This document shows, one piece after another, positions 1 through 64,000 of a stretch of DNA of 64,000 nt; within the stretch, counting starts at the first letter, position 1, and each line of letters starts with the position of its first letter. The translations under genes were made by a program, and so were the position numbers. Under the pieces are notes generated by a model that was not told the origin of the DNA, ran no database searches, and saw only the letters and a list, made by a program, of their open reading frames with translations. The DNA is from Aeromicrobium sp. 9AM (GTDB taxonomy: Bacteria > Actinomycetota > Actinomycetes > Propionibacteriales > Nocardioidaceae), in contig NZ_LR733304.1 in the NCBI RefSeq assembly GCF_902506105.1, forward strand, positions 434,001 through 498,000, read 5' to 3'.

Positions 1-471
1 CGGGGGGAGTCTGCGGCCACGCTGCCGATCATGTTCCGTGCGGAACTCGATCGGCTCTTGGATCTGGCTCGCGAGAACGGTGCGGCCGCGGAGCCCGTCA
101 TGCGTGACGCGCTGGCTGACATCTACATCGACAACGAGGTCATGCGGTTCCTGGGTCGCGACTCGCTGGCTCGCTTCTTGGCCGGTCACGCGCCCGGACC
201 GGACGCCGCGATCAGCAAGCTCTTCTGGAGCGAGTACCACGAGAAGGCCACCGAGTTGGCGCTCGACGTGCTCGAGCGCGAGAGTCTGGTGGCCGAGGGG
301 CGTCGACCGACCAACACCACGCTGTTCCAGACCGACGACGTCGGCGCGCCCAACACCAGCGCCTCGTGGATCACCACGGCCCTGAACTCGCGCTCTGGAA
401 CCATCTACGCCGGCACCTCCGAGATCCAGAAGACGATCATCGGTGAGAAGCTGCTCGGCCTCCCCAAGTGA
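1..471 (+). CDS. Acyl-CoA dehydrogenase, C-terminal part (5' end outside window)
   Basis: The reading frame is open from base 1, so only the last 156 residues are present. The visible part is the C-terminal helical bundle of an acyl-CoA dehydrogenase, the flavoenzyme family that makes the alpha-beta double bond in acyl-CoA thioesters. The end carries the family signature TIYAGTSEIQ, followed by a short tail ending in LLGLPK. The stop codon overlaps the ATG of the next acyl-CoA dehydrogenase by one base, so the two are translationally coupled. Adjacent dehydrogenase genes of this kind encode the two subunits of alpha2-beta2 enzymes in actinobacterial sterol catabolism (FadE/ChsE type). Family is certain; substrate is not. 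Confidence 0.93.
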   Translation, partial: RGESAATLPIMFRAELDRLLDLARENGAAAEPVMRDALADIYIDNEVMRFLGRDSLARFLAGHAPGPDAAISKLFWSEYHEKATELALDVLERESLVAEGRRPTNTTLFQTDDVGAPNTSASWITTALNSRSGTIYAGTSEIQKTIIGEKLLGLPK

Positions 472-1604
472 TGACGACCGCACAGAAGGCAGCCCCCATG
501 GATCCCTTGCTCGACGACGACCAGCTCTCGTACCAGCGCAGTCTGCGGGCCTTCCTCGACGTGACCTGGGGCGACGCCCAGGTCCGAGCCGACCTGGATG
601 CTCCCTCGCCCGACCGCGACACCTGGCGCCGTCTCGCGGCCGACCTCGGTGTGGCCGGCTTGAGCATCCCCGAGCAGTACGGCGGCTCGGGTGGGGCGCC
701 GGCCGAGGCACTGCTCGTGGCAGAAGAGCTCGGGCGGGCGATTTACGGCGGCCCGTATCTGAGCACCGTGGTGCTTGTCGCCAATGCGATCGTGCTGAGC
801 GGCGACGAGGCGATGGCTGCGGAGCTGCTGCCGGGCATCGCCAGCGGGGACAAGACCGCCGCTTTGGCGACCATCGACGTCGGCCGTGACCGCTACGCCG
901 CTCTCGTCCCGGAGGCGACGTCCACGGGGGACGGTTGGGTCGTGAGCGGCGAGGCGCGCCGAGTCATCGACGGCGCCGACGCCGACCACGTGATCGTCGA
1001 GGCCACCACGCCGGCGGGACGCTCGTTGTTCCTCCTCGCCGGCACGGGCGTCGAGCGCACAGCGTCTGAGACGCTCGACCCGACACGTCGCATGGCCACC
1101 CTCGTCCTGAACGAGGCACCGGCGCGACTGATCGGCCGGAACGGCCAGGCCGGGGAGATCCTCGCGGCGATCAAACCCCTCGTGGCACTGGCGCTCGCGG
1201 CCGAGGCGGTCGGCGGCGCGGATCGTGCGACCCGCGACACCGTCGAGTACGCCAAGGTGCGCCACCAGTTCGGCAAGCCGATCGGCTCGTTTCAAGCCGT
1301 CAAGCACCGCTGCGCCGACATGCAGGTGCGGCTCGCCGGCGCGCGCGCCGGTCTGCGCCACGCCGGCTCGGTGCTGGTCGACGGCAGCGAAGACATCGAC
1401 TTGCTTGCGTCGGTCGTCAAGGTCTACGCCACGAAGTCGTACTTCCGGACGGCCGCCGACATGATCCAGCTGCACGGCGGCATCGGCTTCACCTGGGAGC
1501 ATCCTGCGCACTTCCACTTCAAGCGCGCCAAGTCCCTCGAGATCTTGGGCGGGACGCACGTCGAGCTGCGTGCGGCGATCGCCGATGTCGTCCTCGCCGG
1601 CTGA
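471..1604 (+). CDS. Acyl-CoA dehydrogenase, probable second subunit
   Basis: A 377-residue acyl-CoA dehydrogenase with N-terminal helical, middle beta and C-terminal helical domains. Visible family motifs are IPEQYGGSGG near residue 67, VRHQFGKPIGSFQAVKH around residue 265, and MIQLHGGIGFTWEHP near residue 330. The ATG at 471 shares one base with the preceding stop; a GTG three bases upstream is an alternative. It is shorter than typical fatty acyl-CoA dehydrogenases and directly follows another one, the arrangement of heterotetrameric dehydrogenases acting on CoA esters of sterol rings or side chains. The overlap with the next gene indicates one operon. Substrate is unknown. Confidence 0.93.
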   Translation: MTTAQKAAPMDPLLDDDQLSYQRSLRAFLDVTWGDAQVRADLDAPSPDRDTWRRLAADLGVAGLSIPEQYGGSGGAPAEALLVAEELGRAIYGGPYLSTVVLVANAIVLSGDEAMAAELLPGIASGDKTAALATIDVGRDRYAALVPEATSTGDGWVVSGEARRVIDGADADHVIVEATTPAGRSLFLLAGTGVERTASETLDPTRRMATLVLNEAPARLIGRNGQAGEILAAIKPLVALALAAEAVGGADRATRDTVEYAKVRHQFGKPIGSFQAVKHRCADMQVRLAGARAGLRHAGSVLVDGSEDIDLLASVVKVYATKSYFRTAADMIQLHGGIGFTWEHPAHFHFKRAKSLEILGGTHVELRAAIADVVLAG

Positions 1605-2505
1605 GACCGCTTCCGGGCCGGCATGGTTCGTCGACGCACTGGCTGACGCCGGCGCGACTCGCGACGTGCAGGTCAAAGGCGCCCGTGTCGAGTACCGCGT
1701 CTGGGGCCCCGAGAGCGCGCCGACGGTGGTGCTCGTCCACGGCGGTGCGGCGCATGGGGGATGGTGGGATCACGTCGCGCCGCTGCTGGCCTCGGACCGC
1801 CGAGTGGCTGCGATCGACCTGACGGGACACGGCTCGAGCGACTCGCGATCTCACTACGACTTCTTCACGTGGTCGGACGAGATCGTCGCTGTCGGCGACG
1901 CCGAGAGCGGAGGCGCCCGGTTCGACGTCATCGGTCACAGCATGGGCGGCGTCGCCGCCCTGACGACGGCTCTGCTGCGCGGCGAACGACTGGGCGGGAC
2001 GGTGGCGATCGATCCGCCCGACTGGCTGGTGGCTGAGGGAGGTCTGGCGGCGCGACGCGTCTTGCTGCCTCCGCGCCGGTTCCACGCGAGCCGTGATCTG
2101 GTCGAGTCGCGGTTCCAGGCACGTCCGGTCGACCCGGCTCGCCTTCGGTACGTCGAACGACGCGTGGCAGAACGCTCGGTGCGACGGACCGACGACGGCT
2201 GGACGTGGCGCTTCGACCACGCCGTCACGTTGCACGATTCCTTCCCGGACGAGCTGTGGGGACGGCGGCTCGGTCCCACGGTGCTGGTGATGGCCGAGCG
2301 GAGCCTGATGTCGGTTGACCAGGTCGATGAGCTCAGCTCGCGCCTCGGAGGGGTGCCGGTCGTCACCATCGCCGACAGCGGCCACCACGTCATGCTCGAC
2401 CAGCCTCTTGCCTTGACTGCGTGCCTCCAAGAAGTCCTCGCGGGCTGGGTCGAGGGGCCGGTGGGCGAGGCCGTGGCCTCGTCGCCGTGCGCGGACGTCA
2501 CGTAA
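1585..2505 (+). CDS. Alpha/beta-fold hydrolase
   Basis: A 306-residue alpha/beta hydrolase. The sequence shows the oxyanion motif VLVHGGAAHGGWW, the nucleophile elbow GHSMGG (Ser around residue 117) and a C-terminal SGHHVMLDQP that supplies the catalytic His. The start is placed at the ATG that gives MSSSPAET, overlapping the upstream dehydrogenase by 20 bases; an ATG 15 bases further upstream is possible. Related enzymes in catabolic operons hydrolyse C-C bonds, esters or CoA thioesters. The sequence alone does not choose among these. It is the last gene of the first operon. Confidence 0.85.
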   Translation: MSSSPAETASGPAWFVDALADAGATRDVQVKGARVEYRVWGPESAPTVVLVHGGAAHGGWWDHVAPLLASDRRVAAIDLTGHGSSDSRSHYDFFTWSDEIVAVGDAESGGARFDVIGHSMGGVAALTTALLRGERLGGTVAIDPPDWLVAEGGLAARRVLLPPRRFHASRDLVESRFQARPVDPARLRYVERRVAERSVRRTDDGWTWRFDHAVTLHDSFPDELWGRRLGPTVLVMAERSLMSVDQVDELSSRLGGVPVVTIADSGHHVMLDQPLALTACLQEVLAGWVEGPVGEAVASSPCADVT

Positions 2506-2511
2506 GTCTGC

Positions 2512-2523
2512 GTATAATTATGC
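2512..2523. promoter_or_regulatory. AT-rich promoter/operator-like site A at the GntR gene start
   Basis: GTATAATTATGC lies immediately at the start of the GntR gene in otherwise GC-rich DNA. It contains a TATAAT-like -10 box (2513-2518) and shares the nine bases ATAATTATG with site B upstream of the MaoC gene. A -10 box here would put the transcription start near 2525, so the message could begin almost at an in-frame GTG (2526). Function as an operator is inferred from similarity to sites B-F. Confidence 0.5.
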
Positions 2524-3275
2524 GGGTGAAGCCCGTGCAGATGACAGCCTTTCGGCAGCGGACCCCCAAGGCGTCCGAGCGTCTCGCGCGCCACCTTGCT
2601 TCTTCGATCGTCGAAGGAGAGATCGCGGAGGGCGCCCGGCTTCCTCACGAGAGCGAGATGCTCAAACAGCTACAGGTGAGCCGCGCCACGCTGCGCGAGG
2701 CGCTGCGACTGCTGGAGGTCTGGGGGCTCGTCGTGATCCGTACCGGTCCCGGCGGCGGCCCCACTGTCCGGCGACCGAGCTCGGGAGAGTTCGCCGAGCA
2801 TCTCGGACTGATGCTGCAGTTCCAGCAGCTCACCCTCAAGGACGTGTCCGATGCCCGCCTGGCGCTCGAGCCGATGATGGCTCGCCTGGCGGCCCAACGC
2901 ATCACTCCCGAGCAGATCGCCGACCTGCGTGACTCCATCGAGATCATGACGCAGTCGTATGACGCCCCGGTCGAGTTCTGGGCGCAGAACCAGAGATTCC
3001 ACTCGGCGGTCGCCGAAGCCGGCGACAGCCGGGTCATCAGCATGGTCGTCGACGCGGTCAAGTTCATCGCTGATGGTGCCTCGAGCGGCGTCCACTACGG
3101 CCGCGACGAGCTCGAGGACGTCGTGCAGGCGCATACCAAGATCGTCGATCTGCTCGAGGCGGGCGACGCCGAGGGCGCCGCGGCGGCGATGCACCACCAT
3201 CTCGACGTCGGTCGGCGCTTCATCGCCAAGAACCAGCCGGGGACGCTTCGCAGCCGCATCCACTGGCCCGAGTAG
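2520..3275 (+). CDS. GntR family transcriptional regulator (FadR/FCD type)
   Basis: A regulator of about 251 residues. The N-terminal winged helix contains RLPHESEMLKQLQVSRATLREALRLLE, and the C-terminal all-helical FCD ligand-binding domain has Asp/His positions including FHSAV and the MHHHLDVG segment. FCD regulators usually sense carboxylic acids or acyl-CoAs and repress catabolic operons. The start is uncertain: ATG 2520, GTG 2526 and ATG 2541 are all in frame, and a TATAAT box at 2513-2518 favours a leaderless or near-leaderless start. It follows the alpha/beta hydrolase and probably has its own promoter. It is a candidate to bind the AT-rich sites seen across the first 26 kb. Confidence 0.9.
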   Translation: MRVKPVQMTAFRQRTPKASERLARHLASSIVEGEIAEGARLPHESEMLKQLQVSRATLREALRLLEVWGLVVIRTGPGGGPTVRRPSSGEFAEHLGLMLQFQQLTLKDVSDARLALEPMMARLAAQRITPEQIADLRDSIEIMTQSYDAPVEFWAQNQRFHSAVAEAGDSRVISMVVDAVKFIADGASSGVHYGRDELEDVVQAHTKIVDLLEAGDAEGAAAAMHHHLDVGRRFIAKNQPGTLRSRIHWPE

Positions 3276-3284
3276 TCAGCGGTC

Positions 3285-3480
3285 TCAGACGAAGGTTCGC
3301 GGCGCGTTCGTGAAGCGCATCGCGGAGCGGCGCAGTCGACCGGGCGACGCCAAGGTGTCGTCGTCGACGCGGATCGCCTCACCGGTGAGCCACGTGGGCG
3401 GCGTGCGATGCCGCGAAGGCTGCGACCTCGCCGTGGTCGCGGGTGGTGCCAAAACGTCCGACGCCATGATGATCGGCCCA
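3285..3480 (-). pseudogene. Relic of an SDR C-terminus, frameshifted
   Basis: On the minus strand one frame reads GRFGTTRDHGEVAAFAASHAA and then meets a stop. The adjacent frame continues with PTWLTGEAIRVDDDTLASPG and runs to a TGA at 3285. Joined, these give the classical end of a short-chain dehydrogenase (GRFG..ED..A.FLAS.AA.WLTG..IRVDGG). No N-terminal Rossmann segment is seen nearby. This is a decayed C-terminal fragment with at least one frameshift and explains most of the gap between the GntR and MaoC genes. The remaining bases up to the MaoC promoter hold nothing I recognise. Confidence 0.7.
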
Positions 3481-3602
3481 CTCCGCTGCAGGCGAGTTGT
3501 GTCACGCCGGTGCTCACGGCGAGCTGTCCGCCGGGCAGGGGCCGGGTCAAGGTCTGCCATGAGGTTCTTCCGAATGGTGGACCAGGACAGCATCACGTAG
3601 GA

Positions 3603-3620
3603 TAATCATAATTATGACAA
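3603..3620. promoter_or_regulatory. AT-rich palindromic operator-like site B
   Basis: The core TCATAATTATGA (3606-3617) is a perfect 12-base palindrome overlapping the start codon of the MaoC gene. Over 18 bases it matches site E, upstream of the LivF gene, at 15 positions. A GATAAT box (3601-3606) would start transcription about at the ATG, so the MaoC mRNA may be leaderless and the repressor site would cover the start point. Confidence 0.55.
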
Positions 3621-4096
3621 GAAATACACACGAGATAGCGAATTCGCCCCTCACGATCGTGCTGGCCGACATCGAGAGCGCTGTGGGCGCGTCGCTCGGC
3701 CCGGGTCCCTGGGTACCGATCGAGCAGGCGCGCATCGATGCGTTTGCGGAGGCCACGGGGGACCACCAGTGGATCCACGTCGACACCGATCGGGCCGCCG
3801 ATGGTCCGTTCGGCCGCACGATCGCCCACGGCTACCTGACCCTCTCGCTCGTCCCGTTGCTGATGCAGGGCATCCTCGACGTGACCGGCCGCAGCAGCGG
3901 CGTCAACTACGGCATCGACAAGGTGCGCTTCGTCAACCCGGTCCCCGAGGGCGCTCGTGTCCGCATGTATGGGTCGATCCTGGCCGCGACCCCGCGATCG
4001 GGGGGCATGCAGTATCGACTTGGCCTCACGATCGAGGTGCACGGTGTCGAGAAGCCGGCCATGGTCGGCGAGTTCATCGTCCTCGCCTTTCCTTGA
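3614..4096 (+). CDS. MaoC-like (R)-specific enoyl-CoA hydratase
   Basis: A 160-residue single hot-dog domain protein of the MaoC family, which hydrates 2-enoyl-CoAs to (3R)-hydroxyacyl-CoAs. The hydratase-2 motif is intact: FAEATGDHQWIHVD followed by the Asp-rich turn and GRTIAHGYLTLSL, giving the catalytic Asp and His (about residues 52 and 57). No Shine-Dalgarno sequence precedes the ATG, but a -10-like box sits 8-13 bases upstream, consistent with a leaderless transcript. It stands alone on the plus strand between leftward and rightward operons and probably supplies the hydration step after the paired dehydrogenases. Confidence 0.9.
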   Translation: MTRNTHEIANSPLTIVLADIESAVGASLGPGPWVPIEQARIDAFAEATGDHQWIHVDTDRAADGPFGRTIAHGYLTLSLVPLLMQGILDVTGRSSGVNYGIDKVRFVNPVPEGARVRMYGSILAATPRSGGMQYRLGLTIEVHGVEKPAMVGEFIVLAFP

Positions 4097-4132
4097 CCCG
4101 GGATCGGGACGGCAGCCTCGTGCCTGCCGGCC

Positions 4133-4912
4133 TCAGCGACCGGTGAACTTCGGTTCGCGTCGTTCGAGGCTGGCAGCGATGCCCTCGCGACTGTCGGTCG
4201 TCTCCCACAGCCAGGCCTGCTCGGTGGCTTCGCGGTCGAGCGTCGCGATGACGCGCTCCGCGAGATCGCCGCGCAACGTCTGTCGGATCGAGCGAACAGC
4301 GAGCGGCGCGAGATCGGCAAGCTCGCGGGCGTAGGCCAGCGCCACCGCTCGCTCGGCGCCGGGCTCGGCCAGACGGTCGACCAAGCCGAGCGAGTGGGCG
4401 CGCGCGCCGTCGACGCGCTCGGCCCCGACGAGCATGCGGCTCGCGGCCTGCGTCCCGATGATGCGCGGCAGCGACGCCGACAGGCCGAAGCCCTGGTGAA
4501 AGCCCAGGCGAGGGAAGTTGGCCCAAAAGCGCGTCTTCGAGGAAGCCACGCGGAAGTCGGCGGTGCAGGCCAGACCCAGGCCACCTCCCACGGCTGCCCC
4601 TTGGACCGCAGCGACCACGGGGAGAGGTGAGGCGAACAGTCGCGCTCCCTCGGCATACAGGCGGCGTGAGTCGACAGCCCGGTCTGCGCCCTCCGTGGGC
4701 GCGGCGAAGTTGGCCCCGGCGCAGAAGTGCTTGCCCTCCGACGCCAGAACGGCCGCTCGTGCCGTGCCGTCAGCGGCGAGGGCGTCGAGTGTGTCGGCAA
4801 TCGCGGCGATCAGCGGCCGGTCGAAGTAGTTGGCCGGCGGGCGCGCGATCTCAAGGAGAGCGACCGTGCCGTCGATCTGGACTCTCAAGCCGTCGAAGGC
4901 GGGGATGGTCAT
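4133..4912 (-). CDS. Enoyl-CoA hydratase/isomerase superfamily (crotonase-like), atypical active site
   Basis: A 259-residue crotonase-fold protein. Both oxyanion-hole segments are present, HFCAGANF (around residue 63) and VQGAAVGGGLGLACTADFRVAS (around 105-125). The two catalytic glutamates of true hydratases are missing: the first position is Gly in GGGLGLAC, and the Pro-Glu position reads ANFPRLG. The protein is therefore more likely an isomerase, a C-C hydrolase or another variant than a standard hydratase. It is the last gene of a four-gene leftward operon; its ATG overlaps the upstream dehydrogenase stop by four bases. Confidence 0.88.
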   Translation of the reverse strand: MTIPAFDGLRVQIDGTVALLEIARPPANYFDRPLIAAIADTLDALAADGTARAAVLASEGKHFCAGANFAAPTEGADRAVDSRRLYAEGARLFASPLPVVAAVQGAAVGGGLGLACTADFRVASSKTRFWANFPRLGFHQGFGLSASLPRIIGTQAASRMLVGAERVDGARAHSLGLVDRLAEPGAERAVALAYARELADLAPLAVRSIRQTLRGDLAERVIATLDREATEQAWLWETTDSREGIAASLERREPKFTGR

Positions 4913-5934
4913 GGCAGCAGCTCCGGTCGGTCGTGGTCGAGGATGAGACGAGCGAACGACGGCTCGTGGGCGGCGGTGTTGCCGAGTCGTCGCGACAGGT
5001 CGATCGGCTCCCCGAAGTCGCCGGTCCAGGTGTGCAGTCGACGGGTGTAACCCTGCAGCCTGTATTCCTGCGTCATGCCGATCGCACCGTGTGCCTGGTG
5101 GGCGGCCCTGGCCGCTACGAGCGCGTTCTCAGCAGTCACGAGCTGAGCTGCGGCGACGTCGACATCTTTCAGGTCGTCGTCGAGCGCCAGCCGATCAGCG
5201 ACCGCCGTGCACATGACAGCCATCTGCTCGATCTGGACGACATGAGCCTGCACGGCCTGGAACGCTCCGATCGGCTTGCCGAACTGGACCCGCTCGGAGA
5301 CGTAGCGGCGGGTCAGTGCGGAGATGGCCTGCAGTGCGCCTGCGACGAGCGCGACCCGCAGGGCGACCGCTCGTCGACGCACGTGGTCGGCGCTGGTGCC
5401 GGCGCCGATGGCGACCGCGGCCACCTGCGAGAACGTGAGTGTGTCGCGTGGCTGGCCGGCCAGGTCGACGCCGTGTCGGACCGTCGCGTCACGCGCCTTC
5501 ACCACGACGGTGCGGCCGTCGTCGGCTATGGCGACGACCAGGTCGACCGTCGATCCCCACGGGACGTCGGCAAGGATGCCACTGACCGTCTGGTCGTCGT
5601 GGATCGTCAGCGACGAGGCACCGACGGGGATGGAGATGCTGGCCATGGGCTGGAGGGGCAGGCCCGCCTCGACAAGGGCCCAGGCACCGGTGGTCGCCTC
5701 GACGACCGGGATGTCCGAGGCGTGACGCCCGGCGAGAGTGGCCAACGCCATGAGGTCGGCGAACGTCCCGCCGGATCCCTCGCGGTCCTCGGGCACACCG
5801 ACGAGGTGCAGTCCGAGGTCGGCGAACAGAGGCCACGGGGTCTCCGCGAGGGGGCCCGACTCGCCGATCGGGGCGTCGGTCGGCCACGCGGCGGCGAAGA
5901 AGTCCCCGAGGGCGGCGGTGAGGTCGGATGTCAT
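4909..5934 (-). CDS. Acyl-CoA dehydrogenase, probable beta-type subunit
   Basis: A 341-residue acyl-CoA dehydrogenase, short for the family. Recognisable are VGVPEDREGSGGTFADL in the N-terminal domain, the VQFGKPIGAFQAVQ motif around residue 230 and HQAHGAIGMTQEYRLQGYTRRLH in the C-terminal domain. The ATG giving MTSDLTAAL overlaps the stop of the preceding dehydrogenase gene by four bases. The pairing with the 5931-7061 gene fits an alpha2-beta2 dehydrogenase in which one subunit supplies the catalytic base and the other completes the FAD site. Substrate is unknown. Confidence 0.9.
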   Translation of the reverse strand: MTSDLTAALGDFFAAAWPTDAPIGESGPLAETPWPLFADLGLHLVGVPEDREGSGGTFADLMALATLAGRHASDIPVVEATTGAWALVEAGLPLQPMASISIPVGASSLTIHDDQTVSGILADVPWGSTVDLVVAIADDGRTVVVKARDATVRHGVDLAGQPRDTLTFSQVAAVAIGAGTSADHVRRRAVALRVALVAGALQAISALTRRYVSERVQFGKPIGAFQAVQAHVVQIEQMAVMCTAVADRLALDDDLKDVDVAAAQLVTAENALVAARAAHQAHGAIGMTQEYRLQGYTRRLHTWTGDFGEPIDLSRRLGNTAAHEPSFARLILDHDRPELLP

Positions 5935-7061
5935 CGCTTGATGAGTCCCTTCGAGATGACGGTGCGGAGGATCTCGGTCGTGCCGCCGCGCAGCGTCCAC
6001 GACGGTCCGACGAGGATCGCCTGCGCGAGCAGGGCCTCCCACGGGTCGTCGGACGTGAGCGCAGGTGTGCGGCCGTAGTGTCGTCGGACCAGGCTGAGGG
6101 ACTCCTGCTCGAACTGGGTGGCCATCTCCTTGACGAGGGCGGCCTCGACGACGGGGAAGACGCCGGAGTCGACGAGTCGGGCGATCGACAGGCTCATGCC
6201 GCGGTAGACCCAGAGGCGGGCGAGGATGCGCCCGAGGTCGATCTGGGCCGGCACCGAGTCGCGCACATCCGCAGACCGGGCCCAGTGCTCGAGCAACGGC
6301 ATCATCGACATCCACCGGTCGACGCCGCCGCGCTCGAGGGCGAGCTCGCTGGTGTTCTGGCCCCATCCGGCACCGACCGCGCCGAGGCGGGCGCTGTCGG
6401 GCAGGCGGACGCCGTCGAAGGAGACCTCGCAGAAGTGCCGCGTGCCGTCGATGAACGGGATGGGCGCGATCGTCATGCCCGGCGTTCCTTGAGGAACGAT
6501 GAACTGGGTGAGGCCGTCATGTCGGCCTTCCGAGGTGCGAAAGAGGCACAGCAGGTGAGTCGCCGTGGTGGCGTTGGACGTCCAGATCTTCGTGCCGTCG
6601 ATGCGCCAGGTGCCGTCTTCCAGGACGGCGCGCGACCGGACCGCCGCCAGGTCGGAGCCCGCGTCGGGTTCGCTCATGCCGATGGCGAAGGAGAGCTCGC
6701 CGCGGGAGATGCCTGGCAGCAGCTCGCGACGCTGCTCCTCGGTGCCGTTGTGGAAGATGTTCAGGCCAGACTGGCGGTCTGCCGTCCAGTGGAAGCCGAC
6801 CGGGGCACCGCGCGTGAGCAGCTCCTCCACGACGATCTGCCTCTCGACAGCGGTGCGCCCACCGCCCCCGTACTCGGCAGGCAGGGCCATGCCGATCCAC
6901 CCTTGGGAACCGAGGTCGCGCGAGAAGTCGGCATCGACGGCGCCGGCCATGCCAAGCCCCAGGGGGTAGGTGCCCGGCGCCAGGCGCTCGTCGAGGTAGG
7001 CACGCACATCGGCCTGCAGCGCGCGCTCCTCGGCGGTGAGGGTCGTGGGGACGAGGTTCAC
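5931..7061 (-). CDS. Acyl-CoA dehydrogenase, probable alpha-type subunit
   Basis: A 376-residue acyl-CoA dehydrogenase. It shows LPAEYGGGGRTAVERQIVVEE, the middle-domain signature MSEPDAGSDLAAV (about residue 125), TKIWTSNA (about 160) and the C-terminal LRGGTTEILRTVISKGL. The GTG at 7061 (VNLVPTTL) is chosen because GGAGG lies five bases upstream and the codon overlaps the CoA-transferase stop (GTGA). Downstream, its own stop overlaps the second dehydrogenase gene. It is the second gene of the CoA-transferase, dehydrogenase, dehydrogenase, crotonase operon. Confidence 0.92.
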   Translation of the reverse strand: MNLVPTTLTAEERALQADVRAYLDERLAPGTYPLGLGMAGAVDADFSRDLGSQGWIGMALPAEYGGGGRTAVERQIVVEELLTRGAPVGFHWTADRQSGLNIFHNGTEEQRRELLPGISRGELSFAIGMSEPDAGSDLAAVRSRAVLEDGTWRIDGTKIWTSNATTATHLLCLFRTSEGRHDGLTQFIVPQGTPGMTIAPIPFIDGTRHFCEVSFDGVRLPDSARLGAVGAGWGQNTSELALERGGVDRWMSMMPLLEHWARSADVRDSVPAQIDLGRILARLWVYRGMSLSIARLVDSGVFPVVEAALVKEMATQFEQESLSLVRRHYGRTPALTSDDPWEALLAQAILVGPSWTLRGGTTEILRTVISKGLIKR

Positions 7062-8245
7062 GGGGCCTCCGTCAGATGGGTGCTCAGCTCGCCGAGCACA
7101 GCGGCGGTGTCCTGCCCGATCAGGGGCGCGGGGGAGGGGGTGGTCAAGGCGGCGCCGTGGAAGACGGCCATCGTCGGGATGATCCGGTACGACCCGGCAT
7201 GCGGGTGCTGGACGACAGGCAGGTCGTCGACGAGATCCTGCAGGGACGCGACGGCGGTCGCCGGGATGCCTGCCTCCCGGCAGTAGTCGAGCCACTGCTC
7301 GGTCGTGCGGGTCGGGGTGATGCGCCGGACGTCGCGGTACAGCGAGTCGGAGTTGGCGATCGTCGCGCGCAGGTCGGCGTACCGAGGATCGGTGGCGGCA
7401 TCGGGCACGCCGGCCTCGGTGAACAGCGATGCGTAGTGCTCGGGGCGGTAGGGCAGGAGATGGACCCAGCCGTTGCTCGTGGGATGCGGCCGACGGTCGG
7501 GCGACAACACGCGCGCATAGCCCGTGGCCGGCTTGCCGGGCATGGCGACCGGAGGCTCGCTGATGGCACCTGCGCCATGCTCGACGAGCATGAAGGCGTT
7601 CATCGCCTGATTCATCGGCACCTCGACATGTCGGCCCACGCCAGTGCGAGCCCGCTGCACCAGCGCGGCGGTGATCGCTTGGGCCATGACGAGTCCGCAC
7701 ACCTTGTCGGCGAAGATCGTCGGCATCAGGCCGGGGGCGCCCGTGACGCGCTCGACCACGTCGGAGACACCGGTCGCAGCTTGGATGATGTCGTCGTAGG
7801 CAGGTTCGTTGCCGCGGGGGCTGCCGACCGGGAAGCCCTGCGCCTGGCAGAAGACGATGTCCTCACGTATCGCGCGGATCGACGCGTAGTCGAGGCCTAG
7901 GCGGGTGAGCACATGCGGCCGCATGGTGGACACGACCACGTCGCATCGGCGGACGAGGGCCTCCAGGGCGGTACGGCCCTCTGCCGACTTGAGGTCGATG
8001 GCGACGGAGCGCTTGTTGCGCAGCAGGTTGAGGGAGATGCCCGACAGCTCGGGGTGCGGACCGGGCCCCATGACGCGGTTCGTGTCCCCGTCGTGTGCCT
8101 CGATCATGATCACGTCGGCACCCTGGTCGGCAAGCACCTGGGTCGCCAGCGGGCCCATGACGACCCGGGTGAGGTCGAGGATCTTGATGCCGGCGAGGGG
8201 TTGCTGGGCTGTGACGGCGACGGGGTCGTTGTCGGATGAGTCCAT
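7058..8245 (-). CDS. Family III CoA-transferase (CaiB/BaiF)
   Basis: A 395-residue family III CoA-transferase, which moves CoA from a donor thioester to a carboxylic acid. Family features are LAGIKILDLTRVVMGPLATQ at the N-terminus, the RNKRSVAIDLK segment, and YDDIIQAATG, which contains the conserved Asp used as the covalent acyl carrier. The start is placed at MDSSDNDP; an AGGAAGG lies about 13 bases upstream, and a longer N-terminus would run through the operator. It is the first gene of the leftward operon and faces the DUF35 gene across an 82-base divergent promoter region that carries site C. It probably activates or recycles a pathway acid. Confidence 0.92.
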   Translation of the reverse strand: MDSSDNDPVAVTAQQPLAGIKILDLTRVVMGPLATQVLADQGADVIMIEAHDGDTNRVMGPGPHPELSGISLNLLRNKRSVAIDLKSAEGRTALEALVRRCDVVVSTMRPHVLTRLGLDYASIRAIREDIVFCQAQGFPVGSPRGNEPAYDDIIQAATGVSDVVERVTGAPGLMPTIFADKVCGLVMAQAITAALVQRARTGVGRHVEVPMNQAMNAFMLVEHGAGAISEPPVAMPGKPATGYARVLSPDRRPHPTSNGWVHLLPYRPEHYASLFTEAGVPDAATDPRYADLRATIANSDSLYRDVRRITPTRTTEQWLDYCREAGIPATAVASLQDLVDDLPVVQHPHAGSYRIIPTMAVFHGAALTTPSPAPLIGQDTAAVLGELSTHLTEAP

Positions 8246-8281
8246 GAGCGCGCGCTTGCCTTCCTGCGGAGAAACCCGAAC

Positions 8282-8299
8282 GTATGCTAAAATGAATAC
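8282..8299. promoter_or_regulatory. AT-rich operator-like site C in a divergent promoter
   Basis: GTATGCTAAAATGAATAC has imperfect dyad symmetry (GTAT...ATAC). It matches site D upstream of the luciferase-like gene at 12 of 18 bases, including the identical left eight bases GTATGCTA. It lies midway between the divergent CoA-transferase and DUF35 starts, so one regulator could control both operons. Confidence 0.55.
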
Positions 8300-8327
8300 A
8301 CTTGTCAATCCACGTCAGGACCTGCCG

Positions 8328-8732
8328 ATGAGCGACGACCTTCCGGGCTCTCCTGCCACCGCGCCAGACGGCCTGACCGCCCCGCACGCCGTCTACGAGG
8401 CGTGCCTCGAGCGCGGGGTACTGGCGTTCCAGGCGTGCGCTCGCTGCTCCGCCGCGATCTTCCCGCCCCGCGGACGCTGCTCGCAGTGTGGTGCTGATGC
8501 CTTGACCTGGCGCGCGTCCGCGGGCCGAGCGACGGTGTACTCGACGACTGTCCTGACGCCGCGCGACCGCGCTGCCCATGCGGTGGTGCTCGTCAACCTG
8601 GACGAGGGCTATCGCATGATGTCCCGCATCGACGACTCCGAGGTCGCGATCGACGAGCGCGTCACCGTGGAGATCGCGCAGGTCGACGGCCGGGCGCTGC
8701 CCTTGTTCGTCAGGAACGGGGGAGACCGATGA
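8328..8732 (+). CDS. Zinc-ribbon OB-fold protein (DUF35 type), partner of the next thiolase-fold protein
   Basis: A 134-residue protein with an N-terminal rubredoxin-like zinc ribbon (CARC...CSQC, residues about 37-55) and a C-terminal OB-fold. DUF35 proteins bind acyl-CoA chains and dock on thiolase-superfamily enzymes; in sterol side-chain degradation the DUF35 part of ChsH2 is needed by the aldolase Ltp2. The ATG at 8328 has AGGA seven bases upstream. The stop overlaps the next gene's ATG by four bases, as expected for two subunits of one complex. Confidence 0.9.
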   Translation: MSDDLPGSPATAPDGLTAPHAVYEACLERGVLAFQACARCSAAIFPPRGRCSQCGADALTWRASAGRATVYSTTVLTPRDRAAHAVVLVNLDEGYRMMSRIDDSEVAIDERVTVEIAQVDGRALPLFVRNGGDR

Positions 8733-9895
8733 CCGACGAGCGCGCGCTGCGCGGACGGGTCGCCATCGTCGGGGTGGCCGAGTCCGACCTGGGCGAGGTC
8801 GGACCGGGTGTGACCGCCCTGGACCTGGCCGAGCAGGCATCCGGTCGTGCCCTCGACGACGCAGGGCTGACGATCGCCGACGTCGACGCGGTCTTCTCGC
8901 ACTCCGCCTTCTACGCCATGCCGACCGTCACGCTGGCCGAGCGGCTCGGCGTCCGGCCTCGCTACACCGATAGCACCGCGATCGGCGGCAGCTCCTTCCT
9001 GGCCCACCTGCGCCACGCCGCGGCCGCCATTGACGCCGGCCTGTGCGAGGTGGCGCTTATTGCCTACGGCAGCAATCAACGCTCGGCCGCCGGCGGCCTG
9101 GTGCCGTCGGCACAGAACCACATCCCCTCGTACGAGACTCCGTTCGGCGCCCGTCTGCCGGTATCGGCCTACGCGCTCGCGGCCGCCCGGCACATGCACC
9201 AGTTCGGCACGACACGCGAGCACCTGGCCGAGGTTGCCGTGGCGGCGCGTCGATGGGCGCAGCTCAACCCGGCGGCGTTCGAGCAGAGCGACCTCACGAT
9301 CGACGACGTGCTCGGCTCGCGGATGGTCAGCTCGCCGCTCACGGTGCGCGACTGCTGCTTGGTCACCGACGGCGGGGGCGCCGTGGTCGTCACGTCGGCC
9401 GATCGGGCCCGCGACCTCCCTCGCCCCCCGGTCTTCTACCTCGGCGGGGCCGAGGCGCACTGGCACACCAGCATCTCCCAAATGGACGACCTGACCATGA
9501 CGGCAGCCTCGGAGACCGGCGCGCGCGCGTTCGACCTCGCTGGCTTGAGACCGACCGACGTCGATGTTGTCGAGCTGTACGACGCCTTCACCATCAACAC
9601 GTTGCTGTTCCTCGAGGATCTCGGCTTCTGCGCCAAGGGCGAGGCCGGCGACTTCGTGACCGGCGGAGCGATCGCCCCCGGAGGACGTCTTCCGGTCAAC
9701 ACCAACGGTGGCGGGCTGTCCTACTGCCATCCCGGGATGTACGGCATCTTCACGCTGATCGAGTCGACTCGTCAGCTGCGGGGCGAGGCCGGCGATCGGC
9801 AGGTGTCCGACGTCCACGTGGCGCTCGCGCATGGCAACGGCGGCATGCTGTCCAGTCAGGTCACGGTGCTCCTCGGCGACGACTCGACGCTGTGA
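8729..9895 (+). CDS. Thiolase-superfamily protein without catalytic Cys (Ltp/SCP-x type; possible retro-aldolase)
   Basis: A 388-residue protein of the lipid-transfer-protein/SCP-x thiolase branch. The fold markers are clear (AIVGVAESD, ELYDAFTINTLLFLEDLGFC, NTNGGGLSYCHPG). Where thiolases carry the nucleophilic Cys, the sequence reads STAIGGSSFLAHL (about 82-94), without Cys. The C-terminal CxG motif is also replaced, by HGNGGMLSS. Ltp2, a steroid side-chain aldolase working with a DUF35 partner, has the same kind of altered site. A retro-aldol C-C cleavage is therefore a better guess than thiolysis. It is coupled to the DUF35 gene and followed by a GntR gene. Confidence 0.88.
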   Translation: MTDERALRGRVAIVGVAESDLGEVGPGVTALDLAEQASGRALDDAGLTIADVDAVFSHSAFYAMPTVTLAERLGVRPRYTDSTAIGGSSFLAHLRHAAAAIDAGLCEVALIAYGSNQRSAAGGLVPSAQNHIPSYETPFGARLPVSAYALAAARHMHQFGTTREHLAEVAVAARRWAQLNPAAFEQSDLTIDDVLGSRMVSSPLTVRDCCLVTDGGGAVVVTSADRARDLPRPPVFYLGGAEAHWHTSISQMDDLTMTAASETGARAFDLAGLRPTDVDVVELYDAFTINTLLFLEDLGFCAKGEAGDFVTGGAIAPGGRLPVNTNGGGLSYCHPGMYGIFTLIESTRQLRGEAGDRQVSDVHVALAHGNGGMLSSQVTVLLGDDSTL

Positions 9896-9908
9896 GTAGG
9901 TTGGCGCG

Positions 9909-10553
9909 ATGACCCGTGAGGCGGACACCGTGGCCACGTGCCTGGCCAGGATGCGTCAGCTCGTCCTGACCGGAGAGCTGCTTCCGGGGGAGAAGCTCAA
10001 CCAGGCCGAGCTTGCTGCCCGGCTCGGCGTCAGTCGTGTCCCCGTCCGTGAAGCTCTCGCGTCGCTGCGGGCAGAGGGCCTGGTCGAGGCTCGTCCCAAC
10101 ACCGGCTACACAGTCGTGCGTCCGACCCTCGAGGACCTGTCGGAGATCTATCTGATGCGCGAGCTGCTCGAGGACGCCCTGCTCGCGACCGTCGACCTCG
10201 AGCTGATCGACGTCGACGTCCTGAATGCCCTCAACGAGCGGCTGTCGGCGCTCGACCCGGTGACGCAGTTCGCGGAGTACCGGTCGGTCAACGAGGCCTT
10301 CCACTTCGCGATCTTCGACGCGTCGCCCCAGCGCATGGTTCGGCGTCAGGTGAACCAGCTGTGGGTGCTGTCGGACTTCTACCGCTCGATGTACGTGCGC
10401 ACCGACTCGGCGCATCGAAGGGTCGTCGATGACCACGTGCGGATGACCGCGGCGATCGGCGCCCGCGACCGTGAGGCGCTGGTGCGGCTGAGCGACGAGC
10501 ACCGCGACGCGACTCGCGCCTGGCTCGGACAGCTGCTGACACGTCGCTCCTGA
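9909..10553 (+). CDS. GntR family transcriptional regulator (FCD type)
   Basis: A 214-residue GntR regulator with an N-terminal winged helix (LLPGEKLNQAELAARLGVSRVPVREALASLRAEGLV, residues about 22-57) and a C-terminal FCD helical domain (NEAFHFAIFD, DDHVRMTAAI, DEHRDAT). It begins 13 bases after the thiolase-fold gene, so it is likely co-transcribed with the DUF35 operon and may control it through site C. Its effector is unknown. It is clearly different in sequence from the GntR at 2520. Confidence 0.9.
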   Translation: MTREADTVATCLARMRQLVLTGELLPGEKLNQAELAARLGVSRVPVREALASLRAEGLVEARPNTGYTVVRPTLEDLSEIYLMRELLEDALLATVDLELIDVDVLNALNERLSALDPVTQFAEYRSVNEAFHFAIFDASPQRMVRRQVNQLWVLSDFYRSMYVRTDSAHRRVVDDHVRMTAAIGARDREALVRLSDEHRDATRAWLGQLLTRRS

Positions 10554-10587
10554 GTGGCGGCGCTGCCAGCGGGCAATCGACCAACGG

Positions 10588-10780
10588 TCAGCGACGATCG
10601 ATCGCCTCGATGACCTCCTGAGAAGTGGTGCTCGTCGCCAAGGCCGGTAGGACGTGGCGGAAGGCGTTCTGGTGCGTGCATCGCGGTCTCGTGCTCGAGG
10701 TCGATCAGGCCGTTCTGGCACTCCGATATCACGAGGGCGGGCGCCCGGCCAGGACCCAGCTGGCGGTCGAGGTCGGTCAA
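10588..10780 (-). pseudogene. Isochorismatase-family relic with large internal deletion
   Basis: A TTG at 10780 overlaps the stop of the upstream SnoaL-like gene (TTGA) and starts LTDLDRQLG, followed by PALVISECQNGLIDLEHETA. This is the N-terminus of cysteine-hydrolase/isochorismatase proteins (V.ECQNG.I). After about 40 residues a shift of frame leads to QNAFRHVLPALATSTTSQEV and then IEAIDRR and a stop, which looks like the usual C-terminus of the same family. About 140 central residues, including the catalytic Lys and Cys region, are absent. I read this as an internally deleted and frameshifted remnant. Confidence 0.72.
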
Positions 10781-11253
10781 GCGCCGGTGTCCCCGTCCCG
10801 TGCGGCCTCGTGGCGATCCATCCAGCCGCCGGGGCTGTATCCCTCGAGCTGGAGCCGACGGTGGTGGATCGTCCACGACTCGCCGTCGTGCCGGAGGATG
10901 TCCCGGTAGCGGCCCCAGTTGTCTGGGCCGGTATCGGTGATCGCGAAGAAGTAGCTGGTGGCGCGGGCGTCGGCGGGGCCGTCCAGCTCGATGTGGATGC
11001 TCGACAGGTGGTGCCGCATGTATGGCTTGTCCATGAGAGCGCGGGCGCTGCTTCCCACGCGCTCGAAGAAGGAACGGATCTCGTCGCGACCGTGGCACGC
11101 GGGATTGTTCGTCGCCTCCAAGACGGCGTCGGGCGCGAACAGCTCGAGGATGCGATCGGTACGCCCTGTGTCGGCGCACTGCGCGTACTCGACGAGCAGC
11201 GCTCGAATCTGATCGGTGGCGATGAGTGTGGCGATGGCGCTGATGTCGGTCAT
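10777..11253 (-). CDS. SnoaL-like / NTF2-fold protein
   Basis: A 158-residue member of the SnoaL-like/NTF2 superfamily, small alpha+beta barrels found as dehydratases, isomerases, cyclases or ring-hydroxylating small subunits. The N-terminus (IRALLVEYAQCADTGRTDRILELFAPDAVLE) and the HHLSSIHIELDG strand segment are typical; a conserved Asp and His are placed as in bile-acid dehydratase and scytalone dehydratase relatives. It starts 82 bases from the divergent luciferase-like gene with site D between them. The isochorismatase relic follows directly. Exact reaction is unknown. Confidence 0.85.
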   Translation of the reverse strand: MTDISAIATLIATDQIRALLVEYAQCADTGRTDRILELFAPDAVLEATNNPACHGRDEIRSFFERVGSSARALMDKPYMRHHLSSIHIELDGPADARATSYFFAITDTGPDNWGRYRDILRHDGESWTIHHRRLQLEGYSPGGWMDRHEAARDGDTGA

Positions 11254-11287
11254 GGCGGTCCTCGAGTCGTGGACAGGGTTTCGTCAA

Positions 11288-11305
11288 GTATGCTATTTAT
11301 GATAC
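11288..11305. promoter_or_regulatory. AT-rich palindromic operator-like site D in a divergent promoter
   Basis: GTATGCTATTTATGATAC has perfect symmetry at GTAT-NN-TA-NN-TA-NN-ATAC. It shares GTATGCTA with site C, and its reverse strand carries ATCATAAATA, also found in site E. It lies between the divergent SnoaL-like and luciferase-like genes. Confidence 0.6.
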
Positions 11306-11335
11306 TACTTTTACTCATCATCAGGGAGTCTTCTC

Positions 11336-12193
11336 ATGCACGTCGGTCTCATGATGTTCTCGACCGATCAGACCGTGGCGCCGGCACCGCTGGCGCGCAT
11401 GATCGCGGAACGCGGTTTCGAGGCGATGTTCCTGCCCGAGCACAGTCACATCCCGGTCACCCGGAGCACGCCGTATCCGCTGGGTGGCGACCTGCCGCCG
11501 GAGTACTACCGGACGATCGACATGTTCGTCGGCCTCGCCGCCGCCACCACGGCCGAGCCCGGCCTGACGATCGGCACTGGCATCACCGTCGTGCCGCAAC
11601 ACGACCCGATCTACCTGGCCAAGCAGGTCGCCAGTGTCGACCAGCTGTCCGGCGGCAAGCTGATCTTCGGCGTCGGCTACGGCTGGAACCAGGACGAGAT
11701 CGAGGACCACGGCGTGCCGTACAAGAAGCGCCGCACGGTGACCCGCGAGAAGATGCTTGCGATGCGCGAGCTGTGGACCCAAGAGGTCGCCTCGTTCCAC
11801 GGCGACTACGTCGACTTCGCGCCCACCTACCAATGGCCCAAGCCGGTCCAGGCCGGTGGACCGCCGGTCGTCATCGGCGGCCTGGCCGGACCGAAGCTGT
11901 TCGAGCACATCGCCGAGTACGCCCACGGCTGGGCACCCATCGGGACGCGCACGATCATCGAGGGCCTGCCCGCCCTGCAGAGGGCCTTCGAGGACGCCGG
12001 TCGCGATCCGGCCACGATCCGCCTGCACGCCTTCGATCCGCGTAGTGACGCGAGCCTGGTCGAGCGCTACGCGAGCCTCGGCGTCGAACGGCTCATCATC
12101 ACGGTGCCCCCGACCGGACGTGACGACCTCGCTCGGAAGCTGGACGCGATGATGCCGCTGAACGACCTAGTGCGGGGGGAAGAGCGCGGATGA
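11336..12193 (+). CDS. LLM class flavin/F420-dependent oxidoreductase
   Basis: A 285-residue TIM-barrel protein of the luciferase-like family, most like the F420-dependent branch. Markers are FEAMFLPEHSHIP near residue 28, TGITVVPQHDPIYLAKQVASVDQLS at about 80-105 and FGVGYGWNQDEIEDHG at about 112. Members use reduced F420 or FMN for hydride transfer or monooxygenation of pathway intermediates. AGGGAG lies seven to eight bases before the ATG. Its stop overlaps the next ATG by four bases, so it leads the operon with the second thiolase-fold/DUF35 pair and a CoA ligase. The cofactor is inferred from family resemblance. Confidence 0.9.
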   Translation: MHVGLMMFSTDQTVAPAPLARMIAERGFEAMFLPEHSHIPVTRSTPYPLGGDLPPEYYRTIDMFVGLAAATTAEPGLTIGTGITVVPQHDPIYLAKQVASVDQLSGGKLIFGVGYGWNQDEIEDHGVPYKKRRTVTREKMLAMRELWTQEVASFHGDYVDFAPTYQWPKPVQAGGPPVVIGGLAGPKLFEHIAEYAHGWAPIGTRTIIEGLPALQRAFEDAGRDPATIRLHAFDPRSDASLVERYASLGVERLIITVPPTGRDDLARKLDAMMPLNDLVRGEERG

Positions 12194-13356
12194 GCTTGAA
12201 CGGATCAGCGGTGATCGTCGGTGCCTATGAGCACCCGGGACGCCGGCTCCCCGGGCACACGCTCGCCGGTGTGCACCGGGACGTCGTCGCAGGTGCGCTG
12301 GCCGACGCGGGACTGTCGATCACCGACGTCGACGGGTTCTTCACCGATTCCAGCGCCCCGGGCTTCGGCGTCATCGACCTGGTGCAGCACCTGGGCATGC
12401 AGTGCACCTATACGGAGTCCTCCGAGATGGGCGGCGCGAGCTATGTCGCCTACGTCGGCCACGCGGCCGCCGCGATTGCGGCTGGCAAGTGCCGCGTGGC
12501 TGTCATCTCGCTGGCCGGCCTGCCGGCGCAGAGGCAGCGGGTGTCGCCTCCTGACACCCCGCCGCCGGCGGCGGCGTACCAGGTGAACGGCTACTCCGGT
12601 GGATACGGCCCGGTCGCCGACTATGCGGTGCTGGCCCGGCGGCACATGCACGAGTTCGGCACGACGTCCGAACAGCTGGCCTGGGTCAAGGTGGCCTCGT
12701 CGCGGCACGCTGCGCTCAATCCGCACGCTTTCTTGCGCGACGAGGTGACGGTCGACGACGTCCTCGGGTCATCGTTGATCGCCGATCCCCTCCACAAGCT
12801 CGATTGCTGCGTCGTCACGGACGGAGGCGGTGCTCTCGTCGTCGTCCATCCCGACGTGGCCCGCGAGCTCGGTCGCTCCGGGGCGACCCTGCGCGGTCAA
12901 GGAGAGAGTCACAAGGCCTCGCTGGCCGGCGACGTCGACCTGACCTACAGCGCCAACAGGCGCTCGGGCGAGCTCGCCTTCGCCGAGGCCGGCATCACCG
13001 CCGAGCAAGTCAGGTACGCCTCCTTGTACGACTCGTTCACGATCACAGTGCTCGTCGCGCTGGAGGATCTCGGCTTCTGCTCGCGCGGGACGGCCGGCTC
13101 CTTCGTCCAGGACGGTGGGCTGGTGAGCGGCACGGGGCGGCTGGCCGTCAACACCGACGGCGGCGGGCTGTCCAGCAACCACCCGGGCAATCGCGGCGGC
13201 ATGACCAAGGTCATCGAGGCCGTCCGGCAGCTTCGAGGCGAGGCTCACCCGGCACTGCAGGTCCCCGACCTCGAGTTCGCCGTCGCCTCCGGCACCGGAT
13301 TTCGCCTGTCCACCAACCATTACAGCTCGACGATCGTTCTGGAGCGCTTCGCGTGA
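12190..13356 (+). CDS. Thiolase-superfamily protein without catalytic Cys (second Ltp/SCP-x type)
   Basis: A 388-residue paralogue of the 8729-9895 product. It keeps the fold markers (AVIVGAYEHPGR, SLYDSFTITVLVALEDLGFC, NTDGGGLSSNHPG), but the nucleophile region reads SSEMGGASYVAYV (about 77-89), with no Cys. Unlike its paralogue it has SSNHPG rather than SYCHPG near the C-terminal active-site loop, so the two probably differ in substrate or chemistry. The gene overlaps both neighbours by four bases (ATGA, GTGA) and is followed by its DUF35 partner. Retro-aldolase or acyl-transfer activity is possible; thiolysis by the standard mechanism is not expected. Confidence 0.87.
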   Translation: MSLNGSAVIVGAYEHPGRRLPGHTLAGVHRDVVAGALADAGLSITDVDGFFTDSSAPGFGVIDLVQHLGMQCTYTESSEMGGASYVAYVGHAAAAIAAGKCRVAVISLAGLPAQRQRVSPPDTPPPAAAYQVNGYSGGYGPVADYAVLARRHMHEFGTTSEQLAWVKVASSRHAALNPHAFLRDEVTVDDVLGSSLIADPLHKLDCCVVTDGGGALVVVHPDVARELGRSGATLRGQGESHKASLAGDVDLTYSANRRSGELAFAEAGITAEQVRYASLYDSFTITVLVALEDLGFCSRGTAGSFVQDGGLVSGTGRLAVNTDGGGLSSNHPGNRGGMTKVIEAVRQLRGEAHPALQVPDLEFAVASGTGFRLSTNHYSSTIVLERFA

Positions 13357-13787
13357 CTCATCACTTCCCGGGTGGCCTGCCCACGCCTCGGCCTGTCATC
13401 GAGCCCGACGCCGAGCCCTGGTGGGATGCGGCCGGACGTGGTGAGCTCACCGTTCCGTACTGCGAGGCGTGCGGACGTCCGTTCTGGTATCCGCGCGGCT
13501 TCTGTCCGCGGTGCGGGTCCACCGGCGTCGTGTGGAGGCCCGCCACGGGCGAAGGCACGGTCTACAGCTACACGGTCGTGCGCCGTGCCGCCGAGCCCTG
13601 GGGGTCGCACACGCCTTTCGTGCTGGCGTACGTCACCCTCGACGAGGGCGTCACGGTGCAGACCAACATCGTCGACTGCTCGTCGGACGTCCTGGAGCCG
13701 GGGCTGCGCGTCCGCGCGGTCTTCGAGCGCGCCGACGACGCCGACCTGCCGGTTCTTCGCTTCACGCCGGTCGATCCGGTGCACTGA
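13353..13787 (+). CDS. Zinc-ribbon OB-fold protein (DUF35 type)
   Basis: A 144-residue DUF35 protein. The zinc ribbon CEAC...CPRC spans about residues 34-52 and is followed by the OB-fold (GEGTVYSYTVVRR, TPFVLAYVTLDEGV). The start is a GTG whose last bases overlap the upstream stop (GTGA). It is the predicted docking partner of the second thiolase-fold protein, repeating the DUF35/thiolase pairing at 8.3-9.9 kb but in the opposite gene order. Confidence 0.9.
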   Translation: MTHHFPGGLPTPRPVIEPDAEPWWDAAGRGELTVPYCEACGRPFWYPRGFCPRCGSTGVVWRPATGEGTVYSYTVVRRAAEPWGSHTPFVLAYVTLDEGVTVQTNIVDCSSDVLEPGLRVRAVFERADDADLPVLRFTPVDPVH

Positions 13788-13789
13788 GC

Positions 13790-15121
13790 ATGGTCGACGT
13801 GCTGGACGAGATCGAGACCTGGGCCCCCGCGCGGCTGCGTGAGCACGAGGAGCTGCTCCTACGCCGGCAGCTGCACCATGTGGGGTCCGGCTCGCGCTTC
13901 TACCGCGAGAAGCTGGCTGACGCCGGGGTCGACCTCGCCTCGATCGGCACGGTCGAGGACCTGCGACGGGTGCCCTTCACCGAGAAGGAGGAGCTGCGGC
14001 GCAGCCTGGCCGGCTTCCCCCCGTTGGGGAGCCATGTGGCGGTACCGGTGGCCGATCTTGCCTTGGTGCAGGCCACGTCGGGAACCAGCGGCACGCCGTC
14101 GTACTTCGGCCTGACCGAGCACGACCTGCGCGTCTGGGGCACGGCCGGTGCCCGCGCCTTCTACGCGGCCGGCGTGCGTCCGGGCGACCTCGTGCTGCAC
14201 GGGTGGGGCATGAGCAAGGGCTTCGCCGGTGGGGTTCCGGCGGTCAGGGTGCTCCAGCAGCTCGGCTGTGTCGTGATCCCGATCGGTGGCGAGGCCGGCG
14301 CCGAACGACTCCTCACGGTCGCAGCATCACTGTCCCCCGCGGTGTTCTGCACGGGTCCCAACTTCGCCCTGCACGCCGGTCGGATCGCCGAGGAGGTGCT
14401 GGGTCGTCCCGCGTCGGAACTGGGAGTCCAGCGCATCGTGGTGGGCGGCGAGCCCGGAGGAGGCGTGCCAGAGATCCGGTCGCAGATCGAGACGGTCTGG
14501 GGCGCCACGAGCTGCGAGACGCTGGGCAACTCCGACGTCGTTCCGATCGTCTTCGGCGAATGCCTCGAGCGCGACGGCATGCACTTCGTCGCGCAAGGGC
14601 TCGTTCACATCGAGCTGATCGACCCCGAGACGGGTGCCGACGTGCCGTTCGAGTCCGGTGCCAGTGGCGAGCTCGTGATGACGGCACTGGACCGCCAGGC
14701 TTCGCCGTTGATCCGTTTCCGTACGCGTGACCACCTCGAGGTGCTCGAGACGGAGTGCTCGTGCGGGCGAGTCGGACCCAAGGTTCGCTGCGTGGGGCGC
14801 ACCGACGACATGCTGATCGTGCGGGGTGTCAATGTCTGGCCCTCGGCTGTCCGCGAGATCGCGGTGGCGTTCCAGCCCCGGCTCACCGGAAACATGCGGG
14901 TCGTCGCCGACTTCGAGGGACACTCCACCGAGCATCGGTTGCGCGTACGGATGGAGCATGCCGCGCATCTGACGCCCATCGAGGTCGCGAACGTGGCTGC
15001 TGAGGTCGAGCGCCGAATCACCCAGGTGCTGGCCTTCCGGCCGCGCCTCGACCTCGTGCCGCCCGGTGTGCTGCCCGAGGCCGGTGTGAACAAGACCGCC
15101 TTGGTCGAGCGGCCCGCCTGA
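13790..15121 (+). CDS. Phenylacetate-CoA ligase-like acyl-CoA ligase
   Basis: A 443-residue adenylate-forming enzyme of the PaaK type, which makes acyl-CoA from an aromatic or cyclic acid, ATP and CoA. It shows the P-loop-like QATSGTSGTPSYFG (about residue 95), GGEPGGGVPEIR (about 220), an LIRFRTRDHLEVL segment (about 305), a CSCGR cluster and the C-terminal RTDDMLIVRGVNVWPSAVRE hinge. An expected Lys near the end is present in GVNKTALVERP. The ATG lies two bases after the DUF35 stop. It is the last gene of the luciferase-like/thiolase operon and a candidate for activation of the imported substrate or a degradation product. Confidence 0.9.
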   Translation: MVDVLDEIETWAPARLREHEELLLRRQLHHVGSGSRFYREKLADAGVDLASIGTVEDLRRVPFTEKEELRRSLAGFPPLGSHVAVPVADLALVQATSGTSGTPSYFGLTEHDLRVWGTAGARAFYAAGVRPGDLVLHGWGMSKGFAGGVPAVRVLQQLGCVVIPIGGEAGAERLLTVAASLSPAVFCTGPNFALHAGRIAEEVLGRPASELGVQRIVVGGEPGGGVPEIRSQIETVWGATSCETLGNSDVVPIVFGECLERDGMHFVAQGLVHIELIDPETGADVPFESGASGELVMTALDRQASPLIRFRTRDHLEVLETECSCGRVGPKVRCVGRTDDMLIVRGVNVWPSAVREIAVAFQPRLTGNMRVVADFEGHSTEHRLRVRMEHAAHLTPIEVANVAAEVERRITQVLAFRPRLDLVPPGVLPEAGVNKTALVERPA

Positions 15122-15192
15122 CGGCGGAACCGGCCGTTCCTCCTCGCCCCGCCGGGCGTCGGTGAAAACACTCCGGCGAACCGCTCGATTAA

Positions 15193-15216
15193 TGATCATA
15201 AATATGATAATAATGA
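15193..15216. promoter_or_regulatory. AT-rich operator-like site E upstream of the importer operon
   Basis: ATCATAAATATGAT (15195-15208) is an inverted repeat of two six-base arms. It is followed by ATAATAATGA (15207-15216), which is identical to the reverse complement of part of site F. The first part matches site B at 15 of 18 positions. The block also offers ATG triplets in frame with LivF, but the strong GGAGGAGG site lies further downstream. Confidence 0.58.
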
Positions 15217-15272
15217 GTCGAGACGTGACCTGGGTAACAGCGCCCGGCCGTGAAATGGAGGAGGAGCGCCAG

Positions 15273-16031
15273 ATGACGCAGTCGGGAACCAGGCAAGCGG
15301 ACGCTCTCACCGACGCGGTCGAGGCCCCTTCGCTGGACATCGTCTCGGTGACAGCGGGCTATGGTGCGCACACGGTGTTGCGCGACGTGTCACTGCGAGC
15401 CGGCGCCTCGGAGGTCATCAGCCTCCTCGGCCACAACGGTGCCGGGAAGTCGACTCTGCTGCGCGCCGTCGCCGGGGTGCTCGAGATCGAGAAGGGCGAC
15501 GTGCTCTTCGGTGGACAGAGCCAGCTCGGGATGGGGTCGGCAGCGATCGCCCAGTCGGGTGTCGCGCTCGTCCCGCAGGGTCGAGGCGTGTTCCCGACGC
15601 TCAGCATCGGTGAGAACCTGCAGCTGGGTGCCGGTGTCGCACGCAACGTCACCGACCGGACGCGCGTGACCCTCGATTTCGTGCTCGACCTGTTCCCCGC
15701 GCTGGCCCACCGCCTCCACGAGGACGCAGGCACCCTGTCAGGTGGGCAGCAGCAGATGGTCGCGATCGGCACCGCGCTGATGGCCAGCCCCCGCTTCCTG
15801 CTGTTGGACGAGCCGTCCACCGGCCTGGCGCCGGTGCTCGTCCAGACCATGCTCGACCAGATCCGATCGGTGCACCAGGAGCTGGGCATCGGCGTCCTGA
15901 TCGTCGAGCAGAACATCCACGAGGCGCTGCGGGTGTCCGACCGCGCCTACGTATTGAGACTCGGGGAGATCGTACGGGAAGGTCCCGCTGCGACGCTCTT
16001 GGACGATCCCGACATCTGGGGTTTGTTCTGA
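15273..16031 (+). CDS. Branched-chain-type ABC transporter ATP-binding protein (LivF-like)
   Basis: A 252-residue ABC ATPase of the LivF subgroup. Walker A is GHNGAGKS (53-60), the signature LSGGQQ (155-160), and Walker B FLLLDEP (175-181), followed by the LivF-typical STGLAPVLV. The ATG at 15273 is preferred because GGAGGAGGAG sits six bases upstream, although in-frame ATGs exist back to 15162 within the AT-rich operator. It heads an operon with a lipoprotein binding protein, LivH and a fused LivM-LivG. The subunit set is complete, so the operon encodes a full importer for an amphipathic acid or similar compound. Confidence 0.93.
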   Translation: MTQSGTRQADALTDAVEAPSLDIVSVTAGYGAHTVLRDVSLRAGASEVISLLGHNGAGKSTLLRAVAGVLEIEKGDVLFGGQSQLGMGSAAIAQSGVALVPQGRGVFPTLSIGENLQLGAGVARNVTDRTRVTLDFVLDLFPALAHRLHEDAGTLSGGQQQMVAIGTALMASPRFLLLDEPSTGLAPVLVQTMLDQIRSVHQELGIGVLIVEQNIHEALRVSDRAYVLRLGEIVREGPAATLLDDPDIWGLF

Positions 16032-16083
16032 GCACCAAGGCGGCGTGTCCGTCAGTCAGCATCACACGAGACAAGGAAGAAAT

Positions 16084-17313
16084 ATGCGTTTGATTCGATC
16101 TGCACAGATCGCTGCGGCAGTGGCGGCGCTCACGCTGGCGACGGCCTGCACGACCGACTCCGGAGGATCCAGCTCCGGCACCTCGGACGTCAAGGACGCG
16201 AGCGGGAATGCCACGACGGGCAACGAGACCTACAAGCTCGGCGTCGGCATCCCGCTGACCGGGCCTGCGGCGTCGTACGGCGAGGAGTTCGTCATGGCCA
16301 CGGAAGATGGCGTGAAGGACGCGAACAAGAAGTTCGCAAAGGACGGCATCAAGATCGAGCTCACGACCGCCGACACGCAGGCCACCGCCGAGGGCGGCAT
16401 CAGCGCGATGAACAAGCTCGGTGCCGTCGAGAAGGCCCCCGCGGTCCTGACGGCGTGGGGCCCGGTCGTCGCAGCGGCCTCCCCGGTGGCCGAGGACTTG
16501 GGCTTCGCCCTCTTCAACGCCGGTGCTCAGAGCCCGGCGCTGATCGGGTCCAGCCCCAACCTGGTCAACGTCGTGCCCATGAACGACGTTCAGCTCAGCA
16601 ACTTCTCACAGTACCTGGTCAAGACCAAGAAGTACAAGAAGTTCGCCGTGATCTACGTCGACAACGAGACCGGTCAGGGCACGTCGAAGGCATTCAAGGA
16701 CTCCGTCGAAACTCTCGGCGGCAAGGTCGTCGCACAGGAGTCGATCCGCCAGGACGCCACCGACGCCACGACGCAGATCGCGAAGGTCAAGGACTCGGGC
16801 GCCGACTTCATCTACGTCCAGACGCTCCTCGTCGAGGGTGCCGCGACCATGAAGGCCTACCGCGAAGCCGGCCTCAAGACCCCGATTGGCGGGTACGCCG
16901 GTGAGGGAGAGTCGCCAGTCATCCGCAAGGCGGGAGGCGACGCCATGAACGGTTTCATCTACATGTCGCACATCCCGAAGGACCTGGACGGTGTCACCAA
17001 GCTGCTCGATCGCATCAAGGCTGAGGACCCCAAGCGCGTCCTGACGAACGCGTCGTACGACGCCTACTTCTACTCGGTGCCGTTCGTCTACGCCGAGGCC
17101 ATCAAGGAGCTCCGCTCTCAGGGTGCTCCGGTGACCGGCGAGAACATCCTCGCCGTGCTGAGGAAGAAGAAGGACATCACCGTCCCGATCGTCGGGCCGA
17201 TGGATATGACCAACAAGCTGACGTACGTCGGACCGACGATCATCCGTCAGGTCAATGACTACAGGGTCGATCCGATGTCCGACGAGACGATCGACTCGGT
17301 CGACAACGGCTGA
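16084..17313 (+). CDS. Branched-chain-type ABC transporter substrate-binding lipoprotein
   Basis: A 409-residue periplasmic-type binding protein (Peripla_BP_6, LivK-like). The N-terminus MRLIRSAQIAAAVAALTLAT then AC is a lipoprotein signal with Cys22 as the anchor residue, followed by a Ser/Gly-rich linker. The mature part begins YKLGVGIPLTGPAASYGEE, as in Leu/Ile/Val-binding proteins. AAGGAAG lies upstream of the ATG at 16084. A strong hairpin follows the gene and may raise its expression over the membrane subunits. Ligand is unknown; aromatic or sterol-like acids are known ligands of relatives. Confidence 0.92.
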   Translation: MRLIRSAQIAAAVAALTLATACTTDSGGSSSGTSDVKDASGNATTGNETYKLGVGIPLTGPAASYGEEFVMATEDGVKDANKKFAKDGIKIELTTADTQATAEGGISAMNKLGAVEKAPAVLTAWGPVVAAASPVAEDLGFALFNAGAQSPALIGSSPNLVNVVPMNDVQLSNFSQYLVKTKKYKKFAVIYVDNETGQGTSKAFKDSVETLGGKVVAQESIRQDATDATTQIAKVKDSGADFIYVQTLLVEGAATMKAYREAGLKTPIGGYAGEGESPVIRKAGGDAMNGFIYMSHIPKDLDGVTKLLDRIKAEDPKRVLTNASYDAYFYSVPFVYAEAIKELRSQGAPVTGENILAVLRKKKDITVPIVGPMDMTNKLTYVGPTIIRQVNDYRVDPMSDETIDSVDNG

Positions 17314-17318
17314 CCCCC

Positions 17319-17357
17319 GGTCCGTCTGTCCTTCGCGACGCGGAGGACAGACGGACC
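17319..17357 (+). terminator. Strong intercistronic hairpin after the binding-protein gene
   Basis: GGTCCGTCTGTCCT (17319-17332) and AGGACAGACGGACC (17344-17357) form a perfect 14-base-pair stem with an 11-base loop and no T-run. Such a hairpin between binding-protein and permease genes usually protects the upstream message or partly ends transcription, giving more binding protein than permease. Confidence 0.8.
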
Positions 17358-17388
17358 CCCACCTCCGGCCATCACGGAAGGGACCCTC

Positions 17389-18360
17389 GTGGACCTGCTC
17401 TTCACCCTCATCAAGACCGGCCTGGTCATGGGCCTGCTCTACGGCCTGTTCGCCTACGGTCTGAGCCTCATCCTCTCGGTCAACAAGGTGTTCCACGTGG
17501 CGCAGGGCGCCACCTTCGTCCTGTCGGCCTACGTCTTCTACACCTTGGGCACGACCTACGAGTGGCCGGTTGTCCTGGCCTTCCTCGGGGCCATCGCCGC
17601 GGCGGCGCTCATCGCGTGCGCCATGCAGTACCTCATCTACGTGCCGCTTGCCCGCCGCGACGCCGATCCGATCGTCGTCATGGTCGCCTCGTTGCTCGTC
17701 GTGGCCCTGGCGGCCTATGTCATCGAGCTGGTCTGGGGTGCGAGCGTCGTCTCCGCCGCCGTGCCCGAATGGTTCGGCTGGAGCACGACCGTCGGCGGCA
17801 TCCGCGTGGACGTCTACGATCTCAGCGTCCTGGTGATGAGCCTTGCCCTGTTCGGCGTCATGCACTGGTTCCTCACGCGAACCTATGCCGGCCTGGAGTT
17901 CCGGGCCGTGGGCGACAACCCCGAACGTGCCCAGGCCCTCGCCATCAACCTCGATCGCGTGTACCTGAGGTCGATGATCCTCGGTTCGGTCCTCGTGGTG
18001 CCGGCCGCCGTGCTGCTGTCGCTGAAGGCACCAATCCACCCCAGCATGGGCTTCGACCTGCTGCTCAAGGCGGTCATCGCCCTGACGATCGGTGGCATGG
18101 GTCGCATGAGCGGGGCGATGATCGGAGGTCTGCTGGTGGGGATCACCGAGACGGTGCCGCTGTTCTGGCTGCCCACCGAGTGGGGCGAGTTCGTTGTCTA
18201 CATCGTCGCCTTCTTCTTCGTGTTGTTCCGCCCGACCGGGCTCGTCGGCAGCAAGCGCAAGCCGCGCAGTGCCAAGAAGCCGTCGGACCCGCCCGCCGCC
18301 CCTCGAGGCGCCGCCTCGGACGAGAGCTCCGGCTCGGCCATGCCGACGCCGGTCTCCTGA
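17389..18360 (+). CDS. Branched-chain-type ABC transporter permease (LivH-like)
   Basis: A 323-residue integral membrane permease with about eight predicted hydrophobic segments. It has LivH-family features: MDLLFTLIKTGLVMGLLYGL at the N-terminus, the GLEFRAVGDNPERAQALAINLDRV cytoplasmic loop (about residue 166), and TIGGMGRMSGAMIGGLLVG (about 233). A hydrophilic 40-residue Lys/Ala/Pro/Ser-rich tail follows the last membrane segment. The GTG start has GGAAGGGA six to thirteen bases upstream. It sits between the binding protein and the fused LivM-LivG. Confidence 0.92.
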   Translation: MDLLFTLIKTGLVMGLLYGLFAYGLSLILSVNKVFHVAQGATFVLSAYVFYTLGTTYEWPVVLAFLGAIAAAALIACAMQYLIYVPLARRDADPIVVMVASLLVVALAAYVIELVWGASVVSAAVPEWFGWSTTVGGIRVDVYDLSVLVMSLALFGVMHWFLTRTYAGLEFRAVGDNPERAQALAINLDRVYLRSMILGSVLVVPAAVLLSLKAPIHPSMGFDLLLKAVIALTIGGMGRMSGAMIGGLLVGITETVPLFWLPTEWGEFVVYIVAFFFVLFRPTGLVGSKRKPRSAKKPSDPPAAPRGAASDESSGSAMPTPVS

Positions 18361-18382
18361 CCTTCGCGCAGAGAGAACAGTC

Positions 18383-20143
18383 ATGAGCTACTACCTGATC
18401 AGCCTCTTGGGGCTGCTGCCGATCTTCGTCATCCTCGGCATCTCGTTCAACCTTCTTCTCGGCTACGGCGGGTTGCTGTCGGTATCGCACGGCGGGTTCT
18501 TCGGCGTCGGCGCCTACGGCACGGCCATCCTCATCAAGGACTACCAGCTGGAGTTCCTGCCCGCCGTCCTCATCGGGGCGGTGATCGCAGGGGTGATGAG
18601 CCTGTCGGTGGGGTACGCGGCCGGACGGTTGTCCGACGAGTTCTTGTTCATCGTGACCATCGCTGTGCAAGTGGCGCTGGTCGAGCTGTTCAACAACCTC
18701 GAGCTCACCGGACGCTCGGCGGGTATCGCTGGCATCCCACGTCCGACGCTGTTCGGGCAACAGCTGGAGTCCAGCACGCAGGTCATGATGCTCAGCTGGG
18801 TCTTCCTGGCCATCATCACCGCCGTCTGCTGGCGCGTGGTCCACTCGCCGTACGGCCGGTTGCTGAAGGCGTTGCGCGAAGATGTGCCCGCTGCCCGTTC
18901 GCTCGGGAAGCGAGCCCTCTGGACCAAGGTGACGGTGTTCGCCTTCAGCTCGGCGATCGCCGGGGTGGCCGGTGGGCTCTACGCGATGCACACGCTCTAC
19001 ATCAGCCCCGCCGAGTTCACGCTCGACCGGACGGTCGAGATCTTGTCGATCACGATCATCGGCGGTCTCGCGGCCTACTGGGGCCCGTTCGTCGGCGCCC
19101 TGGTCGTGCTGGCGCTGCCGGAGCTGCTCAGCTTCGCCAACATCCCTGACTCGGTCGCCGGTCCGGTCAACGGCATCATCTACACCCTCGTCGTGCTGCT
19201 GATCCTGATCTATCGGCCCCGCGGTGTTCTCGGGCGCGACCCGGTCAAGGTCGCCGAGCGCAACGCGCAGCGTCGTTCGGTCAAGCGCGGCGGGTCCCGC
19301 CGTGGGGGAGCCGGCGAGGGCGTTCCGGACGTCGACCACGGCCTGTTCGAGCGCGTCGTCGAAGCAGGCGCGGTGCCCGAGGTGAAGACGCTCCGCTCAG
19401 AAGGGATCGGCATCTCCTTCGGAGGTGTCAAGGCCGTCGACGACGTCACGCTCTCGGTGCGACCGGGCACGATCACGGCGCTGGTCGGTCCGAACGGCGC
19501 CGGCAAGACGACGGTGTTCAACCTGCTCAGTGGAGCGCTGCGGGCCGACACCGGCAAGACCTTCTACGGCGACCAGGACATCTCACGCCTCAGCGTCGAG
19601 CGGCGGGCTCAGCTCGGTGTCGTCCGTTCGTTCCAGGAGGTCCGCCTGTTCGAGGGCATGACGGTCCAGGAGAACATCCATGTCGCCGTCACCGACATCC
19701 GGCACGAGACGATTGCCTCCCAGTTCACGCCAGGTGCGTGGCGCGGACGTGATCAGGCCGACGCCGACCGCGCCGAGGACATGCTGCGGGGCCTCGGCCT
19801 GTACGACAAGCGTCACGCCCTGGCTCGCGACCTGTCGTATGCCGAGCAGAAGATGCTCATGATGGGACGATTGCTCGCCACCGGAGCGAGCTGCTACCTG
19901 CTCGACGAGCCGATGTCAGGCCTCGACCAGGCCGCTCGCTCCCAGCTGTCGGAGCTGCTGCGCCAGATCGTCAGTGACGGGAGCACCTCGATCTGCATCG
20001 TCGAGCACAGCATGCAGGTCGTCCGGGAGGTCGCGTCCTGGGTGATGTTCCTCGATCGCGGCTGCCTGCTGACCGAGGGAACGCCGGAGACCGTGATGAA
20101 CGATCCCGAGCTGACCGCCATCTACTTCGGTCGACCGGTGTGA
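18383..20143 (+). CDS. Fused ABC transporter permease-ATPase (LivM-LivG)
   Basis: A 586-residue fusion. Residues 1 to about 300 form a LivM-type permease (SYYLISLLGLLPIFVILGIS, GYGGLLSVSHGGFFGVGAY, IIGGLAAYWGPFVGALVVL). A basic linker of about 50 residues leads to a LivG-type ATPase beginning LRSEGIGISFGGVKAVDDV. Walker A is GPNGAGKT (369-376), the signature loop is LSYAEQKM (from 484), and YLLDEPMSGLD follows. The frame is continuous, so the fusion is genuine. With the separate LivF, LivH and binding protein it completes the importer. Confidence 0.92.
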   Translation: MSYYLISLLGLLPIFVILGISFNLLLGYGGLLSVSHGGFFGVGAYGTAILIKDYQLEFLPAVLIGAVIAGVMSLSVGYAAGRLSDEFLFIVTIAVQVALVELFNNLELTGRSAGIAGIPRPTLFGQQLESSTQVMMLSWVFLAIITAVCWRVVHSPYGRLLKALREDVPAARSLGKRALWTKVTVFAFSSAIAGVAGGLYAMHTLYISPAEFTLDRTVEILSITIIGGLAAYWGPFVGALVVLALPELLSFANIPDSVAGPVNGIIYTLVVLLILIYRPRGVLGRDPVKVAERNAQRRSVKRGGSRRGGAGEGVPDVDHGLFERVVEAGAVPEVKTLRSEGIGISFGGVKAVDDVTLSVRPGTITALVGPNGAGKTTVFNLLSGALRADTGKTFYGDQDISRLSVERRAQLGVVRSFQEVRLFEGMTVQENIHVAVTDIRHETIASQFTPGAWRGRDQADADRAEDMLRGLGLYDKRHALARDLSYAEQKMLMMGRLLATGASCYLLDEPMSGLDQAARSQLSELLRQIVSDGSTSICIVEHSMQVVREVASWVMFLDRGCLLTEGTPETVMNDPELTAIYFGRPV

Positions 20144-20177
20144 GCCGGTCGACCTCAACACACAGGAAGAGAATCAC

Positions 20178-20927
20178 ATGACTGAGTCCAAGGTCGTCGT
20201 CGTCACCGGCGGCGGGGACGGCATCGGCAAGACCCTCGCGCGTCATCTCGCGAGCGAGGGCTGGGCCGTGTGCGCCGCAGACATCGACGAGACCGCCGCG
20301 AAGGCGCTGGCGACCGAGCTGGTCGCCGAGGGACACCGCGCCATCGGCGTGGGCGCCGACGTCTCGAGCGAGGACGATGTCGTCCGCGTCGCGGACCGGG
20401 CCGAGGCCGAGCTGGGACCGATATCGGCCTGGATCAACAACGCCGGCAACTCACGACCCTCGATGCTGCTGAAGATGGAGGCCGAGGCCTTCGACTCTGT
20501 CATGGCGGTGCACGCGCGCGGCACGTTCCTGGGGCTGCGCGAGGCGGCGCGGCGCATGGTCGCCAGCGGCGCTCACGGCTCGATCATCAACGTGACGTCA
20601 TCGGCGGGCCTTGGCGGCACCATCGGCCAGATCAACTACGCCAGCGCCAAAGGCGCCATCATCGCGATGACCAAGTCCGGCGCGAAGGAGCTGGGGCGTT
20701 ACGGCATTCGGGTCAACGCGGTCGCCCCTTCGGCGTCCACGCAAATGACCAAGACCATCATGACCGATGAGAAGTTTGCGCAGACCTACCTGTCACGCAT
20801 CGCCCTTGGCCGATTCGCCGAGCCCGAGGAAGTCGCTCCGACGTTCTCGTACCTGCTCTCCGATGCGGCGTCGTACGTGACCGGGCAGGTGCTGTCGGTC
20901 GACGGCGGCACGTACATGGTCTCGTGA
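20178..20927 (+). CDS. Short-chain dehydrogenase/reductase
   Basis: A 249-residue classical SDR. NAD(P)-binding TGGGDGIG (residues about 11-18), NNAGNS (about 90) and the catalytic Ser plus Tyr-x-x-x-Lys set (TSSAGLGGTIGQINYASAKGA, about 140-160) are all present, as is the terminal DGGTYMVS. GGAAGAGAA precedes the ATG. It is the first of a tandem SDR group after the importer and may oxidise a hydroxyl of the imported compound or a 3-hydroxyacyl-CoA. Its stop overlaps the GTG of a truncated SDR fragment. Confidence 0.92.
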   Translation: MTESKVVVVTGGGDGIGKTLARHLASEGWAVCAADIDETAAKALATELVAEGHRAIGVGADVSSEDDVVRVADRAEAELGPISAWINNAGNSRPSMLLKMEAEAFDSVMAVHARGTFLGLREAARRMVASGAHGSIINVTSSAGLGGTIGQINYASAKGAIIAMTKSGAKELGRYGIRVNAVAPSASTQMTKTIMTDEKFAQTYLSRIALGRFAEPEEVAPTFSYLLSDAASYVTGQVLSVDGGTYMVS

Positions 20928-21025
20928 AGCCGCGGGCCCCGCGGTTCGAGGACCGCGTCGTCCTGGTCACCGGCGCGTCCGGTGGTCAGGCCGAGGCCGA
21001 GGCGCGCCTGTTCGCCGCCCGTTGA
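20924..21025 (+). pseudogene. Truncated SDR N-terminus (33 codons)
   Basis: A GTG overlapping the upstream stop (GTGA) opens a frame containing RFEDRVVLVTGASGGQAEAE and then RLFAAR before a TGA. This is nearly the same as the start of the next gene (LDGKVALITGASGGQGEAEARLF). It is a relic or small partial duplication of an SDR. No downstream continuation is seen in any frame before the next ribosome-binding site. Confidence 0.75.
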
Positions 21026-21057
21026 CCGAACAACCGACCCGACGCAGGAGGAACCAC

Positions 21058-21861
21058 GTGAGACGACTGGACGGAAAGGTCGCGCTGATCACCGGCGCAT
21101 CCGGCGGGCAGGGCGAGGCCGAGGCCCGCCTGTTCGTGGCGGAGGGGGCAGCGGTGGTGATCGCCGACGTCCTGGTCGCGCCGGGCGAAGCGCTCGCGGC
21201 CGAGCTCGTGGCTGCCGGCCACAGGGCGGTGTTCGTCGAGATCGACGTGACCGACCCCGCAGCCTGGGCGACCGTCGTCGCCCGCGTCGAGGCCGAGCTC
21301 GGGCGCCTCGACGTGCTGGTCAACAACGCCGGGGTCTCCGACCGTCGGGGCGTCGCCGAGCAGCCGCAGGACGCCTTCGACCGCGTCGTCGACGTCAATC
21401 TCTGGGGACCGGTCGCCGGCATGCAGGCATGCGCCCCGTTGATGGCTCGCGGCGGCGGGGGCTCGATCGTCAACGTCTCGTCGATCGCCGGGCTGACGGG
21501 CTACGACGCGGCCGGCTACACGTCGAGCAAGTGGGGGTTGCGCGGCGTCACCAAGACCGCCGCGCTGGAGCTCGCGCCCTTCGGCATCCGGGTCAACTCG
21601 GTGCACCCCGGCGTGATCTTGACGCCGATGCTGGCCAACGTCAGCCGCGAGGTCGTCGACCGATTCGCGCGCGTGGCCGCCGACCCGCGAGCCGCGGCAC
21701 CCGAGGAGGTCGCCCACACCGTGGTCCACCTGTCGATCGAGGAGCTGTCCTCGTTCACGACGGGGGCCGAGATCGCCATCGATGGCGGTTTCGTCGCTGC
21801 CGGTGCCCATCGCGCGCAGGCCCTGCGCGTGGCCCAGCTGATGGAGGAATCCGATGCCTGA
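21058..21861 (+). CDS. Short-chain dehydrogenase/reductase
   Basis: A 267-residue SDR with TGASGGQGEAEARLF in place of the usual glycine motif (TGxxxGxG retained as TGASGGQG), NNAGVS (about 91) and SSIAGLTGYDAAGYTSSKWG (catalytic Ser, Tyr, Lys). The GTG at 21058 is chosen because AGGAGGA lies six bases upstream. The SSKWGLRG segment is typical of actinobacterial hydroxysteroid-type SDRs. It overlaps the next SDR by eight bases. Confidence 0.91.
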   Translation: MRRLDGKVALITGASGGQGEAEARLFVAEGAAVVIADVLVAPGEALAAELVAAGHRAVFVEIDVTDPAAWATVVARVEAELGRLDVLVNNAGVSDRRGVAEQPQDAFDRVVDVNLWGPVAGMQACAPLMARGGGGSIVNVSSIAGLTGYDAAGYTSSKWGLRGVTKTAALELAPFGIRVNSVHPGVILTPMLANVSREVVDRFARVAADPRAAAPEEVAHTVVHLSIEELSSFTTGAEIAIDGGFVAAGAHRAQALRVAQLMEESDA

Positions 21862-22669
21862 CCAGACCGACCTGGCCGGCACCGTCGTCGTGGTGACCGG
21901 GGGAGCGAACGGCATGGGGGCCGCGCACGTCCGCCTGCTCGCCCACCGCGGAGCACAGGTGCTGTTCACCGACGTCGACGAGACGGCCGGCGCTGCGCTG
22001 AGCGCGGAGGTGGGCGAAGCGGTCCGGTTCGTCCCGGGCGACGTCCGCCAGATCGAGGCCTGGCACGCGTGGCGCGACCTCGCGCTAGAGCACTTCGGCG
22101 GCGTCCACGCGCTGGTCAACAATGCGGGCGTCTTCGGCACCTCGAGCGTGCTTGCCATCGAGCGAGAAGCCTGGCGTCGCGTGATCGACGTCAACCTTCG
22201 CGGCCCGTTCCTCGGCATGCAGGTGCTCGCGCCGCTCATGCGGGACGCCGGCCGCGGCAGCATCGTCAACGTGTCGTCGGCCGCGGGACTGGACCAGAAC
22301 CCCGATCCCTCGTACACGGCCAGCAAATGGGCGCTGCGCGGCCTGACCAAGACGGCCGCGCAGGAGTTCGGCCCCTGGAACCTCCGGGTCAACAGCATCC
22401 ATCCGGGCTACGTGGAGACCGCCATGACCGACTTCGCCCCGCCGGCCATGCGCCGGGCCAAGACCGAGCTGACTCCGCTGGGTCGTGCGGGTCGTTCAGA
22501 GGAGGTCGCCGAGCTCGTCGCCTTCCTCGTCTCGGACGCAGCCAGCTTCATCACGGGGGCCGAGATTGCGGTCGACGGCGGCTGGACGTCGGGCTCGCAG
22601 GTCACGGAGGCCCGTCGCGATCGCACGCAGGGGGTCCGCCCTGACCTCAGGGACGACCGGACCTCCTGA
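21854..22669 (+). CDS. Short-chain dehydrogenase/reductase
   Basis: A 271-residue SDR similar to the preceding one: TGGANGMGAAHVRLL, NNAGVF and SSAAGLDQNPDPSYTASKWALRG with the Ser-Tyr-Lys triad. The start ATG lies inside the end of the previous gene. This subfamily resembles 3-alpha(or 20-beta)-hydroxysteroid dehydrogenases, but substrate cannot be set from sequence alone. The C-terminal extension after DGGWTSGS is about 20 residues and hydrophilic. Confidence 0.91.
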   Translation: MPDQTDLAGTVVVVTGGANGMGAAHVRLLAHRGAQVLFTDVDETAGAALSAEVGEAVRFVPGDVRQIEAWHAWRDLALEHFGGVHALVNNAGVFGTSSVLAIEREAWRRVIDVNLRGPFLGMQVLAPLMRDAGRGSIVNVSSAAGLDQNPDPSYTASKWALRGLTKTAAQEFGPWNLRVNSIHPGYVETAMTDFAPPAMRRAKTELTPLGRAGRSEEVAELVAFLVSDAASFITGAEIAVDGGWTSGSQVTEARRDRTQGVRPDLRDDRTS

Positions 22670-22701
22670 TTACGTCACCCATTGAGAAGAAGAGGACGAA
22701 C

Positions 22702-23160
22702 ATGAAGCTGGAACGCATGGAGCTCGTCGGGCTCGAGGTTTCCGACCTCGACGCCGCGATCGCTGAGTTCAGCGAGCTGCTCGACACGGAGTTCATCCGG
22801 ATCGAGTTCGACGGCACCGTCGACATCGAGGAGCTGCCCGCCGACGAGCCGCCGCACGCCGCGACGACGCGCATGAGCATGGCGATGGACAAGACCGGCT
22901 ACCTCGAGCTGCTGCAGGCGCACCCGCCGACCACGCGGGAGCGGGTGCGCAACATCCACTTCAAGGTCGACGACATCGAGTCGGCGATCGTGGAGATGAA
23001 GGCCAAGGGGTACCGCCTGGTCCAGAATCTGCGCATCGGCGGCATGCGCGAGGCGGTCTGGGGCGCGCGCGAGGCCCATGGATTGCGGATGTGCATGGTG
23101 CAGTACGACGCCCCCAGCATGGTCGAGGCGATGCTGCAGCCTGCCCCGTCGGAGGACTGA
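22702..23160 (+). CDS. VOC (glyoxalase/dioxygenase fold) protein
   Basis: A 152-residue vicinal-oxygen-chelate protein with two beta-alpha-beta-beta-beta units: MKLERMELVGLEVSDLDAAI with FSELLDTEF at the start, and RVRNIHFKVDDIESAIVEMK around residue 80. YLELLQAH around 65 supplies a possible metal Glu and His. The length and motif order resemble methylmalonyl-CoA epimerase-like or ring-fission-like VOC proteins. It is the last gene of the importer/SDR operon and is followed by a terminator-like hairpin. Confidence 0.82.
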   Translation: MKLERMELVGLEVSDLDAAIAEFSELLDTEFIRIEFDGTVDIEELPADEPPHAATTRMSMAMDKTGYLELLQAHPPTTRERVRNIHFKVDDIESAIVEMKAKGYRLVQNLRIGGMREAVWGAREAHGLRMCMVQYDAPSMVEAMLQPAPSED

Positions 23161-23173
23161 CGGGCCGGCGAAG

Positions 23174-23204
23174 AGGGCCGACCACCCAGCGGGTGGCCGG
23201 CCCT
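23174..23204. terminator. Bidirectional terminator-like hairpin between convergent genes
   Basis: AGGGCCGACCACCC and GGGTGGCCGGCCCT form a 14-base stem with one mismatch and a three-base loop. It lies between the rightward VOC gene and the leftward SDR gene, as expected for a shared terminator. Confidence 0.8.
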
Positions 23205-23241
23205 CCTTCGTGCGCTGGAGGGCGGTGCGGACACCGCCGGG

Positions 23242-24171
23242 TCACGAGGGTGCGGGCAGCATCCCGGCCGCGACGGCCATGCGGCGGAGCACGGCCATCT
23301 CGTCCGCGCCGCTCTCGTACACCTGGAGGGTGTCGAGATCGCGGATCTCGTCGATGTGCTGGAGCACGTCGTCGGGACTCGCGGGGTGCTGCGGCGCGTA
23401 CCAGCCGTCGTTGAGGCCCAGGACGTACCGGGCGAAGCGTCCGCCGCCGGCCGAGAAGATCTCGTGCGTCTGCGTGCACTGCGGCGAGGCCAGGTAGACG
23501 GCCATCGCAGCGACCTGGGCGGGGTCGAGCAGCTGGTCCATCTCGGGGCCGAGCAGCCCTTCGGTCATGCGCGTGCGCGCGCCCGGCGCGATGACGTTGG
23601 CCAGGATGCCGTGGCGTGCCCCCTCGATCGCGGCCACGTGGGCCAGACCGACGAGGCCGGTCTTGGCGGCGCCGTAGTTCGCCTGGCCGAAGTTGCCGAG
23701 CAGGCCCGAGGACGACGACGTCAGGACGATGCGCCCATATGCTGCCTCCTTCATGCGGGCGAATGCGGGGATGGTGACGTTGAAGCCGCCTCGCAGGTGG
23801 ACGTCGAGCACGCCGTCGACCTCGTCGGGCGTCATGCTGGCCAACGACCGGTCGCGCAGGATCCCGGCGTTGTGGATGACGGCGTCGACCTGGTTGAAGG
23901 CGTCCATGGCAGCACTCACGATGGCGCGGCCGCCCTCAGGGGTGGCGACGCTGTCGTAGCACGCGGCGGCCTGCCCCCCGGCGGCCTTGATCTCCGCGAC
24001 GACGGCGTCGGCCATGCTCGTGCTGCCGCCATCGCCGCTGACGCCGCCCCCCAGGTCGTTGACCAGGACGCGGGCGCCGTGCCGGGCGAGGACGAGAGCG
24101 TACTCGCGACCGAGTCCGCCTCCGGCTCCTGTGACGATGACCGAACGGCCTTCGAACTCGATCAGGCTCAT
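23242..24171 (-). CDS. SDR of the (3R)-hydroxyacyl-CoA dehydrogenase (MFE-2 / 17-beta-HSD4) type
   Basis: A 309-residue SDR. VTGAGGGLGREYALVLARHGA, VNDLGGG, HNAGILRDRS and SSSGLLGNFGQANYGAAKTG together are the hallmark of the dehydrogenase domain of peroxisomal multifunctional enzyme 2 and its bacterial single-domain relatives, which oxidise (3R)-hydroxyacyl-CoAs. This matches the (R)-product expected from the MaoC hydratase at 3.6 kb. AGGAGA precedes the ATG. It lies directly downstream of an acyl-CoA synthetase gene on the same strand, 37 bases away, so the two probably form one operon. Confidence 0.92.
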   Translation of the reverse strand: MSLIEFEGRSVIVTGAGGGLGREYALVLARHGARVLVNDLGGGVSGDGGSTSMADAVVAEIKAAGGQAAACYDSVATPEGGRAIVSAAMDAFNQVDAVIHNAGILRDRSLASMTPDEVDGVLDVHLRGGFNVTIPAFARMKEAAYGRIVLTSSSSGLLGNFGQANYGAAKTGLVGLAHVAAIEGARHGILANVIAPGARTRMTEGLLGPEMDQLLDPAQVAAMAVYLASPQCTQTHEIFSAGGGRFARYVLGLNDGWYAPQHPASPDDVLQHIDEIRDLDTLQVYESGADEMAVLRRMAVAAGMLPAPS

Positions 24172-24208
24172 GCTGGGTGTCTCCTTGTGTGTGGTGCTGG
24201 CGGGGGTT

Positions 24209-25774
24209 TCAGAGAAGGCGGGACGCGTGGCCTTCCCAGTACTTGTCACGAAGTGGCGCCTTGAACAGCTTGCCGGTGGGGGAGCGGGGGAAGTCCTCGA
24301 GGAACTCGATCGAGCGGGGGACCTTGAAACGGGCGAGGTGCTCGCGGCAGTGCGCCAAGAGCTCCTCGGCCTTCTCCTCGCTCTGCGCGGACGCGTCGAT
24401 CAGCTGCACCACCGCCTTGACCTCCTCGCCCAGATCCTCGTTTGGAACGCCGAACACGGCGACGTCCTGGACGGCGGGATGAAGAAGGAGGGCGTTCTCG
24501 ATCTCCTGCGGGTAGATGTTGACACCGCCGGCGATGATCATGAACGACTCCCGATCGGCGAGGTAGAGGTACCCCTCCTCGTCGAGGCGGCCCAAGTCGC
24601 CCAGAGCGGTCCAGTTCGGGTGGTCCGGGTGATGGGATCCGGCGGTCTTCTCCGGTTCGCCGTAGTACTGGAACCCGGCGACGACCTCGGAGGTCTCGAA
24701 GTAGATCCGACCGACCTCGCCGACCGGGAGCTCGTTGCCGGCGGCGTCACAGATGTGGATCGTGTCGCCGAACGCGGCCCGACCGACCGAACCGGGGTGC
24801 TTGAGGGCTTCCTCCGAGTCGATCAGCGTGGCACCGGTGTCTTCGGTGCCGGCGTAGTACTCGTTGATGATCGGGCCGAACCAGTCGATCATCGCCTCCT
24901 TGACCTGCACTGAGCACGGGGCGGCGCCGGTGATGACGCACCGGAGGCTCGACACGTCGTACTTCTCACGCACCTCTTGGGGCAGCTTGAGCATGCGGCT
25001 GAACATGGTGGCGACGAACTGGGCGTGGGTGACCTTGTACTTCTCGATCAAGGCCAGGGCCTGTTCGGCATCGAACTTCTCCATCATCACGACGGTCGCG
25101 CCGAGGGCCATCGAGTCGGTGCTGAACAGCAGCGGCGCGGAGTGGTAGATCGGCGCGGGCGACAGGTACACCGTGTCGGGGCCCATGTCGTACATCGTCT
25201 GGTAGACGGGGATGAGCTGAGGCTTGCCCTCCTGCACGGTGCGGCCGGTCAACGGTCGCCAGACGCCCTTGGGCTGACCGGTCGTGCCCGAGCTGTAGAG
25301 CATCGTTCGGCCCAGGGGTTCTTCGTCGCGCTTCGTGGCGGGATGCCCCATCAGGGCCTCCTCGTAGGCGTCGTAGCCCGGCACCGTGCCGTCGACCATG
25401 AGGCGGCGCCGCACCTTGGGGGTCATGGGGATGACGGCGGAAGCGACGTCCGACGCGTACGCCGACATGACCAGGACCTTGGCGTCGCAGTTGTCGATGA
25501 TGTATCCGGCCTCTGAGGGCGTGAGGTAGCGGTTGATCGTCGTGAGGTACAGGCCCGAACGGAACGCGGCCCAGAAGACCTCGATGTAGCGGATGTTGTT
25601 CTCCATCAGGATCGCCACGTGGTCGCCCGGACGCAGGCCCTCGGCCCAGAAGAGCTGAGCCAGGCGCGCGGACCGCTCGTCGAGCTCGGCGAAGGTCTGC
25701 TGCTGTCCGGAGCCGCCCATGATGATCGCGGGCCGATCGGGCGTCTTCAGCGCGTGCGACGCGGGGTCGTGCAT
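24209..25774 (-). CDS. Acyl-CoA synthetase (AMP-binding, FadD-like)
   Basis: A 521-residue adenylate-forming ligase. The P-loop TMLYSSGTTGQPKGVW is near residue 165, YYAGTEDTGATL near 300, LGDLGRLDEEGYLYLADR near 405, and the C-terminal PTGKLFKAPLRDKYW contains the catalytic Lys. The ATG at 25774 has AAAGG upstream; a TTG 21 bases earlier is possible. It is divergent from the thiolase gene across the promoter carrying site F. It probably activates a carboxylic acid intermediate as its CoA ester. Confidence 0.93.
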   Translation of the reverse strand: MHDPASHALKTPDRPAIIMGGSGQQQTFAELDERSARLAQLFWAEGLRPGDHVAILMENNIRYIEVFWAAFRSGLYLTTINRYLTPSEAGYIIDNCDAKVLVMSAYASDVASAVIPMTPKVRRRLMVDGTVPGYDAYEEALMGHPATKRDEEPLGRTMLYSSGTTGQPKGVWRPLTGRTVQEGKPQLIPVYQTMYDMGPDTVYLSPAPIYHSAPLLFSTDSMALGATVVMMEKFDAEQALALIEKYKVTHAQFVATMFSRMLKLPQEVREKYDVSSLRCVITGAAPCSVQVKEAMIDWFGPIINEYYAGTEDTGATLIDSEEALKHPGSVGRAAFGDTIHICDAAGNELPVGEVGRIYFETSEVVAGFQYYGEPEKTAGSHHPDHPNWTALGDLGRLDEEGYLYLADRESFMIIAGGVNIYPQEIENALLLHPAVQDVAVFGVPNEDLGEEVKAVVQLIDASAQSEEKAEELLAHCREHLARFKVPRSIEFLEDFPRSPTGKLFKAPLRDKYWEGHASRLL

Positions 25775-25826
25775 GGTGGTGGGCCTTTCGTTCAAGGGGC
25801 CGAGGAGCGTGATTGCCTATTTCTCA

Positions 25827-25840
25827 TCATTATTATAATG
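25827..25840. promoter_or_regulatory. AT-rich operator-like site F in a divergent promoter
   Basis: CATTATTATAATG (25828-25840) is a perfect inverted repeat around one central base. TCATTATTAT (25827-25836) is identical, on the opposite strand, to part of site E. The site lies between the leftward acyl-CoA synthetase and the rightward thiolase, so both may belong to the same regulon as sites A-E. Confidence 0.55.
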
Positions 25841-25875
25841 TAAGCCCAGTCACATCGCTACCCCGAGGAGTTTTC

Positions 25876-27039
25876 ATGCCTGAAGCCGTCATCGTCGCTG
25901 CCGCACGCACCCCGATCGGTCGGGCCTTCAAGGGCTCGCTCAGCACGGTGCGGGCCGACGACCTGGCCGGCGGCGTCGTCGACGCCGCAATGACCAAGGT
26001 GCCGCAGCTCGACCGCGCTGAGGTCGTTGACGTGATGTTGGGCGCTGCCCTCCACGCTGGCGAGCAGGGCATGAACGCCGGGCGCAATGTCGCAGCCCTC
26101 GGCGGGCTGCCCGACTCGGTCCCCGGGACCACGGTCAATCGTGGGTGCGGGTCCTCCCTGCAGTCCATCCGGATGGCGCATCAAGCCATCGCGACGGGCG
26201 AAGGCCACGTCTTTGTCGCCGCCGGGGTCGAGAGTGTCAGTCGCCTCCCCAACTTCTACGACGAGGAGGCCATGAACCCGCGATTCCTCGACCGGAGCCG
26301 TCCTGACTACATCAATGACATGTACATCCCGATGGGGCAGACAGCCGAGAACGTGGCCGCGAAGTGGGGGCTCTCACGACGCGCGTTGGACGAGTTCGCC
26401 CTGCTGTCACAGCAGCGAGCGGCCGCCGCGATCGACGCCGGGTTCTTCGCCCGCGAGATCACCCCCGTCACGCTGCCCGACGGCACAGTCGTCGACCGCG
26501 ACGACAGCCCACGTCCGCAGACGACGCTCGAGGGCCTCGGCCAGCTCAAGGCTTCGTTCCGCGAGGACGGCGTCGTGACGGCCGGCAACTCCTGTCCTCT
26601 CAACGATGGTGCTGCCGCCGTCGTCGTCATGTCCGACGTCCGGGCCAAGGAGCTCGGCATCACGCCTCTGGCACGGATCATCGGCTCCGCCGTGACCGGC
26701 CTCGAGCCCGAGCTCATGGGCGTCGGCCCCATCAAGGCGATCGGCCAGCTCCTCGAGCGCCACAAGATGGACATCAAGGACGTCGACGTCGTCGAGCTGA
26801 ACGAGGCCTTTGCCGCCCAGGTGCTCCCCATCTGCGCCGAGCTGGGCATCTCGATCGAGGACCAGCTCAACCCCCACGGCGGTGGCATTGCGCTCGGGCA
26901 CCCCTTTGGCATGACCGGTGCCCGCATCATGACGACACTCATCAACGACCTGCAGACGCTCGACAAGCAGATCGGTATCGAGACGATGTGTGTCGGCGGC
27001 GGCATGGGTATCGCCATGATGATCGAACGCCTCTCCTGA
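25876..27039 (+). CDS. Acetyl-CoA acyltransferase (thiolase)
   Basis: A 387-residue canonical thiolase. It begins PEAVIVAAARTPIGRAFKG. The nucleophilic Cys is in NRGCGSSLQSI (about residue 90), the His in NPHGGGIALGHPFGMTGARI (about 340), and the second Cys in ETMCVGGGMGIA (about 375). All three catalytic residues are present, in contrast with the two thiolase-fold proteins at 8.7 and 12.2 kb. GAGGAG lies upstream of the ATG. It carries out the final thiolytic cleavage of a 3-ketoacyl-CoA and leads a four-gene operon. Confidence 0.94.
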   Translation: MPEAVIVAAARTPIGRAFKGSLSTVRADDLAGGVVDAAMTKVPQLDRAEVVDVMLGAALHAGEQGMNAGRNVAALGGLPDSVPGTTVNRGCGSSLQSIRMAHQAIATGEGHVFVAAGVESVSRLPNFYDEEAMNPRFLDRSRPDYINDMYIPMGQTAENVAAKWGLSRRALDEFALLSQQRAAAAIDAGFFAREITPVTLPDGTVVDRDDSPRPQTTLEGLGQLKASFREDGVVTAGNSCPLNDGAAAVVVMSDVRAKELGITPLARIIGSAVTGLEPELMGVGPIKAIGQLLERHKMDIKDVDVVELNEAFAAQVLPICAELGISIEDQLNPHGGGIALGHPFGMTGARIMTTLINDLQTLDKQIGIETMCVGGGMGIAMMIERLS

Positions 27040-27040
27040 C

Positions 27041-27805
27041 ATGGTGACGACGATCCGGTTCGACGTCGACGGGCCGGTTGCCGTCGCGACGCTCACGCGT
27101 CCGGACAAGCTCAACGCCTTGAGCCGGGCCGTCGTCTCCGAGCTCACCGAGCTAGTCGAGCGTGTCATCGACGACGAGTCGGTGCGGGTTCTCGTGCTGG
27201 CCGGCGAGGGCCGCATGTTCTCTGCCGGAGCCGATGTCGAGGAGTTCCGGGAAGCCTTCGGCACGGGGAAAGTCGACCCGACTGCGACCGAGGCTGAGTC
27301 CCGCGACGGCACCCGGCTGGCCGACGCCCTGGCTGATCCGCGACTCGTCACGATCGCGGCGATCAACGGGGCTGCGATCGGGGGTGCCGTGGCGCTCGTC
27401 ACCGCGTGTGACCTGCGGGTCATGGCTGAGGAGTCCAAGATCATGGTGCCGGAGCTGGTCATGGGGTTCCCGTTGGCCTGGGGCGGCGTGCCGCGGTTGG
27501 TGGCACAGCTGGGCCCCTCAGTCGTCCGCGACCTATTGCTCACGTGCCGCGCGCTGCACGCGAACGAGGCGTTACGACGGGGCTACGCGTGCCGGGTCGT
27601 CCCGGCCGACGACCTGATGGCGAGCTCCCTTGAGCTCGCTCGGCTCATCGCGCACCGCCCAGAGTTCGGCGTCACCGCGGCGTTGCGTCGCATCGCGGCA
27701 CTCGAGTCAGGTGGACACGTCGACGACGATGCCGTCACCCTCGCTCAAGCGACCCTCGACCCGTCGGTCATGAGCGCGACCACTGCCTATCTCGCGAACA
27801 TCTGA
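27041..27805 (+). CDS. Enoyl-CoA hydratase/isomerase family protein
   Basis: A 254-residue crotonase-fold protein. The oxyanion segments are RMFSAGADVEEF (about residue 61) and NGAAIGGAVALVTACDLRVM (about 105-124). The Pro-Glu glutamate is kept in IMVPELVMG, but the first hydratase glutamate is replaced in GGAVALVTACD, a pattern common among isomerases and unusual crotonases. It starts two bases after the thiolase stop, so it is certainly co-transcribed. Confidence 0.9.
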   Translation: MVTTIRFDVDGPVAVATLTRPDKLNALSRAVVSELTELVERVIDDESVRVLVLAGEGRMFSAGADVEEFREAFGTGKVDPTATEAESRDGTRLADALADPRLVTIAAINGAAIGGAVALVTACDLRVMAEESKIMVPELVMGFPLAWGGVPRLVAQLGPSVVRDLLLTCRALHANEALRRGYACRVVPADDLMASSLELARLIAHRPEFGVTAALRRIAALESGGHVDDDAVTLAQATLDPSVMSATTAYLANI

Positions 27806-27821
27806 ACCACGGGGAGTATCC

Positions 27822-28442
27822 ATGGACGTCTTCGAAGCCATGTGGACAACGCGATCCATGCGTCGGCTCGATCCCGACCGCGACGTCAGCGACGAGGACG
27901 TCCGCACCATCCTCGAGGCCGCGTTGAGGGGACCGACTGGCGGGAACCAGCAGCCGATCCGCTGGCTCGTGATCCGCGACGCTGAGACCAAGAGGGCGCT
28001 GCAGAAGGTCTACCTGCGTTGCTGGGAGAAGGGGCGAAAGCCGTACGAAGAAAAGCCCGGCACTGTCGCGCCCAACGTGCTGAGCTCGGCTGACCATCTA
28101 GCGGACAACCTGCACCTGGCACCAGTTATCGTCATCGCCTGCGCCTGCGCCGGCGCCGGCGCCGGCACGTCTCGTCGCCGCCAAGATGCCTCTGTTTACC
28201 CGTCGGTGCAGAACCTGCTGCTCGCAGCACGTGCGCTGGGCCTCGGTACGACCTTGACCACCGCCCACCTTCTCGAGGAGGACACTGTGAAGGAAATCCT
28301 GGACATCCCCGAGCGCGTCACCACCTACGCGCTGATCCCTGTCGGTTACCCGACCGGACGGTGGGGCGAGGCAAAACGGCGCCCGCTCGACGAGGTCAGC
28401 TATCACGACCGCTGGGGCCGCCTCGGGCCTTCGGTCCGATGA
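27822..28442 (+). CDS. Nitroreductase-family flavoprotein
   Basis: A 206-residue FMN-dependent nitroreductase-fold protein. The N-terminus (VFEAMWTTRSMRRLDPDRDV) has the usual RS.R..... FMN-phosphate contact, followed by LRGPTGGNQQPIRWLVI and SVQNLLLAARALGLGTTLTT. An Ala/Cys/Gly low-complexity stretch at about residues 106-116 is encoded by a run of GCCTGC and GCCGGC hexamers. The family reduces nitro groups, quinones or enones, or removes halogens. The substrate here is unknown. Its stop overlaps the next gene's ATG by four bases. Confidence 0.88.
   Translation: MDVFEAMWTTRSMRRLDPDRDVSDEDVRTILEAALRGPTGGNQQPIRWLVIRDAETKRALQKVYLRCWEKGRKPYEEKPGTVAPNVLSSADHLADNLHLAPVIVIACACAGAGAGTSRRRQDASVYPSVQNLLLAARALGLGTTLTTAHLLEEDTVKEILDIPERVTTYALIPVGYPTGRWGEAKRRPLDEVSYHDRWGRLGPSVR
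28137..28166 (+). repeat. Hexanucleotide repeat inside the nitroreductase gene
   Basis: Five in-frame six-base units, two GCCTGC then three GCCGGC, run without interruption. They encode an alternating Ala-Cys/Ala-Gly stretch in the nitroreductase-like protein. A unit change would keep the frame and alter loop length. Confidence 0.85.
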
Positions 28443-30010
28443 CCCGCCACGACGAGGCCGATCTCGACGGCGGCACGATCGGAGCCCTGCTCGAGCGGGC
28501 CGCCCGGCTGTGGCCAGAACGCACGGCTTACGTACACGACGACCGACGCCTCACCTGGTCCGATCTCGCCACCGAGGTCGACCGCTATGCGCGCGCCTTC
28601 ATGGCGTGGGGGGTCAATCCCGGTGACCGAGTCTCGCTGTGGATGGGCAACACGATGTCCTGGGTGCTGGTCGAGCTGGGCCTCGTCCGGGCCGGCGCTG
28701 TCGTCGTGCCGGTCAACACCGGGTTCACCGTCGCTGAGACTGCCTACGTGGTGGGCCAGTCCGACTCGGTCATGTTGGTCTGCTCCTCGACCTTGAGGGG
28801 TCGTGACCTGGCTGCTGAAGCCGTTGAGGTCGCGGCTTCGCCGGATGTGTCAGTGCGAGCCGTCGTCACAGTTGGATCGACTGGTGCGGCAACGACTGAT
28901 ATCGAGGTTCTCCTCGCCCGTGCTGACGAGGTGAGCACGCAGGCCTCGATCGATCGCGCCGAGTCCGTGAGTGCCGATGACATCGCCCTGATGCTCTACA
29001 CCTCAGGCACCACAGGGTTTCCCAAGGGTGTCATGCACTCACACGGTGTCATCGGCAACATGTCCGACGCAGCCGATCGTCTACGACTGAGCGAGCGCGA
29101 CGGAGCCGTCATGTATCTGCCGTTGTTCCACATCTTCGCGCTGGCTGCGACGGTGACCTTCATGGTCAGCGGCTCTGCGATGGTCCTCATGGAAGTCTTC
29201 GAGTCTGGTGAGTCCCTTGACCTGATGGAACGTGAAGAAGTCACCTTGGCGTATGGCGTCGCGCCGCACTACCTCGACCAGATACGTCATCCATCGTTCG
29301 CCAACCGTGACTTGTCCAAGCTGCGTCTGTGCCTGGCGCCGGGCTCGGCCGATCTCGTTCGCACAGTGTCTGAGCACATGGGGCCGGCCATCAGTGTCTA
29401 CGGCATGACCGAGACGACGTCCATGACGTCGTTGGGCGACGTTGACGACCCGCTCGAGCTGCGCGCCGAGACCGTGGGGCAGGCTCTGCCCCGTTCGACG
29501 GTCAAGGTCGTCGATGAACACGACGTCGAGGTCGCGCCGGGCGTGGTCGGCCACCTGATGGTCAAGGGCCCACCGGTGATGCAGGGGTACTACAAGATGC
29601 CCGAGGCCACTGCCGAGTCGATCGTCGACGGCTGGTTTCGTACCGGCGATGCCGTCTCGATCGACGCCGACGGTTACCTGCGCTTCGCTGGGCGCATCAA
29701 GGAGATCTACAAGGTGGGCGGCGAGAATGTCGACCCTATCGAGGTGGAGTCGGCGCTCATGCGCCATCCTGCAGTCGGCTTCGCTTCGGTGCAAGGAGTG
29801 CCCGACGAGCGCATGGGTGAGGTGGGGCTTGCCCACGTGACCTTGATCGCTGGACAGACAGTTGACGTCGAGGAGCTGCGCCGGTTCGCTCGCGAGCAGC
29901 TCGCAGCGTTCAAGGTGCCACGCCACGTGGTTGTTGTTGATGAACTGCCGATGACAGCGAGCGGCAAGGTGCGCAAGTTCCTCCTACGCGAGCAGTTCTT
30001 GACCCCCTGA
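28439..30010 (+). CDS. Acyl-CoA synthetase (AMP-binding)
   Basis: A 523-residue adenylate-forming ligase. MLYTSGTTGFPKGVMHSH (about residue 185), YGMTETTSMTS (about 320), WFRTGDAVSIDADGYLRFAG (about 400), IKEIYKVGGENVDPIEVESA and a terminal TASGKVRKFLL with the catalytic Lys are all present. The ATG overlaps the nitroreductase stop. It ends the operon led by the thiolase and is followed by a strong hairpin. Distinct from the 24.2-25.8 kb synthetase, it probably activates another acid of the same pathway. Confidence 0.93.
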   Translation: MTRHDEADLDGGTIGALLERAARLWPERTAYVHDDRRLTWSDLATEVDRYARAFMAWGVNPGDRVSLWMGNTMSWVLVELGLVRAGAVVVPVNTGFTVAETAYVVGQSDSVMLVCSSTLRGRDLAAEAVEVAASPDVSVRAVVTVGSTGAATTDIEVLLARADEVSTQASIDRAESVSADDIALMLYTSGTTGFPKGVMHSHGVIGNMSDAADRLRLSERDGAVMYLPLFHIFALAATVTFMVSGSAMVLMEVFESGESLDLMEREEVTLAYGVAPHYLDQIRHPSFANRDLSKLRLCLAPGSADLVRTVSEHMGPAISVYGMTETTSMTSLGDVDDPLELRAETVGQALPRSTVKVVDEHDVEVAPGVVGHLMVKGPPVMQGYYKMPEATAESIVDGWFRTGDAVSIDADGYLRFAGRIKEIYKVGGENVDPIEVESALMRHPAVGFASVQGVPDERMGEVGLAHVTLIAGQTVDVEELRRFAREQLAAFKVPRHVVVVDELPMTASGKVRKFLLREQFLTP

Positions 30011-30016
30011 TGAGGC

Positions 30017-30051
30017 GGATGCGCCCGTGTGGCAGGGCCACGGGCACATCC
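30017..30051 (+). terminator. Terminator-like hairpin after the ligase gene
   Basis: GGATGCGCCCGTG (30017-30029) pairs with CACGGGCACATCC (30039-30051) over 12 of 13 positions with a nine-base loop. It separates the thiolase-ligase operon from the Baeyer-Villiger monooxygenase gene. Confidence 0.75.
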
Positions 30052-30087
30052 GACGATATGAGAAGTGTCACTGGTGCGCTCTCACTC

Positions 30088-30108
30088 TTTAATTTACTAT
30101 AGATTAAA
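30088..30108. promoter_or_regulatory. AT-rich inverted repeat upstream of the BVMO gene
   Basis: TTTAAT and ATTAAA flank a nine-base spacer (TTACTATAG) just upstream of the ribosome-binding site AAGGAG (30113-30118). The spacer contains a TACTAT element usable as a -10 box. It differs from sites A-F and is a candidate operator for the TetR regulator encoded downstream. Confidence 0.5.
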
Positions 30109-30126
30109 TTCTAAGGAGTTCACGTG

Positions 30127-32070
30127 ATGGAAACTGAGACTCGACCGTTTGACGAGGCCACCCTGCGCGAGGCGCTGGAGTCGGCCAACCTGCCCACGTT
30201 GCTGATGGTCATGTTTCAGCTGACCGGCGACCGCACCTGGATCAGCGACCCGTACCGCCCACAGCGCACCAAGGGTATGAGTGACAACGACGCCGGCGGT
30301 TTCTCGTCGGAGATTCAGTCCGAGATCCGCGCTGCGGCGCTCGACGTCCTGATTGCCTGGCAGGACGGAACGCCGGCCGCCTTCCCGCTGCCGGACGACT
30401 CGCTTCTCGTCGAGATGATCACCACCTGCATGGGCGAGGAGGTGCCGGTCGAGTTCGGCCCGATGTTCGCCGAGGACATGCGCGCCAACCTCGAGGGCGA
30501 CCGCCCTCACCCGCATATCCCGGACGGCGCCGACCTGTCGGTCATCATCGTTGGCGCGGGCGTCTCCGGCATCGCGGCAGCCGTCGAGTTGAAGGCTGCG
30601 GGTATTCGAGCCACGATCTTCGAGAAGAACTCCGAGGTCGGCGGCACTTGGTATGAAAACCGCTACCCGGGTTGCGGCGTTGATACGCCGAGTCACGTCT
30701 ACTCATTCTCATACCATTCGCGCCGCTGGTCGACGTACTACGGCAAGCGCGATGAGGTACTTGGCTACGTACAGGACGTGGCCCGCTCGAAAGGCGTCAT
30801 CGACCAGGTCCAGTTCGACACCGACGTCGTCTCGGCGGTGTGGGATGGCGCCACGCAGCGTTGGACTGTCACGACCCGTACCGTCGACGGCGCCGTCACC
30901 GAGCACGTCGCGAACATCGTCATCACGGCAGTGGGTCAGCTCAATCGCCCGGCCGTCCCCAAGATCCCCGGTGCAGAGACCTTCGCCGGTCGCCAGTTCC
31001 ACTCGGCTGAATGGCCCGAGGGCTTCGATGTGACCGGCCTGCGAGTCGGCGTCGTTGGCTCTGGCGCCAGCGCGATGCAGATCGTCCCGGCTGTGGCCGA
31101 TCGCGTGGCGTCGTTGGCTGTGTTCCAGCGCTCGCCTCAATGGATCGCACCGAGCTTCAACTACTCCAGTCCTGTTCCGGAGCCGGTGCACTGGCTCATG
31201 GACAATGTCCCGAACTACCGTTTGTGGTTTCGTCTGCGCCTCTCCTGGCTCATCAACGATCGGCTATACCCGTCACTTGAGATTGATCCCTCGTGGGAAC
31301 ACCCCGAACGCTCGATCAATGCTCACAACGATGGTCACCGTCGTGCGCTGACCCGTTACGTCGAGGACGAGCTGGCCGGTCGCGAGGACCTGCTTGAGAA
31401 GTCGTTGCCAACCTACCCGCCATTCGGCAAGCGAATGCTGATCGACAACGGCTGGTATGCGGCGCTCCGCAAGGACGGCGTGACGCTCTTCACCGACGGC
31501 GTCGCCTCCATCGACGAAACAGGTCTGACGACCACCGATGGCGAGCACGTCGAGCTAGACGTCATCGTGTTCGCGACGGGATTCGAAGCAAAGAAGATGC
31601 TGTGGCCGATGGACATTCATGGCCGCGACGGCGTGACGATTCGCGACCGATGGGGCGACGAGGACGCGAAAGCGTACCTCGGTCTCACAGCGCCCGGCTT
31701 CCCCAATCTTCTCGTCATGTACGGCCCGAATCTCAACCTGGGTCATGGCGGCAGCTACATGTTCGCCGGCGAGTGTCAGGCGCGTTACATCGCGCAGATG
31801 TGTGCACTGATGATCGACCGCGATCTTGGTTCGTTCGAGGTGCGCCAGGATGTCCATGACACATACAACGACAGGGTCGACGCGCAGCACGCCCGGATGA
31901 TCTGGAGCCACCGTGGAATGGACACCTGGTACCGTAACGCGGCGGGTCGCATTGTCACCAACTCTCCGTGGCGCGTCGTCGACTACTGGAAGATGACCCG
32001 GGAGGTAGACCCCGATGACTTCGTCCTCGAGTCCGCGACCGTCGGCGAATACGCCAACAGCCGAGGTTGA
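30127..32070 (+). CDS. Baeyer-Villiger flavin monooxygenase with N-terminal extension
   Basis: A 647-residue class B flavoprotein monooxygenase that inserts oxygen next to a ketone. The FAD Rossmann motif VIIVGAGVSG (glycines 143-148) is followed by VGGTWYENRYPGCGVDTPSH. The BVMO fingerprint FAGRQFHSAEWP (286-297) is intact, as is the NADPH motif GSGASA (311-316). About 135 residues precede the FAD motif, as in the 4-hydroxyacetophenone monooxygenase branch (about 640 residues). The ATG at 30127 is eight bases after AAGGAG; a GTG three bases earlier is also possible. The gene overlaps a TetR gene by 56 bases, and the ester or lactone product could feed the hydrolases and ligases nearby. Confidence 0.94.
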   Translation: METETRPFDEATLREALESANLPTLLMVMFQLTGDRTWISDPYRPQRTKGMSDNDAGGFSSEIQSEIRAAALDVLIAWQDGTPAAFPLPDDSLLVEMITTCMGEEVPVEFGPMFAEDMRANLEGDRPHPHIPDGADLSVIIVGAGVSGIAAAVELKAAGIRATIFEKNSEVGGTWYENRYPGCGVDTPSHVYSFSYHSRRWSTYYGKRDEVLGYVQDVARSKGVIDQVQFDTDVVSAVWDGATQRWTVTTRTVDGAVTEHVANIVITAVGQLNRPAVPKIPGAETFAGRQFHSAEWPEGFDVTGLRVGVVGSGASAMQIVPAVADRVASLAVFQRSPQWIAPSFNYSSPVPEPVHWLMDNVPNYRLWFRLRLSWLINDRLYPSLEIDPSWEHPERSINAHNDGHRRALTRYVEDELAGREDLLEKSLPTYPPFGKRMLIDNGWYAALRKDGVTLFTDGVASIDETGLTTTDGEHVELDVIVFATGFEAKKMLWPMDIHGRDGVTIRDRWGDEDAKAYLGLTAPGFPNLLVMYGPNLNLGHGGSYMFAGECQARYIAQMCALMIDRDLGSFEVRQDVHDTYNDRVDAQHARMIWSHRGMDTWYRNAAGRIVTNSPWRVVDYWKMTREVDPDDFVLESATVGEYANSRG

Positions 32071-32758
32071 CCCGGCCCTCGTGTCGTCCTCACGCGCCCG
32101 GAGCGACAAGTCGGCTCAGACACACCGGAGCGACAAGTCGGCTCAGACACAAGAGCGAATTCGAGCCGCCGCCGCCCGAATCCTGACTGAGCGTGGGATC
32201 GCCATGGCGCGCCTCGGCGACATCGCCGCCGAGGCGGGAGTCAGGGCCCCCGCGATCTACTACTACTATGCGTCGCGCGAAGAGCTGATCGAAGACGTTG
32301 TGCGGCTCGGTCAGGTCGGCACCGAACAGCGGGTCACATCGGCCATCGAGGATCTCGCCCCCGAGACCCCGGCGCTCGACAAGATCTGTGTCGCGGTCGA
32401 AGCTCATTTGAGGGCTCTGCACGAGCTGTCCGACTACACCACAGCAGCGGTACGCAACATCGGGCAGATGCCGGAAGACATGCGTGACCGGTTGCGCGTC
32501 GATCAGCGTCGGTACGGACGGGTCTGGAAACGGTTGTTCGAGCAAGCACGCGAGAACGGCGAGTTGCGGGCCGATATCGACCTGCGTGCGGCACAGCTGC
32601 TCGTGATCGGGGCGTTGAACTGGACGCCGGAGTGGTGGACCGATTCCTCAGTGCCGCTCGACACCCTCGTGTCTGCCGCATGCAAGCTGACCCGTCAAGG
32701 TCTCGCAGCCTTACCGGCACGTTCCGGAAGCTCCCCAGCCGGTCCCGCGAGGGACTGA
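32015..32758 (+). CDS. TetR family transcriptional regulator
   Basis: A 247-residue TetR regulator. The DNA-binding helices (ERIRAAAARILTERGIAMARL and GDIAAEAGVRAPAIYYYYAS) span about residues 47-90, followed by a helical ligand domain containing TPALDKICVAVEAHLRALHEL. The first 45 residues are a hydrophilic extension that includes a perfect nine-residue duplication (RSDKSAQTH, RSDKSAQTQ). The ATG lies within the 3' end of the BVMO gene, so it is co-transcribed and likely controls that operon through the inverted repeat at 30088. Confidence 0.9.
   Translation: MTSSSSPRPSANTPTAEVDPALVSSSRARSDKSAQTHRSDKSAQTQERIRAAAARILTERGIAMARLGDIAAEAGVRAPAIYYYYASREELIEDVVRLGQVGTEQRVTSAIEDLAPETPALDKICVAVEAHLRALHELSDYTTAAVRNIGQMPEDMRDRLRVDQRRYGRVWKRLFEQARENGELRADIDLRAAQLLVIGALNWTPEWWTDSSVPLDTLVSAACKLTRQGLAALPARSGSSPAGPARD
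32098..32151 (+). repeat. 27-base tandem duplication in the TetR gene
   Basis: The unit beginning CGGAGCGACAAGTCGGCTCA is present twice, one after the other with a 27-base period. It encodes two copies of a nine-residue segment before the DNA-binding domain. The near-identity of the copies indicates a recent duplication. Confidence 0.9.
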
Positions 32759-32836
32759 TATCGACCGACACCGACCTGCCACCTCTCCGGATGGCCAACG
32801 ACGGCACGCCCGGACCATCTACGAAAGACGATCATC

Positions 32837-33412
32837 GTGACCTTTCCCGAAACACTGCCGAGCCACATCGATGCCGCCGTCACCGCTGCGCTCACTGCCT
32901 ACTGTCGAGGCGTCGATCGACGCGATTGGGACCTCGTGGCTGCGGCTTTCCACGAAGACGCGATCGATGACCACGGCGTGTTCGCCGGGCCGGTCGACCA
33001 GCTGATTGCCTGGATGCAGGAGCGGCACGGCGCGATCACGAGCTCAATGCATGTCCTGGGGCAGTCGTATCGGCACATGACGTCCGACCGGTCCGTTGCT
33101 GCTGAGACCTATTGCGTCGTCTACCAGACGCACCGCGGCGACGCTGCACGGCAGACAACTGGCACGACGTTGCCCGACGACCACGCAGGCGGCGAGAGTC
33201 CAGCAGACGTCCAGGTGCAGGTTCGGTGCCGCTACCTGGACGAAGTCACCCTCGTAGATGGTGTGTGGCGCATTGCACGCCGCACCGTAATCTTCGAATC
33301 GCAGCAGCTGGAAGTAGGTGTGCCTGTGCCACCTGGCAGCGGCGGCACCCGCGACGCAAACGATTTCTCCTACGTGCTGCTCGACGGACGCAGCGTGCCC
33401 GTGCGGGGCTGA
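32837..33412 (+). CDS. SnoaL-like / NTF2-fold protein
   Basis: A 191-residue protein with an N-terminal NTF2-like pattern (AVTAALTAYCRGVDRRDWDLVAAAFHEDAIDDHG) and a C-terminal strand set ending in VWRIARRTVIFESQQ. The Asp-His pair in DAIDDHG matches scytalone-dehydratase-like members. A GTG start at 32837 is used; it has no strong Shine-Dalgarno sequence. It follows the TetR gene by 78 bases and is likely part of the BVMO region. Reaction unknown. Confidence 0.82.
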   Translation: MTFPETLPSHIDAAVTAALTAYCRGVDRRDWDLVAAAFHEDAIDDHGVFAGPVDQLIAWMQERHGAITSSMHVLGQSYRHMTSDRSVAAETYCVVYQTHRGDAARQTTGTTLPDDHAGGESPADVQVQVRCRYLDEVTLVDGVWRIARRTVIFESQQLEVGVPVPPGSGGTRDANDFSYVLLDGRSVPVRG

Positions 33413-33462
33413 CCAGCTAGCGCAGAGACGGATTGGCGCCTGGCCGCAACGGGTGCGATGAT

Positions 33463-33492
33463 ATCGAATACTCGACGCCACTATTCGAATAT
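33463..33492. promoter_or_regulatory. Inverted repeat upstream of the secreted NTF2-like gene
   Basis: ATATCGAATA on the left and TATTCGAATAT on the right form a near-perfect inverted repeat separated by about nine bases; the right arm is itself palindromic. It lies in an AT-rich patch 45-70 bases before the start of the secreted protein gene and is a likely operator or promoter. Position of the arms is accurate to a few bases. Confidence 0.5.
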
Positions 33493-33534
33493 ACAACTCC
33501 TATGTCCCCGAAGCGTCGAGCAGGAGGATCGCAC

Positions 33535-34194
33535 ATGTCTGCCCAAACGCGCCGCACCGCCTCGTCGCCTCGGATCCGGGGACGGAGGCTTCGCCTTCCC
33601 ATGGCACTGAGTGCGGCGATGCTGGCGCTCAGCATCGTCGCCGTCCCGAGCCAAGCCAGCGCGCTCCAGCTCCCGAACCCGTGCGGTTACACGACGCCCC
33701 GGTCGGACTCCGGCGCCGAGGTCGCCGCGATCAAGCAACTGAAGGCGAACTACTTCACCAACGTCGATGCCAAGAACTGGACGGGACTGCGGGAGCTCCT
33801 CGCCCCCGACGTCGTGGCGGACACCTCGTGCAGCCTCGGTCCGATCTTCTTTGGCAGGGACCCTTTGATCGCGTTCCTGAAGCTCTCGCTCGGTGCCGCC
33901 GTCACCCACCACCGGGGGTACGACCCGAAGATCGAGCTGACGTCGCCCACGACGGCCACCGGTCTGTGGACGATGGATGACGTGCTCGTCTTCGCCGGGA
34001 CGATCGGAGTGCACGGATACGGCCACTACTCCGACCGTTACGTGAAGGTCGACGGGCGCTGGGTCGTCAAGCACTCCAAGCTCACCCGCACCCGGTTCGA
34101 CCTGGTCGATCCCAACGACGGCACGACGATCATCCGGGCGAACGTGTCGCTCACCGAGGTTCTCGCACTGGTCAATGCCCTCACCGGCGGCTAG
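33535..34194 (+). CDS. Secreted SnoaL/NTF2-like protein
   Basis: A 219-residue protein with a Sec signal peptide: a basic start, the hydrophobic core LPMALSAAMLALSIVAV and a likely cut after SQASA. The mature part (SDSGAEVAAIKQLKANYFTNVDAKNWTGLRELLAPDVV) is an NTF2/SnoaL-like domain of about 150 residues. The ATG at 33535 is chosen for the AGGAGG seven bases upstream; an in-frame ATG at 33502 is possible. Export of this fold is unusual among the cytoplasmic NTF2 proteins nearby, and two Cys residues flank the start of the mature domain. Function unknown. Confidence 0.83.
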   Translation: MSAQTRRTASSPRIRGRRLRLPMALSAAMLALSIVAVPSQASALQLPNPCGYTTPRSDSGAEVAAIKQLKANYFTNVDAKNWTGLRELLAPDVVADTSCSLGPIFFGRDPLIAFLKLSLGAAVTHHRGYDPKIELTSPTTATGLWTMDDVLVFAGTIGVHGYGHYSDRYVKVDGRWVVKHSKLTRTRFDLVDPNDGTTIIRANVSLTEVLALVNALTGG

Positions 34195-34286
34195 CCAACC
34201 TGCCGGACCGGCCGGTGTCCGGACGGACTGCGTGACAGACGGATAGTCTTCGCATAGTCGACATCGACGACCCGAGGGAGTGCGTA

Positions 34287-35162
34287 GTGACCGGTTCGTC
34301 CCCGCCCACGCGCCGGGTGGTCGACGTCGTCGAGCTGCTCGCGGAGCATGCCGGCACCGCGATCAGGCTTAGCGACATCGTGAAGGCGCTGAACCTCAAC
34401 CAGGCCACGGCCTTCGCCATCATGAAGGAGCTCGTCGACGCGGGCTGGGTCACACGTGACCCAGCGCGCAAGACGTTCTCGATCGGCGGCGGCTTGACAA
34501 GCGTCGCGATGAAGATCGGCAGCTCGCCGTCGGTCCGGCTGGCCGCCGAGTCGGCCCTGCGGACGGCCGCGACGGAGACCGGTTACGCCGGGTCCGTCGC
34601 CGAACGCAGCGGGGAGGAGCTCCTCATCACCACGTTCGTGGAGGCCAGCGATCCTGCACAGGGCCAGTGGCATCCCGCCGTCGGCGAGCGGCTGCCCTTC
34701 GCCGCCCCGTTCGGGCCGGCTTTCGCTGCTTGGGACCCCGAGGAGGCGCGCGGCGCCTGGATCGAACGGTGTGGAGTGGTCGACGAGGGATTTCGCGGGC
34801 AGCTGGCGCAGCTCCTGGAAGACACCCTCGCGCAGGGCTACAGCGTCGAGCGGACGAGTCCGGAGATGGTGTCCGCGATCCCGATCATGGTCAGGCTGCA
34901 GGCCGCGGCGATCTCCGACTCCGTGCGTGCGGATCTCGACAAGGTCTTGGTGGAGATCGCCAACGGTCCGGCCTCGGAGTCGGGGAGCGGCCAGCGCCAC
35001 TATGTCGGCGCCATCACCGCGCCGGTCTTCGGCCCGGCAGGGCACGTCACGCACAACATCAGCCTGCACCCGTTCACCGCGCTGTCCGCACAGATGATCG
35101 ACCAGCTGGGCCGGCGGCTGCGGTCGGCCGCCGACACGATCAGCGGGAGCCGCTCGGCCTAG
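34287..35162 (+). CDS. IclR family transcriptional regulator
   Basis: A 291-residue IclR-type regulator. The N-terminal winged helix (VVDVVELLAEHAGTAIRLSDIVKALNLNQATAFAIMKELVDAGWV) is followed by the GAF-like effector domain, with GYAGSVAERSGEELLITTFVE and the C-terminal GAITAPVFGPAGHVTHNISLHPF. The GTG is preceded by GAGGGAG. Two ATAGTC repeats lie in the 60 bases before the gene and could be part of an operator. Its target is probably the adjacent secreted protein or the decayed locus downstream. Confidence 0.88.
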   Translation: MTGSSPPTRRVVDVVELLAEHAGTAIRLSDIVKALNLNQATAFAIMKELVDAGWVTRDPARKTFSIGGGLTSVAMKIGSSPSVRLAAESALRTAATETGYAGSVAERSGEELLITTFVEASDPAQGQWHPAVGERLPFAAPFGPAFAAWDPEEARGAWIERCGVVDEGFRGQLAQLLEDTLAQGYSVERTSPEMVSAIPIMVRLQAAAISDSVRADLDKVLVEIANGPASESGSGQRHYVGAITAPVFGPAGHVTHNISLHPFTALSAQMIDQLGRRLRSAADTISGSRSA

Positions 35163-35384
35163 GCGCTCGAACCACGGCAACAGGCCCTCGCCGCGCACCT
35201 GCGCACATGGGCGGCCCGGTCGGCAACCCCCGCGAATCCGTCGTGACGCCCGGCCTCCGTGTCCGGAATTCAACCTCGGCTCCTCCGGCGTGGACTGCGT
35301 GGAACTCGCTGCTGAGCGATGTTGGGCATTCGTTGTACCCACATGTCCCGACGGCCGAGCAACGATGCCGCAGGCCTCAGGCGT

Positions 35385-35636
35385 TCAGTTGACGAGGCTG
35401 GGCAACCGGCCGATGATCTCCTCGGCGTCGGCGATGATCTGGTCAACGACGTCCTGGACGGTGCCGATGTCGTGGATGAGGCCCTGCGTCTGGCCGGCCC
35501 ACCACATGCCGTCTTCCATGCTGCCCTCGCCGAGGACGTTCTTGCGCCCGCGCATACCGCACGCAAGCGCGGCGATGTCGGCAAACGTTGTACCTTCGCG
35601 CTCGGGAATCAACACCCTGTCAAGGTCTATCGGCTA
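35385..35636 (-). pseudogene. C-terminal relic of a nitronate monooxygenase-like flavoprotein
   Basis: A minus-strand frame of about 80 codons reads VLIPEREGTTFADIAALACG, then the GRKNVLGEGSMEDGMWWAGQ segment, QGLIHDIGTVQDVVDQIIAD and AEEIIGRLP before its stop. This is the usual C-terminus of 2-nitropropane-dioxygenase/nitronate monooxygenase proteins (GxxxAGQ..GLIHDI). A stop codon closes the frame upstream and the first 250 or more residues are absent, so it is a truncated remnant. The rest of the 604-base interval between the IclR and the helix-turn-helix/cupin genes (35163-35384 and 35637-35766) shows nothing I can support. Confidence 0.75.
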
Positions 35637-35766
35637 ACTGTCGAGTATCCCCAGATGTCGTGAGCACGTCGTGAGCGCAAAATGCTCGTGATCCTGCCGC
35701 GATCGACGTTCACGGATTTGAACACGCGTCCCTGCCCCAGGTCACGGTTCGCGTGCGGTCCCGGTC

Positions 35767-36339
35767 CTAGAGCGGGTCTGGCACCTGACCACGCGGGAAC
35801 GTGTGCACGATCCAGACGCTGGCTGCCCCATTGTCTGTTGCCCAGCGGTGAGGTTGGTCCGCCACGTAGGTGGCGTAGTCGCCGGCGCCGATCTGCACTT
35901 CGTAGCCAACCGGTCCGACCGTGATCTTGCCCGAACGCACCAAGACGTGTTCACGGGCTCCGGCTCCGTGCGACGCGGAGATCTCAGAGATACCCGCATG
36001 GAAGGTCTGGTGGTGAATCTGCAGGCTACCGGCCCCAATGGCCTGGTTCCTCAGGATCGCTCCCGTCGACGAGTCGTCGGAGATGTCCTGCCCGCCACCC
36101 TTGCGGACGACGTCAACGCTGGGTTGCTCAGGCAACGCCAGAAGATCGGTGACTGCGACGTGAAACGTGTCTGCGATGCCGACCAACGTCTCGAGCGTCG
36201 GGTTTGTGCGTCCGCGCTCCACCTTGAAGAGCGTCGCCTTGGCGATGCCGGAACGCTCGCTCACCTGGGCGAGCGAGAGCCCGTGGGTCTCACGCAGGCG
36301 TCGGACGTTGAGGGCCAGAGCTTCGGCGCTGTCAGTCAT
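35767..36339 (-). CDS. Helix-turn-helix (XRE) regulator with cupin domain
   Basis: A 190-residue regulator. The XRE helix-turn-helix (LNVRRLRETHGLSLAQVSERSGIAKATLFKVERGRTNPTLETL) spans about residues 9-52, and a C-terminal cupin (HHQTFHAG, EHVLVRSGKITVGPVGYEVQ, GDYATYVADQPH) about 108-170. This architecture is that of PuuR-like and many amine- or amino-acid-responsive regulators. It lies downstream of the glutamine-synthetase-like gene on the same strand, separated by a hairpin-prone 81-base gap. A related regulator bounds the other side of the module. Confidence 0.9.
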   Translation of the reverse strand: MTDSAEALALNVRRLRETHGLSLAQVSERSGIAKATLFKVERGRTNPTLETLVGIADTFHVAVTDLLALPEQPSVDVVRKGGGQDISDDSSTGAILRNQAIGAGSLQIHHQTFHAGISEISASHGAGAREHVLVRSGKITVGPVGYEVQIGAGDYATYVADQPHRWATDNGAASVWIVHTFPRGQVPDPL

Positions 36340-36381
36340 GGGCTCGATTCACACAGATCGGGGTGGACGCGCCATCTTAGC

Positions 36382-36410
36382 CCGGGCCCGCGCCGTGAGG
36401 CCTGGCCCGG
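36382..36410. terminator. Possible weak hairpin after the glutamine synthetase-like gene
   Basis: CCGGGCC (36382-36388) and GGCCCGG (36404-36410) form a seven-base stem with a 15-base loop in the 81-base gap between the glutamine-synthetase-like gene and the XRE/cupin gene. It could partly end transcription before the regulator gene. Confidence 0.4.
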
Positions 36411-36420
36411 ACCGAGTGGG

Positions 36421-37752
36421 TCACACCTGCGAGGCGTACGCACCCCATTCCCAGTCGGTGACGTGTGATCGGAAGCCGTCGACCTCTCGTTGTTTGAGGG
36501 CCGAGTAGACGTCGATGAGCTCGTCCCCGAGACCTTCCCGAAGCATGTCGTCCTTGCGCAGTGCGGCGATGGCCTCGCCGAGGTCGATGGGAAGCGGTTG
36601 CCCGGCTTGGCTGGGGTCGAGGCGGTTCTCGATACCGTCGCGGATCGCGTGCAGCATCGCGGCCATCAAGAGGTGCGGTGATGCGCTCGCATCGCCTGCC
36701 CGCAGCTCGAGGCGGGTGCTGTCCCCGAGCTCAGGCGGAATCCGTACGAAGCTGAACCGGTTGTCGACCCCCCAGTTGCTACGGTTCGGGCTCAATCCCT
36801 CGCCGGCCATCCGTCGGTAAGAGTTGACCGTCGGTCCGGCGAACGCCATGAGCGCAGCTGCGTGCGCCTGTAGACCGGCGATCGCGTGCAGCGCGAGGTC
36901 GCTCACGCCGTTCGACTCATCGGCGAACACGTTGCGTTCACCGTCCCACAGCGACAGGTGGACGTGCAGGCTGCTTCCGCTACCGACCGTCCGCGGCTTC
37001 GCCATGAAGTTGGCCGACAGGCCCTCGAGGCTCGCGAGCTCCTTGATGCCCGACTTGAGCAGGAACGCGGCGTCGGCGGCGGCCAGCACTTCGTCGTGCA
37101 CGAGGTTGATCTCGAACTGCCCCGGAGAGAACTCACGGTTCACCACGCTGACGCCGATGCCGAAGTCGATCAGGGAACGGTGAATCCGGCCGACCACGCC
37201 CTCGGGGTCGGCCATGCGGTCCATCGTGTACGACACTCCATCGGTGGAGTACGGCGACGGTGGTTGTCCCGCGTCGTTGCGGAACAGGAAGAACTCCGGC
37301 TCGCCCGCCGCGACTGCCCGCAGCCCGGTCGATGAGTCGAGGGCGTCTCGTGCGTGCTCGAGCTGGCCGCGGGGACACAGTGCCGACCGTTCACCAGATT
37401 CGTGGAGCGTGGCGAGCACCCACACGGCGTCAGGCTCCCAGCTCGGGATCCGTGCGGTGGAGGGGTCGATGGTGGCGTGCAGATCGGGGTGAGAGGCCAA
37501 GCCCGGAAACTCGTCGGCCGACACCGCCTCACCGAACAGGTCTTCCGCGCTGGCCATCTTCGAGTACGCCAGACCGTTCCTCAGCCCGAGCCACGAGCGC
37601 ACGGGAACCTGCTTGGCTCGCTGCCTTCCGAACAGGTCGGTGTGCAGGACACGGATCACGCGAACGCCCCTCGCCAACAGGTCGTTGGCGGAGTCGTCGT
37701 CAAAGCGTGCCTCGATCGGGCCGCTCGCGGGATCCACCGCTTCGACACTCAC
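36421..37752 (-). CDS. Glutamine synthetase-family gamma-glutamyl ligase (GlnA/PuuA-like)
   Basis: A 443-residue protein of the glutamine synthetase fold. Metal and nucleotide motifs are visible: GEPEFFLF (about 135), FMAKPRTVGSGSSLHVHLSLW (about 245), the NRSNWGVDNRFSFVRIP loop (about 315) and RLELRAGDASASPHLLMAAML (about 340). It lacks the adenylylation-type Tyr loop of GlnA. Relatives attach glutamate to amines such as putrescine, ethanolamine, isopropylamine or aniline. The GTG overlaps the VOC gene stop (GTGA), fixing the start. With the PuuD-like amidohydrolase and aldehyde dehydrogenase nearby it suggests gamma-glutamylation of an amine substrate. Confidence 0.9.
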   Translation of the reverse strand: MSVEAVDPASGPIEARFDDDSANDLLARGVRVIRVLHTDLFGRQRAKQVPVRSWLGLRNGLAYSKMASAEDLFGEAVSADEFPGLASHPDLHATIDPSTARIPSWEPDAVWVLATLHESGERSALCPRGQLEHARDALDSSTGLRAVAAGEPEFFLFRNDAGQPPSPYSTDGVSYTMDRMADPEGVVGRIHRSLIDFGIGVSVVNREFSPGQFEINLVHDEVLAAADAAFLLKSGIKELASLEGLSANFMAKPRTVGSGSSLHVHLSLWDGERNVFADESNGVSDLALHAIAGLQAHAAALMAFAGPTVNSYRRMAGEGLSPNRSNWGVDNRFSFVRIPPELGDSTRLELRAGDASASPHLLMAAMLHAIRDGIENRLDPSQAGQPLPIDLGEAIAALRKDDMLREGLGDELIDVYSALKQREVDGFRSHVTDWEWGAYASQV

Positions 37753-38354
37753 AGGCGTGCCTGGTCTGCGGCGATCTTCGTGGCCGTCAGGTTCACCCAC
37801 TCCTCGTACGGGAGCACCTCGGGCTGGGAGAAACAGTACAGTCGGGTCTCCTCGATGATGTCCTCGTCGCTCCGAGAGAGGTCGAGCGGCTCGGCGCACG
37901 GCTGGGCAACGTACCAAGGTGAATCGACGAAGAACTCCAAGGCGTTTCCCTCAGGGTCGCGGCAGTACAAGGACCAGGCATTGCCGTGGCTGATCGCGTT
38001 GCGATCGGGGATTCCTTCGGCCTCCAGCCGGCGGTCGACCACCCGCAGGGTCTCGAGGTCGCGCACCCGGAACGACATCTGGAAGACGTTCGACCCGATG
38101 CTGCCGCCGACGACTGGTGTGGTCTCGATGACCTGGTCCTTGCGGTTGGAAGCCAGCACGAGCTGGTGGTGCTCCCGCGGATCGGTCGTGAGGAACGCGA
38201 GCTCCGTGCCGCCACCAGACTCGATCGTGCCGGCGTCACTTTGGGTCAGCCCCAGGACTCGTGTGTAGAAGGTGCGCATCTTCGGAAAGTCCAGGCAGCT
38301 CATTCCGAAGTGGCTGACTGCGATGCGGCGGCCCTCAAGCGGCTCGTCGATCAT
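37749..38354 (-). CDS. VOC superfamily dioxygenase-like protein
   Basis: A 201-residue VOC protein resembling one-unit extradiol dioxygenases. A first metal His is in AVSHFGMSCLDFPKMRTFY (about 15), a second in REHHQLVLAS (about 63), and the Glu in CRDPEGNALEFFVDSP (about 140). RTFYTRVLGL is the typical lead-in of the fold. The three ligands (His, His, Glu) are all visible, so a metal-dependent reaction such as ring cleavage is possible. The C-terminal 45 residues are rich in acidic and aromatic residues and outside the fold. Coupled to cupin and glutamine-synthetase-like genes by four-base overlaps. Confidence 0.85.
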   Translation of the reverse strand: MIDEPLEGRRIAVSHFGMSCLDFPKMRTFYTRVLGLTQSDAGTIESGGGTELAFLTTDPREHHQLVLASNRKDQVIETTPVVGGSIGSNVFQMSFRVRDLETLRVVDRRLEAEGIPDRNAISHGNAWSLYCRDPEGNALEFFVDSPWYVAQPCAEPLDLSRSDEDIIEETRLYCFSQPEVLPYEEWVNLTATKIAADQARL

Positions 38355-38767
38355 TTCGTGCTCCTCGTCGTCGCGTTGTGGTGATGGTCGAGCTCGGTGT
38401 CGATGGTTGGGGGAGTTTGGTCTTCCCAGTCGGTGGTGCCCCAGGTGACGGCCAGCATCGTGCAGCCTCCGTCTTGGGCTGAGCCGTGGTAGTGACGCTC
38501 GCCGGGCGGCGTGTAGACGAACGATCCGGGCTCGAGCTGCAGTTCGCCATCTGACTCGGTGCCCACACGGGCTCGGCCGTCGAGGATCAGCAAACGCTGT
38601 CCGCCGGGGTGCGAATGCCAGTGGGTGACTGCGGCGCCTTCGAACGACACGCGTGCGATGTCGGGTTTCGACTCGTCCTCGGCCTCGTCCAACATCTCCA
38701 GGTGCACCTCGCCGACGAAGTTGCCGCCGTACACGGTCTGGGACTCGTCCTCACGATGAATGTGCAT
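38351..38767 (-). CDS. Cupin domain protein
   Basis: A 138-residue single-domain cupin. THWHSHPGGQRLLILDGRARVGTE gives the His-x-His metal motif (about residues 51-53), and VYTPPGERHYHGS supplies the later His. It resembles small metal-binding cupins that act as dioxygenases, isomerases or storage enzymes. Its stop overlaps the VOC gene's ATG, so they are translated together. Exact activity is unknown. Confidence 0.85.
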   Translation of the reverse strand: MHIHREDESQTVYGGNFVGEVHLEMLDEAEDESKPDIARVSFEGAAVTHWHSHPGGQRLLILDGRARVGTESDGELQLEPGSFVYTPPGERHYHGSAQDGGCTMLAVTWGTTDWEDQTPPTIDTELDHHHNATTRSTK

Positions 38768-38806
38768 GGGACACCAACTCTCCGGTGGATAGTGACGGTC
38801 CGGCGC

Positions 38807-39973
38807 TCATCGCGGCATCCCGACCAGGTCGTGCTCGGGCTCGGTCGGCAATGAGACGTGATCCGATCGGAGCAGGACTGCCTGTTCATCGCTCCAGGTG
38901 GCGACGACTTCGTCACCCACATGGACGTCGGCTCGTTCGCGTGCCGCCACCCTGGCCTGCAGCAGCGTGCCGTCGGGCAGCCGAACGAGGTAACGATGGA
39001 CGGGTCCCAGGAAGATCGACTCCTCGAGGACCCCTCGGACGACACTGTGGCCGGCCGGGACCGCGCCGGTCGCGTCCTGCACGGTGACACGCTCGGGGCG
39101 TACGACGAGCGCGGCTCGATCGGTAGGGGCCGGTGCGCACGCGGCGGCGACGGCTTGGACGACCTTGATCGGGCCCGCGCCGCCATGAAGCACACCGCCA
39201 GCGGCGTCGTACCTGCCGTGCATGATGTTGGAGCTGCCGATGAACTCGGACACGAACACTGAGGCTGGGCGGTCATACAGGTCCTCGCCGCTACCGATCT
39301 GCTCGATCTTGCCATCCTTGTAGATGGCGATCCGGTCACTCATCGCCAACGCCTCCTCTTGATCGTGAGTCACGTAGACCACGGTGACGCCGATCTCGTG
39401 GCAGATGTTGACGATCTCGATCTGGAGTGCGTCTCGCAGCTTCTTGTCGAGGGCGCCAAGGGGCTCGTCCATCAGCAGCAGCCTGGGCTCGAACACGAGC
39501 GCACGGGCGAGGGCCACCCGCTGCTGTTGGCCGCCCGAGAGCTGCGCCGGCGTCTGCGACTCCTTGCCGCCCAAGTGCATCCGCTCCAGCATCTGCTGAG
39601 CTTGCTGGCGTGCCTTGGCGCGGGGGACGCCACGCATACGTAGCGGGAAGGCGACGTTCTGCACGGCGGTGAGGTGTGGGAAGAGCGCATAGTGCTGGAA
39701 CACCATGCCGGCGTCGCGCTTGTGAGCCGGTACGTCCGTGACGTCCCGGCCGTCGATCGTGATCCGGCCTTCGTCGCAATCCAGGAACCCGGCCACCATG
39801 CGCAGGGTCGTCGTCTTGCCAGACCCGGAGGGGCCCAGCAGGGTGAGGAACTCACCGTGCTTGACAGTGAGGTTGACCTGGTCGACGACGAGGTTGCCGC
39901 CGTAGCTCTTGCAGACGTCGCGCACCTCGAGGGCGGGGTGAGCGCTGGCGTTGTTCGATGTGTTGATGCTCAT
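38807..39973 (-). CDS. Spermidine/putrescine-type ABC transporter ATP-binding protein (PotA-like)
   Basis: A 388-residue ABC ATPase with Walker A GPSGSGKT (47-54), signature LSGGQQ (145-150), Walker B LLLMDEP (165-171), H-loop THDQEEALAMSD and a C-terminal TOBE domain (from about 290). The ATG giving MSINTSNNA overlaps the preceding permease stop by four bases. With two PotB/C-like permeases and a PotD-like lipoprotein it forms a complete polyamine/opine-type importer. Transported ligand is not set by sequence. Confidence 0.93.
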   Translation of the reverse strand: MSINTSNNASAHPALEVRDVCKSYGGNLVVDQVNLTVKHGEFLTLLGPSGSGKTTTLRMVAGFLDCDEGRITIDGRDVTDVPAHKRDAGMVFQHYALFPHLTAVQNVAFPLRMRGVPRAKARQQAQQMLERMHLGGKESQTPAQLSGGQQQRVALARALVFEPRLLLMDEPLGALDKKLRDALQIEIVNICHEIGVTVVYVTHDQEEALAMSDRIAIYKDGKIEQIGSGEDLYDRPASVFVSEFIGSSNIMHGRYDAAGGVLHGGAGPIKVVQAVAAACAPAPTDRAALVVRPERVTVQDATGAVPAGHSVVRGVLEESIFLGPVHRYLVRLPDGTLLQARVAARERADVHVGDEVVATWSDEQAVLLRSDHVSLPTEPEHDLVGMPR

Positions 39974-40764
39974 GCTGACCTCTGCTGTCGGAGACGAAGG
40001 AAAAATGTCATGACGAGTCCCACCGTCGACAGGGCGACCAGCAGCGTTGACACGGCCGCCACCCCGGGGTCGAGCTGCTCGCGTACCGAGCTCCACATCT
40101 CGACCGGAAGGGTGTGCAGGAGGGGCTGGGTGAGGAAGAGGGACACCACGAGCTCGTCCCAGGACGTCACGAAGGCGAGCAAGGCCCCAGCGATCACGCC
40201 CGGCCGGATGACCGGAAGTGTCACCTGCAGGAACGTGCGGACGGGGCTGGCCCCGAGGTTCGCGGCGGCGAGCTCGATGCTGGGATCGATGGTCTCGATC
40301 GTGGCGGTGACCGTGATGAGCACCAACGGGAGCGCCAGCGCTGCATGGGCGATCACCAGCCCGGCCATCGTGCCGACCAGGCCCACGCGGGAGTAGGCGA
40401 AGAACGTGCCGATACCGATCAGGACGATCGGCACGATGGCCGGGCTGAGCAAGATCGCCTGGGCAACGCTCTTCCCGGGGAAGATTCCACGGGCGAGGCC
40501 GAACGCCGTCAGTGTGCCCAAGACGGTGGCGACCATCGATGAGAGGACGGCGATGACCAAGCTGTGCCAGGTCGCCATCTGCCAAGCGTCGGAGCTGGCC
40601 ACCGCTTCGTACCATTGAGTGCTGAATCCCTTTGGCGGGAACGACAGGATCGGACTCTCCGTGAAGGACATCGGTACGACGACCAGCGTTGGCGCGACGA
40701 GCAGGAATGCAGCCGGAATCGCGAGGGTGAGCTGAAGGGCGCGGCGGCGGGCACGGGTGCTCAT
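39970..40764 (-). CDS. ABC transporter permease (PotC-like)
   Basis: A 264-residue permease with six predicted membrane helices. The EAA-type loop ELAAANLGASPVRTFLQVTLPVIRPG (about 165-190) is the contact with the ATPase. Overlaps of four bases join it to the PotA-like gene downstream and the PotB-like gene upstream. The short N-terminus is basic (STRARRRAL), placing the first loop inside the cell. Confidence 0.92.
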   Translation of the reverse strand: MSTRARRRALQLTLAIPAAFLLVAPTLVVVPMSFTESPILSFPPKGFSTQWYEAVASSDAWQMATWHSLVIAVLSSMVATVLGTLTAFGLARGIFPGKSVAQAILLSPAIVPIVLIGIGTFFAYSRVGLVGTMAGLVIAHAALALPLVLITVTATIETIDPSIELAAANLGASPVRTFLQVTLPVIRPGVIAGALLAFVTSWDELVVSLFLTQPLLHTLPVEMWSSVREQLDPGVAAVSTLLVALSTVGLVMTFFLRLRQQRSA

Positions 40765-41654
40765 GGTGCGCCTCCGCCGAACACGTCGCGGATCCGTACG
40801 ACTCGGCTACCGAGTGTGAGCACGACGATCGCCACGGCCAGGAGCGTGATGCCGATCGCGCTCGCCGTGTGGAAATCGAGCTCGCGCTGCACCTTGTCGA
40901 CGATCACCGTCGAGAGCGTCGGGCTGGATGTGCCGCCGAGGATCGCGGGAGCGATGTAGAAGCCCAGCGCCAGGACGAACACCAGCAACGCGGCGGAATA
41001 GACGCCGGGCAGACTGAGCGGTACGAAGACGCGCCGGAACGCCACGGAGGGGCGAGCCCCGAGATTCTCTGCGGCGCGGACGAGCTCACGGTCGATCCTG
41101 CGCATCACGGTGTAGAGCGGCAGGATTGCGAACGGAAGCAGGATCCCGGTCATGCCGATCGTGACGCCGAGCCGGTTGCGGATCAGCTCGAGGGGGTCGT
41201 CGATGATGCCGAGCTTCTGCAGCGTGGTGTTGATGACCCCGGTGTCCTGCAGCCAGATCTGCCACGCGTACGTCCGGACCAGGAAGCTGGTCCAGATGGG
41301 GAGCAGGATCAGCGCCAGCAGCAGCTCAGTCCGTCGGGACATGGCCATGAGGTACGCGTACGGGTAGCCGATCACCAAGCAGGAGACCGTGACCGCAGCG
41401 GAAGTGAGCAAGGTCGACACCAGGGCCGACCGGTACGCAGGTGTGGTGAAGGTGACGGAGTAGTTGTGAGCCGCTCCCTCGCCGCCGAAGCTGCGGACCA
41501 GGACTTCGGCAAGTGGCCACCCGAACGCGATGAGCGTGAAGATCAGTCCTGGGAGGACGAGCAGGGCCCACCCGTTGACTCGTGGCCTCCGGAGCCCCGG
41601 CCGGCCCACCGAAGTGGCCGGCCGGTGCCCCGTGAGGACTACTTGGTCAACCAT
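40761..41654 (-). CDS. ABC transporter permease (PotB-like)
   Basis: A 297-residue permease with six predicted membrane helices. The EAA-type motif is RAAENLGARPSVAFRRVFVPLSLPG (about residue 200). It begins inside the 3' end of the binding-protein gene (16-base overlap). Together with the PotC-like protein it forms the membrane channel of the module's importer. Confidence 0.92.
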   Translation of the reverse strand: MVDQVVLTGHRPATSVGRPGLRRPRVNGWALLVLPGLIFTLIAFGWPLAEVLVRSFGGEGAAHNYSVTFTTPAYRSALVSTLLTSAAVTVSCLVIGYPYAYLMAMSRRTELLLALILLPIWTSFLVRTYAWQIWLQDTGVINTTLQKLGIIDDPLELIRNRLGVTIGMTGILLPFAILPLYTVMRRIDRELVRAAENLGARPSVAFRRVFVPLSLPGVYSAALLVFVLALGFYIAPAILGGTSSPTLSTVIVDKVQRELDFHTASAIGITLLAVAIVVLTLGSRVVRIRDVFGGGAP

Positions 41655-42706
41655 GCCTGGAACTTGTCGTTGACTGATCCGAAGTTCTGGTCCCAGTACT
41701 GGTCGTCCTGGCCCACACCGGTGTCAGCGTGACTGGTCGCCAACCACTCGGCTTTCGACTTGTCGGCCTTGGGCAGCGCGGCGGCGCTTCCCGGGCCGAG
41801 CGGGTAGTGCTTCGTGATCTCGGCGTTGTGCGCGGGGTCGGTCACCCAGGCGATGAACTTCATCGCCTCATCGGCGTGCTTGCTTCCCTTTGGCACGACC
41901 AGATAGCTGCCCAGGTCGATGTGCGCGTCCCAGAGGATCTTCGTGGGCTTCTTGAGTCGCGTGGCCAGGTCGTACGGACGAGCGGCAAAGTTCAGCACCA
42001 TGGTCGCCTCACCGGACGCCAGGATGTCCTCGCCCTGCGGCGGGCTGTCGTACCAGATGATGTTGTCCTCGATCGTCTTGAGCTTCTTGAGAGCCCGGTC
42101 GACGTCGAGCGGGTAGAGCTTGTCGGGGGCGACTCCATCGGCGAGAAGGGCGAGTTCGAGAGCGCCGCCCGAGGCGAGCTTCCAGAGGCCGCGCTTGCCG
42201 GGATACGTGTCGACGTCGAAGAAGTCCTTGTAGGACGTCGGTTCGGTCTCGAATCGGTCAGCGTCGTAGCCCACCGCGAAGGTGGTGACGTTCTCGGCGA
42301 CGCGGTACTTGCTGTTGGTCATGCCAGGTGAGGGCGCGTCGCACGTGGTGACCACGGTGCAGTCGATCGGCTCGAGCAAGGCCTTGTGGCTGTCGAGCCC
42401 GAAGTCACCGTTGACGTCGACGACATCCCAGGTCACGTTCCCGGACTCGACCATCGCCTTGATCTTGGCCTGGTCGACGGGGGAGTCCATCACGATCTTC
42501 ACGTCCGGGTTCGCCTTGGTGTAGGCGTCGACCCACGCCTTCTTCTGTGCCTCGCTGTAAGCGCCGCCGAAGGATGCGAAGGTCAGGGTCGTCTTTCCGC
42601 TTGCCGGGCTGGCGCCACAGGCGCTCAACGCGAGCGAGCTGAGAAGCGCCAGTCCAGTCAATGCTGCTGTCGCGCGTCGGCGACTGCTGCGTGGGGTTCT
42701 GTTCAC
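41639..42706 (-). CDS. ABC transporter substrate-binding lipoprotein (PotD-like)
   Basis: A 355-residue extracellular binding protein of the polyamine/iron type. The signal RSSRRRATAALTGLALLSSL then ALSACG is a lipoprotein signal with Cys in SAC. The mature part begins TLTFASFGGAYSEAQKKAWVD, as in PotD/YdcS-like proteins. The GTG at 42706 is favoured because GGAGG lies five bases upstream; an ATG twelve bases earlier is the alternative. It follows the FAH-family gene and precedes the permeases, in the order of Pot-type operons. Confidence 0.91.
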   Translation of the reverse strand: MNRTPRSSRRRATAALTGLALLSSLALSACGASPASGKTTLTFASFGGAYSEAQKKAWVDAYTKANPDVKIVMDSPVDQAKIKAMVESGNVTWDVVDVNGDFGLDSHKALLEPIDCTVVTTCDAPSPGMTNSKYRVAENVTTFAVGYDADRFETEPTSYKDFFDVDTYPGKRGLWKLASGGALELALLADGVAPDKLYPLDVDRALKKLKTIEDNIIWYDSPPQGEDILASGEATMVLNFAARPYDLATRLKKPTKILWDAHIDLGSYLVVPKGSKHADEAMKFIAWVTDPAHNAEITKHYPLGPGSAAALPKADKSKAEWLATSHADTGVGQDDQYWDQNFGSVNDKFQAWLTK

Positions 42707-42734
42707 GGGTTCCTCCATGGTCTCGGCCTTGCCT

Positions 42735-43574
42735 TCAGACGACCGGGCGTTCTGCCCGGACGTTGTTGCTGAGCGTGCCAACGCCGCCCACCTCGATGTC
42801 GACACGGTCGCCGTCAACGAGGTAGCGGGGCGGAACTCGTGAGTCGCCCACGCCACCGGGGGTGCCGGTGGCGATCAAGTCACCGGGCTCGAGCGTGATT
42901 CCTTGTGAGAGGTACGCGATGAGCTGGGCAATCGGGAAGATCAGGTCCGAGGTGTTGGCGTCCTGCATGACCTCGCCCGACACCGTGGTGCGGACGGAAA
43001 TCTTCTCCGGATTGAACTCGTCGGGGGACGCCAGGCATGGTCCGACAGGTGTGAACGTATCGAAGCTCTTGCCGATCGTGAACTGTCGCAACGGCGTCTC
43101 CAGCTGCGCGCGACGACCGGAGACGTCGTGGACCGCGGTGACGGCTCCTACCGATGCCCAGGCTTCCTCGACGGAGGCTCGGTATGTCGTGCGTCCGATG
43201 ATGATGCCGACTTCGCCTTCGAAGTCGGTCCGCGTCTCCTCGAACGGAATCACGATGTCCTCGTCCGGTCCGATCACCGAGGTCGGCAGCTTGGCAAAGA
43301 CGACGGGAACCGGTGGGATCTCGAGCTCGGACTCGTCTGCGTGGCTGGCGTAGTTCAAGCCGATGCCGAGGATCTTGGGAGGCCGCAGCGGCGCCAGGAG
43401 GCGCACATCGACCAGCTGATGTTGGGCGCCGTCGGCGTCGGCCAGGGCGGCCCACGCCTCGGCGGTCGGGATGAAGCCGTCCCGACTCGCGGCGCCGGCA
43501 TCGGTGACGACCTCGCCGTCGAGTCTGCCGAGCCGAGCCTCTCCATTCCGTACCGCGAATCTCACTGCTTTCAT
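42735..43574 (-). CDS. Fumarylacetoacetate hydrolase family protein
   Basis: A 279-residue FAH-family protein. PPKILGIGLNYASHADES (about 75), the metal-ligand cluster DFEGEVGIIIGR (about 125, two Glu residues), FTIGKSFDTFTPVGPCL (about 170) and LEPGDLIATGTPGGVGDSR (about 235) are all intact. The family hydrolyses or isomerises 2,4-diketo acids and related ring-fission products. It is the first gene of the long leftward operon, 93 bases from the divergent cupin gene. Its presence beside VOC and cupin genes suggests a ring-cleavage branch. Confidence 0.93.
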   Translation of the reverse strand: MKAVRFAVRNGEARLGRLDGEVVTDAGAASRDGFIPTAEAWAALADADGAQHQLVDVRLLAPLRPPKILGIGLNYASHADESELEIPPVPVVFAKLPTSVIGPDEDIVIPFEETRTDFEGEVGIIIGRTTYRASVEEAWASVGAVTAVHDVSGRRAQLETPLRQFTIGKSFDTFTPVGPCLASPDEFNPEKISVRTTVSGEVMQDANTSDLIFPIAQLIAYLSQGITLEPGDLIATGTPGGVGDSRVPPRYLVDGDRVDIEVGGVGTLSNNVRAERPVV

Positions 43575-43622
43575 GCTGGCCCACTTCCGGCATAGGGTTT
43601 CTTTTACGACTACGTCTGTATA

Positions 43623-43636
43623 CTGTACGAGTACAG
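43623..43636. promoter_or_regulatory. Perfect inverted repeat operator candidate in a divergent promoter
   Basis: CTGTACGAGTACAG consists of two six-base arms around GA. It is preceded by GTATACTGTAC, which partly repeats the arm. It lies between the leftward FAH-importer operon and the rightward cupin-nitroreductase-amidohydrolase-dehydrogenase operon. One or both of the XRE/cupin regulators that bound the module are the obvious candidates to bind it. Confidence 0.65.
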
Positions 43637-43667
43637 GTGTCTCGTCAAGGGTTAAAGGAAAATCGAC

Positions 43668-44018
43668 ATGAAGAAGTTCGAACAGGCTGCGCTTGCACTG
43701 TCGAATGTCCGTTTCTACGACGTTCTCGCCCGCTCCAACGAGATGGTGGCGCATGCGGACCGGTCGTTGGTCGTCGAGCTCTGGGAGGCCGACGAGGGCA
43801 CCTTCGAGCACCGGCTGCCGGGCGAGGAGGTGCTCTACTGTCTTGAAGGCGAAGAACGTGTCGAGGACCTGAAGACCGGCGAAGTCGAGTACGTGGGTGC
43901 CGGCGACGTCCTCTACTACCCGAAGGGCTCGCATGTCCGGGTGACCTACACCCGGCCGTTTCGTGCCCTCATCATCCAGATGGCTCCCGCCGGCGTCGAC
44001 GCACTCGAGCCTGCATGA
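43668..44018 (+). CDS. Small cupin domain protein
   Basis: A 116-residue cupin. FEHRLPGEEVLYCLEGEERVEDL (about 48-70) and YVGAGDVLYYPKGSHVRVTYT (about 77-97) follow the cupin-2 pattern, although the first motif has Glu-His rather than His-x-His. AAAGGAAAA precedes the ATG. It leads the rightward operon and is coupled to the next gene by a four-base overlap. It may be an enzyme or a ligand-binding helper. Confidence 0.82.
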   Translation: MKKFEQAALALSNVRFYDVLARSNEMVAHADRSLVVELWEADEGTFEHRLPGEEVLYCLEGEERVEDLKTGEVEYVGAGDVLYYPKGSHVRVTYTRPFRALIIQMAPAGVDALEPA

Positions 44019-44641
44019 CCGTGCTGCCGATTCGGACGTCGCGGGCCTCAGGTGCCGGGCACCCGATCCATCCGCTGCTCGCCGAGCGCTTCAGTCCGCG
44101 TGCGTTCGCGCCCACAGCGATCCGGATTGACGAGCTGCGGTCGATGTTCGCTGCGGCTGCGTGGGCACCCTCAGCGTTCAACGGCCAGCCCTGGCGCTTC
44201 CTGGTCGGCATTCGCGGAGACTCCACCTGGGAGGCGATCCTGGGCTCGCTCGACCGTGACAACCGCCGTTGGGCTGGCGGCGCGCCCGTGCTCGTCCTCA
44301 ACGTCGCCCGGGTGACGTGGAACGGCTCGGCGGTGTCGACGGCGACCTACGACCTTGGTCAGGCGGTCGCACACCTGACGATCCAGGCCCTCGCTGACGG
44401 CATCCACGTCCACCAGATGTCGGGGTTCGAACCAGAACACCTCGTCGACTTCTTCGACTTCCCGGCCGAGTTCACTCCCGTCACGGTCATGGCAGTCGGC
44501 CGCCTCGGTGACCCAGAGGGTCTGCCCCAAGACCTTCGGGTGCGGGAAGTGGCTCCGCGCGAACGGGTGCCGATGTCGACGCTCGTCTTCTCGTCCACGT
44601 TCGGAAAGGCAGCGCCATGGATCTCCGACACCAGCATCTAG
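44015..44641 (+). CDS. Nitroreductase-family protein
   Basis: A 208-residue nitroreductase-fold protein. LLAERFSPRAFAPTAI at the N-terminus gives the Arg/Ser phosphate contact, AAAWAPSAFNGQPWRFLVG follows (about 48-66), and the YDLGQAVAHLTIQALADGIHV helix is typical. It is a probable FMN enzyme. It is short at the dimer-lid region compared with NfsB-type proteins. It sits between the cupin and the PuuD-like gene in an overlapping operon. The role in amine or aromatic breakdown is unknown. Confidence 0.85.
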   Translation: MTVLPIRTSRASGAGHPIHPLLAERFSPRAFAPTAIRIDELRSMFAAAAWAPSAFNGQPWRFLVGIRGDSTWEAILGSLDRDNRRWAGGAPVLVLNVARVTWNGSAVSTATYDLGQAVAHLTIQALADGIHVHQMSGFEPEHLVDFFDFPAEFTPVTVMAVGRLGDPEGLPQDLRVREVAPRERVPMSTLVFSSTFGKAAPWISDTSI

Positions 44642-45468
44642 GGAACACGCGATTGTCAGCCGACTCCGATCGCGGCACACGGCCGTTGATAGTCGTGCCT
44701 GCTCGGTTCGCGGCAAGCACCTCGGCGCTGCGATACGGCGCCGACGTCGTGGCAACCAAGTTGGCCGAGTCGATCTTCGCGGCCGGTGGAGAACCGTGGA
44801 TCATCCATCCCGTCGTGCCGGAAGGGACCGACGAGGCTGGCCTCGACGAGCTCGTCCGGCAGCGGATCCAACCAGCGTCAGGGGTCGTCCTGCCCGGTGG
44901 TGGCGACCTCGCCGCACGTTGGTTCGGTGCTTCGCCGGGCGCGAGCGACTACGACGTCGACGAGCTGCAGGACGCGTTCGACTTCGCAGTCGCGAGGGTG
45001 GCGTTGGCTTCTGGCATCCCGATGCTGGCGATCTGTCGTGGTGCGCAAGTCGTCAATGTCGCCCGCGGGGGAGATCTCGTCCAGGATCTCCGCTACTCGG
45101 TCGGAGCAGACCACCGGCATCGAGTCCATCGGGTCCGACTTCTTGAGGACTCGGCGATCGCGCGGTTGCTCGGCGCCGATGCGACGGAAATCTCCTGCTA
45201 CCACCACCAGGGTGTCCGCCGTCTCGGCGACGGTCTCCAAGCCAGCGCGCTCGCAGAGGACGGCACGATCGAGTCAATCGAGCTGGCGGGGCACGAAGGG
45301 TGGTTCCTCGGCGTGCAATGGCACCCAGAGGACACCTCCGACGTCGACCCACACCAGGCGACCCTGTTCCGGGCACTCGTTGACGCCGCACGAGACGCCG
45401 ACTCGCGACCACGCGCACACCCATCGTCATCCAGCAGTGCGGCATCCACCCTGAGAGGAATCACATGA
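44617..45468 (+). CDS. Class I glutamine amidotransferase-like hydrolase (PuuD-like)
   Basis: A 283-residue protein of the gamma-glutamyl-GABA hydrolase family. ASGVVLPGGGDLAARWFG (about 88), the nucleophile motif MLAICRGAQVVNVARGGDLVQD (Cys about 140) and the GVQWHPED His/Glu (about 230) are all present. In the Puu pathway PuuD removes glutamate after oxidation of the gamma-glutamylated amine. The ATG lies inside the nitroreductase gene; AAAGG is seven bases upstream. A Ser/Ala-rich tail follows the catalytic His. The gene fits as deglutamylation partner of the glutamine-synthetase-like ligase in the divergent operon. Confidence 0.9.
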   Translation: MDLRHQHLGNTRLSADSDRGTRPLIVVPARFAASTSALRYGADVVATKLAESIFAAGGEPWIIHPVVPEGTDEAGLDELVRQRIQPASGVVLPGGGDLAARWFGASPGASDYDVDELQDAFDFAVARVALASGIPMLAICRGAQVVNVARGGDLVQDLRYSVGADHRHRVHRVRLLEDSAIARLLGADATEISCYHHQGVRRLGDGLQASALAEDGTIESIELAGHEGWFLGVQWHPEDTSDVDPHQATLFRALVDAARDADSRPRAHPSSSSSAASTLRGIT

Positions 45469-46805
45469 GCGACTACGCGGTGACTGACCCGGCAACAGGT
45501 GACCTGGTGCGCCTCTACAGCGCAGACACAGATGAACGCATTGCGAGCGCTGTTGGCATGGCCCACGCCGCCTACAAGACCTGGGGTCGCACGGCATCGA
45601 TCAGCGAACGCGCCACGCTACTGCGTCGCGTGGCGCAGCTCCACATCGAGCGTCGGCAGGAGCTCGCGCGGATCATGAGCCTGGAGATGGGCAAGGCCCA
45701 CGCCAGCGCACTGGGGGAGGTGGACTTCAGTGCCGCCATCTACTCCTACTACGCCGACCACGCAGAGCGATTCCTGTCCGACGAGCACATCACGCTGCTC
45801 GATGGCGATGGCAGCGCCGTGATCCGCCGGCGACCTCTAGGGGTGCTTCTTGGCATCATGCCGTGGAACTACCCCTGTTATCAGGTGGCGCGATTCGCTG
45901 CGCCGAATTTGGCTGCCGGCAACACGATCGTGCTCAAGCACGCCCCGCAGTGTCCAGCATCGGCGGCAGCGCTGCAGGAGATCATGATCGATGCGGGCTT
46001 CCCTGAGGCGGCATACGTCAACATCTATGCGTCCAATGAACAGATCGAGCAGGTCATCGCCGACCCACGAGTGCAAGGGGTCTCGCTCACGGGCTCCGAG
46101 CGAGCAGGCTCAGCGGTCGCCGAGATCGCCGGCCGCCATTTGAAGAAGATCGTGCTGGAGCTTGGCGGTTCGGACCCGTTCATCGTGCTGGGTTCTGACG
46201 ACCTCGACGCGACAGTCGAGGCCGCCGTCGCAGCCCGATTGGGCAACTGGGGACAAGCGTGCAACGCAGCAAAGCGGATCATCGTCACCGAGGAGATCTA
46301 TGGCGACTTCGTCGCGAAGTTCACCGAGAGGATGCTGGCGACGCCGTCGTCGGTGCTCTCGTCTTCTGCTGCGGCGGAGCATCTCGAGTCACAGGTCGCG
46401 CTGGCGGTCGCCGAGGGCGCGACGCTCGTCAGCGCAGGCGATCGGATGGGTGCGCATTTCCCGCCGGGCGTGTTGACCGGCCTCGACCGCAAGGGCGACG
46501 CCCATCGAGAAGAGCTGTTCGGCCCGGTTGCGATGGTCTTCAAGGTGCGCGACGAAGCCGAAGCGGTGGAGGTCGCGAATGACACTCCGTATGGCCTGGG
46601 CTCCTATGTCTTCACTCCGGACGCGGCTCAAGCTGCTCGTGTGGCAGACCTCCTCGAGACCGGCATGGTGTTCGTGAACTGCGTCGGAGCCGAGGGCGTC
46701 GAGCTGCCGTTCGGTGGAGTGAAGCGCTCGGGCTTCGGCCGAGAGCTCGGGAGGCTTGGCATCGACGAATTCATCAACAAACAAATGGTTCGGCTCAGGG
46801 GCTGA
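45465..46805 (+). CDS. NAD(P)-dependent aldehyde dehydrogenase (succinate-semialdehyde dehydrogenase-like)
   Basis: A 446-residue aldehyde dehydrogenase. MPWNYPCYQVARFAAPNLAAG (about 128-148), VLELGGSDPFIVL with the general-base Glu (about 228) and GNWGQACNAAKR with the catalytic Cys (about 265) are present. PFGGVKRSGFGRELG closes the family pattern. The length is like the short succinate-semialdehyde dehydrogenases (Sad/GabD class). It ends the rightward operon after the PuuD-like hydrolase, and by analogy oxidises an aldehyde formed from the glutamylated amine. Confidence 0.93.
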   Translation: MSDYAVTDPATGDLVRLYSADTDERIASAVGMAHAAYKTWGRTASISERATLLRRVAQLHIERRQELARIMSLEMGKAHASALGEVDFSAAIYSYYADHAERFLSDEHITLLDGDGSAVIRRRPLGVLLGIMPWNYPCYQVARFAAPNLAAGNTIVLKHAPQCPASAAALQEIMIDAGFPEAAYVNIYASNEQIEQVIADPRVQGVSLTGSERAGSAVAEIAGRHLKKIVLELGGSDPFIVLGSDDLDATVEAAVAARLGNWGQACNAAKRIIVTEEIYGDFVAKFTERMLATPSSVLSSSAAAEHLESQVALAVAEGATLVSAGDRMGAHFPPGVLTGLDRKGDAHREELFGPVAMVFKVRDEAEAVEVANDTPYGLGSYVFTPDAAQAARVADLLETGMVFVNCVGAEGVELPFGGVKRSGFGRELGRLGIDEFINKQMVRLRG

Positions 46806-46867
46806 CCTTGTCCGTCGAGCATGCAGCTGTCCCAATCCGTTCGCCCCCGGCGCACCCCACGGCGAAA

Positions 46868-46999
46868 TCAGAACATGACGCCAGAGCGCTTGAGCATCAC
46901 GTCGAAGGCGTGGTCGTCGGCGCGGTGGGCCTTGCCGGAGGAGAACCGCTCGACGTGCAGGTCCAACGTGCCATGGTCGGCGAGCTGCGGTTGAGCGCC
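46868..46999 (-). pseudogene. Orphan C-terminal coding fragment of unknown family
   Basis: Just downstream of the XRE/cupin gene a minus-strand frame reads QLADHGTLDLHVERFSSGKA, then HRADDHAFDVMLKRSGVMF and a TGA. It has the regular composition of a real protein C-terminus rather than a shadow frame, but there is no start codon and the frame has no recognisable upstream domain. It may be the end of a deleted gene. I do not recognise the family. The rest of the 193-base gap (46806-46998) shows nothing else. Confidence 0.4.
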
Positions 47000-47532
47000 T
47001 ACTTCGGATAGACCGCGAGCAGCCAGACTTCAGCGTCCTGCTCGCCGACGGCCTCCCACGTGTGCGGGACATCGGCTCGATAGCTCGCATAGTCGCCCTG
47101 ATGCAGGACCACCTCATGATCCTTGGGCCCCACCCGGGCCGAACCGCTCAGCATCGAGGCGTGCTCGAGTGAGCCGGTGCCGTGACTTGCCGAGACCTCG
47201 GACCGATCCACCCTGAGCGTGAGGTGATGGAACTCTGCCGTGGAGTGGGCGAGCGGGAACGTGTCGACGATTCGCGCGCCGACCGATGGGTCAGAGATGT
47301 CGGTGCCCTCGCCGGCGCGGACAACCAAGGCCGGTCGGTTCTCTGCGGCGACGGTGAGGTCCTCCAGACGCGCACCCAAGGCTCCGGCCAAGGAGACCGG
47401 AGTGCTCAGAGTCGGGTTGGAGGTGGCGCCCTCGATCTGTGACAACGTCGACTTGGCCACGCCCGACCGGGCGGCGAGCTCAGCCAAGGACACTCGCCGG
47501 GCGTCGCGCGGCCTGCGGATGTTTGCGGCCAC
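46999..47532 (-). CDS. Helix-turn-helix (XRE) regulator with cupin domain
   Basis: A 177-residue regulator. Helix-turn-helix NIRRPRDARRVSLAELAARSGVAKSTLSQIEGATSNPTLSTPV covers residues 4-46, and the cupin (HHLTLRVDRSEVSASHGTGSLEHASMLSGSARVGPKDHEVVLH then GDYASYRADVPHTWEAV) about 100-165. It is a clear paralogue of the 35.8-36.3 kb regulator (both have SEVSASHG/SEISASHG and GDYA.Y.AD.PH). The GTG start is used, although the frame stays open upstream without a good start codon. It is divergent from the MoaF-like gene. Confidence 0.88.
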   Translation of the reverse strand: MAANIRRPRDARRVSLAELAARSGVAKSTLSQIEGATSNPTLSTPVSLAGALGARLEDLTVAAENRPALVVRAGEGTDISDPSVGARIVDTFPLAHSTAEFHHLTLRVDRSEVSASHGTGSLEHASMLSGSARVGPKDHEVVLHQGDYASYRADVPHTWEAVGEQDAEVWLLAVYPK

Positions 47533-47651
47533 ATTGATCTTCAGTTCGCCGACGAGCCGATTGTCACCGATCTTTGCGTGTCCGCGGCGATGGCCAGCCT
47601 TCGGCGTACCAGCCGGCGAATCACCATCAGTGCGCAGGACACATAGGGCTG

Positions 47652-47661
47652 TGCGTTCGCA
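47652..47661. promoter_or_regulatory. Possible operator in the XRE-MoaF divergent gap
   Basis: TGCGTTCGCA has four-base symmetric arms (TGCG, CGCA) around TT, within the 167-base gap between divergent genes. It is a weak candidate for regulator binding. Confidence 0.3.
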
Positions 47662-47699
47662 GACAAGCCCCCCGGCGGGGCACTCGGCAGGATTGAGCC

Positions 47700-48461
47700 A
47701 TGTCCGAGAGTGTTCTTCCTGATCAGCAGCCCGGACTCGGGTTGGGCGATGGCTTCACCGCCAACAAGGCGGAGCAAACCGCTGACCTCGCCGGACAAAC
47801 CGTTGTCGTGGCCTTCGATGATGGACGTGCCGTGGCGTATGCGTTCATCGATCACGAGAACCTCACGATTGACGACGCTTCCGCCACACCCCTCCGCTAT
47901 GAGGCTCTGCGAGCAGGAGACGGCCTCTACATCGTGGCGATGCAGGAACCTGATCGGCCCGAAGCATCCACCGAGCTGGTGCTCGACCTGGAGTCAGGCG
48001 TCGCGTTCGCTCTGGATCAGACGATCGGTCCCAAGGCTTCGGGCGCACCCGCGGTGCTCCAGCGAGTGCGCAACGGAACGATAGATGGAGCTTTCGGCGC
48101 GAGTTTCGAGCGTACGGACGAGCTCATCGGCATCCGTGCGATGTGGGTCTACGGGCCAGGCAATGTGTACGAGCACCTCTATCTGAATCAGGAGTGGTAC
48201 GTCTGGCACTGCCTCGCTGGCGAGGAGTACCCCCTCGCCGACGCTGATCCCTACGCGGTCTACAAGGTCCGGGACCGTGTCTATCTCATGATCTTCTCCG
48301 AGAAGGTCCTCACGATGGGAGCGGCGATGCTCCTCGACTTCCATCACATGCGTTCGTACTGCGCTGCGCTGGGTTCAGAGAGCGACGACGCGCCACCAGC
48401 ACACTTCATGTTCGGTGCGCATGGGACGGTGCTCAGCACCACGACATACCCGCCGGTCTGA
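47700..48461 (+). CDS. MoaF-like protein
   Basis: A 253-residue protein matching the MoaF family over both halves: TVVVAFDDGRAVAYAFIDHEN in the N-terminal half, and NVYEHLYLNQEWYVWHCLAGEEYPLADADPYAVYKVRD then VYLMIFSEKV in the C-terminal half. The WHCLAGxE signature is highly characteristic. MoaF is a calycin-like protein first met in the moa operon of Klebsiella and often found next to catabolic enzymes; its ligand or reaction is unclear. It is followed after one base by an AraC gene, so the two are co-transcribed. Confidence 0.85.
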   Translation: MSESVLPDQQPGLGLGDGFTANKAEQTADLAGQTVVVAFDDGRAVAYAFIDHENLTIDDASATPLRYEALRAGDGLYIVAMQEPDRPEASTELVLDLESGVAFALDQTIGPKASGAPAVLQRVRNGTIDGAFGASFERTDELIGIRAMWVYGPGNVYEHLYLNQEWYVWHCLAGEEYPLADADPYAVYKVRDRVYLMIFSEKVLTMGAAMLLDFHHMRSYCAALGSESDDAPPAHFMFGAHGTVLSTTTYPPV

Positions 48462-48462
48462 C

Positions 48463-49392
48463 ATGAGTATCGCGGTGAACTCGCTCGATCAGTGGCGCAC
48501 CGTGGTCAATTCGTCATTCGTCGCGCTGGATGTCGCGGAGGTGGGCGTCGGCGGACGGCCATTTCGTGGATCGGTCGACAGCCAGAGCTTTCCCGCATTC
48601 GAGCTGAGCGGAATCTCCGCGAGCAGCCACGCGGTGGAGCGCACGCCCCGGCACGTGCGAGAAGCGACCCACAACTTCTACAAGCTCAATCTGCAGGTCT
48701 CCGGCACCAGCATGGTGATCCAAGACGGCCGTGAAGCCTTGTTGCAGCCCGGTGACTTCGCGCTGTATGACACCAGTCGGCCATTCACGGTCGTGCACGA
48801 CGGCGACTTCCGGCTGACGGTGTGCATGTTCTCGCGCGACCGACTGCAGCTGCCCGTCGATGCCATCGGCCATCTCACAGCGGTTCGCATCGACCACGAT
48901 GACGCACTCAGCCGGATCGTCGGCCAGTTCTTCAATCAGCTGCTGAGCTCGTCGCAGCACCTGGGTCAGTCCGCAGCCTCTAGGCTCGGCTACACCGCGA
49001 TCGATCTCGCGAACACCCTGCTCACGCAACAGGTCCAGGGGGATGCTCGATTCGGGCTCGGGCACCGCGACCGCCTGCGGGCCGCGGCCATCAAGTACAT
49101 CGACGACAATCTGCACGACGTCGACCTCAACCCCTCGAGCATCGCCGCCGCCCATTTCGTCTCGATCCGCTCACTGCAGGAGACGTTCCAGGAATCGGCC
49201 ACGACCGTCTCCCGCGAGATCCGCATGCGGAGGCTCGAGCGCTGTCGGCGCGACCTGCTCGATCCGTTGTCTGACGGGGACTCGGTCTCCGCGGTCGCGG
49301 GTCGATGGGGATTTCACAACGCGGCGAACTTCAGCCGACTCTTCAGGAGCGTATTCGGCGAGTCGCCGTCGCACTGTCGCGACCGCTCGTAG
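48463..49392 (+). CDS. AraC family regulator (AraC_binding_2 type)
   Basis: A 309-residue regulator. A cupin-like N-terminal domain (FYKLNLQVSGTSMVIQDGREALLQPGDFALYDTSRPFTVVHDG, about 80-125) precedes a C-terminal double helix-turn-helix (DLNPSSIAAAHFVSIRSLQETFQE, and VAGRWGFHNAANFSRLFRSVFGESPSHCR). It closely resembles the second AraC regulator at 61.4 kb. The two bracket the MFS, ABC and SMP-30 region. Start ATG lies one base after the MoaF-like stop. Confidence 0.92.
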   Translation: MSIAVNSLDQWRTVVNSSFVALDVAEVGVGGRPFRGSVDSQSFPAFELSGISASSHAVERTPRHVREATHNFYKLNLQVSGTSMVIQDGREALLQPGDFALYDTSRPFTVVHDGDFRLTVCMFSRDRLQLPVDAIGHLTAVRIDHDDALSRIVGQFFNQLLSSSQHLGQSAASRLGYTAIDLANTLLTQQVQGDARFGLGHRDRLRAAAIKYIDDNLHDVDLNPSSIAAAHFVSIRSLQETFQESATTVSREIRMRRLERCRRDLLDPLSDGDSVSAVAGRWGFHNAANFSRLFRSVFGESPSHCRDRS

Positions 49393-49396
49393 GTGC

Positions 49397-49759
49397 TCAG
49401 GAGTCCAGGTAGAAGGTCTTGCTGGCGATCGACCACTCTCCGGCTGCCCTCACGAGCGTGAAGTAGTTGGTAAAAGCTCCGCCGCGGTAGCCGCGCTCCT
49501 TGAGGGTCGCGCGGGCGACGCCCCCCGAGACCTCGATGCCCTCGATCGTGTGCGAGTAGTCAGCGGTCCAAGCATCGTCTTCAGCAGTTTCGGCCACCAC
49601 CTGGCAGAACTCTGAGATGGGAGCGGACACGAGATCGGGGCCGAGGTAGCCCCACATCCAGGCATCCGCGCGAAACGCAGCGCTCACGGCCTCGGCGTCG
49701 GAAGCAACGACGGCATCAACGTAGCGCTCGACTGCCGCGGTGACGCGTTCCTGATCCAT
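49397..49759 (-). CDS. SnoaL-like / NTF2-fold protein
   Basis: A 120-residue NTF2-like protein. VTAAVERYVDAVVASDAEAVSAAFRADAWMWGYL is the typical helical start, and GVARATLKERGYRGGAFTNYFTLVRAAGEWSIASKTFY the curved sheet. It resembles the short putative lumazine-binding/SnoaL relatives. It converges on the AraC gene with only four bases between stops. Function unknown. Confidence 0.82.
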   Translation of the reverse strand: MDQERVTAAVERYVDAVVASDAEAVSAAFRADAWMWGYLGPDLVSAPISEFCQVVAETAEDDAWTADYSHTIEGIEVSGGVARATLKERGYRGGAFTNYFTLVRAAGEWSIASKTFYLDS

Positions 49760-50065
49760 GGTGATCCCTTCGACAACTCAGCTGTCCGCGCTCGCGGCTG
49801 TGTTGGAGCGTATGGCGAAGTGCCGGAGCGTGGTTGCAGCGACGGGATTGATCGCGGGTTTCGACAACTCTTCATCGCGTCTGGTCAACAGCGGCCCGGC
49901 TCGACGTCGAGCTCTTGCCCTCAGCCGCGAGCTTGTTGTTGTGGCCCGCGGGGTGCTGCCGCACCTGCGTGGTGTGGCCAGGATGTCGCGAAGACTGGCG
50001 TGTGCAGGAACCGCGACCAGGAAGCACACCATGATCCGACTACGTGCACGGCTGAGGAGGTCCAC
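49760..50065. other. Intergenic region between the NTF2-like and MFS genes
   Basis: This 306-base region separates divergent genes. The 11-base word TTCGACAACTC occurs twice about 91 bases apart (around 49769 and 49860), a possible regulator site. A plus-strand frame of about 100 codons here has no family resemblance and is not called. A good ribosome-binding site GAGGAGG (50054-50060) belongs to the MFS gene. Confidence 0.5.
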
Positions 50066-51613
50066 GTGAGGCTTCGCGAAGCAGGCACGTCGACTCCGGA
50101 GATCGCCGGTCGCCGGGAATGGCTCGGCCTCGCCGTCCTCGTCCTTCCGTGCGTCATCGTCGCGATGGATGTCTCGGTCCTCTATCTCGCTTCCCCCGAG
50201 ATCAGCACCGACCTGGATCCCGGGAGCGCGGGGCTGTTGTGGATCATGGACATCTACGGCTTCATGCTGGCCGGACTGCTGATCATCGCGGGCAACGTTG
50301 CCGACCGAATCGGGTCGCGGCGGATGCTGCTCGGTGGCGCGGCCTGCTTCGCAGTGGTGTCGGCATTGAGCGCCTACACGCCCAACGCCGGCGCCCTGAT
50401 CGCCTGCCGCGCGCTCCTCGGCGTGGCGGGGGCCACGCTGTTGCCGTCCACGCTCTCCTTGATCAGGAACATGTTCCGCGATCAAGGTCAACGCAGGACC
50501 GCCATCGCTGTGTGGACTGCCGGGTTCGCCGGAGGTGGGGTTCTCGGGCCCATGGTCGGGGGCGTCCTCCTGGAACACTTCTGGTGGGGATCGGTGTTCC
50601 TGGTCAACGTCCCGATCATGCTGGTGCTCCTGACGCTCGGCTGGGTCCTGCTGCCGGAATTCACCGACCCGTCGCCGGGCAGCTTCGATCTCCTGGGAGC
50701 GTCGCTCCTGCTGACCGCCACCTTGTGCGTGGCCTATGGGATCAAGACGACGGCAGAAGCGGGCATGACCCTTTCCGGAGTCGGTGCGCCCGTTCTGGGT
50801 GTCGTGACCGGTGTTCTGTTCATCCGCCGCCAGCGCCGTGCCGAGGATCCGCTCGTGGATCTGCGCCTGTTCGCCAACCGCATCTTCAGGACGTCCTTCA
50901 TCGTGAACTCGTCCGCCATCTTGGTGGCGCTCGGATGTGGACTGTTCATCTCCCAGTACCTGCAGCTGGTGCTGGGGCTTAGGCCGTTCGAATCCGCGCT
51001 GTGGTTGCTGCCGGGTGCCATCGGGCTGGCGGCCGGATCCGCCGGCGCGGCGACACTCGCGCGACGTACGCATCCGGCCGCGATCATCAGCGCCGGACTG
51101 TTCATCATGACGGCGGGATTCACCCTCATGGCCATGTCAGGGATCGGCGACTCTCCTGTCGTCGTGTCCGCCGCGTACGGCACGATCTCTGCCGGCTTCG
51201 GCGCAACCTCCTCGCTGGTGGTCGCACTGATCGTCGACAACGTGCCGCCCGCGCGGGCCGGTGCCGCGGCCGGCCTATCGGAAACCGGCAGCGAGCTGGG
51301 CGCCTCGGCAGGGGTGGCCGTCCTCGGCAGTCTCGGCGCGTGGATCTATCGGACGCAGCTCGGCTCGAGCGCACCGGCAGACCACCTTGGCGTCGCGCGG
51401 AAAGTGGCTCTCGACAGTCTCGCCGGCGCGCTGTCGATCGCGTCTGACAACGCTGCCGGCGAGGGTCTCGCCCTGGCTGCACGGCGCGCCTTCGTCTCAG
51501 GCATGACGGCGGTCGGCATCGTCTCGGCAGCGATCTGCGTGGTGCTCGCAGCGGTCGCAGGATTCGCGCTGCGCGATCTGTCCAGCGGCTCCGATCGGTC
51601 GGAATCCCAGTGA
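50066..51613 (+). CDS. MFS transporter, DHA2 (EmrB/QacA) type
   Basis: A 515-residue proton-coupled exporter with about 14 hydrophobic segments. Motif A is GNVADRIGSRRMLLGG (about 75), and CRALLGVAGATLLPSTLSLI and GGGVLGPMVGGVLLEHFWWGSVFLVNVP correspond to helices 4 and 5 of the family. LPCVIVAMDVSVLYLASPEI is the first helix with the family Asp. The GTG start has GAGGAGG five bases before it. DHA2 members export drugs, dyes or metabolic intermediates; it may remove toxic compounds of the downstream pathway. Confidence 0.93.
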   Translation: MRLREAGTSTPEIAGRREWLGLAVLVLPCVIVAMDVSVLYLASPEISTDLDPGSAGLLWIMDIYGFMLAGLLIIAGNVADRIGSRRMLLGGAACFAVVSALSAYTPNAGALIACRALLGVAGATLLPSTLSLIRNMFRDQGQRRTAIAVWTAGFAGGGVLGPMVGGVLLEHFWWGSVFLVNVPIMLVLLTLGWVLLPEFTDPSPGSFDLLGASLLLTATLCVAYGIKTTAEAGMTLSGVGAPVLGVVTGVLFIRRQRRAEDPLVDLRLFANRIFRTSFIVNSSAILVALGCGLFISQYLQLVLGLRPFESALWLLPGAIGLAAGSAGAATLARRTHPAAIISAGLFIMTAGFTLMAMSGIGDSPVVVSAAYGTISAGFGATSSLVVALIVDNVPPARAGAAAGLSETGSELGASAGVAVLGSLGAWIYRTQLGSSAPADHLGVARKVALDSLAGALSIASDNAAGEGLALAARRAFVSGMTAVGIVSAAICVVLAAVAGFALRDLSSGSDRSESQ

Positions 51614-51727
51614 TCTTGGATGTCCGCGTGCCTCGACAATCGGCGCGCGTCTGCGAGCAACAGGGACCTCGTCCTCGCGGTTAGCGTGATCGCAACATCG
51701 GGGCATCTCATCACCGAAAGGGAAACC

Positions 51728-53305
51728 GTGAACGTCGTTGATCCGGGTGCATCAGGAATGAGTCGCCGACAGGTCATCCAGCGTGGTGTGCTTGCCGGAG
51801 CGGTCCTGCTCGGAGGTTCCAGCCTCCTCGAGGCCTGCGGGCCGTCGAGCTCGTCCAACGGAAAGTTGTCGTCCGGCACCCCCCGCAAGGGCGGCATGTT
51901 GATCCACGGAATTCAAGGCGGAAGCAGCGGGGACTCGCTGGACCCACACCTCGTGCTGTCGGCAGCTGACTACGCCCGCTTCACGGGCCTCTACGAGACG
52001 TTGTGGACCGCATCCGCGAAGTACACGATCGACGAGTGGCTCATTGATTCGGCTGAGCCCAACGCCACGCTGGACGAGTGGACCGTTCGGCTCAAGCAGG
52101 GCATCGAGTTCCACCACGGCAAGACCGTGACCGCGGAGGACGTCCTCTTCAGCATCCAGCGGCTCCTCGATCCCAAGACCGGTGCGCTCTATGCGGGCCT
52201 GCTGTCGACGGTGGACCTGCGCAACTCCAAGAAGGTCGACGACCGAACCATCAGGTTCAAGCTCACCACGCCGCTGGTCACCTTTCCCGAGACGATGTCG
52301 CTTGCCGCCCCGATCATTCCCACCGACTTCAACGTCGCCAAGCCGGTTGGCACAGGCCCGTTCAAGCTCCAGAGCTTCACCCCCGGACGGCAGTCCGTCA
52401 TGGTCCGCAACGACAACTACTGGCGCAACAACCGGCCGTACGCAGACTCGATCACCCACATCGACTTCACCGACGAGACCGCACGAATCAATGCGCTGCA
52501 GGGCGGCCAGATCAACATCGCCGACTTCGTCTCCTTCCCCTTGATCCGATCCCTGTCGAAGGATTCGAAGCTCTCGATCAATCGCTCGGAGACGGCCAGT
52601 TTCATCCCGCTGAACATGCGCGTCGACCAGTCCCCGTACAGCGACGTACGAGTCCGCGAGGCGCTCAAGATCCTCATCGATCGCAAGGCCATGGTCGATG
52701 GTGCCTACCTGGGCGAGGGCCGAGTCGCGAACGACCTGTATGCACCCGTCGACCCGCTTTTCGACCACTCGTTGCCGCAGCGCGAGCAGGACCTCGACAA
52801 GGCGAAGTCCCTGCTCAAGGCCGCCGGGCACGAGAACCTGCAGATCGAGCTGACGACCAGCGACCTGGGATCGGGTGTTCTCAGCTCCACGGAGCTCTAC
52901 GCAGAGCAGGCCAAGGCGGCGGGCATCGACGTTAAGCTCAACAAGGTCGACACCGGGACGTTCTACGGCGACAACTACGGCGACTGGGGCTTCTCGCCCA
53001 ACCTCGCACCGCCCTACAACTACCTCGTGACAGCCCAGCAGTCCGACGGCCCGACCTCGACATCCAACCTGTCGCACTTCAAGGATCCCGAGTTCAGCTC
53101 GCTGTACGCCCAAGCGGTCGCCGAACCCGACGACGCCAAACGCAAGGACATCGCCGCCCGGATGCAGACGATCCAGTATGAGAAGGGCGGGACGATCATC
53201 TGGGGATACCAGAACTCCGTCGACTTCACCCGCGGTGTCGGCGGCATGGAGCCTGACGTCTCCGGCTTCTCGGCGTACCGCTCAGCAGACCTGTGGGTCG
53301 AGTAG
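51728..53305 (+). CDS. Dipeptide-type ABC transporter substrate-binding protein, Tat lipoprotein
   Basis: A 525-residue family 5 binding protein (DppA/OppA class). The N-terminus contains SRRQVIQRGVLAGAVLLGGS with SRRQV as a twin-arginine motif, followed by SLLEACG with the lipid-anchor Cys, so it is a Tat-exported lipoprotein. The mature part has the family sequence DEWTVRLKQGIEFHHGKTVTAEDVLFSIQRLLDP and GTGPFKLQSFTPG. GTG 51728 has AAAGGGAAA upstream; ATG 51758 (MSRRQ) would be the minimal start. It leads an operon with DppB/DppC permeases and a fused double ATPase, with catabolic genes placed between the transport genes. Confidence 0.92.
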   Translation: MNVVDPGASGMSRRQVIQRGVLAGAVLLGGSSLLEACGPSSSSNGKLSSGTPRKGGMLIHGIQGGSSGDSLDPHLVLSAADYARFTGLYETLWTASAKYTIDEWLIDSAEPNATLDEWTVRLKQGIEFHHGKTVTAEDVLFSIQRLLDPKTGALYAGLLSTVDLRNSKKVDDRTIRFKLTTPLVTFPETMSLAAPIIPTDFNVAKPVGTGPFKLQSFTPGRQSVMVRNDNYWRNNRPYADSITHIDFTDETARINALQGGQINIADFVSFPLIRSLSKDSKLSINRSETASFIPLNMRVDQSPYSDVRVREALKILIDRKAMVDGAYLGEGRVANDLYAPVDPLFDHSLPQREQDLDKAKSLLKAAGHENLQIELTTSDLGSGVLSSTELYAEQAKAAGIDVKLNKVDTGTFYGDNYGDWGFSPNLAPPYNYLVTAQQSDGPTSTSNLSHFKDPEFSSLYAQAVAEPDDAKRKDIAARMQTIQYEKGGTIIWGYQNSVDFTRGVGGMEPDVSGFSAYRSADLWVE

Positions 53306-53307
53306 AC

Positions 53308-54078
53308 GTGCCGGGGTCCAGGCCGGTCGCTCTCGTCACGGGCGGGGGGAGCGGGATCGGCCTCGCCAGCGCTGAGGCGCTCGCCAGGGCCGGACACGAT
53401 GTGACGATCGTGGGCCGGCGCCCGGCGGCGCTCGCGGAGGCCGCGGCGCAGGTCCGCGCGGCGGCGCGTGAAGCGACCGTCCTGGTGGCCCCGGCCGATG
53501 TCGGCGCGCGCGACGAGGTCGAGGGCGCTTTCGCTGCGACGCTCTCGACGTTCGGGCGACTGGATGTGTTCGTCGGCGCGGCAGCGGCTCTCCACACCGC
53601 CAACTTCCGTGATCTGACGATCGAGGGCTGGGACGAGATGGTCGATGTCGTGCTCCGAGGATCTGCGATGTGCGCAATGGCCGCCACACGTCATTTCGTC
53701 CAGGCAGGCGGCGGTCGGGTGATCTTCATCGGCTCGATCAGCGCCAGTGTCTCGGACTTCGAGCTGGCCCACTACTGCGCGGCAAAGGCGGGGGTGCACG
53801 CCTTGGCACGATCCATGGCCGTAGACCTCGCGTCGGCGAACATCTGGGTGAACGTCGTGGCGCCAGGGTGGGTCAACACCCCGATGATCGGCGAGTATGT
53901 CGACTCGCTCGAGGCGGGCGTCCTGCTGGCCATGAACCCACAGGGGCGGGCCGCGCGACCAGCCGAGATTGCCGATGTGGTCAGGTTTCTCGCCGTTGAC
54001 GCACCCCCGTTCCTGACCGGCAGCACGATCACGGTCGACGGTGGACAGACCGTCATGAACCACTTGCTCCCCGGATGA
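53308..54078 (+). CDS. Short-chain dehydrogenase/reductase
   Basis: A 256-residue SDR. VALVTGGGSGIGLASAEALAR is the nucleotide-binding start; the usual NNAG is changed to GAAAA (VGAAAALHTANF, about 84); the catalytic set is IGSISASVSDFELAHYCAAKAG (Ser, Tyr, Lys) near 140-160. The GTG at 53308 directly follows the binding-protein stop; a GTG fifteen bases upstream is possible. It is placed inside the transporter operon and probably oxidises or reduces the imported compound. Confidence 0.9.
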   Translation: MPGSRPVALVTGGGSGIGLASAEALARAGHDVTIVGRRPAALAEAAAQVRAAAREATVLVAPADVGARDEVEGAFAATLSTFGRLDVFVGAAAALHTANFRDLTIEGWDEMVDVVLRGSAMCAMAATRHFVQAGGGRVIFIGSISASVSDFELAHYCAAKAGVHALARSMAVDLASANIWVNVVAPGWVNTPMIGEYVDSLEAGVLLAMNPQGRAARPAEIADVVRFLAVDAPPFLTGSTITVDGGQTVMNHLLPG

Positions 54079-54103
54079 GCCCCATGACAAGGAGGGTGGC
54101 CGC

Positions 54104-54385
54104 ATGACGAGGTGTGCCGAGATCGTCAGAATACGACCGCATGCAGGAAAGCGTGCAGAGCTGTTGGCCCTGCGACCGCGGTTCACCTCGGAGTTCAGAG
54201 AACGAGCGACGGGCTTCCAGCGGCACAGCCTCTACTCGCTCGAGGGTGGAGACTTCCTGGACATTGCGCTGTGGAGCGCGGCCTCGGATCTCGACGCTGT
54301 CGATGAGACGCAGGGCGTGCTGGTGGAGTGGTACGACCTGGTCGAGATCGTCTCCATGGAGCTCGCGGACGTGCTCGATGAGTGA
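54104..54385 (+). CDS. Small ABM/dimeric alpha-beta-barrel-like protein
   Basis: A 93-residue protein starting CAEIVRIRPHAGKRAELLAL and containing FQRHSLYSLEGGDFLDIALW, then VDETQGVLVEWYDLVEIVSME. The beta-alpha-beta pattern and size fit antibiotic-biosynthesis-monooxygenase or related dimeric barrel proteins, but no decisive motif is seen. AAGGAGGG lies eight bases before the ATG. It overlaps the first SMP-30-like gene by eight bases. The family call is tentative. Confidence 0.65.
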   Translation: MTRCAEIVRIRPHAGKRAELLALRPRFTSEFRERATGFQRHSLYSLEGGDFLDIALWSAASDLDAVDETQGVLVEWYDLVEIVSMELADVLDE

Positions 54386-55292
54386 CGGTGCTCCCGTGGC
54401 GTTGATCGCCGGTGTGGGACACCCGCAGGGCCCTGACGTCACCGACGACGGGAGCATCGTCTACGCCGAGACCTACCTTTCACGGATCATGATCTTCAAC
54501 CAGGAGACCGGCCCTCGTGTGCTGGCCGACTGCGGGGGCGGTCCGAACGCGGTCCTCGTGGGCCGCGACGGACTCGTCTACTTCACCCAGAACGGCGGGC
54601 AGGCGGGGGAGTGGCGCTCCGACGTGCAGCGAGTTCCTGCCGTCGAGGTGCTGGACCCGGGCACCGGCGACATCACGACCTTGTGCACCGACGTCGATGG
54701 TCATCCGCTGCTGGCCCCGCACGACCTGGCCTGGGGGCCGGACGGACGGCTCTATGTCACCGACTCCGGGACGTGGGCGCCGGGCGGCAGAACCGAGCCC
54801 GGCCGGATTTTCGCGATCGATGAAGACGGTCACGCCCAGACGATCGCCGAGCCCGGTCACGTCTTTCCGAGTGGCATCGCCGTCGAGCCAGACTGCTCGG
54901 TCCTGTGGGCCGAGGCCTACACCTCACGCGTGTTTCGACTCCGGCCCGATGCGGCGCCGCAGCTCGTCACCACTCTCCCCGACGGACACGTCCCCGAGTC
55001 GATCGCGCTGGACCATCGGGGTCATCTCTGGATCGCGGCGCTGGAAGCGCACGGCTTCGATGTCGTCGCGCCAAATGGTGGATCGCGCGAGTTCGTCTGG
55101 ACCGGCGGGCTGCCGCTCAACGGCGTGCTCGCTCGCGGCCACCTCTATGTCACGGATCTCGGAGACTACGACGACGCGATGCCGGACCCGCAGATCGTCG
55201 GGCGCATCCTCCAGCTCGCCGTCGGCGTGGAAGCCGCCCCGCAAACCCGCGGTCGCATTGCTCCGTCCCTCAGCTCACCGACGAAAGCCTGA
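54378..55292 (+). CDS. SMP-30/gluconolactonase-like beta-propeller protein A, altered metal site
   Basis: A 304-residue six-bladed propeller protein related to SMP-30 lactonases, which open lactone rings using a divalent metal. The family phrase WGPDGRLYVTDSGTWAPGGR and the GIAVEPD blade are clear. Positions expected to hold metal or substrate ligands differ from the family: Gln17 (GHPQGPD, normally Glu), His115 (APHDLAW, normally Asn) and Ser165 (FPSG, normally Asn). A different chemistry or loss of metal is possible. Overlap with the upstream small gene and close spacing to the isochorismatase gene place it in the operon. Confidence 0.85.
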   Translation: MSDGAPVALIAGVGHPQGPDVTDDGSIVYAETYLSRIMIFNQETGPRVLADCGGGPNAVLVGRDGLVYFTQNGGQAGEWRSDVQRVPAVEVLDPGTGDITTLCTDVDGHPLLAPHDLAWGPDGRLYVTDSGTWAPGGRTEPGRIFAIDEDGHAQTIAEPGHVFPSGIAVEPDCSVLWAEAYTSRVFRLRPDAAPQLVTTLPDGHVPESIALDHRGHLWIAALEAHGFDVVAPNGGSREFVWTGGLPLNGVLARGHLYVTDLGDYDDAMPDPQIVGRILQLAVGVEAAPQTRGRIAPSLSSPTKA

Positions 55293-55298
55293 TCTCAC

Positions 55299-55895
55299 AT
55301 GTCTCTCGCACCACTCGACGCCTCGCGCACGGCCCTCCTGATCCTCGACATGCACGCCTGCATCGCGGGTCCAGACGGAAATGCCGCAACGCACGCCGCG
55401 GAGCAGAATCTCGTGCCGAACATCGTGAGGCTGCGGGACGCCGCGGACGCGACCGGAGTGCCAGTCGTGTTCGTGCAGCACCGGCGTCCGCACGGGATCA
55501 GGCCGTACGGCCAGATCAGCTCGCTGTTCCGTGAGATCGCGGACGATCCGGATCTGCAGCCCGGTTCTGCGGGTCTCGCGATGCTCCCGGAGCTCCAGGT
55601 GGAGGAAGGCGACATCGTGATCGAGAAGCAGCGCGCCAGCGCCTTCACGGGCACCGAGCTCGACATCACCCTGCGGGCCATGGGGATCGACACGATCCTC
55701 CTGACCGGCGCGTGGACGAACCTGTCCGTCGAGTCGACCGCACGGTATGCGACCGACATCGGATATGCCGCGGTCGTCGCCAGCGACGGCACCGCGTCGG
55801 AGAGCGCGCCATGGCACGAGATCGCGCTCACCGGTGGACTCAGCGCCGTGGCCTCGGTCGCGACTGTCTCGGAGATCGTCGCCGCGCTCGGTTGA
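55299..55895 (+). CDS. Isochorismatase-fold hydrolase with Ser in place of the catalytic Cys
   Basis: A 198-residue isochorismatase-fold protein. TALLILDMHACIAGPDGN supplies the catalytic Asp17, and GDIVIEKQRASAFTGTEL the Lys110. At the nucleophile position, where cysteine hydrolases have CVE, the sequence reads LTGAWTNLSVESTARYATD, so residue 143 is Ser. Family members hydrolyse amides, N-carbamoyl groups or ethers. The Cys-to-Ser change suggests either an altered nucleophile or a non-covalent mechanism as in isochorismatase. It starts six bases after the SMP-30 gene. Confidence 0.88.
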   Translation: MSLAPLDASRTALLILDMHACIAGPDGNAATHAAEQNLVPNIVRLRDAADATGVPVVFVQHRRPHGIRPYGQISSLFREIADDPDLQPGSAGLAMLPELQVEEGDIVIEKQRASAFTGTELDITLRAMGIDTILLTGAWTNLSVESTARYATDIGYAAVVASDGTASESAPWHEIALTGGLSAVASVATVSEIVAALG

Positions 55896-55917
55896 GCCGA
55901 CGAAGAAGGGAAATCGG

Positions 55918-56952
55918 ATGACCATCAGTGAGTCCGCGGGCCTGATCACTGTTCCAGAGGTGGCCGGCATCGGCGCAGGCGCCAGGCATCGCGAAAGCGT
56001 ATGGATCCTCAAGCGGCTCGGATCCGGCGTGCTTGTCCTGCTCGCCGTCTCGGTCGTGGTGTTCGCCGCGACGCAGGCTCTGCCGAGTGATCCGGCCCAG
56101 GCCATGCTCGGTCGCCAGGCCACGCCGGAGCTGCTCGACGCGCTTCGCCAAAAGCTCGGCCTCGACCAAAGCCTGCCGGTTCAGTACGTCCACTGGTTTT
56201 CAGGCCTGCTCCACGGTGACCTCGGCACGTCATTGGCGTCGCAGCAGCCGGTCACCGGCGTCCTCGGACCGCGGCTGCTCAACTCACTCGCCCTGCTCGC
56301 CGGTGCCGCCCTTATCATGATCCCGTTCTCGATCGGGGCCGGAGTGTTCCTTGCCGCCCGCCGCGACCGATCGCTGGACCGCACGGTCAACGCCGGGCTG
56401 ATGGCTGTCATGGCCCTGCCGGACTTCGTGGTCGGCACGATCTTTCTCCTCGTGTTCGCCACCACGGTCATGCCGGTGTTGCCCGCGGTGTCCCTCGTGC
56501 CTCCAGGAGCCAGCGGATTCTCGCATCCGAGGGAGCTCGTGCTCCCGGTCCTCACGGCAGTCACGATCACCGCGCCGTTCCTGATCCGGCAGGTCCGAGC
56601 CTCGATGATCGAGACGCTTGAGTCCGAGCACATCGCCCAGGCGCGTCTTCGCGGAATCGCCGAGAAGCGGATCATCTGGCGACATGCCCTGCCCAACGCG
56701 CTCGTGCCACTGGTCCAGGGGAGCGCCTTGATGCTCAGCTATCTCCTCGGTGGCGTCGTGGTCATCGAGTACGTGTTCAACTACCCGGGCCTCGGCGGGA
56801 TGCTGAACGATGCGGTCGTCTATCGGGACCTGCCTGTCCTGCAGGCCGTCTCGCTGACCTTTGCCGCAGGCGTCGTCGCCTTCAACCTGATCGCCGACCT
56901 TCTCACGATCATGCTCACTCCCAGGCTGCGCACGTCTGGAGGCGCCCGATGA
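55918..56952 (+). CDS. Dipeptide-type ABC transporter permease (DppB-like)
   Basis: A 344-residue permease with six predicted membrane helices. The RLGSGVLVLLAVSVVVFAATQ helix and the PSDPAQAMLGRQATPELLDALRQKLGLDQSLPVQYVHWF loop are the DppB signature. The ATPase-contact loop is EHIAQARLRGIAEKRIIWRHALPNALVP (about 240). The ATG has GAAGAAGGGAA upstream. The N-terminus has a 25-residue hydrophilic extension. Its stop overlaps the DppC-like gene start. Confidence 0.93.
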   Translation: MTISESAGLITVPEVAGIGAGARHRESVWILKRLGSGVLVLLAVSVVVFAATQALPSDPAQAMLGRQATPELLDALRQKLGLDQSLPVQYVHWFSGLLHGDLGTSLASQQPVTGVLGPRLLNSLALLAGAALIMIPFSIGAGVFLAARRDRSLDRTVNAGLMAVMALPDFVVGTIFLLVFATTVMPVLPAVSLVPPGASGFSHPRELVLPVLTAVTITAPFLIRQVRASMIETLESEHIAQARLRGIAEKRIIWRHALPNALVPLVQGSALMLSYLLGGVVVIEYVFNYPGLGGMLNDAVVYRDLPVLQAVSLTFAAGVVAFNLIADLLTIMLTPRLRTSGGAR

Positions 56953-57833
56953 GCAGTGCCGGCACAGGTGGGACGACCACCAGGCGAGTCGCGGTGACTC
57001 GCTCGGAGCATCGTGGGACCGCACGTCACGTCTGGATCGGGATCGGCGCCACCGCGGTGATGCTGGCGCTTGCCCTTCTCGGGCCCCTGTTCGCGCCACA
57101 TCATCCGTCCGATGTCATCGCTCCGCCCTACTCGAGTCCCAGCGGTCAGTCCTTGTTGGGAACGGACTACCTCGGGCAGGACACCTTCTCGCGCATCCTG
57201 TGGGGCGGTTCGTCGGTCGTCTGGATGTCCGTGACGGCGACTGCCATCGCCATCGTGATCGGCGCGATCCTGGGACTCATCTCGGCGTACATCGGAGGGA
57301 AGCTCGACGCGCTCGTGCTGTGGCTCAACGACATCCTGCTGGCCTTTCCGTTGATCGTCTTCGTCATCTTGTTCCTCTCGATGCTGGGGCGGAACCCGCT
57401 TCTGCTCGTGGTGCTCGTGGCGTTCGGCTGGCTGCCGAGTGTCGTCCGACTCACGAGGAGCGTCGCGCTGGAGGCGATCCATCAGGAGTACGTCGCGTCG
57501 GCCGAGATCATCGGCACCCCGAGATGGCGCATCCTCGTGGGAGAGATCCTGCCCAACATCACGACGCCGTTGATTGTGCAGACCGGCGCACTGCTGACGT
57601 GGTCGATCGGGGTCATCGCCGGACTCAGCTTCCTGGGGTTCGGGATCCAGCCACCGAACGCCGACTGGGGCCTGATGGTCAACGAGAACCGCAGCGGGCT
57701 GATGATCCTGCCGTGGGGGACGATCGGACCGATCGTCTGCATCGCCGCCTTCGCGCTCGCGACCAATACACTTGCCGATGCCCTGGGCAGACTGCTAGGG
57801 GCTCGCCACACCGGTCACAAGGCGGATCGATGA
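56949..57833 (+). CDS. Dipeptide-type ABC transporter permease (DppC-like)
   Basis: A 294-residue permease. LLGTDYLGQDTFSRILWGGS (about 63-82) is the conserved periplasmic start of DppC proteins, and VASAEIIGTPRWRILVGEILPNITTPL (about 180-206) the ATPase-contact loop. LSFLGFGIQPPNADWGLMVNENRS follows. Overlaps of four bases connect it to the DppB-like gene and the second SMP-30-like gene. Confidence 0.93.
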   Translation: MSSAGTGGTTTRRVAVTRSEHRGTARHVWIGIGATAVMLALALLGPLFAPHHPSDVIAPPYSSPSGQSLLGTDYLGQDTFSRILWGGSSVVWMSVTATAIAIVIGAILGLISAYIGGKLDALVLWLNDILLAFPLIVFVILFLSMLGRNPLLLVVLVAFGWLPSVVRLTRSVALEAIHQEYVASAEIIGTPRWRILVGEILPNITTPLIVQTGALLTWSIGVIAGLSFLGFGIQPPNADWGLMVNENRSGLMILPWGTIGPIVCIAAFALATNTLADALGRLLGARHTGHKADR

Positions 57834-58759
57834 GCGCCGCCGTGGATCCACGCCTGGACGTCTCGGTCGGCGACGCCGAGATACTCGCCGCCCCACTCAT
57901 GCATCCCGAAGGCCCGGACCTGCGGGCCGACGGCGGACTGCTGTTCGTCGAGGCCGACAGCGGCCGGATCTGTGTCAGCTATCCCGGCCGCGGCGTTGCG
58001 ACGTTCGCGTCGACCGGAGGAAGCCCGTACGGATGCACGCTCGGCAGTGACGACTGCGTCTACGTGACGCAGAGCGGAAACACCGACCCAGCGGTGGGCG
58101 TTCCACGGCATGTCCCGCCCTCGATCCAGCGCGTCTCTCCCGACGGTGCCGACGTGGAGATCCTTGCGACGCACGCTGATGGCCGAGCCTTCGGTGCACC
58201 GAATGATCTCGCCTGGGGGTCTGACGGGCGCCTGCTGTTCACCGACTCAGGGCAATGGGATCCCGATGATCGAACGGATCCCGGTTTCATCCACGCGCTC
58301 CGACCCGACGGGCACGCCGAGGTCGTGCTCGAGCTGGGTCCGGTCTTCCCGAACGGGATAGCGGTCGAAGCAGACGGGAGCATCATCTGGCTCGAGTCCT
58401 ACACCCGCGTCGTGGGTCGGTTGCGGCGAAACGGCACGACGGAGGTGGTTGCCGTCCTCCCCGAAGGACATATCCCGGAAGGTGTCAAGGTTGCCCTCGA
58501 CGGCTCTCTCTGGATCACCAACTTCGAGGCGGGCGGCGTCGACGTCATCGAGCGGGACGGCACTCCGCGCGAGGTCATCCACGTTGGCGGGGTTCCGGTC
58601 AACTGCCTGTTCGGGGACGGCTGGCTCTTCGTCGCTGATTTCGGGCACCCGAGTGACCCGTTGGATGAGGACTCCTTCAGACCGGGCAGCATCCGGCGGA
58701 TTCGGGTCACCACCAGGGGAATGCCGCTGAACCGCGGATCCATCGACAGGAAGGCATGA
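57830..58759 (+). CDS. SMP-30/gluconolactonase-like protein B, conserved metal ligands
   Basis: A 309-residue beta-propeller protein of the SMP-30 family. In contrast to its two paralogues, it keeps Glu27 in MHPEGPD, Asn125 in APNDLAW and Asn175 in FPNGIAVE. The fourth ligand region reads IPEG (Glu217) instead of the usual PDG. The WGSDGRLLFTDSGQWDPDDRTDPG phrase is shared with the other two. It is likely to be an active metal-dependent lactonase or related hydrolase. ATGA overlaps join it to both neighbours. Confidence 0.88.
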   Translation: MSAAVDPRLDVSVGDAEILAAPLMHPEGPDLRADGGLLFVEADSGRICVSYPGRGVATFASTGGSPYGCTLGSDDCVYVTQSGNTDPAVGVPRHVPPSIQRVSPDGADVEILATHADGRAFGAPNDLAWGSDGRLLFTDSGQWDPDDRTDPGFIHALRPDGHAEVVLELGPVFPNGIAVEADGSIIWLESYTRVVGRLRRNGTTEVVAVLPEGHIPEGVKVALDGSLWITNFEAGGVDVIERDGTPREVIHVGGVPVNCLFGDGWLFVADFGHPSDPLDEDSFRPGSIRRIRVTTRGMPLNRGSIDRKA

Positions 58760-59649
58760 CAGTGACATTCGATCCCGAGGTACTCGTCAACGACTTCGGC
58801 CAGATGCCGCAGGGAGCCGATGTGTTGCCCGACGGCAGGTTCGTGTCCGTCGATGTGCACACCGGCGAAGTCATCGCCTTCTCGCCCGACACCGGTCGCC
58901 GAGAGGTCATCGCTCGGACATCGAGTGGCCCGATCGGCGTGACCCTCGGCGATGACGGCGCCTTGTATCTCGCCCATACCGGAGGCCGGCTCGGGGACTT
59001 CTGGGAAGCCGATGATGCGATCGCGCCCTGCATCCAACGGCTGGAGGTGGGATCGGACCGACCGGTGACGATCCTGACCGAGGTGGGGGGTTCGCCGTTG
59101 GTCGCCCCGCACGACATCGCATGGGGAGCCGACGGTCGCCTCTACTTCACCGATTCGCACATCTGGCAGTGGGACCCTCTGCTCCGCACCGGCGCCGGCC
59201 GAATCGTCGCGATCTCACCCGATGGCAGCGCCGATGTCGTGGTCGAGACCGGCGTGACCTTCCCGTGCGGGATCGTCGGCGAGCCGGACGGCTCGATCGT
59301 GTGGACTGAGTCGTACGCAGACCGTGTTCTCCGGCGCCGGCCGTCCGGATCGATCGAGGTGATCGCGACGCTGCCCCCCGGTCACACCCCCCACGGGGTG
59401 CGGATCGGCGCGGACGGAGCCTTGTGGGTGGCGTCGTTCGGCTCCTCGACGATCGACGAGATCGCCCCGGATGGCAGTTCCGTCACGTTCCACGACGTTC
59501 CCGGCTACCCGATGAATTTTGCCTTCCTCGGCTCGGACCTGATCGTGGCTGCCTTCAAGGATGCGCCGGACGACGACATGGACGGGCTGCTGTTTCGTGT
59601 CGGCGTCGGCACGCCAGGTGACGTACTGCTGCGCGGAAGAGTCGGCTAG
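58756..59649 (+). CDS. SMP-30/gluconolactonase-like protein C, altered metal site
   Basis: A 297-residue beta-propeller protein. Gln19 (MPQGAD), His119 (APHDIAW) and Cys171 (FPCGIV) replace the predicted Glu, Asn and Asn ligands, and the PDG ligand position reads PHG (His213). The first two changes are identical to those in protein A. The propeller phrases WGADGRLYFTDSHIWQWDPLLR and GADGALWVASFGSS are otherwise typical. It immediately precedes the ATPase gene, whose GTG shares one base with its stop. Confidence 0.85.
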   Translation: MTVTFDPEVLVNDFGQMPQGADVLPDGRFVSVDVHTGEVIAFSPDTGRREVIARTSSGPIGVTLGDDGALYLAHTGGRLGDFWEADDAIAPCIQRLEVGSDRPVTILTEVGGSPLVAPHDIAWGADGRLYFTDSHIWQWDPLLRTGAGRIVAISPDGSADVVVETGVTFPCGIVGEPDGSIVWTESYADRVLRRRPSGSIEVIATLPPGHTPHGVRIGADGALWVASFGSSTIDEIAPDGSSVTFHDVPGYPMNFAFLGSDLIVAAFKDAPDDDMDGLLFRVGVGTPGDVLLRGRVG

Positions 59650-61295
59650 TGCAGATCCAGGCCGAGAGCGACCCGGTCGAGAGCACCAGTGACAGCGATC
59701 CGGTCGTCAGGGTCACCGGACTGAGGGTCGAGCTCTCTTCAGGTCGAGAGATCGTCGACGGCATCAGCTTCGACCTTCGACGCGGCCAGATCCTGTGCCT
59801 GGTGGGTGAGTCGGGCTCGGGCAAGACGACCGTGAGCACCGCGCTGCTGGCCTATGCGAGGTCAGGTGCGCACATCGTCGCCGGGACCGTCGAGCTGCAC
59901 GGCGAGGACATCCTCATCGCATCGGCGGGGCGGCGCCGCGACCTCCGTGGCGAGACCGTGGCCTACGTCGCGCAGGATCCCAACTCCGCGTTCAATCCGG
60001 CTCTGCGGATCGCGACCCAGATGACCGAAGCCGTGCTGGCCCATGGCTGGGACAAGGCGGCCGCCAGGGCACGTATCGCCGAGGTGCTCGTCGAGGTCGG
60101 TCTGCCGGCATCCAAGGACTTCATCGAGCGGTATCCCCACCAGCTGTCCGGCGGGCAGCTCCAGAGGGTGGGGATCGCGATGGCTCTGATGCTGCGGCCG
60201 GACGTGCTGGTGCTCGACGAGCCGACGACGGGACTGGACGTGACGACCCAGTCCCGGGTGCTGGTTCTCGTGCGCGACCTGTGCTCGCGCAACGGGATCG
60301 GTGCCCTCTACGTGACGCATGATCTGGCGGTAGTTGCTGACATCGCTGACAGGGTCATCGTGATGCTCGAGGGCCGCGTCGTCGAGGAGGCCACGGCAGC
60401 GGAATTGTTCACCCGCCCCCAGCACGAGTACACCCAGCAATTGCTGCAAGCGGTCCCCGATGTCGCGGCCGCTGATCTGTCCGGGCCGACGCCGGACTCT
60501 GATCGTCGTTCGACCATCCTGGCGGTCGAGGGCCTGAACGCGGCCTACCGGCACGAGCGGGTTCTCCATGACATCTCGTTCGAGGTGACCCAAGGCGAGT
60601 GCCTCGCGATCGTAGGCGAGTCCGGATCCGGCAAGAGCACGCTTTCGCGATGCCTGATCGGGTTGCACCCGGAGCAGGACGGGGCGATCACGTGGGACCA
60701 GGCGCCGCTCGACCCGCGTTCGCGCCGGAGGAGCGCCGCCGTCCGCAAGGACATCCAGTACATCTTCCAGTCGCCGCACAACTCACTCAATCCTCGGCGG
60801 ACTGTCGGGGAGAGTATCGGACGGGCGCACGCGGTCGTGGTCGGCGGCAGCGCTGCACCACGTCGCGCGGCGGTCGCCGAGGTACTCGAACGGGTCGGTC
60901 TGCGACCGGACATGGCAGGGTTGTATCCCCGAGGGCTCTCCGGTGGGGAGCGACAGCGTGTGGCCATCGCCCGCGCACTGGTCTGTCGGCCGAAGCTCCT
61001 CATCTGCGACGAGATCACGTCGGCCCTCGACGTCATCGTGCAGGCGTCGATCCTCGACCTGCTTCGCGAGCTTCAGCGCGCCGATGGTCTCTCGATGATC
61101 TTCGTGACGCACAACCTGGCTGTGGTGAGGAACTTGGCAGACCGCGTCATGGTCATGAATGCGGGCAACGTCGTGGAGATCGGCGACATGGACGCCGTGC
61201 TCTCGAACCCGTCCGACTCCTACTCCAGGGAGCTCGTCGACAACACGCTCTCGATGGCAACGCTGAGAGGCGAGCGCTGGGTCGCGAGCGGATAG
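59649..61295 (+). CDS. Fused double ABC ATPase (DppD-DppF type)
   Basis: A 548-residue protein with two complete ABC domains. Domain 1 has Walker A GESGSGKT (53-60), LSGGQLQRVGIAMAL and VLVLDEPTTGLDVTTQ. Domain 2, from about residue 295, has Walker A GESGSGKS (from 323), LSGGERQRVAIARAL and LLICDEITSALDVIVQ. In the second Walker B the usual Pro after Glu is Ile. Fused DppDF ATPases occur in actinobacterial peptide and nickel importers. It ends the operon; a 138-base gap precedes the second AraC gene. Confidence 0.93.
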   Translation: MQIQAESDPVESTSDSDPVVRVTGLRVELSSGREIVDGISFDLRRGQILCLVGESGSGKTTVSTALLAYARSGAHIVAGTVELHGEDILIASAGRRRDLRGETVAYVAQDPNSAFNPALRIATQMTEAVLAHGWDKAAARARIAEVLVEVGLPASKDFIERYPHQLSGGQLQRVGIAMALMLRPDVLVLDEPTTGLDVTTQSRVLVLVRDLCSRNGIGALYVTHDLAVVADIADRVIVMLEGRVVEEATAAELFTRPQHEYTQQLLQAVPDVAAADLSGPTPDSDRRSTILAVEGLNAAYRHERVLHDISFEVTQGECLAIVGESGSGKSTLSRCLIGLHPEQDGAITWDQAPLDPRSRRRSAAVRKDIQYIFQSPHNSLNPRRTVGESIGRAHAVVVGGSAAPRRAAVAEVLERVGLRPDMAGLYPRGLSGGERQRVAIARALVCRPKLLICDEITSALDVIVQASILDLLRELQRADGLSMIFVTHNLAVVRNLADRVMVMNAGNVVEIGDMDAVLSNPSDSYSRELVDNTLSMATLRGERWVASG

Positions 61296-61433
61296 CCCGA
61301 ATCCGGCGAGAGCTGGGCACCGGGCCAGTCTGGGCGTTGATCGATCCTGCTGGAGCTGGCGGGATCTTTGCGGCAAACCCTCGGATGTGCGAGTTCTACG
61401 GGGTAGACTCGAAATTGCCTGTGAATTCAACGA

Positions 61434-62402
61434 TTGTTAGGCGGTCGTGTCATCGAGACTTCGCCCCTGCGGCATGACTTCGCCTCGTTCCGCCAGGCGG
61501 TCGCCAAGTCGTTCGTCCCGCTGGACGTTCATTGCAAGAATCCTCGCTCGTTCCAAGGGCAGGTGTCCGAGACGGTTGTCGACGACATCCACATCTCGCA
61601 GATCCGAGCGTCGGCCCATCGAGTCGAGCGGACGCCCGACCTGATCGCACACGCGGACCACAAGTCGTTCAAGCTCAGTCTGCTGGTCGCCGGCAGCGGC
61701 CTTCTCGTGCAGGACGGCCGGGAGACCGTCTTGCGGGCAGGTGACCTGGCCCTCTACGACACCCGGCGGCCCTACACGCTGGCGTTCGACGACGTCTTCC
61801 ACTCTGTCGTGTTCATGTTCAGACACGAATCGATCGACTTGCCGGCCGATGTCCTGTCGGAGTTGACGGCCGTCCGGTTCTCACGCGATCAGGGCGTGGG
61901 GTCGGCGATCATCCCGTTCCTGACCCAGATGGCGTGTCAGCCCAGCCAGCTGACTGGGCCCGCCGGTCCGAGACTGGTGCACAACGCGCTTGACCTGGTG
62001 ACGACGATGTTCTCAGCTGAGCTCGACCTCGAGCGCACGCGGAGCAACTCGCATCACTCCCTGATGCAGAAGATCCGGGCTCACATCGAAGCGAACCTGG
62101 CCGAGCCAGAGCTCGGGCCGAGCACCATTGCTGCGGCTCACTTCATCTCCACCCGACACCTGCATGGACTGTTCCAGGATCAGGGCATCACCGTTTCGTC
62201 GTGGATCAGGTCCAGGCGTCTTGAGCACTGCCGCCGCGATCTGGTCGATCCGGTCCAGGTGCATCGCTCGGTCAGCAACATCGCGTCGAGATGGGGGTTC
62301 GTCGACGCAGCCCACTTCTCGAAGGCGTTCAAGAACATGTACGGGACGTCGCCGCGCGACTTTCGCGCACGCGGACAGGCCCCCGAAGCAGAGGTCAGCT
62401 GA
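61434..62402 (+). CDS. AraC family regulator (AraC_binding_2 type)
   Basis: A regulator of about 322 residues, paralogous to the 48.5-49.4 kb AraC protein; both share the RVERTP/AVERTP, VQDGRE, PGDFALYDT/AGDLALYDT and PY/PF blocks. The C-terminal helix-turn-helix pair is ELGPSSIAAAHFISTRHLHGLFQ-like and SNIASRWGFVDAAHFSKAFKNMYGTSPRDF. A TTG is the only usable start because a stop lies nine bases upstream in frame; the real N-terminus is therefore uncertain. It follows the ABC/SMP-30 operon and is the likely local activator. Confidence 0.9.
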   Translation: MLGGRVIETSPLRHDFASFRQAVAKSFVPLDVHCKNPRSFQGQVSETVVDDIHISQIRASAHRVERTPDLIAHADHKSFKLSLLVAGSGLLVQDGRETVLRAGDLALYDTRRPYTLAFDDVFHSVVFMFRHESIDLPADVLSELTAVRFSRDQGVGSAIIPFLTQMACQPSQLTGPAGPRLVHNALDLVTTMFSAELDLERTRSNSHHSLMQKIRAHIEANLAEPELGPSTIAAAHFISTRHLHGLFQDQGITVSSWIRSRRLEHCRRDLVDPVQVHRSVSNIASRWGFVDAAHFSKAFKNMYGTSPRDFRARGQAPEAEVS

Positions 62403-63213
62403 ACGACAACGTCGGCACATCGACGACGTGCGCGCCGCCGTCTGCCACCAGGACGGCGCCGGTGACGTACGACGACTCAGACGAGCCCAAGAAGCAGATG
62501 ATCGACGCGATCTCCTCGGGCCGGGCCGGGCGGCCAAGCGGAACGTTGGCCGTCACTAGGCCGTACGCCTCCTCGCGGCCTCCGACGTCCTGACGTTGCG
62601 CGAGCTCATCCATCTCCTGGTCGGCCATGGGTGTGCGCACCCAGCCGGGACACACGGCGTTGGCCCTGACGCCCGAGCGACCAAAATCTCGGGCCATGCT
62701 TCGGGTGAGCCCGATGAGCGCATGCTTGCCGACGGTGTAGCCGGCGACGTCAGGACCCGCGAACAACCCGGCGAGTGAGGAGACGACCACGACAGAGCCC
62801 CTCGACCGGACCAGCTCGGGCAACCCGGCACGGGCTAGTGCGAAGGCGCTTGTCACGTTGGCACGAAGGCTCGCGTCCCAGTCGTCGTCGGTCGTCTCAA
62901 GCACCGACGAGTAGCCGTGTCCTCCGGCATTGGCCACGACGACGTCGACGCGCCCGTAGACATCCACAGCGGCCGCGATTGCCTGTGATGCACCAGCCGC
63001 AGTGCTCACGTCGGCCACCACGCCATGCGCTCCGGTGAGGGCTGAGACTGCGGCGAGCGGTTCAGAACGACGTCCTGCGATCACGACACGGGCGCCCCGC
63101 CGCGTGTAGAGGGTCGCGACGGCGGCACCGATGCCCGTGCCGCCGCCGGAGACGACCACGACTGGGCCGGCACTGCCGGGATCTGCTGGAGGCGTGTCTG
63201 TTGCGTCGGTCAT
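62395..63213 (-). CDS. Short-chain dehydrogenase/reductase
   Basis: A 272-residue SDR with PVVVVSGGGTGIGAAVA (about 22), VVANAGGHGYSS (about 90) and VVVSSLAGLFAGPDVAGYTVGKHAL (Ser, Tyr, Lys about 135-155), and the terminal VTGAVLVADGGAHVVD. The ATG giving MTDATDTPP is used; a longer start 33 bases upstream is possible. It converges with the AraC gene and overlaps it by eight bases. Confidence 0.9.
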   Translation of the reverse strand: MTDATDTPPADPGSAGPVVVVSGGGTGIGAAVATLYTRRGARVVIAGRRSEPLAAVSALTGAHGVVADVSTAAGASQAIAAAVDVYGRVDVVVANAGGHGYSSVLETTDDDWDASLRANVTSAFALARAGLPELVRSRGSVVVVSSLAGLFAGPDVAGYTVGKHALIGLTRSMARDFGRSGVRANAVCPGWVRTPMADQEMDELAQRQDVGGREEAYGLVTANVPLGRPARPEEIASIICFLGSSESSYVTGAVLVADGGAHVVDVPTLSFS

Positions 63214-63257
63214 GATCGTGACTTTCTGGTTGCTGGCGGGCGGCATCTGGACGGTGA

Positions 63258-64000
63258 CTAGGCGGGAAAGGAGGAACGTGCGAGGTATCCGAAGTCACTC
63301 ACCAACGCATGGCCGTTGACCGCTGCCGAGACGGGCGACGCGAGATGCACCACCTGGCTCGCCACCTGGTCAGGGGTCTGCACGGGACAGTCGAGCGACG
63401 CGAAGCCGTCCGCGCCCAGGTCCGAGCGGGACATCGGGGTGTCCACGATCGACGGGCACACGCAGTTGACCCGGACGCCGTCCGGTACCAGGTCGACCGA
63501 GAGCGCGCGAGTCAGCTGCAGGACCGCTCCCTTGGACGTGACGTAGGGAACCATGCCCGGCGCGGCCACGAAGCTGGAGTCGGACGCCATCAGCACGATC
63601 GATGCCACGTCGGAGGCGCGCAGGAGAGGCAGCGTGTGCTTGACGAACAGAAACGGCGCCGTGACGTTGACGGCCATCACTGCCGCCCATTCAGCGGTCG
63701 TGATCTCGTCGACACTGAGGCCGAACGGTCCCGAGATCCCGGCGCAGCAGACCAGCGTGTCGAGCTGGCCCCATTGTCCCGCGGTGGCGGTCACAGCGCG
63801 CGCGACCTGGCGCTCATCACCCACATCGGCGGTGGCGAGGAGCACCTCCGTACCTGTGGCCGCGAGGGCGGCGGCGACGTCCTCGAGCCCGTGGGTGTCG
63901 CGGTCGCACAGGGCGACTCGCATCCCTTCCCGCGCCAGGGCGAACGCGGTGGCGCGGCCGATGCCGGAGGCCGCCCCCGTGACGAGGGCGGCCCGGCCGG
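63258..64000 (-). CDS. Short-chain dehydrogenase/reductase, 5' end cut by the window edge
   Basis: The frame runs to the last base of the window. The first visible residues include RAALVTGAASGIGRATAFAL, the SDR nucleotide-binding motif, followed by MRVALCDRDTHGL, LVCCAGISGPFG and SDSSFVAAPGMVPYVTSKGAVL (Ser, Tyr, Lys). About 247 residues are visible and only a few at the N-terminus are missing. An internal ATG at 63923 should not be taken as the start because it lacks the nucleotide-binding motif. It lies upstream of the 62.4-63.2 kb SDR, 44 bases away, in one operon. Confidence 0.92.
   Translation of the reverse strand, partial: GRAALVTGAASGIGRATAFALAREGMRVALCDRDTHGLEDVAAALAATGTEVLLATADVGDERQVARAVTATAGQWGQLDTLVCCAGISGPFGLSVDEITTAEWAAVMAVNVTAPFLFVKHTLPLLRASDVASIVLMASDSSFVAAPGMVPYVTSKGAVLQLTRALSVDLVPDGVRVNCVCPSIVDTPMSRSDLGADGFASLDCPVQTPDQVASQVVHLASPVSAAVNGHALVSDFGYLARSSFPA

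Follow-up and report, generated by a model that had tools for sequence, protein, structure and literature searches.

In the metal-dependent enzymes of the N6P superfamily, a divalent metal is described as being held by Glu, Asn, Asn and Asp (PMC3551927, PMC12362111, PMC4215206). SMP-30/gluconolactonase, DFPase, Drp35 and XC5397 have their fold, site register and Pfam SGL membership in common with two proteins of the locus analysed here, A and C, yet neither protein shares any of the four ligands with them, although the Glu of A resembles their Asp. The best solved match to both A and C is the RPA3624 lactonase of Rhodopseudomonas palustris (PDB 8djf, 7ris, 7riz), which has E/N/N/D as lettered in the alignments, whereas A and C are without this set. 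In the available portions of the cited accounts, strictosidine synthase is described as metal-independent (PMC4215206), and a Ca2+ signal was absent from TGW6, an IAA-glucose hydrolase with the site E/N/N/N (PMC10958001). Both are precedents for metal loss on the fold of A and C; TGW6, however, retains E/N/N with Asn for Asp, a Ser/Cys-His set appears in neither account in the portions available, and neither protein is the closest solved sequence or fold to A and C.

An importer cassette with three propeller genes

The window, meaning the whole 64,000-nucleotide stretch of Aeromicrobium sp. 9AM DNA that was analysed, carries a cassette in which three SMP-30-like proteins, A, B and C, are encoded among importer genes. 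The features of the locus are as follows.

47700..48461, + strand: MoaF-like protein (PF17409, 120 bits; PF10703, 68.6 bits; rhizobial identity 44-46%)
51758..53305, + strand: family-5 extracellular solute-binding protein, an importer component (PF00496, 252 bits; start codon set by eye)
53293..54078, + strand: short-chain dehydrogenase/reductase, SDR (PF13561, 169 bits; rhizobial identity 58-59%)
54104..54385, + strand: conserved 93-residue protein (same place in rhizobia, identity 47-53%)
54378..55292, + strand: protein A, SMP-30-like six-bladed propeller (PF08450, 55.2 bits; Gln17, His115, Ser165 and Glu207 at the four ligand positions)
55299..55895, + strand: isochorismatase-like hydrolase (PF00857, 136 bits; rhizobial identity 67-68%)
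55918..56952, + strand: NikB/DppB-type permease (PF00528 and PF19300; rhizobial identity 66-68%; start codon set by eye)
56949..57833, + strand: NikC/DppC-type permease (NCBIfam Opp1C, 185.6 bits, under the cut-off of 350; rhizobial identity 69-70%)
57830..58759, + strand: protein B, SMP-30-like propeller (PF08450, 58.7 bits; Glu27, Asn125, Asn175 and Glu217)
58756..59649, + strand: protein C, SMP-30-like propeller (PF08450, 64.5 bits; Gln19, His119, Cys171 and His213)
59649..61295, + strand: fused double ABC-transporter ATPase, NikDE/DppDF type (PF00005, 215.8 bits, two stretches; rhizobial identity 56-58%)
61434..62402, + strand: AraC-family regulator (PF14525 and PF12833), directly 3' of the cassette

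The three SMP-30-like open reading frames reported in an earlier note, starting at 54378, 57830 and 58756, were confirmed, and all exceed the PF08450 (SGL) cut-off of 26.3 bits; four SGL matches were found in the Aeromicrobium genome, with A, B and C alone over the cut-off, and pairwise identity among the three is approximately 40%. B overlaps the preceding permease gene, and the genes of B and C have 4 bases in common. The solute-binding protein, probably a secreted lipoprotein as judged by eye, is 74-75% identical to its counterparts in rhizobial cassettes. The 93-residue protein gave zero matches in a Pfam search at E 0.001, and the isochorismatase-like hydrolase has Ser where Cys is usual in an alignment with solved relatives. 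From its position, the AraC-family regulator may regulate the cassette. Contamination of the assembly is unlikely because the contig carrying the cassette also bears five of the Aeromicrobium genome's six WhiB matches; WhiB is an actinobacterial mark, and among 14 control genomes it was matched in Corynebacterium glutamicum only.

The order of the cassette (binding protein, SDR, 93-residue protein, A, isochorismatase-like hydrolase, two permeases, B, C, fused ATPase) is identical in Mesorhizobium sp. CU3 and in three near-identical Rhizobium plasmid copies; the plant symbionts Rhizobium sp. NXC24 and CB3060 are among the strains with the cassette. In rhizobia the MoaF-like gene lies directly 3' of the ATPase gene; in the window it is upstream of, and apart from, the cassette. 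The earlier note's view that three paralogues among importer genes are unusual is supported as far as the search reached, such a locus being found in the Aeromicrobium genome, at one of 25 loci from a scan of 84,980 species and on the three Rhizobium plasmids. Single-copy relatives (L021, L023-L038) come from Hyphomicrobiales, Rhodospirillales, Acidisoma, Actinomycetota and Chloroflexota, are at most 49% identical to B, and differ from the cassette in having one copy per locus, in every case with Glu/Asn/Asn/Asp. At two Chloroflexota loci the lone copy lies between binding-protein and permease genes of the importer type seen in the cassette. An SDR gene is directly upstream in 11 of 15 single-copy relatives (L021, L023-L036), a slight hint that the substrate may be an oxidised-sugar or hydroxy-acid lactone. 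Literature searches on the MoaF context, on paralogues in nickel-type importer operons and on odd ligands found nothing relevant.

Residues at the four ligand positions

The metal ligands number four and lie on blades 1, 3, 4 and 5, the fourth being Asp204 of SMP-30. A comparison set of 115 rows was made up of 97 of the 118 listed SGL places, with the reading frame set by profile, and 18 relatives. All 97 places read ENND, under a frame-choosing profile that was itself made from ENND rows and could favour ENND, and 115/115 rows carry Glu/Asn/Asn/Asp on blades 1/3/4/5. The remaining 21 places, at which the match does not span the profile, gave 10 ENND, 8 EDND, 1 DNNG, 1 STND (from a short frame) and 1 cut fragment readable at Glu only; the eight EDND rows look like strictosidine-synthase-like proteins. 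Searches of 175 and 173 genomes with an A/C profile added 11 non-duplicate matches (10 ENND, 1 ENNA), bringing the rows to 147, among which L034 and L150 are one protein entered twice and L115 and L116, from different genomes, have a 50-residue stretch in common. L031 and L033 (both ENND) were excluded from the later comparison set. Weak matches L042-L045 were read but kept outside the counts: L043 and L044 are ENND, L042 is truncated, and L045, an NHL-like propeller with poor alignment, reads AHFR or DHDR. In the readable columns of the 147 rows, the A and C replacements are absent: blade 1 never carries Gln and blade 3 never His, while blade 4 has neither Ser nor Cys and blade 5 neither Glu nor His.

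The site reads Gln/His/Ser/Glu in A, Glu/Asn/Asn/Glu in B and Gln/His/Cys/His in C. The residues named previously (Gln17, His115 and Ser165 in A; Glu27, Asn125 and Asn175 in B; Gln19, His119 and Cys171 in C) were all found as described, and alignments place them at metal positions; those of A and C also have a common strand register in structure models. The ligand loss said to be common to A and C holds at these three positions; the fourth ligand had been missed, and there the two proteins are unlike, with Glu207 in A and His213 in C. Nor does B stand as the unaltered reference it was taken for: it is non-canonical at the fourth ligand because Glu217 replaces the Asp found in 115/115 rows. Measured against the four-ligand definition of membership (Glu, Asn, Asn, Asp), B matches at three of four positions, with Glu for Asp, and A and C fall outside it. 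In the 115 rows, conservation reaches 90% or more in ten columns and is complete (100%) in just four, those of the ligands; A and C are each changed at all four of these, yet at only one of the six remaining conserved columns, and change at the ligand columns is above chance. Two further conserved histidines of C, His74 and His246, are rare among the comparison rows.

The models of A (pLDDT 92.6) and C (pLDDT 93.7) each have 24 strands and form six-bladed beta-propellers whose best matches are SMP-30-type enzymes; against RPA3624, C gave Z 36.7, rmsd 2.2, 277 aligned residues and 27% identity, and A gave a Foldseek E of 4.2e-18. C scored 59.7 bits over residues 52-249 with the virginiamycin B lyase family (PF24684, cut-off 50), with A (31.3) and B (39.6) below. 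Virginiamycin B lyase is a seven-bladed propeller, and this type was rejected for C because 24 strands make six blades of four and the best matches are SMP-30-type. Strictosidine synthase uses a catalytic Glu in a condensation reaction, and A and C match 'SSL_N' over approximately 20 residues only. In both models the four site residues each come second in a strand (16-21, 114-119, 164-169 and 206-212 in A; 18-23, 118-123, 170-175 and 212-218 in C). When A is paired with 7ris by phmmer, all four residues fall on ligand columns; the phmmer pairing of C with 8djf is offset by one at Cys171, which family alignments put on Asn. Misalignment was ruled out because the strand register is identical in both models.

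Conservation and origin of the altered sites

The one-to-one rhizobial orthologues of A, B and C are 56-61% identical to the window proteins, approximately 40-45% of sites differing, and QHSE (A), ENNE (B) and QHCH (C) are each found in 3/3 distinct orthologues (window, Mesorhizobium, Rhizobium). Signatures unchanged at this divergence argue strongly against decay, and the earlier preference for altered function over decay is supported. Between the two rhizobial copies dN/dS is approximately 0.1, alike for A, B and C; between the window and rhizobia it is 0.15-0.36, rough values at a dS of approximately 1 to 2.8. Random decay of A and C as redundant copies could draw on the loss of the ligand set in two of three copies and on window-Mesorhizobium dN/dS values slightly higher in A (0.33) and C (0.36) than in B (0.25), with dS saturated. 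It was rejected as exceedingly improbable on signatures kept identical in orthologues from two phyla, intact frames, the low dN/dS between rhizobial copies and the retention of other conserved positions. A and C are very probably retained proteins whose site was rebuilt under selection.

With the ligand columns included, A and C group together in the tree (support 87/88); in the best tree without these columns they stand apart, their joint clade appearing in 24% of bootstraps, though the AU test does not reject it (p-AU 0.31). The 'parallel change' proposed earlier is thus not shown, and the Gln and His of A and C may, as far as these sequences go, have had one shared origin or two separate origins.

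It is unlikely that A and C are no longer catalytic and bind the imported compound or its product as sensors, carriers or partners of B. The ancestral ligand set is lost in both, many six-bladed propellers bind only, and the overlapping genes place A, B and C in one tightly coupled operon; the replacements, however, are reactive and invariant across the three distinct orthologues, and a retired site would be expected to vary.

Candidate chemistries for A and C

That A and C are still ordinary metal lactonases, with Gln, His and Ser/Cys as weaker Ca2+ or Mg2+ ligands, is highly unlikely. Single-ligand changes are tolerated in PON1, where E53Q and D269N leave measurable activity according to the available part of one account (PMC6100192), and one ligand varies in the eight of 118 sampled SGL places reading Glu/Asp/Asn/Asp. 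In A and C, however, all four ligands are changed, the blade 1 acid is gone from both, and the replacements occur in 0/147 comparison rows.

The reading preferred here, tentatively, makes A and C metal-free hydrolases or acyl transferases that work through Ser165/Cys171 with His115/His119, and B a divalent-metal lactonase or esterase. Viewed with rather more reservation, A and C may both work by a covalent nucleophile, the Ca2+ site having become Ser-His-Glu-Gln (A) and Cys-His-His-Gln (C), which would give three chemistries in one operon. On the preferred reading, the locus is an import-and-breakdown cassette whose binding protein, two permeases and fused ATPase import a compound that cytoplasmic enzymes then process. 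B itself is most likely a divalent-metal lactonase/esterase of the ordinary kind, its site (ENNE) being slightly changed. The corresponding propeller-channel pocket of A and C would have been rebuilt, with a putative loss of Ca2+; Ser165 or Cys171 would serve as nucleophile and the neighbouring His115 or His119 as base, with Glu207/His213 and Gln17/Gln19 aiding charge relay and oxyanion binding. The two proteins may then act on further bonds of the imported compound, both step order and substrate being presumptive.

The replacements in A and C are all chemically capable residues; Ser and Cys are the classic exchangeable nucleophile pair, and the blade 4 Ser (A) or Cys (C) is paired in each case with a conserved blade 3 His. 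Cassette neighbours (SDR, hydrolase) are enzymatic. Textbook triad geometry is not assured, because the blade 3 His and the blade 5 Glu/His should, from blade order, face across the ring. Cys with two His in C would be at least equally natural for a soft metal, and catalysis and ligand binding fit the A/C data equally. To our knowledge no covalent nucleophile is known in the N6P superfamily, and a literature search of titles and abstract openings found none in the propeller superfamily.

The nucleophile mechanism is closely rivalled by a new soft-metal site, chiefly in C. It is conceivable, if doubtful, that the sites were rebuilt for another metal, soft or transition (Zn, Cu, Ni, Fe) in C and perhaps Zn, Mn or Fe in A, which would make A and C metal-dependent hydrolases, redox enzymes or metal carriers. 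The site of C is His2-Cys-Gln, a typical soft-metal set, and its conserved and otherwise rare His74 and His246 point the same way; the Ser and Gln of A, however, make a poor metal site. The fold takes metals other than Ca, as in the Caulobacter xylonolactonase, described as binding Fe2+ specifically (PMC8529709). The fused ATPase is over the cut-offs of the NCBIfam NikD and NikE models, but its scores say little on nickel because they sum two domains and also exceed dipeptide and staphylopine importer cut-offs. The NikC-type permease and the binding protein are both under the cut-offs of the NCBIfam nickel-importer models, the latter far under those for NikA (148 vs 600 and 102 vs 393 bits). 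A copper-type site in C that would use Met253 was discarded, since this residue lies outside the ligand register.

A review of the superfamily describes, in its available portion, the path to both metal-dependent hydrolases and the metal-independent strictosidine synthase as still mysterious (PMC4215206). Annotation by family only would label both A and C calcium lactonases; their replaced and then conserved ligand residues suggest that an old enzyme scaffold has taken on a new chemistry. Three sister propellers stand in one operon, with sites ENNE, QHSE and QHCH and orthologues in two phyla, and the possible steps could therefore be measured residue by residue.

Layout of the cassette

The three SMP-30-like reading frames that the earlier note had placed in an ABC-importer operon were all present, and are listed here with neighbouring genes:

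47700-48461, MoaF-like gene
54104-54385, 93-residue protein
54378-55292, + strand, SMP-30-like propeller protein A
55299-55895, isochorismatase-like hydrolase
57830-58759, + strand, SMP-30-like propeller protein B
58756-59649, + strand, SMP-30-like propeller protein C

The gene order was binding protein, SDR, 93-residue protein, A, isochorismatase-like hydrolase, two permeases, B, C, fused ATPase and AraC regulator, with overlaps of a few bases between several cassette genes (B and C, for instance, share 58756-58759), which fits one transcription unit. The 4.19 Mb genome has four SGL matches, and A, B and C are the three that exceeded the Pfam SGL (PF08450) cut-off. No evident signal peptide was found by eye at the start of any of the three, and they are therefore probably cytoplasmic. 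C, at 59.7 bits, also passed the 50-bit Pfam cut-off for virginiamycin B lyases, yet its model is six-bladed, so automatic annotation may mislabel it. The 93-residue protein, between SDR and A, matched no Pfam family, and its position is kept in rhizobial cassettes.

Outside its own genome, the three-gene set was found in Mesorhizobium sp. CU3 (L022) and on plasmids of Rhizobium sp. CB3060, NXC24 and CB3171 (L046, L055 and L056). The Rhizobium copies encode identical A, B and C proteins but for one residue in C, and were therefore counted as one, giving three distinct sets (window, Mesorhizobium, Rhizobium). Rhizobial cassettes had the same gene order, at 44-75% identity to the window genes one by one, the MoaF-like gene alone being displaced in the window, where it lies about 3 kb upstream of the cassette and adjoins an AraC-type regulator; in the rhizobial cassette it directly follows the ATPase (L022:14863-15657).

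Residues at the metal-ligand places

Proteins of the superfamily have four metal ligands, which in DrSOD are Glu200, Asn290, Asn339 and Asp381 (PMC12362111); the SMP-30 counterparts are Glu18, Asn103, Asn154 and Asp204, of which Asn103 contacts substrate and not metal (PMC3551927). Ligand residues were assigned to blades 1, 3, 4 and 5 from sequence order. Comparison rows were 97 SGL proteins (97 of 118 places; 36 of 120 genomes of one phylum had matches) and 18 relatives from a scan of 84,980 species with two short peptide patterns as query. Glu/Asn/Asn/Asp occupied the four ligand columns in 115/115 aligned rows. The remaining 21 SGL places comprised ten ENND and eight EDND rows, single DNNG and STND rows, and a fragment, so single-position variants do occur in the wider family; the EDND rows (L184, L186, L187, L190, L193-L195 and L197), a natural variant at blade 3, are more distant SGL matches.

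At these places A has Gln17/His115/Ser165/Glu207, B has Glu27/Asn125/Asn175/Glu217 and C has Gln19/His119/Cys171/His213; the Gln, His, Ser/Cys and Glu/His of A and C were absent from the 115 rows and the 21 further places. The residues named in the earlier note thus do align with ligand columns, but covered three of four ligands. At the fourth place B, put forward as the keeper of the metal site, carries Glu217 and has changed too, and A and C, altered throughout, differ from each other.

AlphaFold2 models of A (pLDDT 92.6) and C (pLDDT 93.7) each had 24 strands. The closest solved structure to both was the RPA3624 lactonase (A, Foldseek E 4.2e-18; C, Z 36.7, rmsd 2.2, 277 aligned); for C, entries for DFPase, SMP-30 and Drp35 ranked next. 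All four ligand-place residues were the second residue of their own strand in both models, and this shared register supports the ligand-column alignment. In this family the strands bearing ligand residues line the propeller channel. The same register holds Asn57 in A, Tyr67 in B and Ile60 in C on blade 2; on blade 6, A and B carry Asn, and C orthologues either Asn or His. Both columns are variable in the comparison set.

One-to-one orthologues were 56 and 57% (A), 58 and 61% (B) and 60 and 60% (C) identical to the window proteins, and QHSE (A), ENNE (B) and QHCH (C) were unchanged in 3/3 distinct sets. Ten columns were at least 90% conserved in the 115 rows. A has changes in five of these, all four ligands plus one of the six others, and so does C, and B alters one ligand column only; five changes placed randomly among ten would hit all four ligands with probability 0.024. 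Between rhizobial copies dN/dS was about 0.1 (A 0.095, B 0.088, C 0.100), and between window and rhizobia 0.15-0.33 for A, 0.16-0.25 for B and 0.17-0.36 for C; these values are rough, dS being about 1 or more. Constant signatures, ligand-focused changes and low dN/dS argue strongly against decay of A and C, and the proposal of a changed function was supported.

Possible activities of A and C

The importer would bring in a compound, and SDR, isochorismatase-like hydrolase and B belong to enzyme kinds able to oxidise, to cleave, and to open lactones or esters. Because Ser and Cys exchange at blade 4 alongside a constant blade-3 His, a metal-free nucleophile site, Ser/Cys with the fixed His, is tentatively favoured for A and C from their residues. 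TGW6, an IAA-glucose hydrolase that showed no Ca2+ (PMC10958001), is a precedent for such a metal-free reading. A site rebuilt for another metal is somewhat less likely; the two His and Cys of C fit a soft metal equally well, and xylonolactonase, which uses Fe2+ (PMC8529709), is a precedent here. Binding or partner roles are less likely still, and ordinary or unforeseen outcomes account for the rest. Ligand loss in the superfamily is already known (strictosidine synthase, TGW6); the literature searched, with subscription journals mostly outside it, yielded no account of this cassette or of sites reading Gln/His/Ser/Glu or Gln/His/Cys/His.

The isochorismatase-like hydrolase (also L022:8902-9498; L046 ~11532-12128) has Ser at the Cys place of 3hb7 (TNLSVEST vs TNVCVRST), kept in 3/3 distinct cassettes, and so it, too, diverges from its cysteine-hydrolase relatives. 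On the NXC24 plasmid (L055 ~4567-5122) a frameshift, either a true loss or a sequencing error, breaks this gene; A, B and C are intact.

Origin and distribution

A, B and C formed separate clades (support 99-100). The earlier note had asked if A/C-type sites form their own clade; they did so with ligand columns in the alignment (A + C at 87/88), but with these and the longest branch removed the grouping was absent from the best tree and appeared in 24% of bootstraps (p-AU 0.31, not rejected); A + B (p-AU 0.39) and C + B (p-AU 0.14) were not rejected either. The trees are compatible both with Gln/His arising once, in an ancestor common to A and C, and with two parallel origins.

Searches of 340 other genomes of the family turned up no relative of A at E 1e-25 or better, and those of 390 others of the order no relative of B. 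An A/B/C profile had no match at 1e-40 in 395 others of the phylum, and C had none at 1e-60 in 345 others around the Mesorhizobium genome. A limited number of candidates per genome was scored in the large samples, and the 84,980-species scan relied on two short peptide patterns, making the negatives strong, not absolute. The genus gave weak matches only, in 7/48 other genomes (best 2.0e-13). One strong match to the A/C-orthologue profile (E 1.1e-93, 312 bits) came from G1575, a genome of 1.3 Mb in the same class (L168/L177), whose propeller reads ENND and is directly followed by an SDR gene. Six WhiB matches in the host genome, five on the window's contig, make the host most likely an actinobacterium; the other copies being rhizobial, the cassette was probably exchanged between phyla. 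GC of the cassette region (65-67%) was similar to the remainder of the window. Simpler cassettes in Chloroflexota (L037:1221-7340 and L038:6411-12634), with a single Glu/Asn/Asn/Asp propeller in addition to a binding protein, two permeases and two ATPase matches, suggest that the association of propeller and importer predates the triplication.
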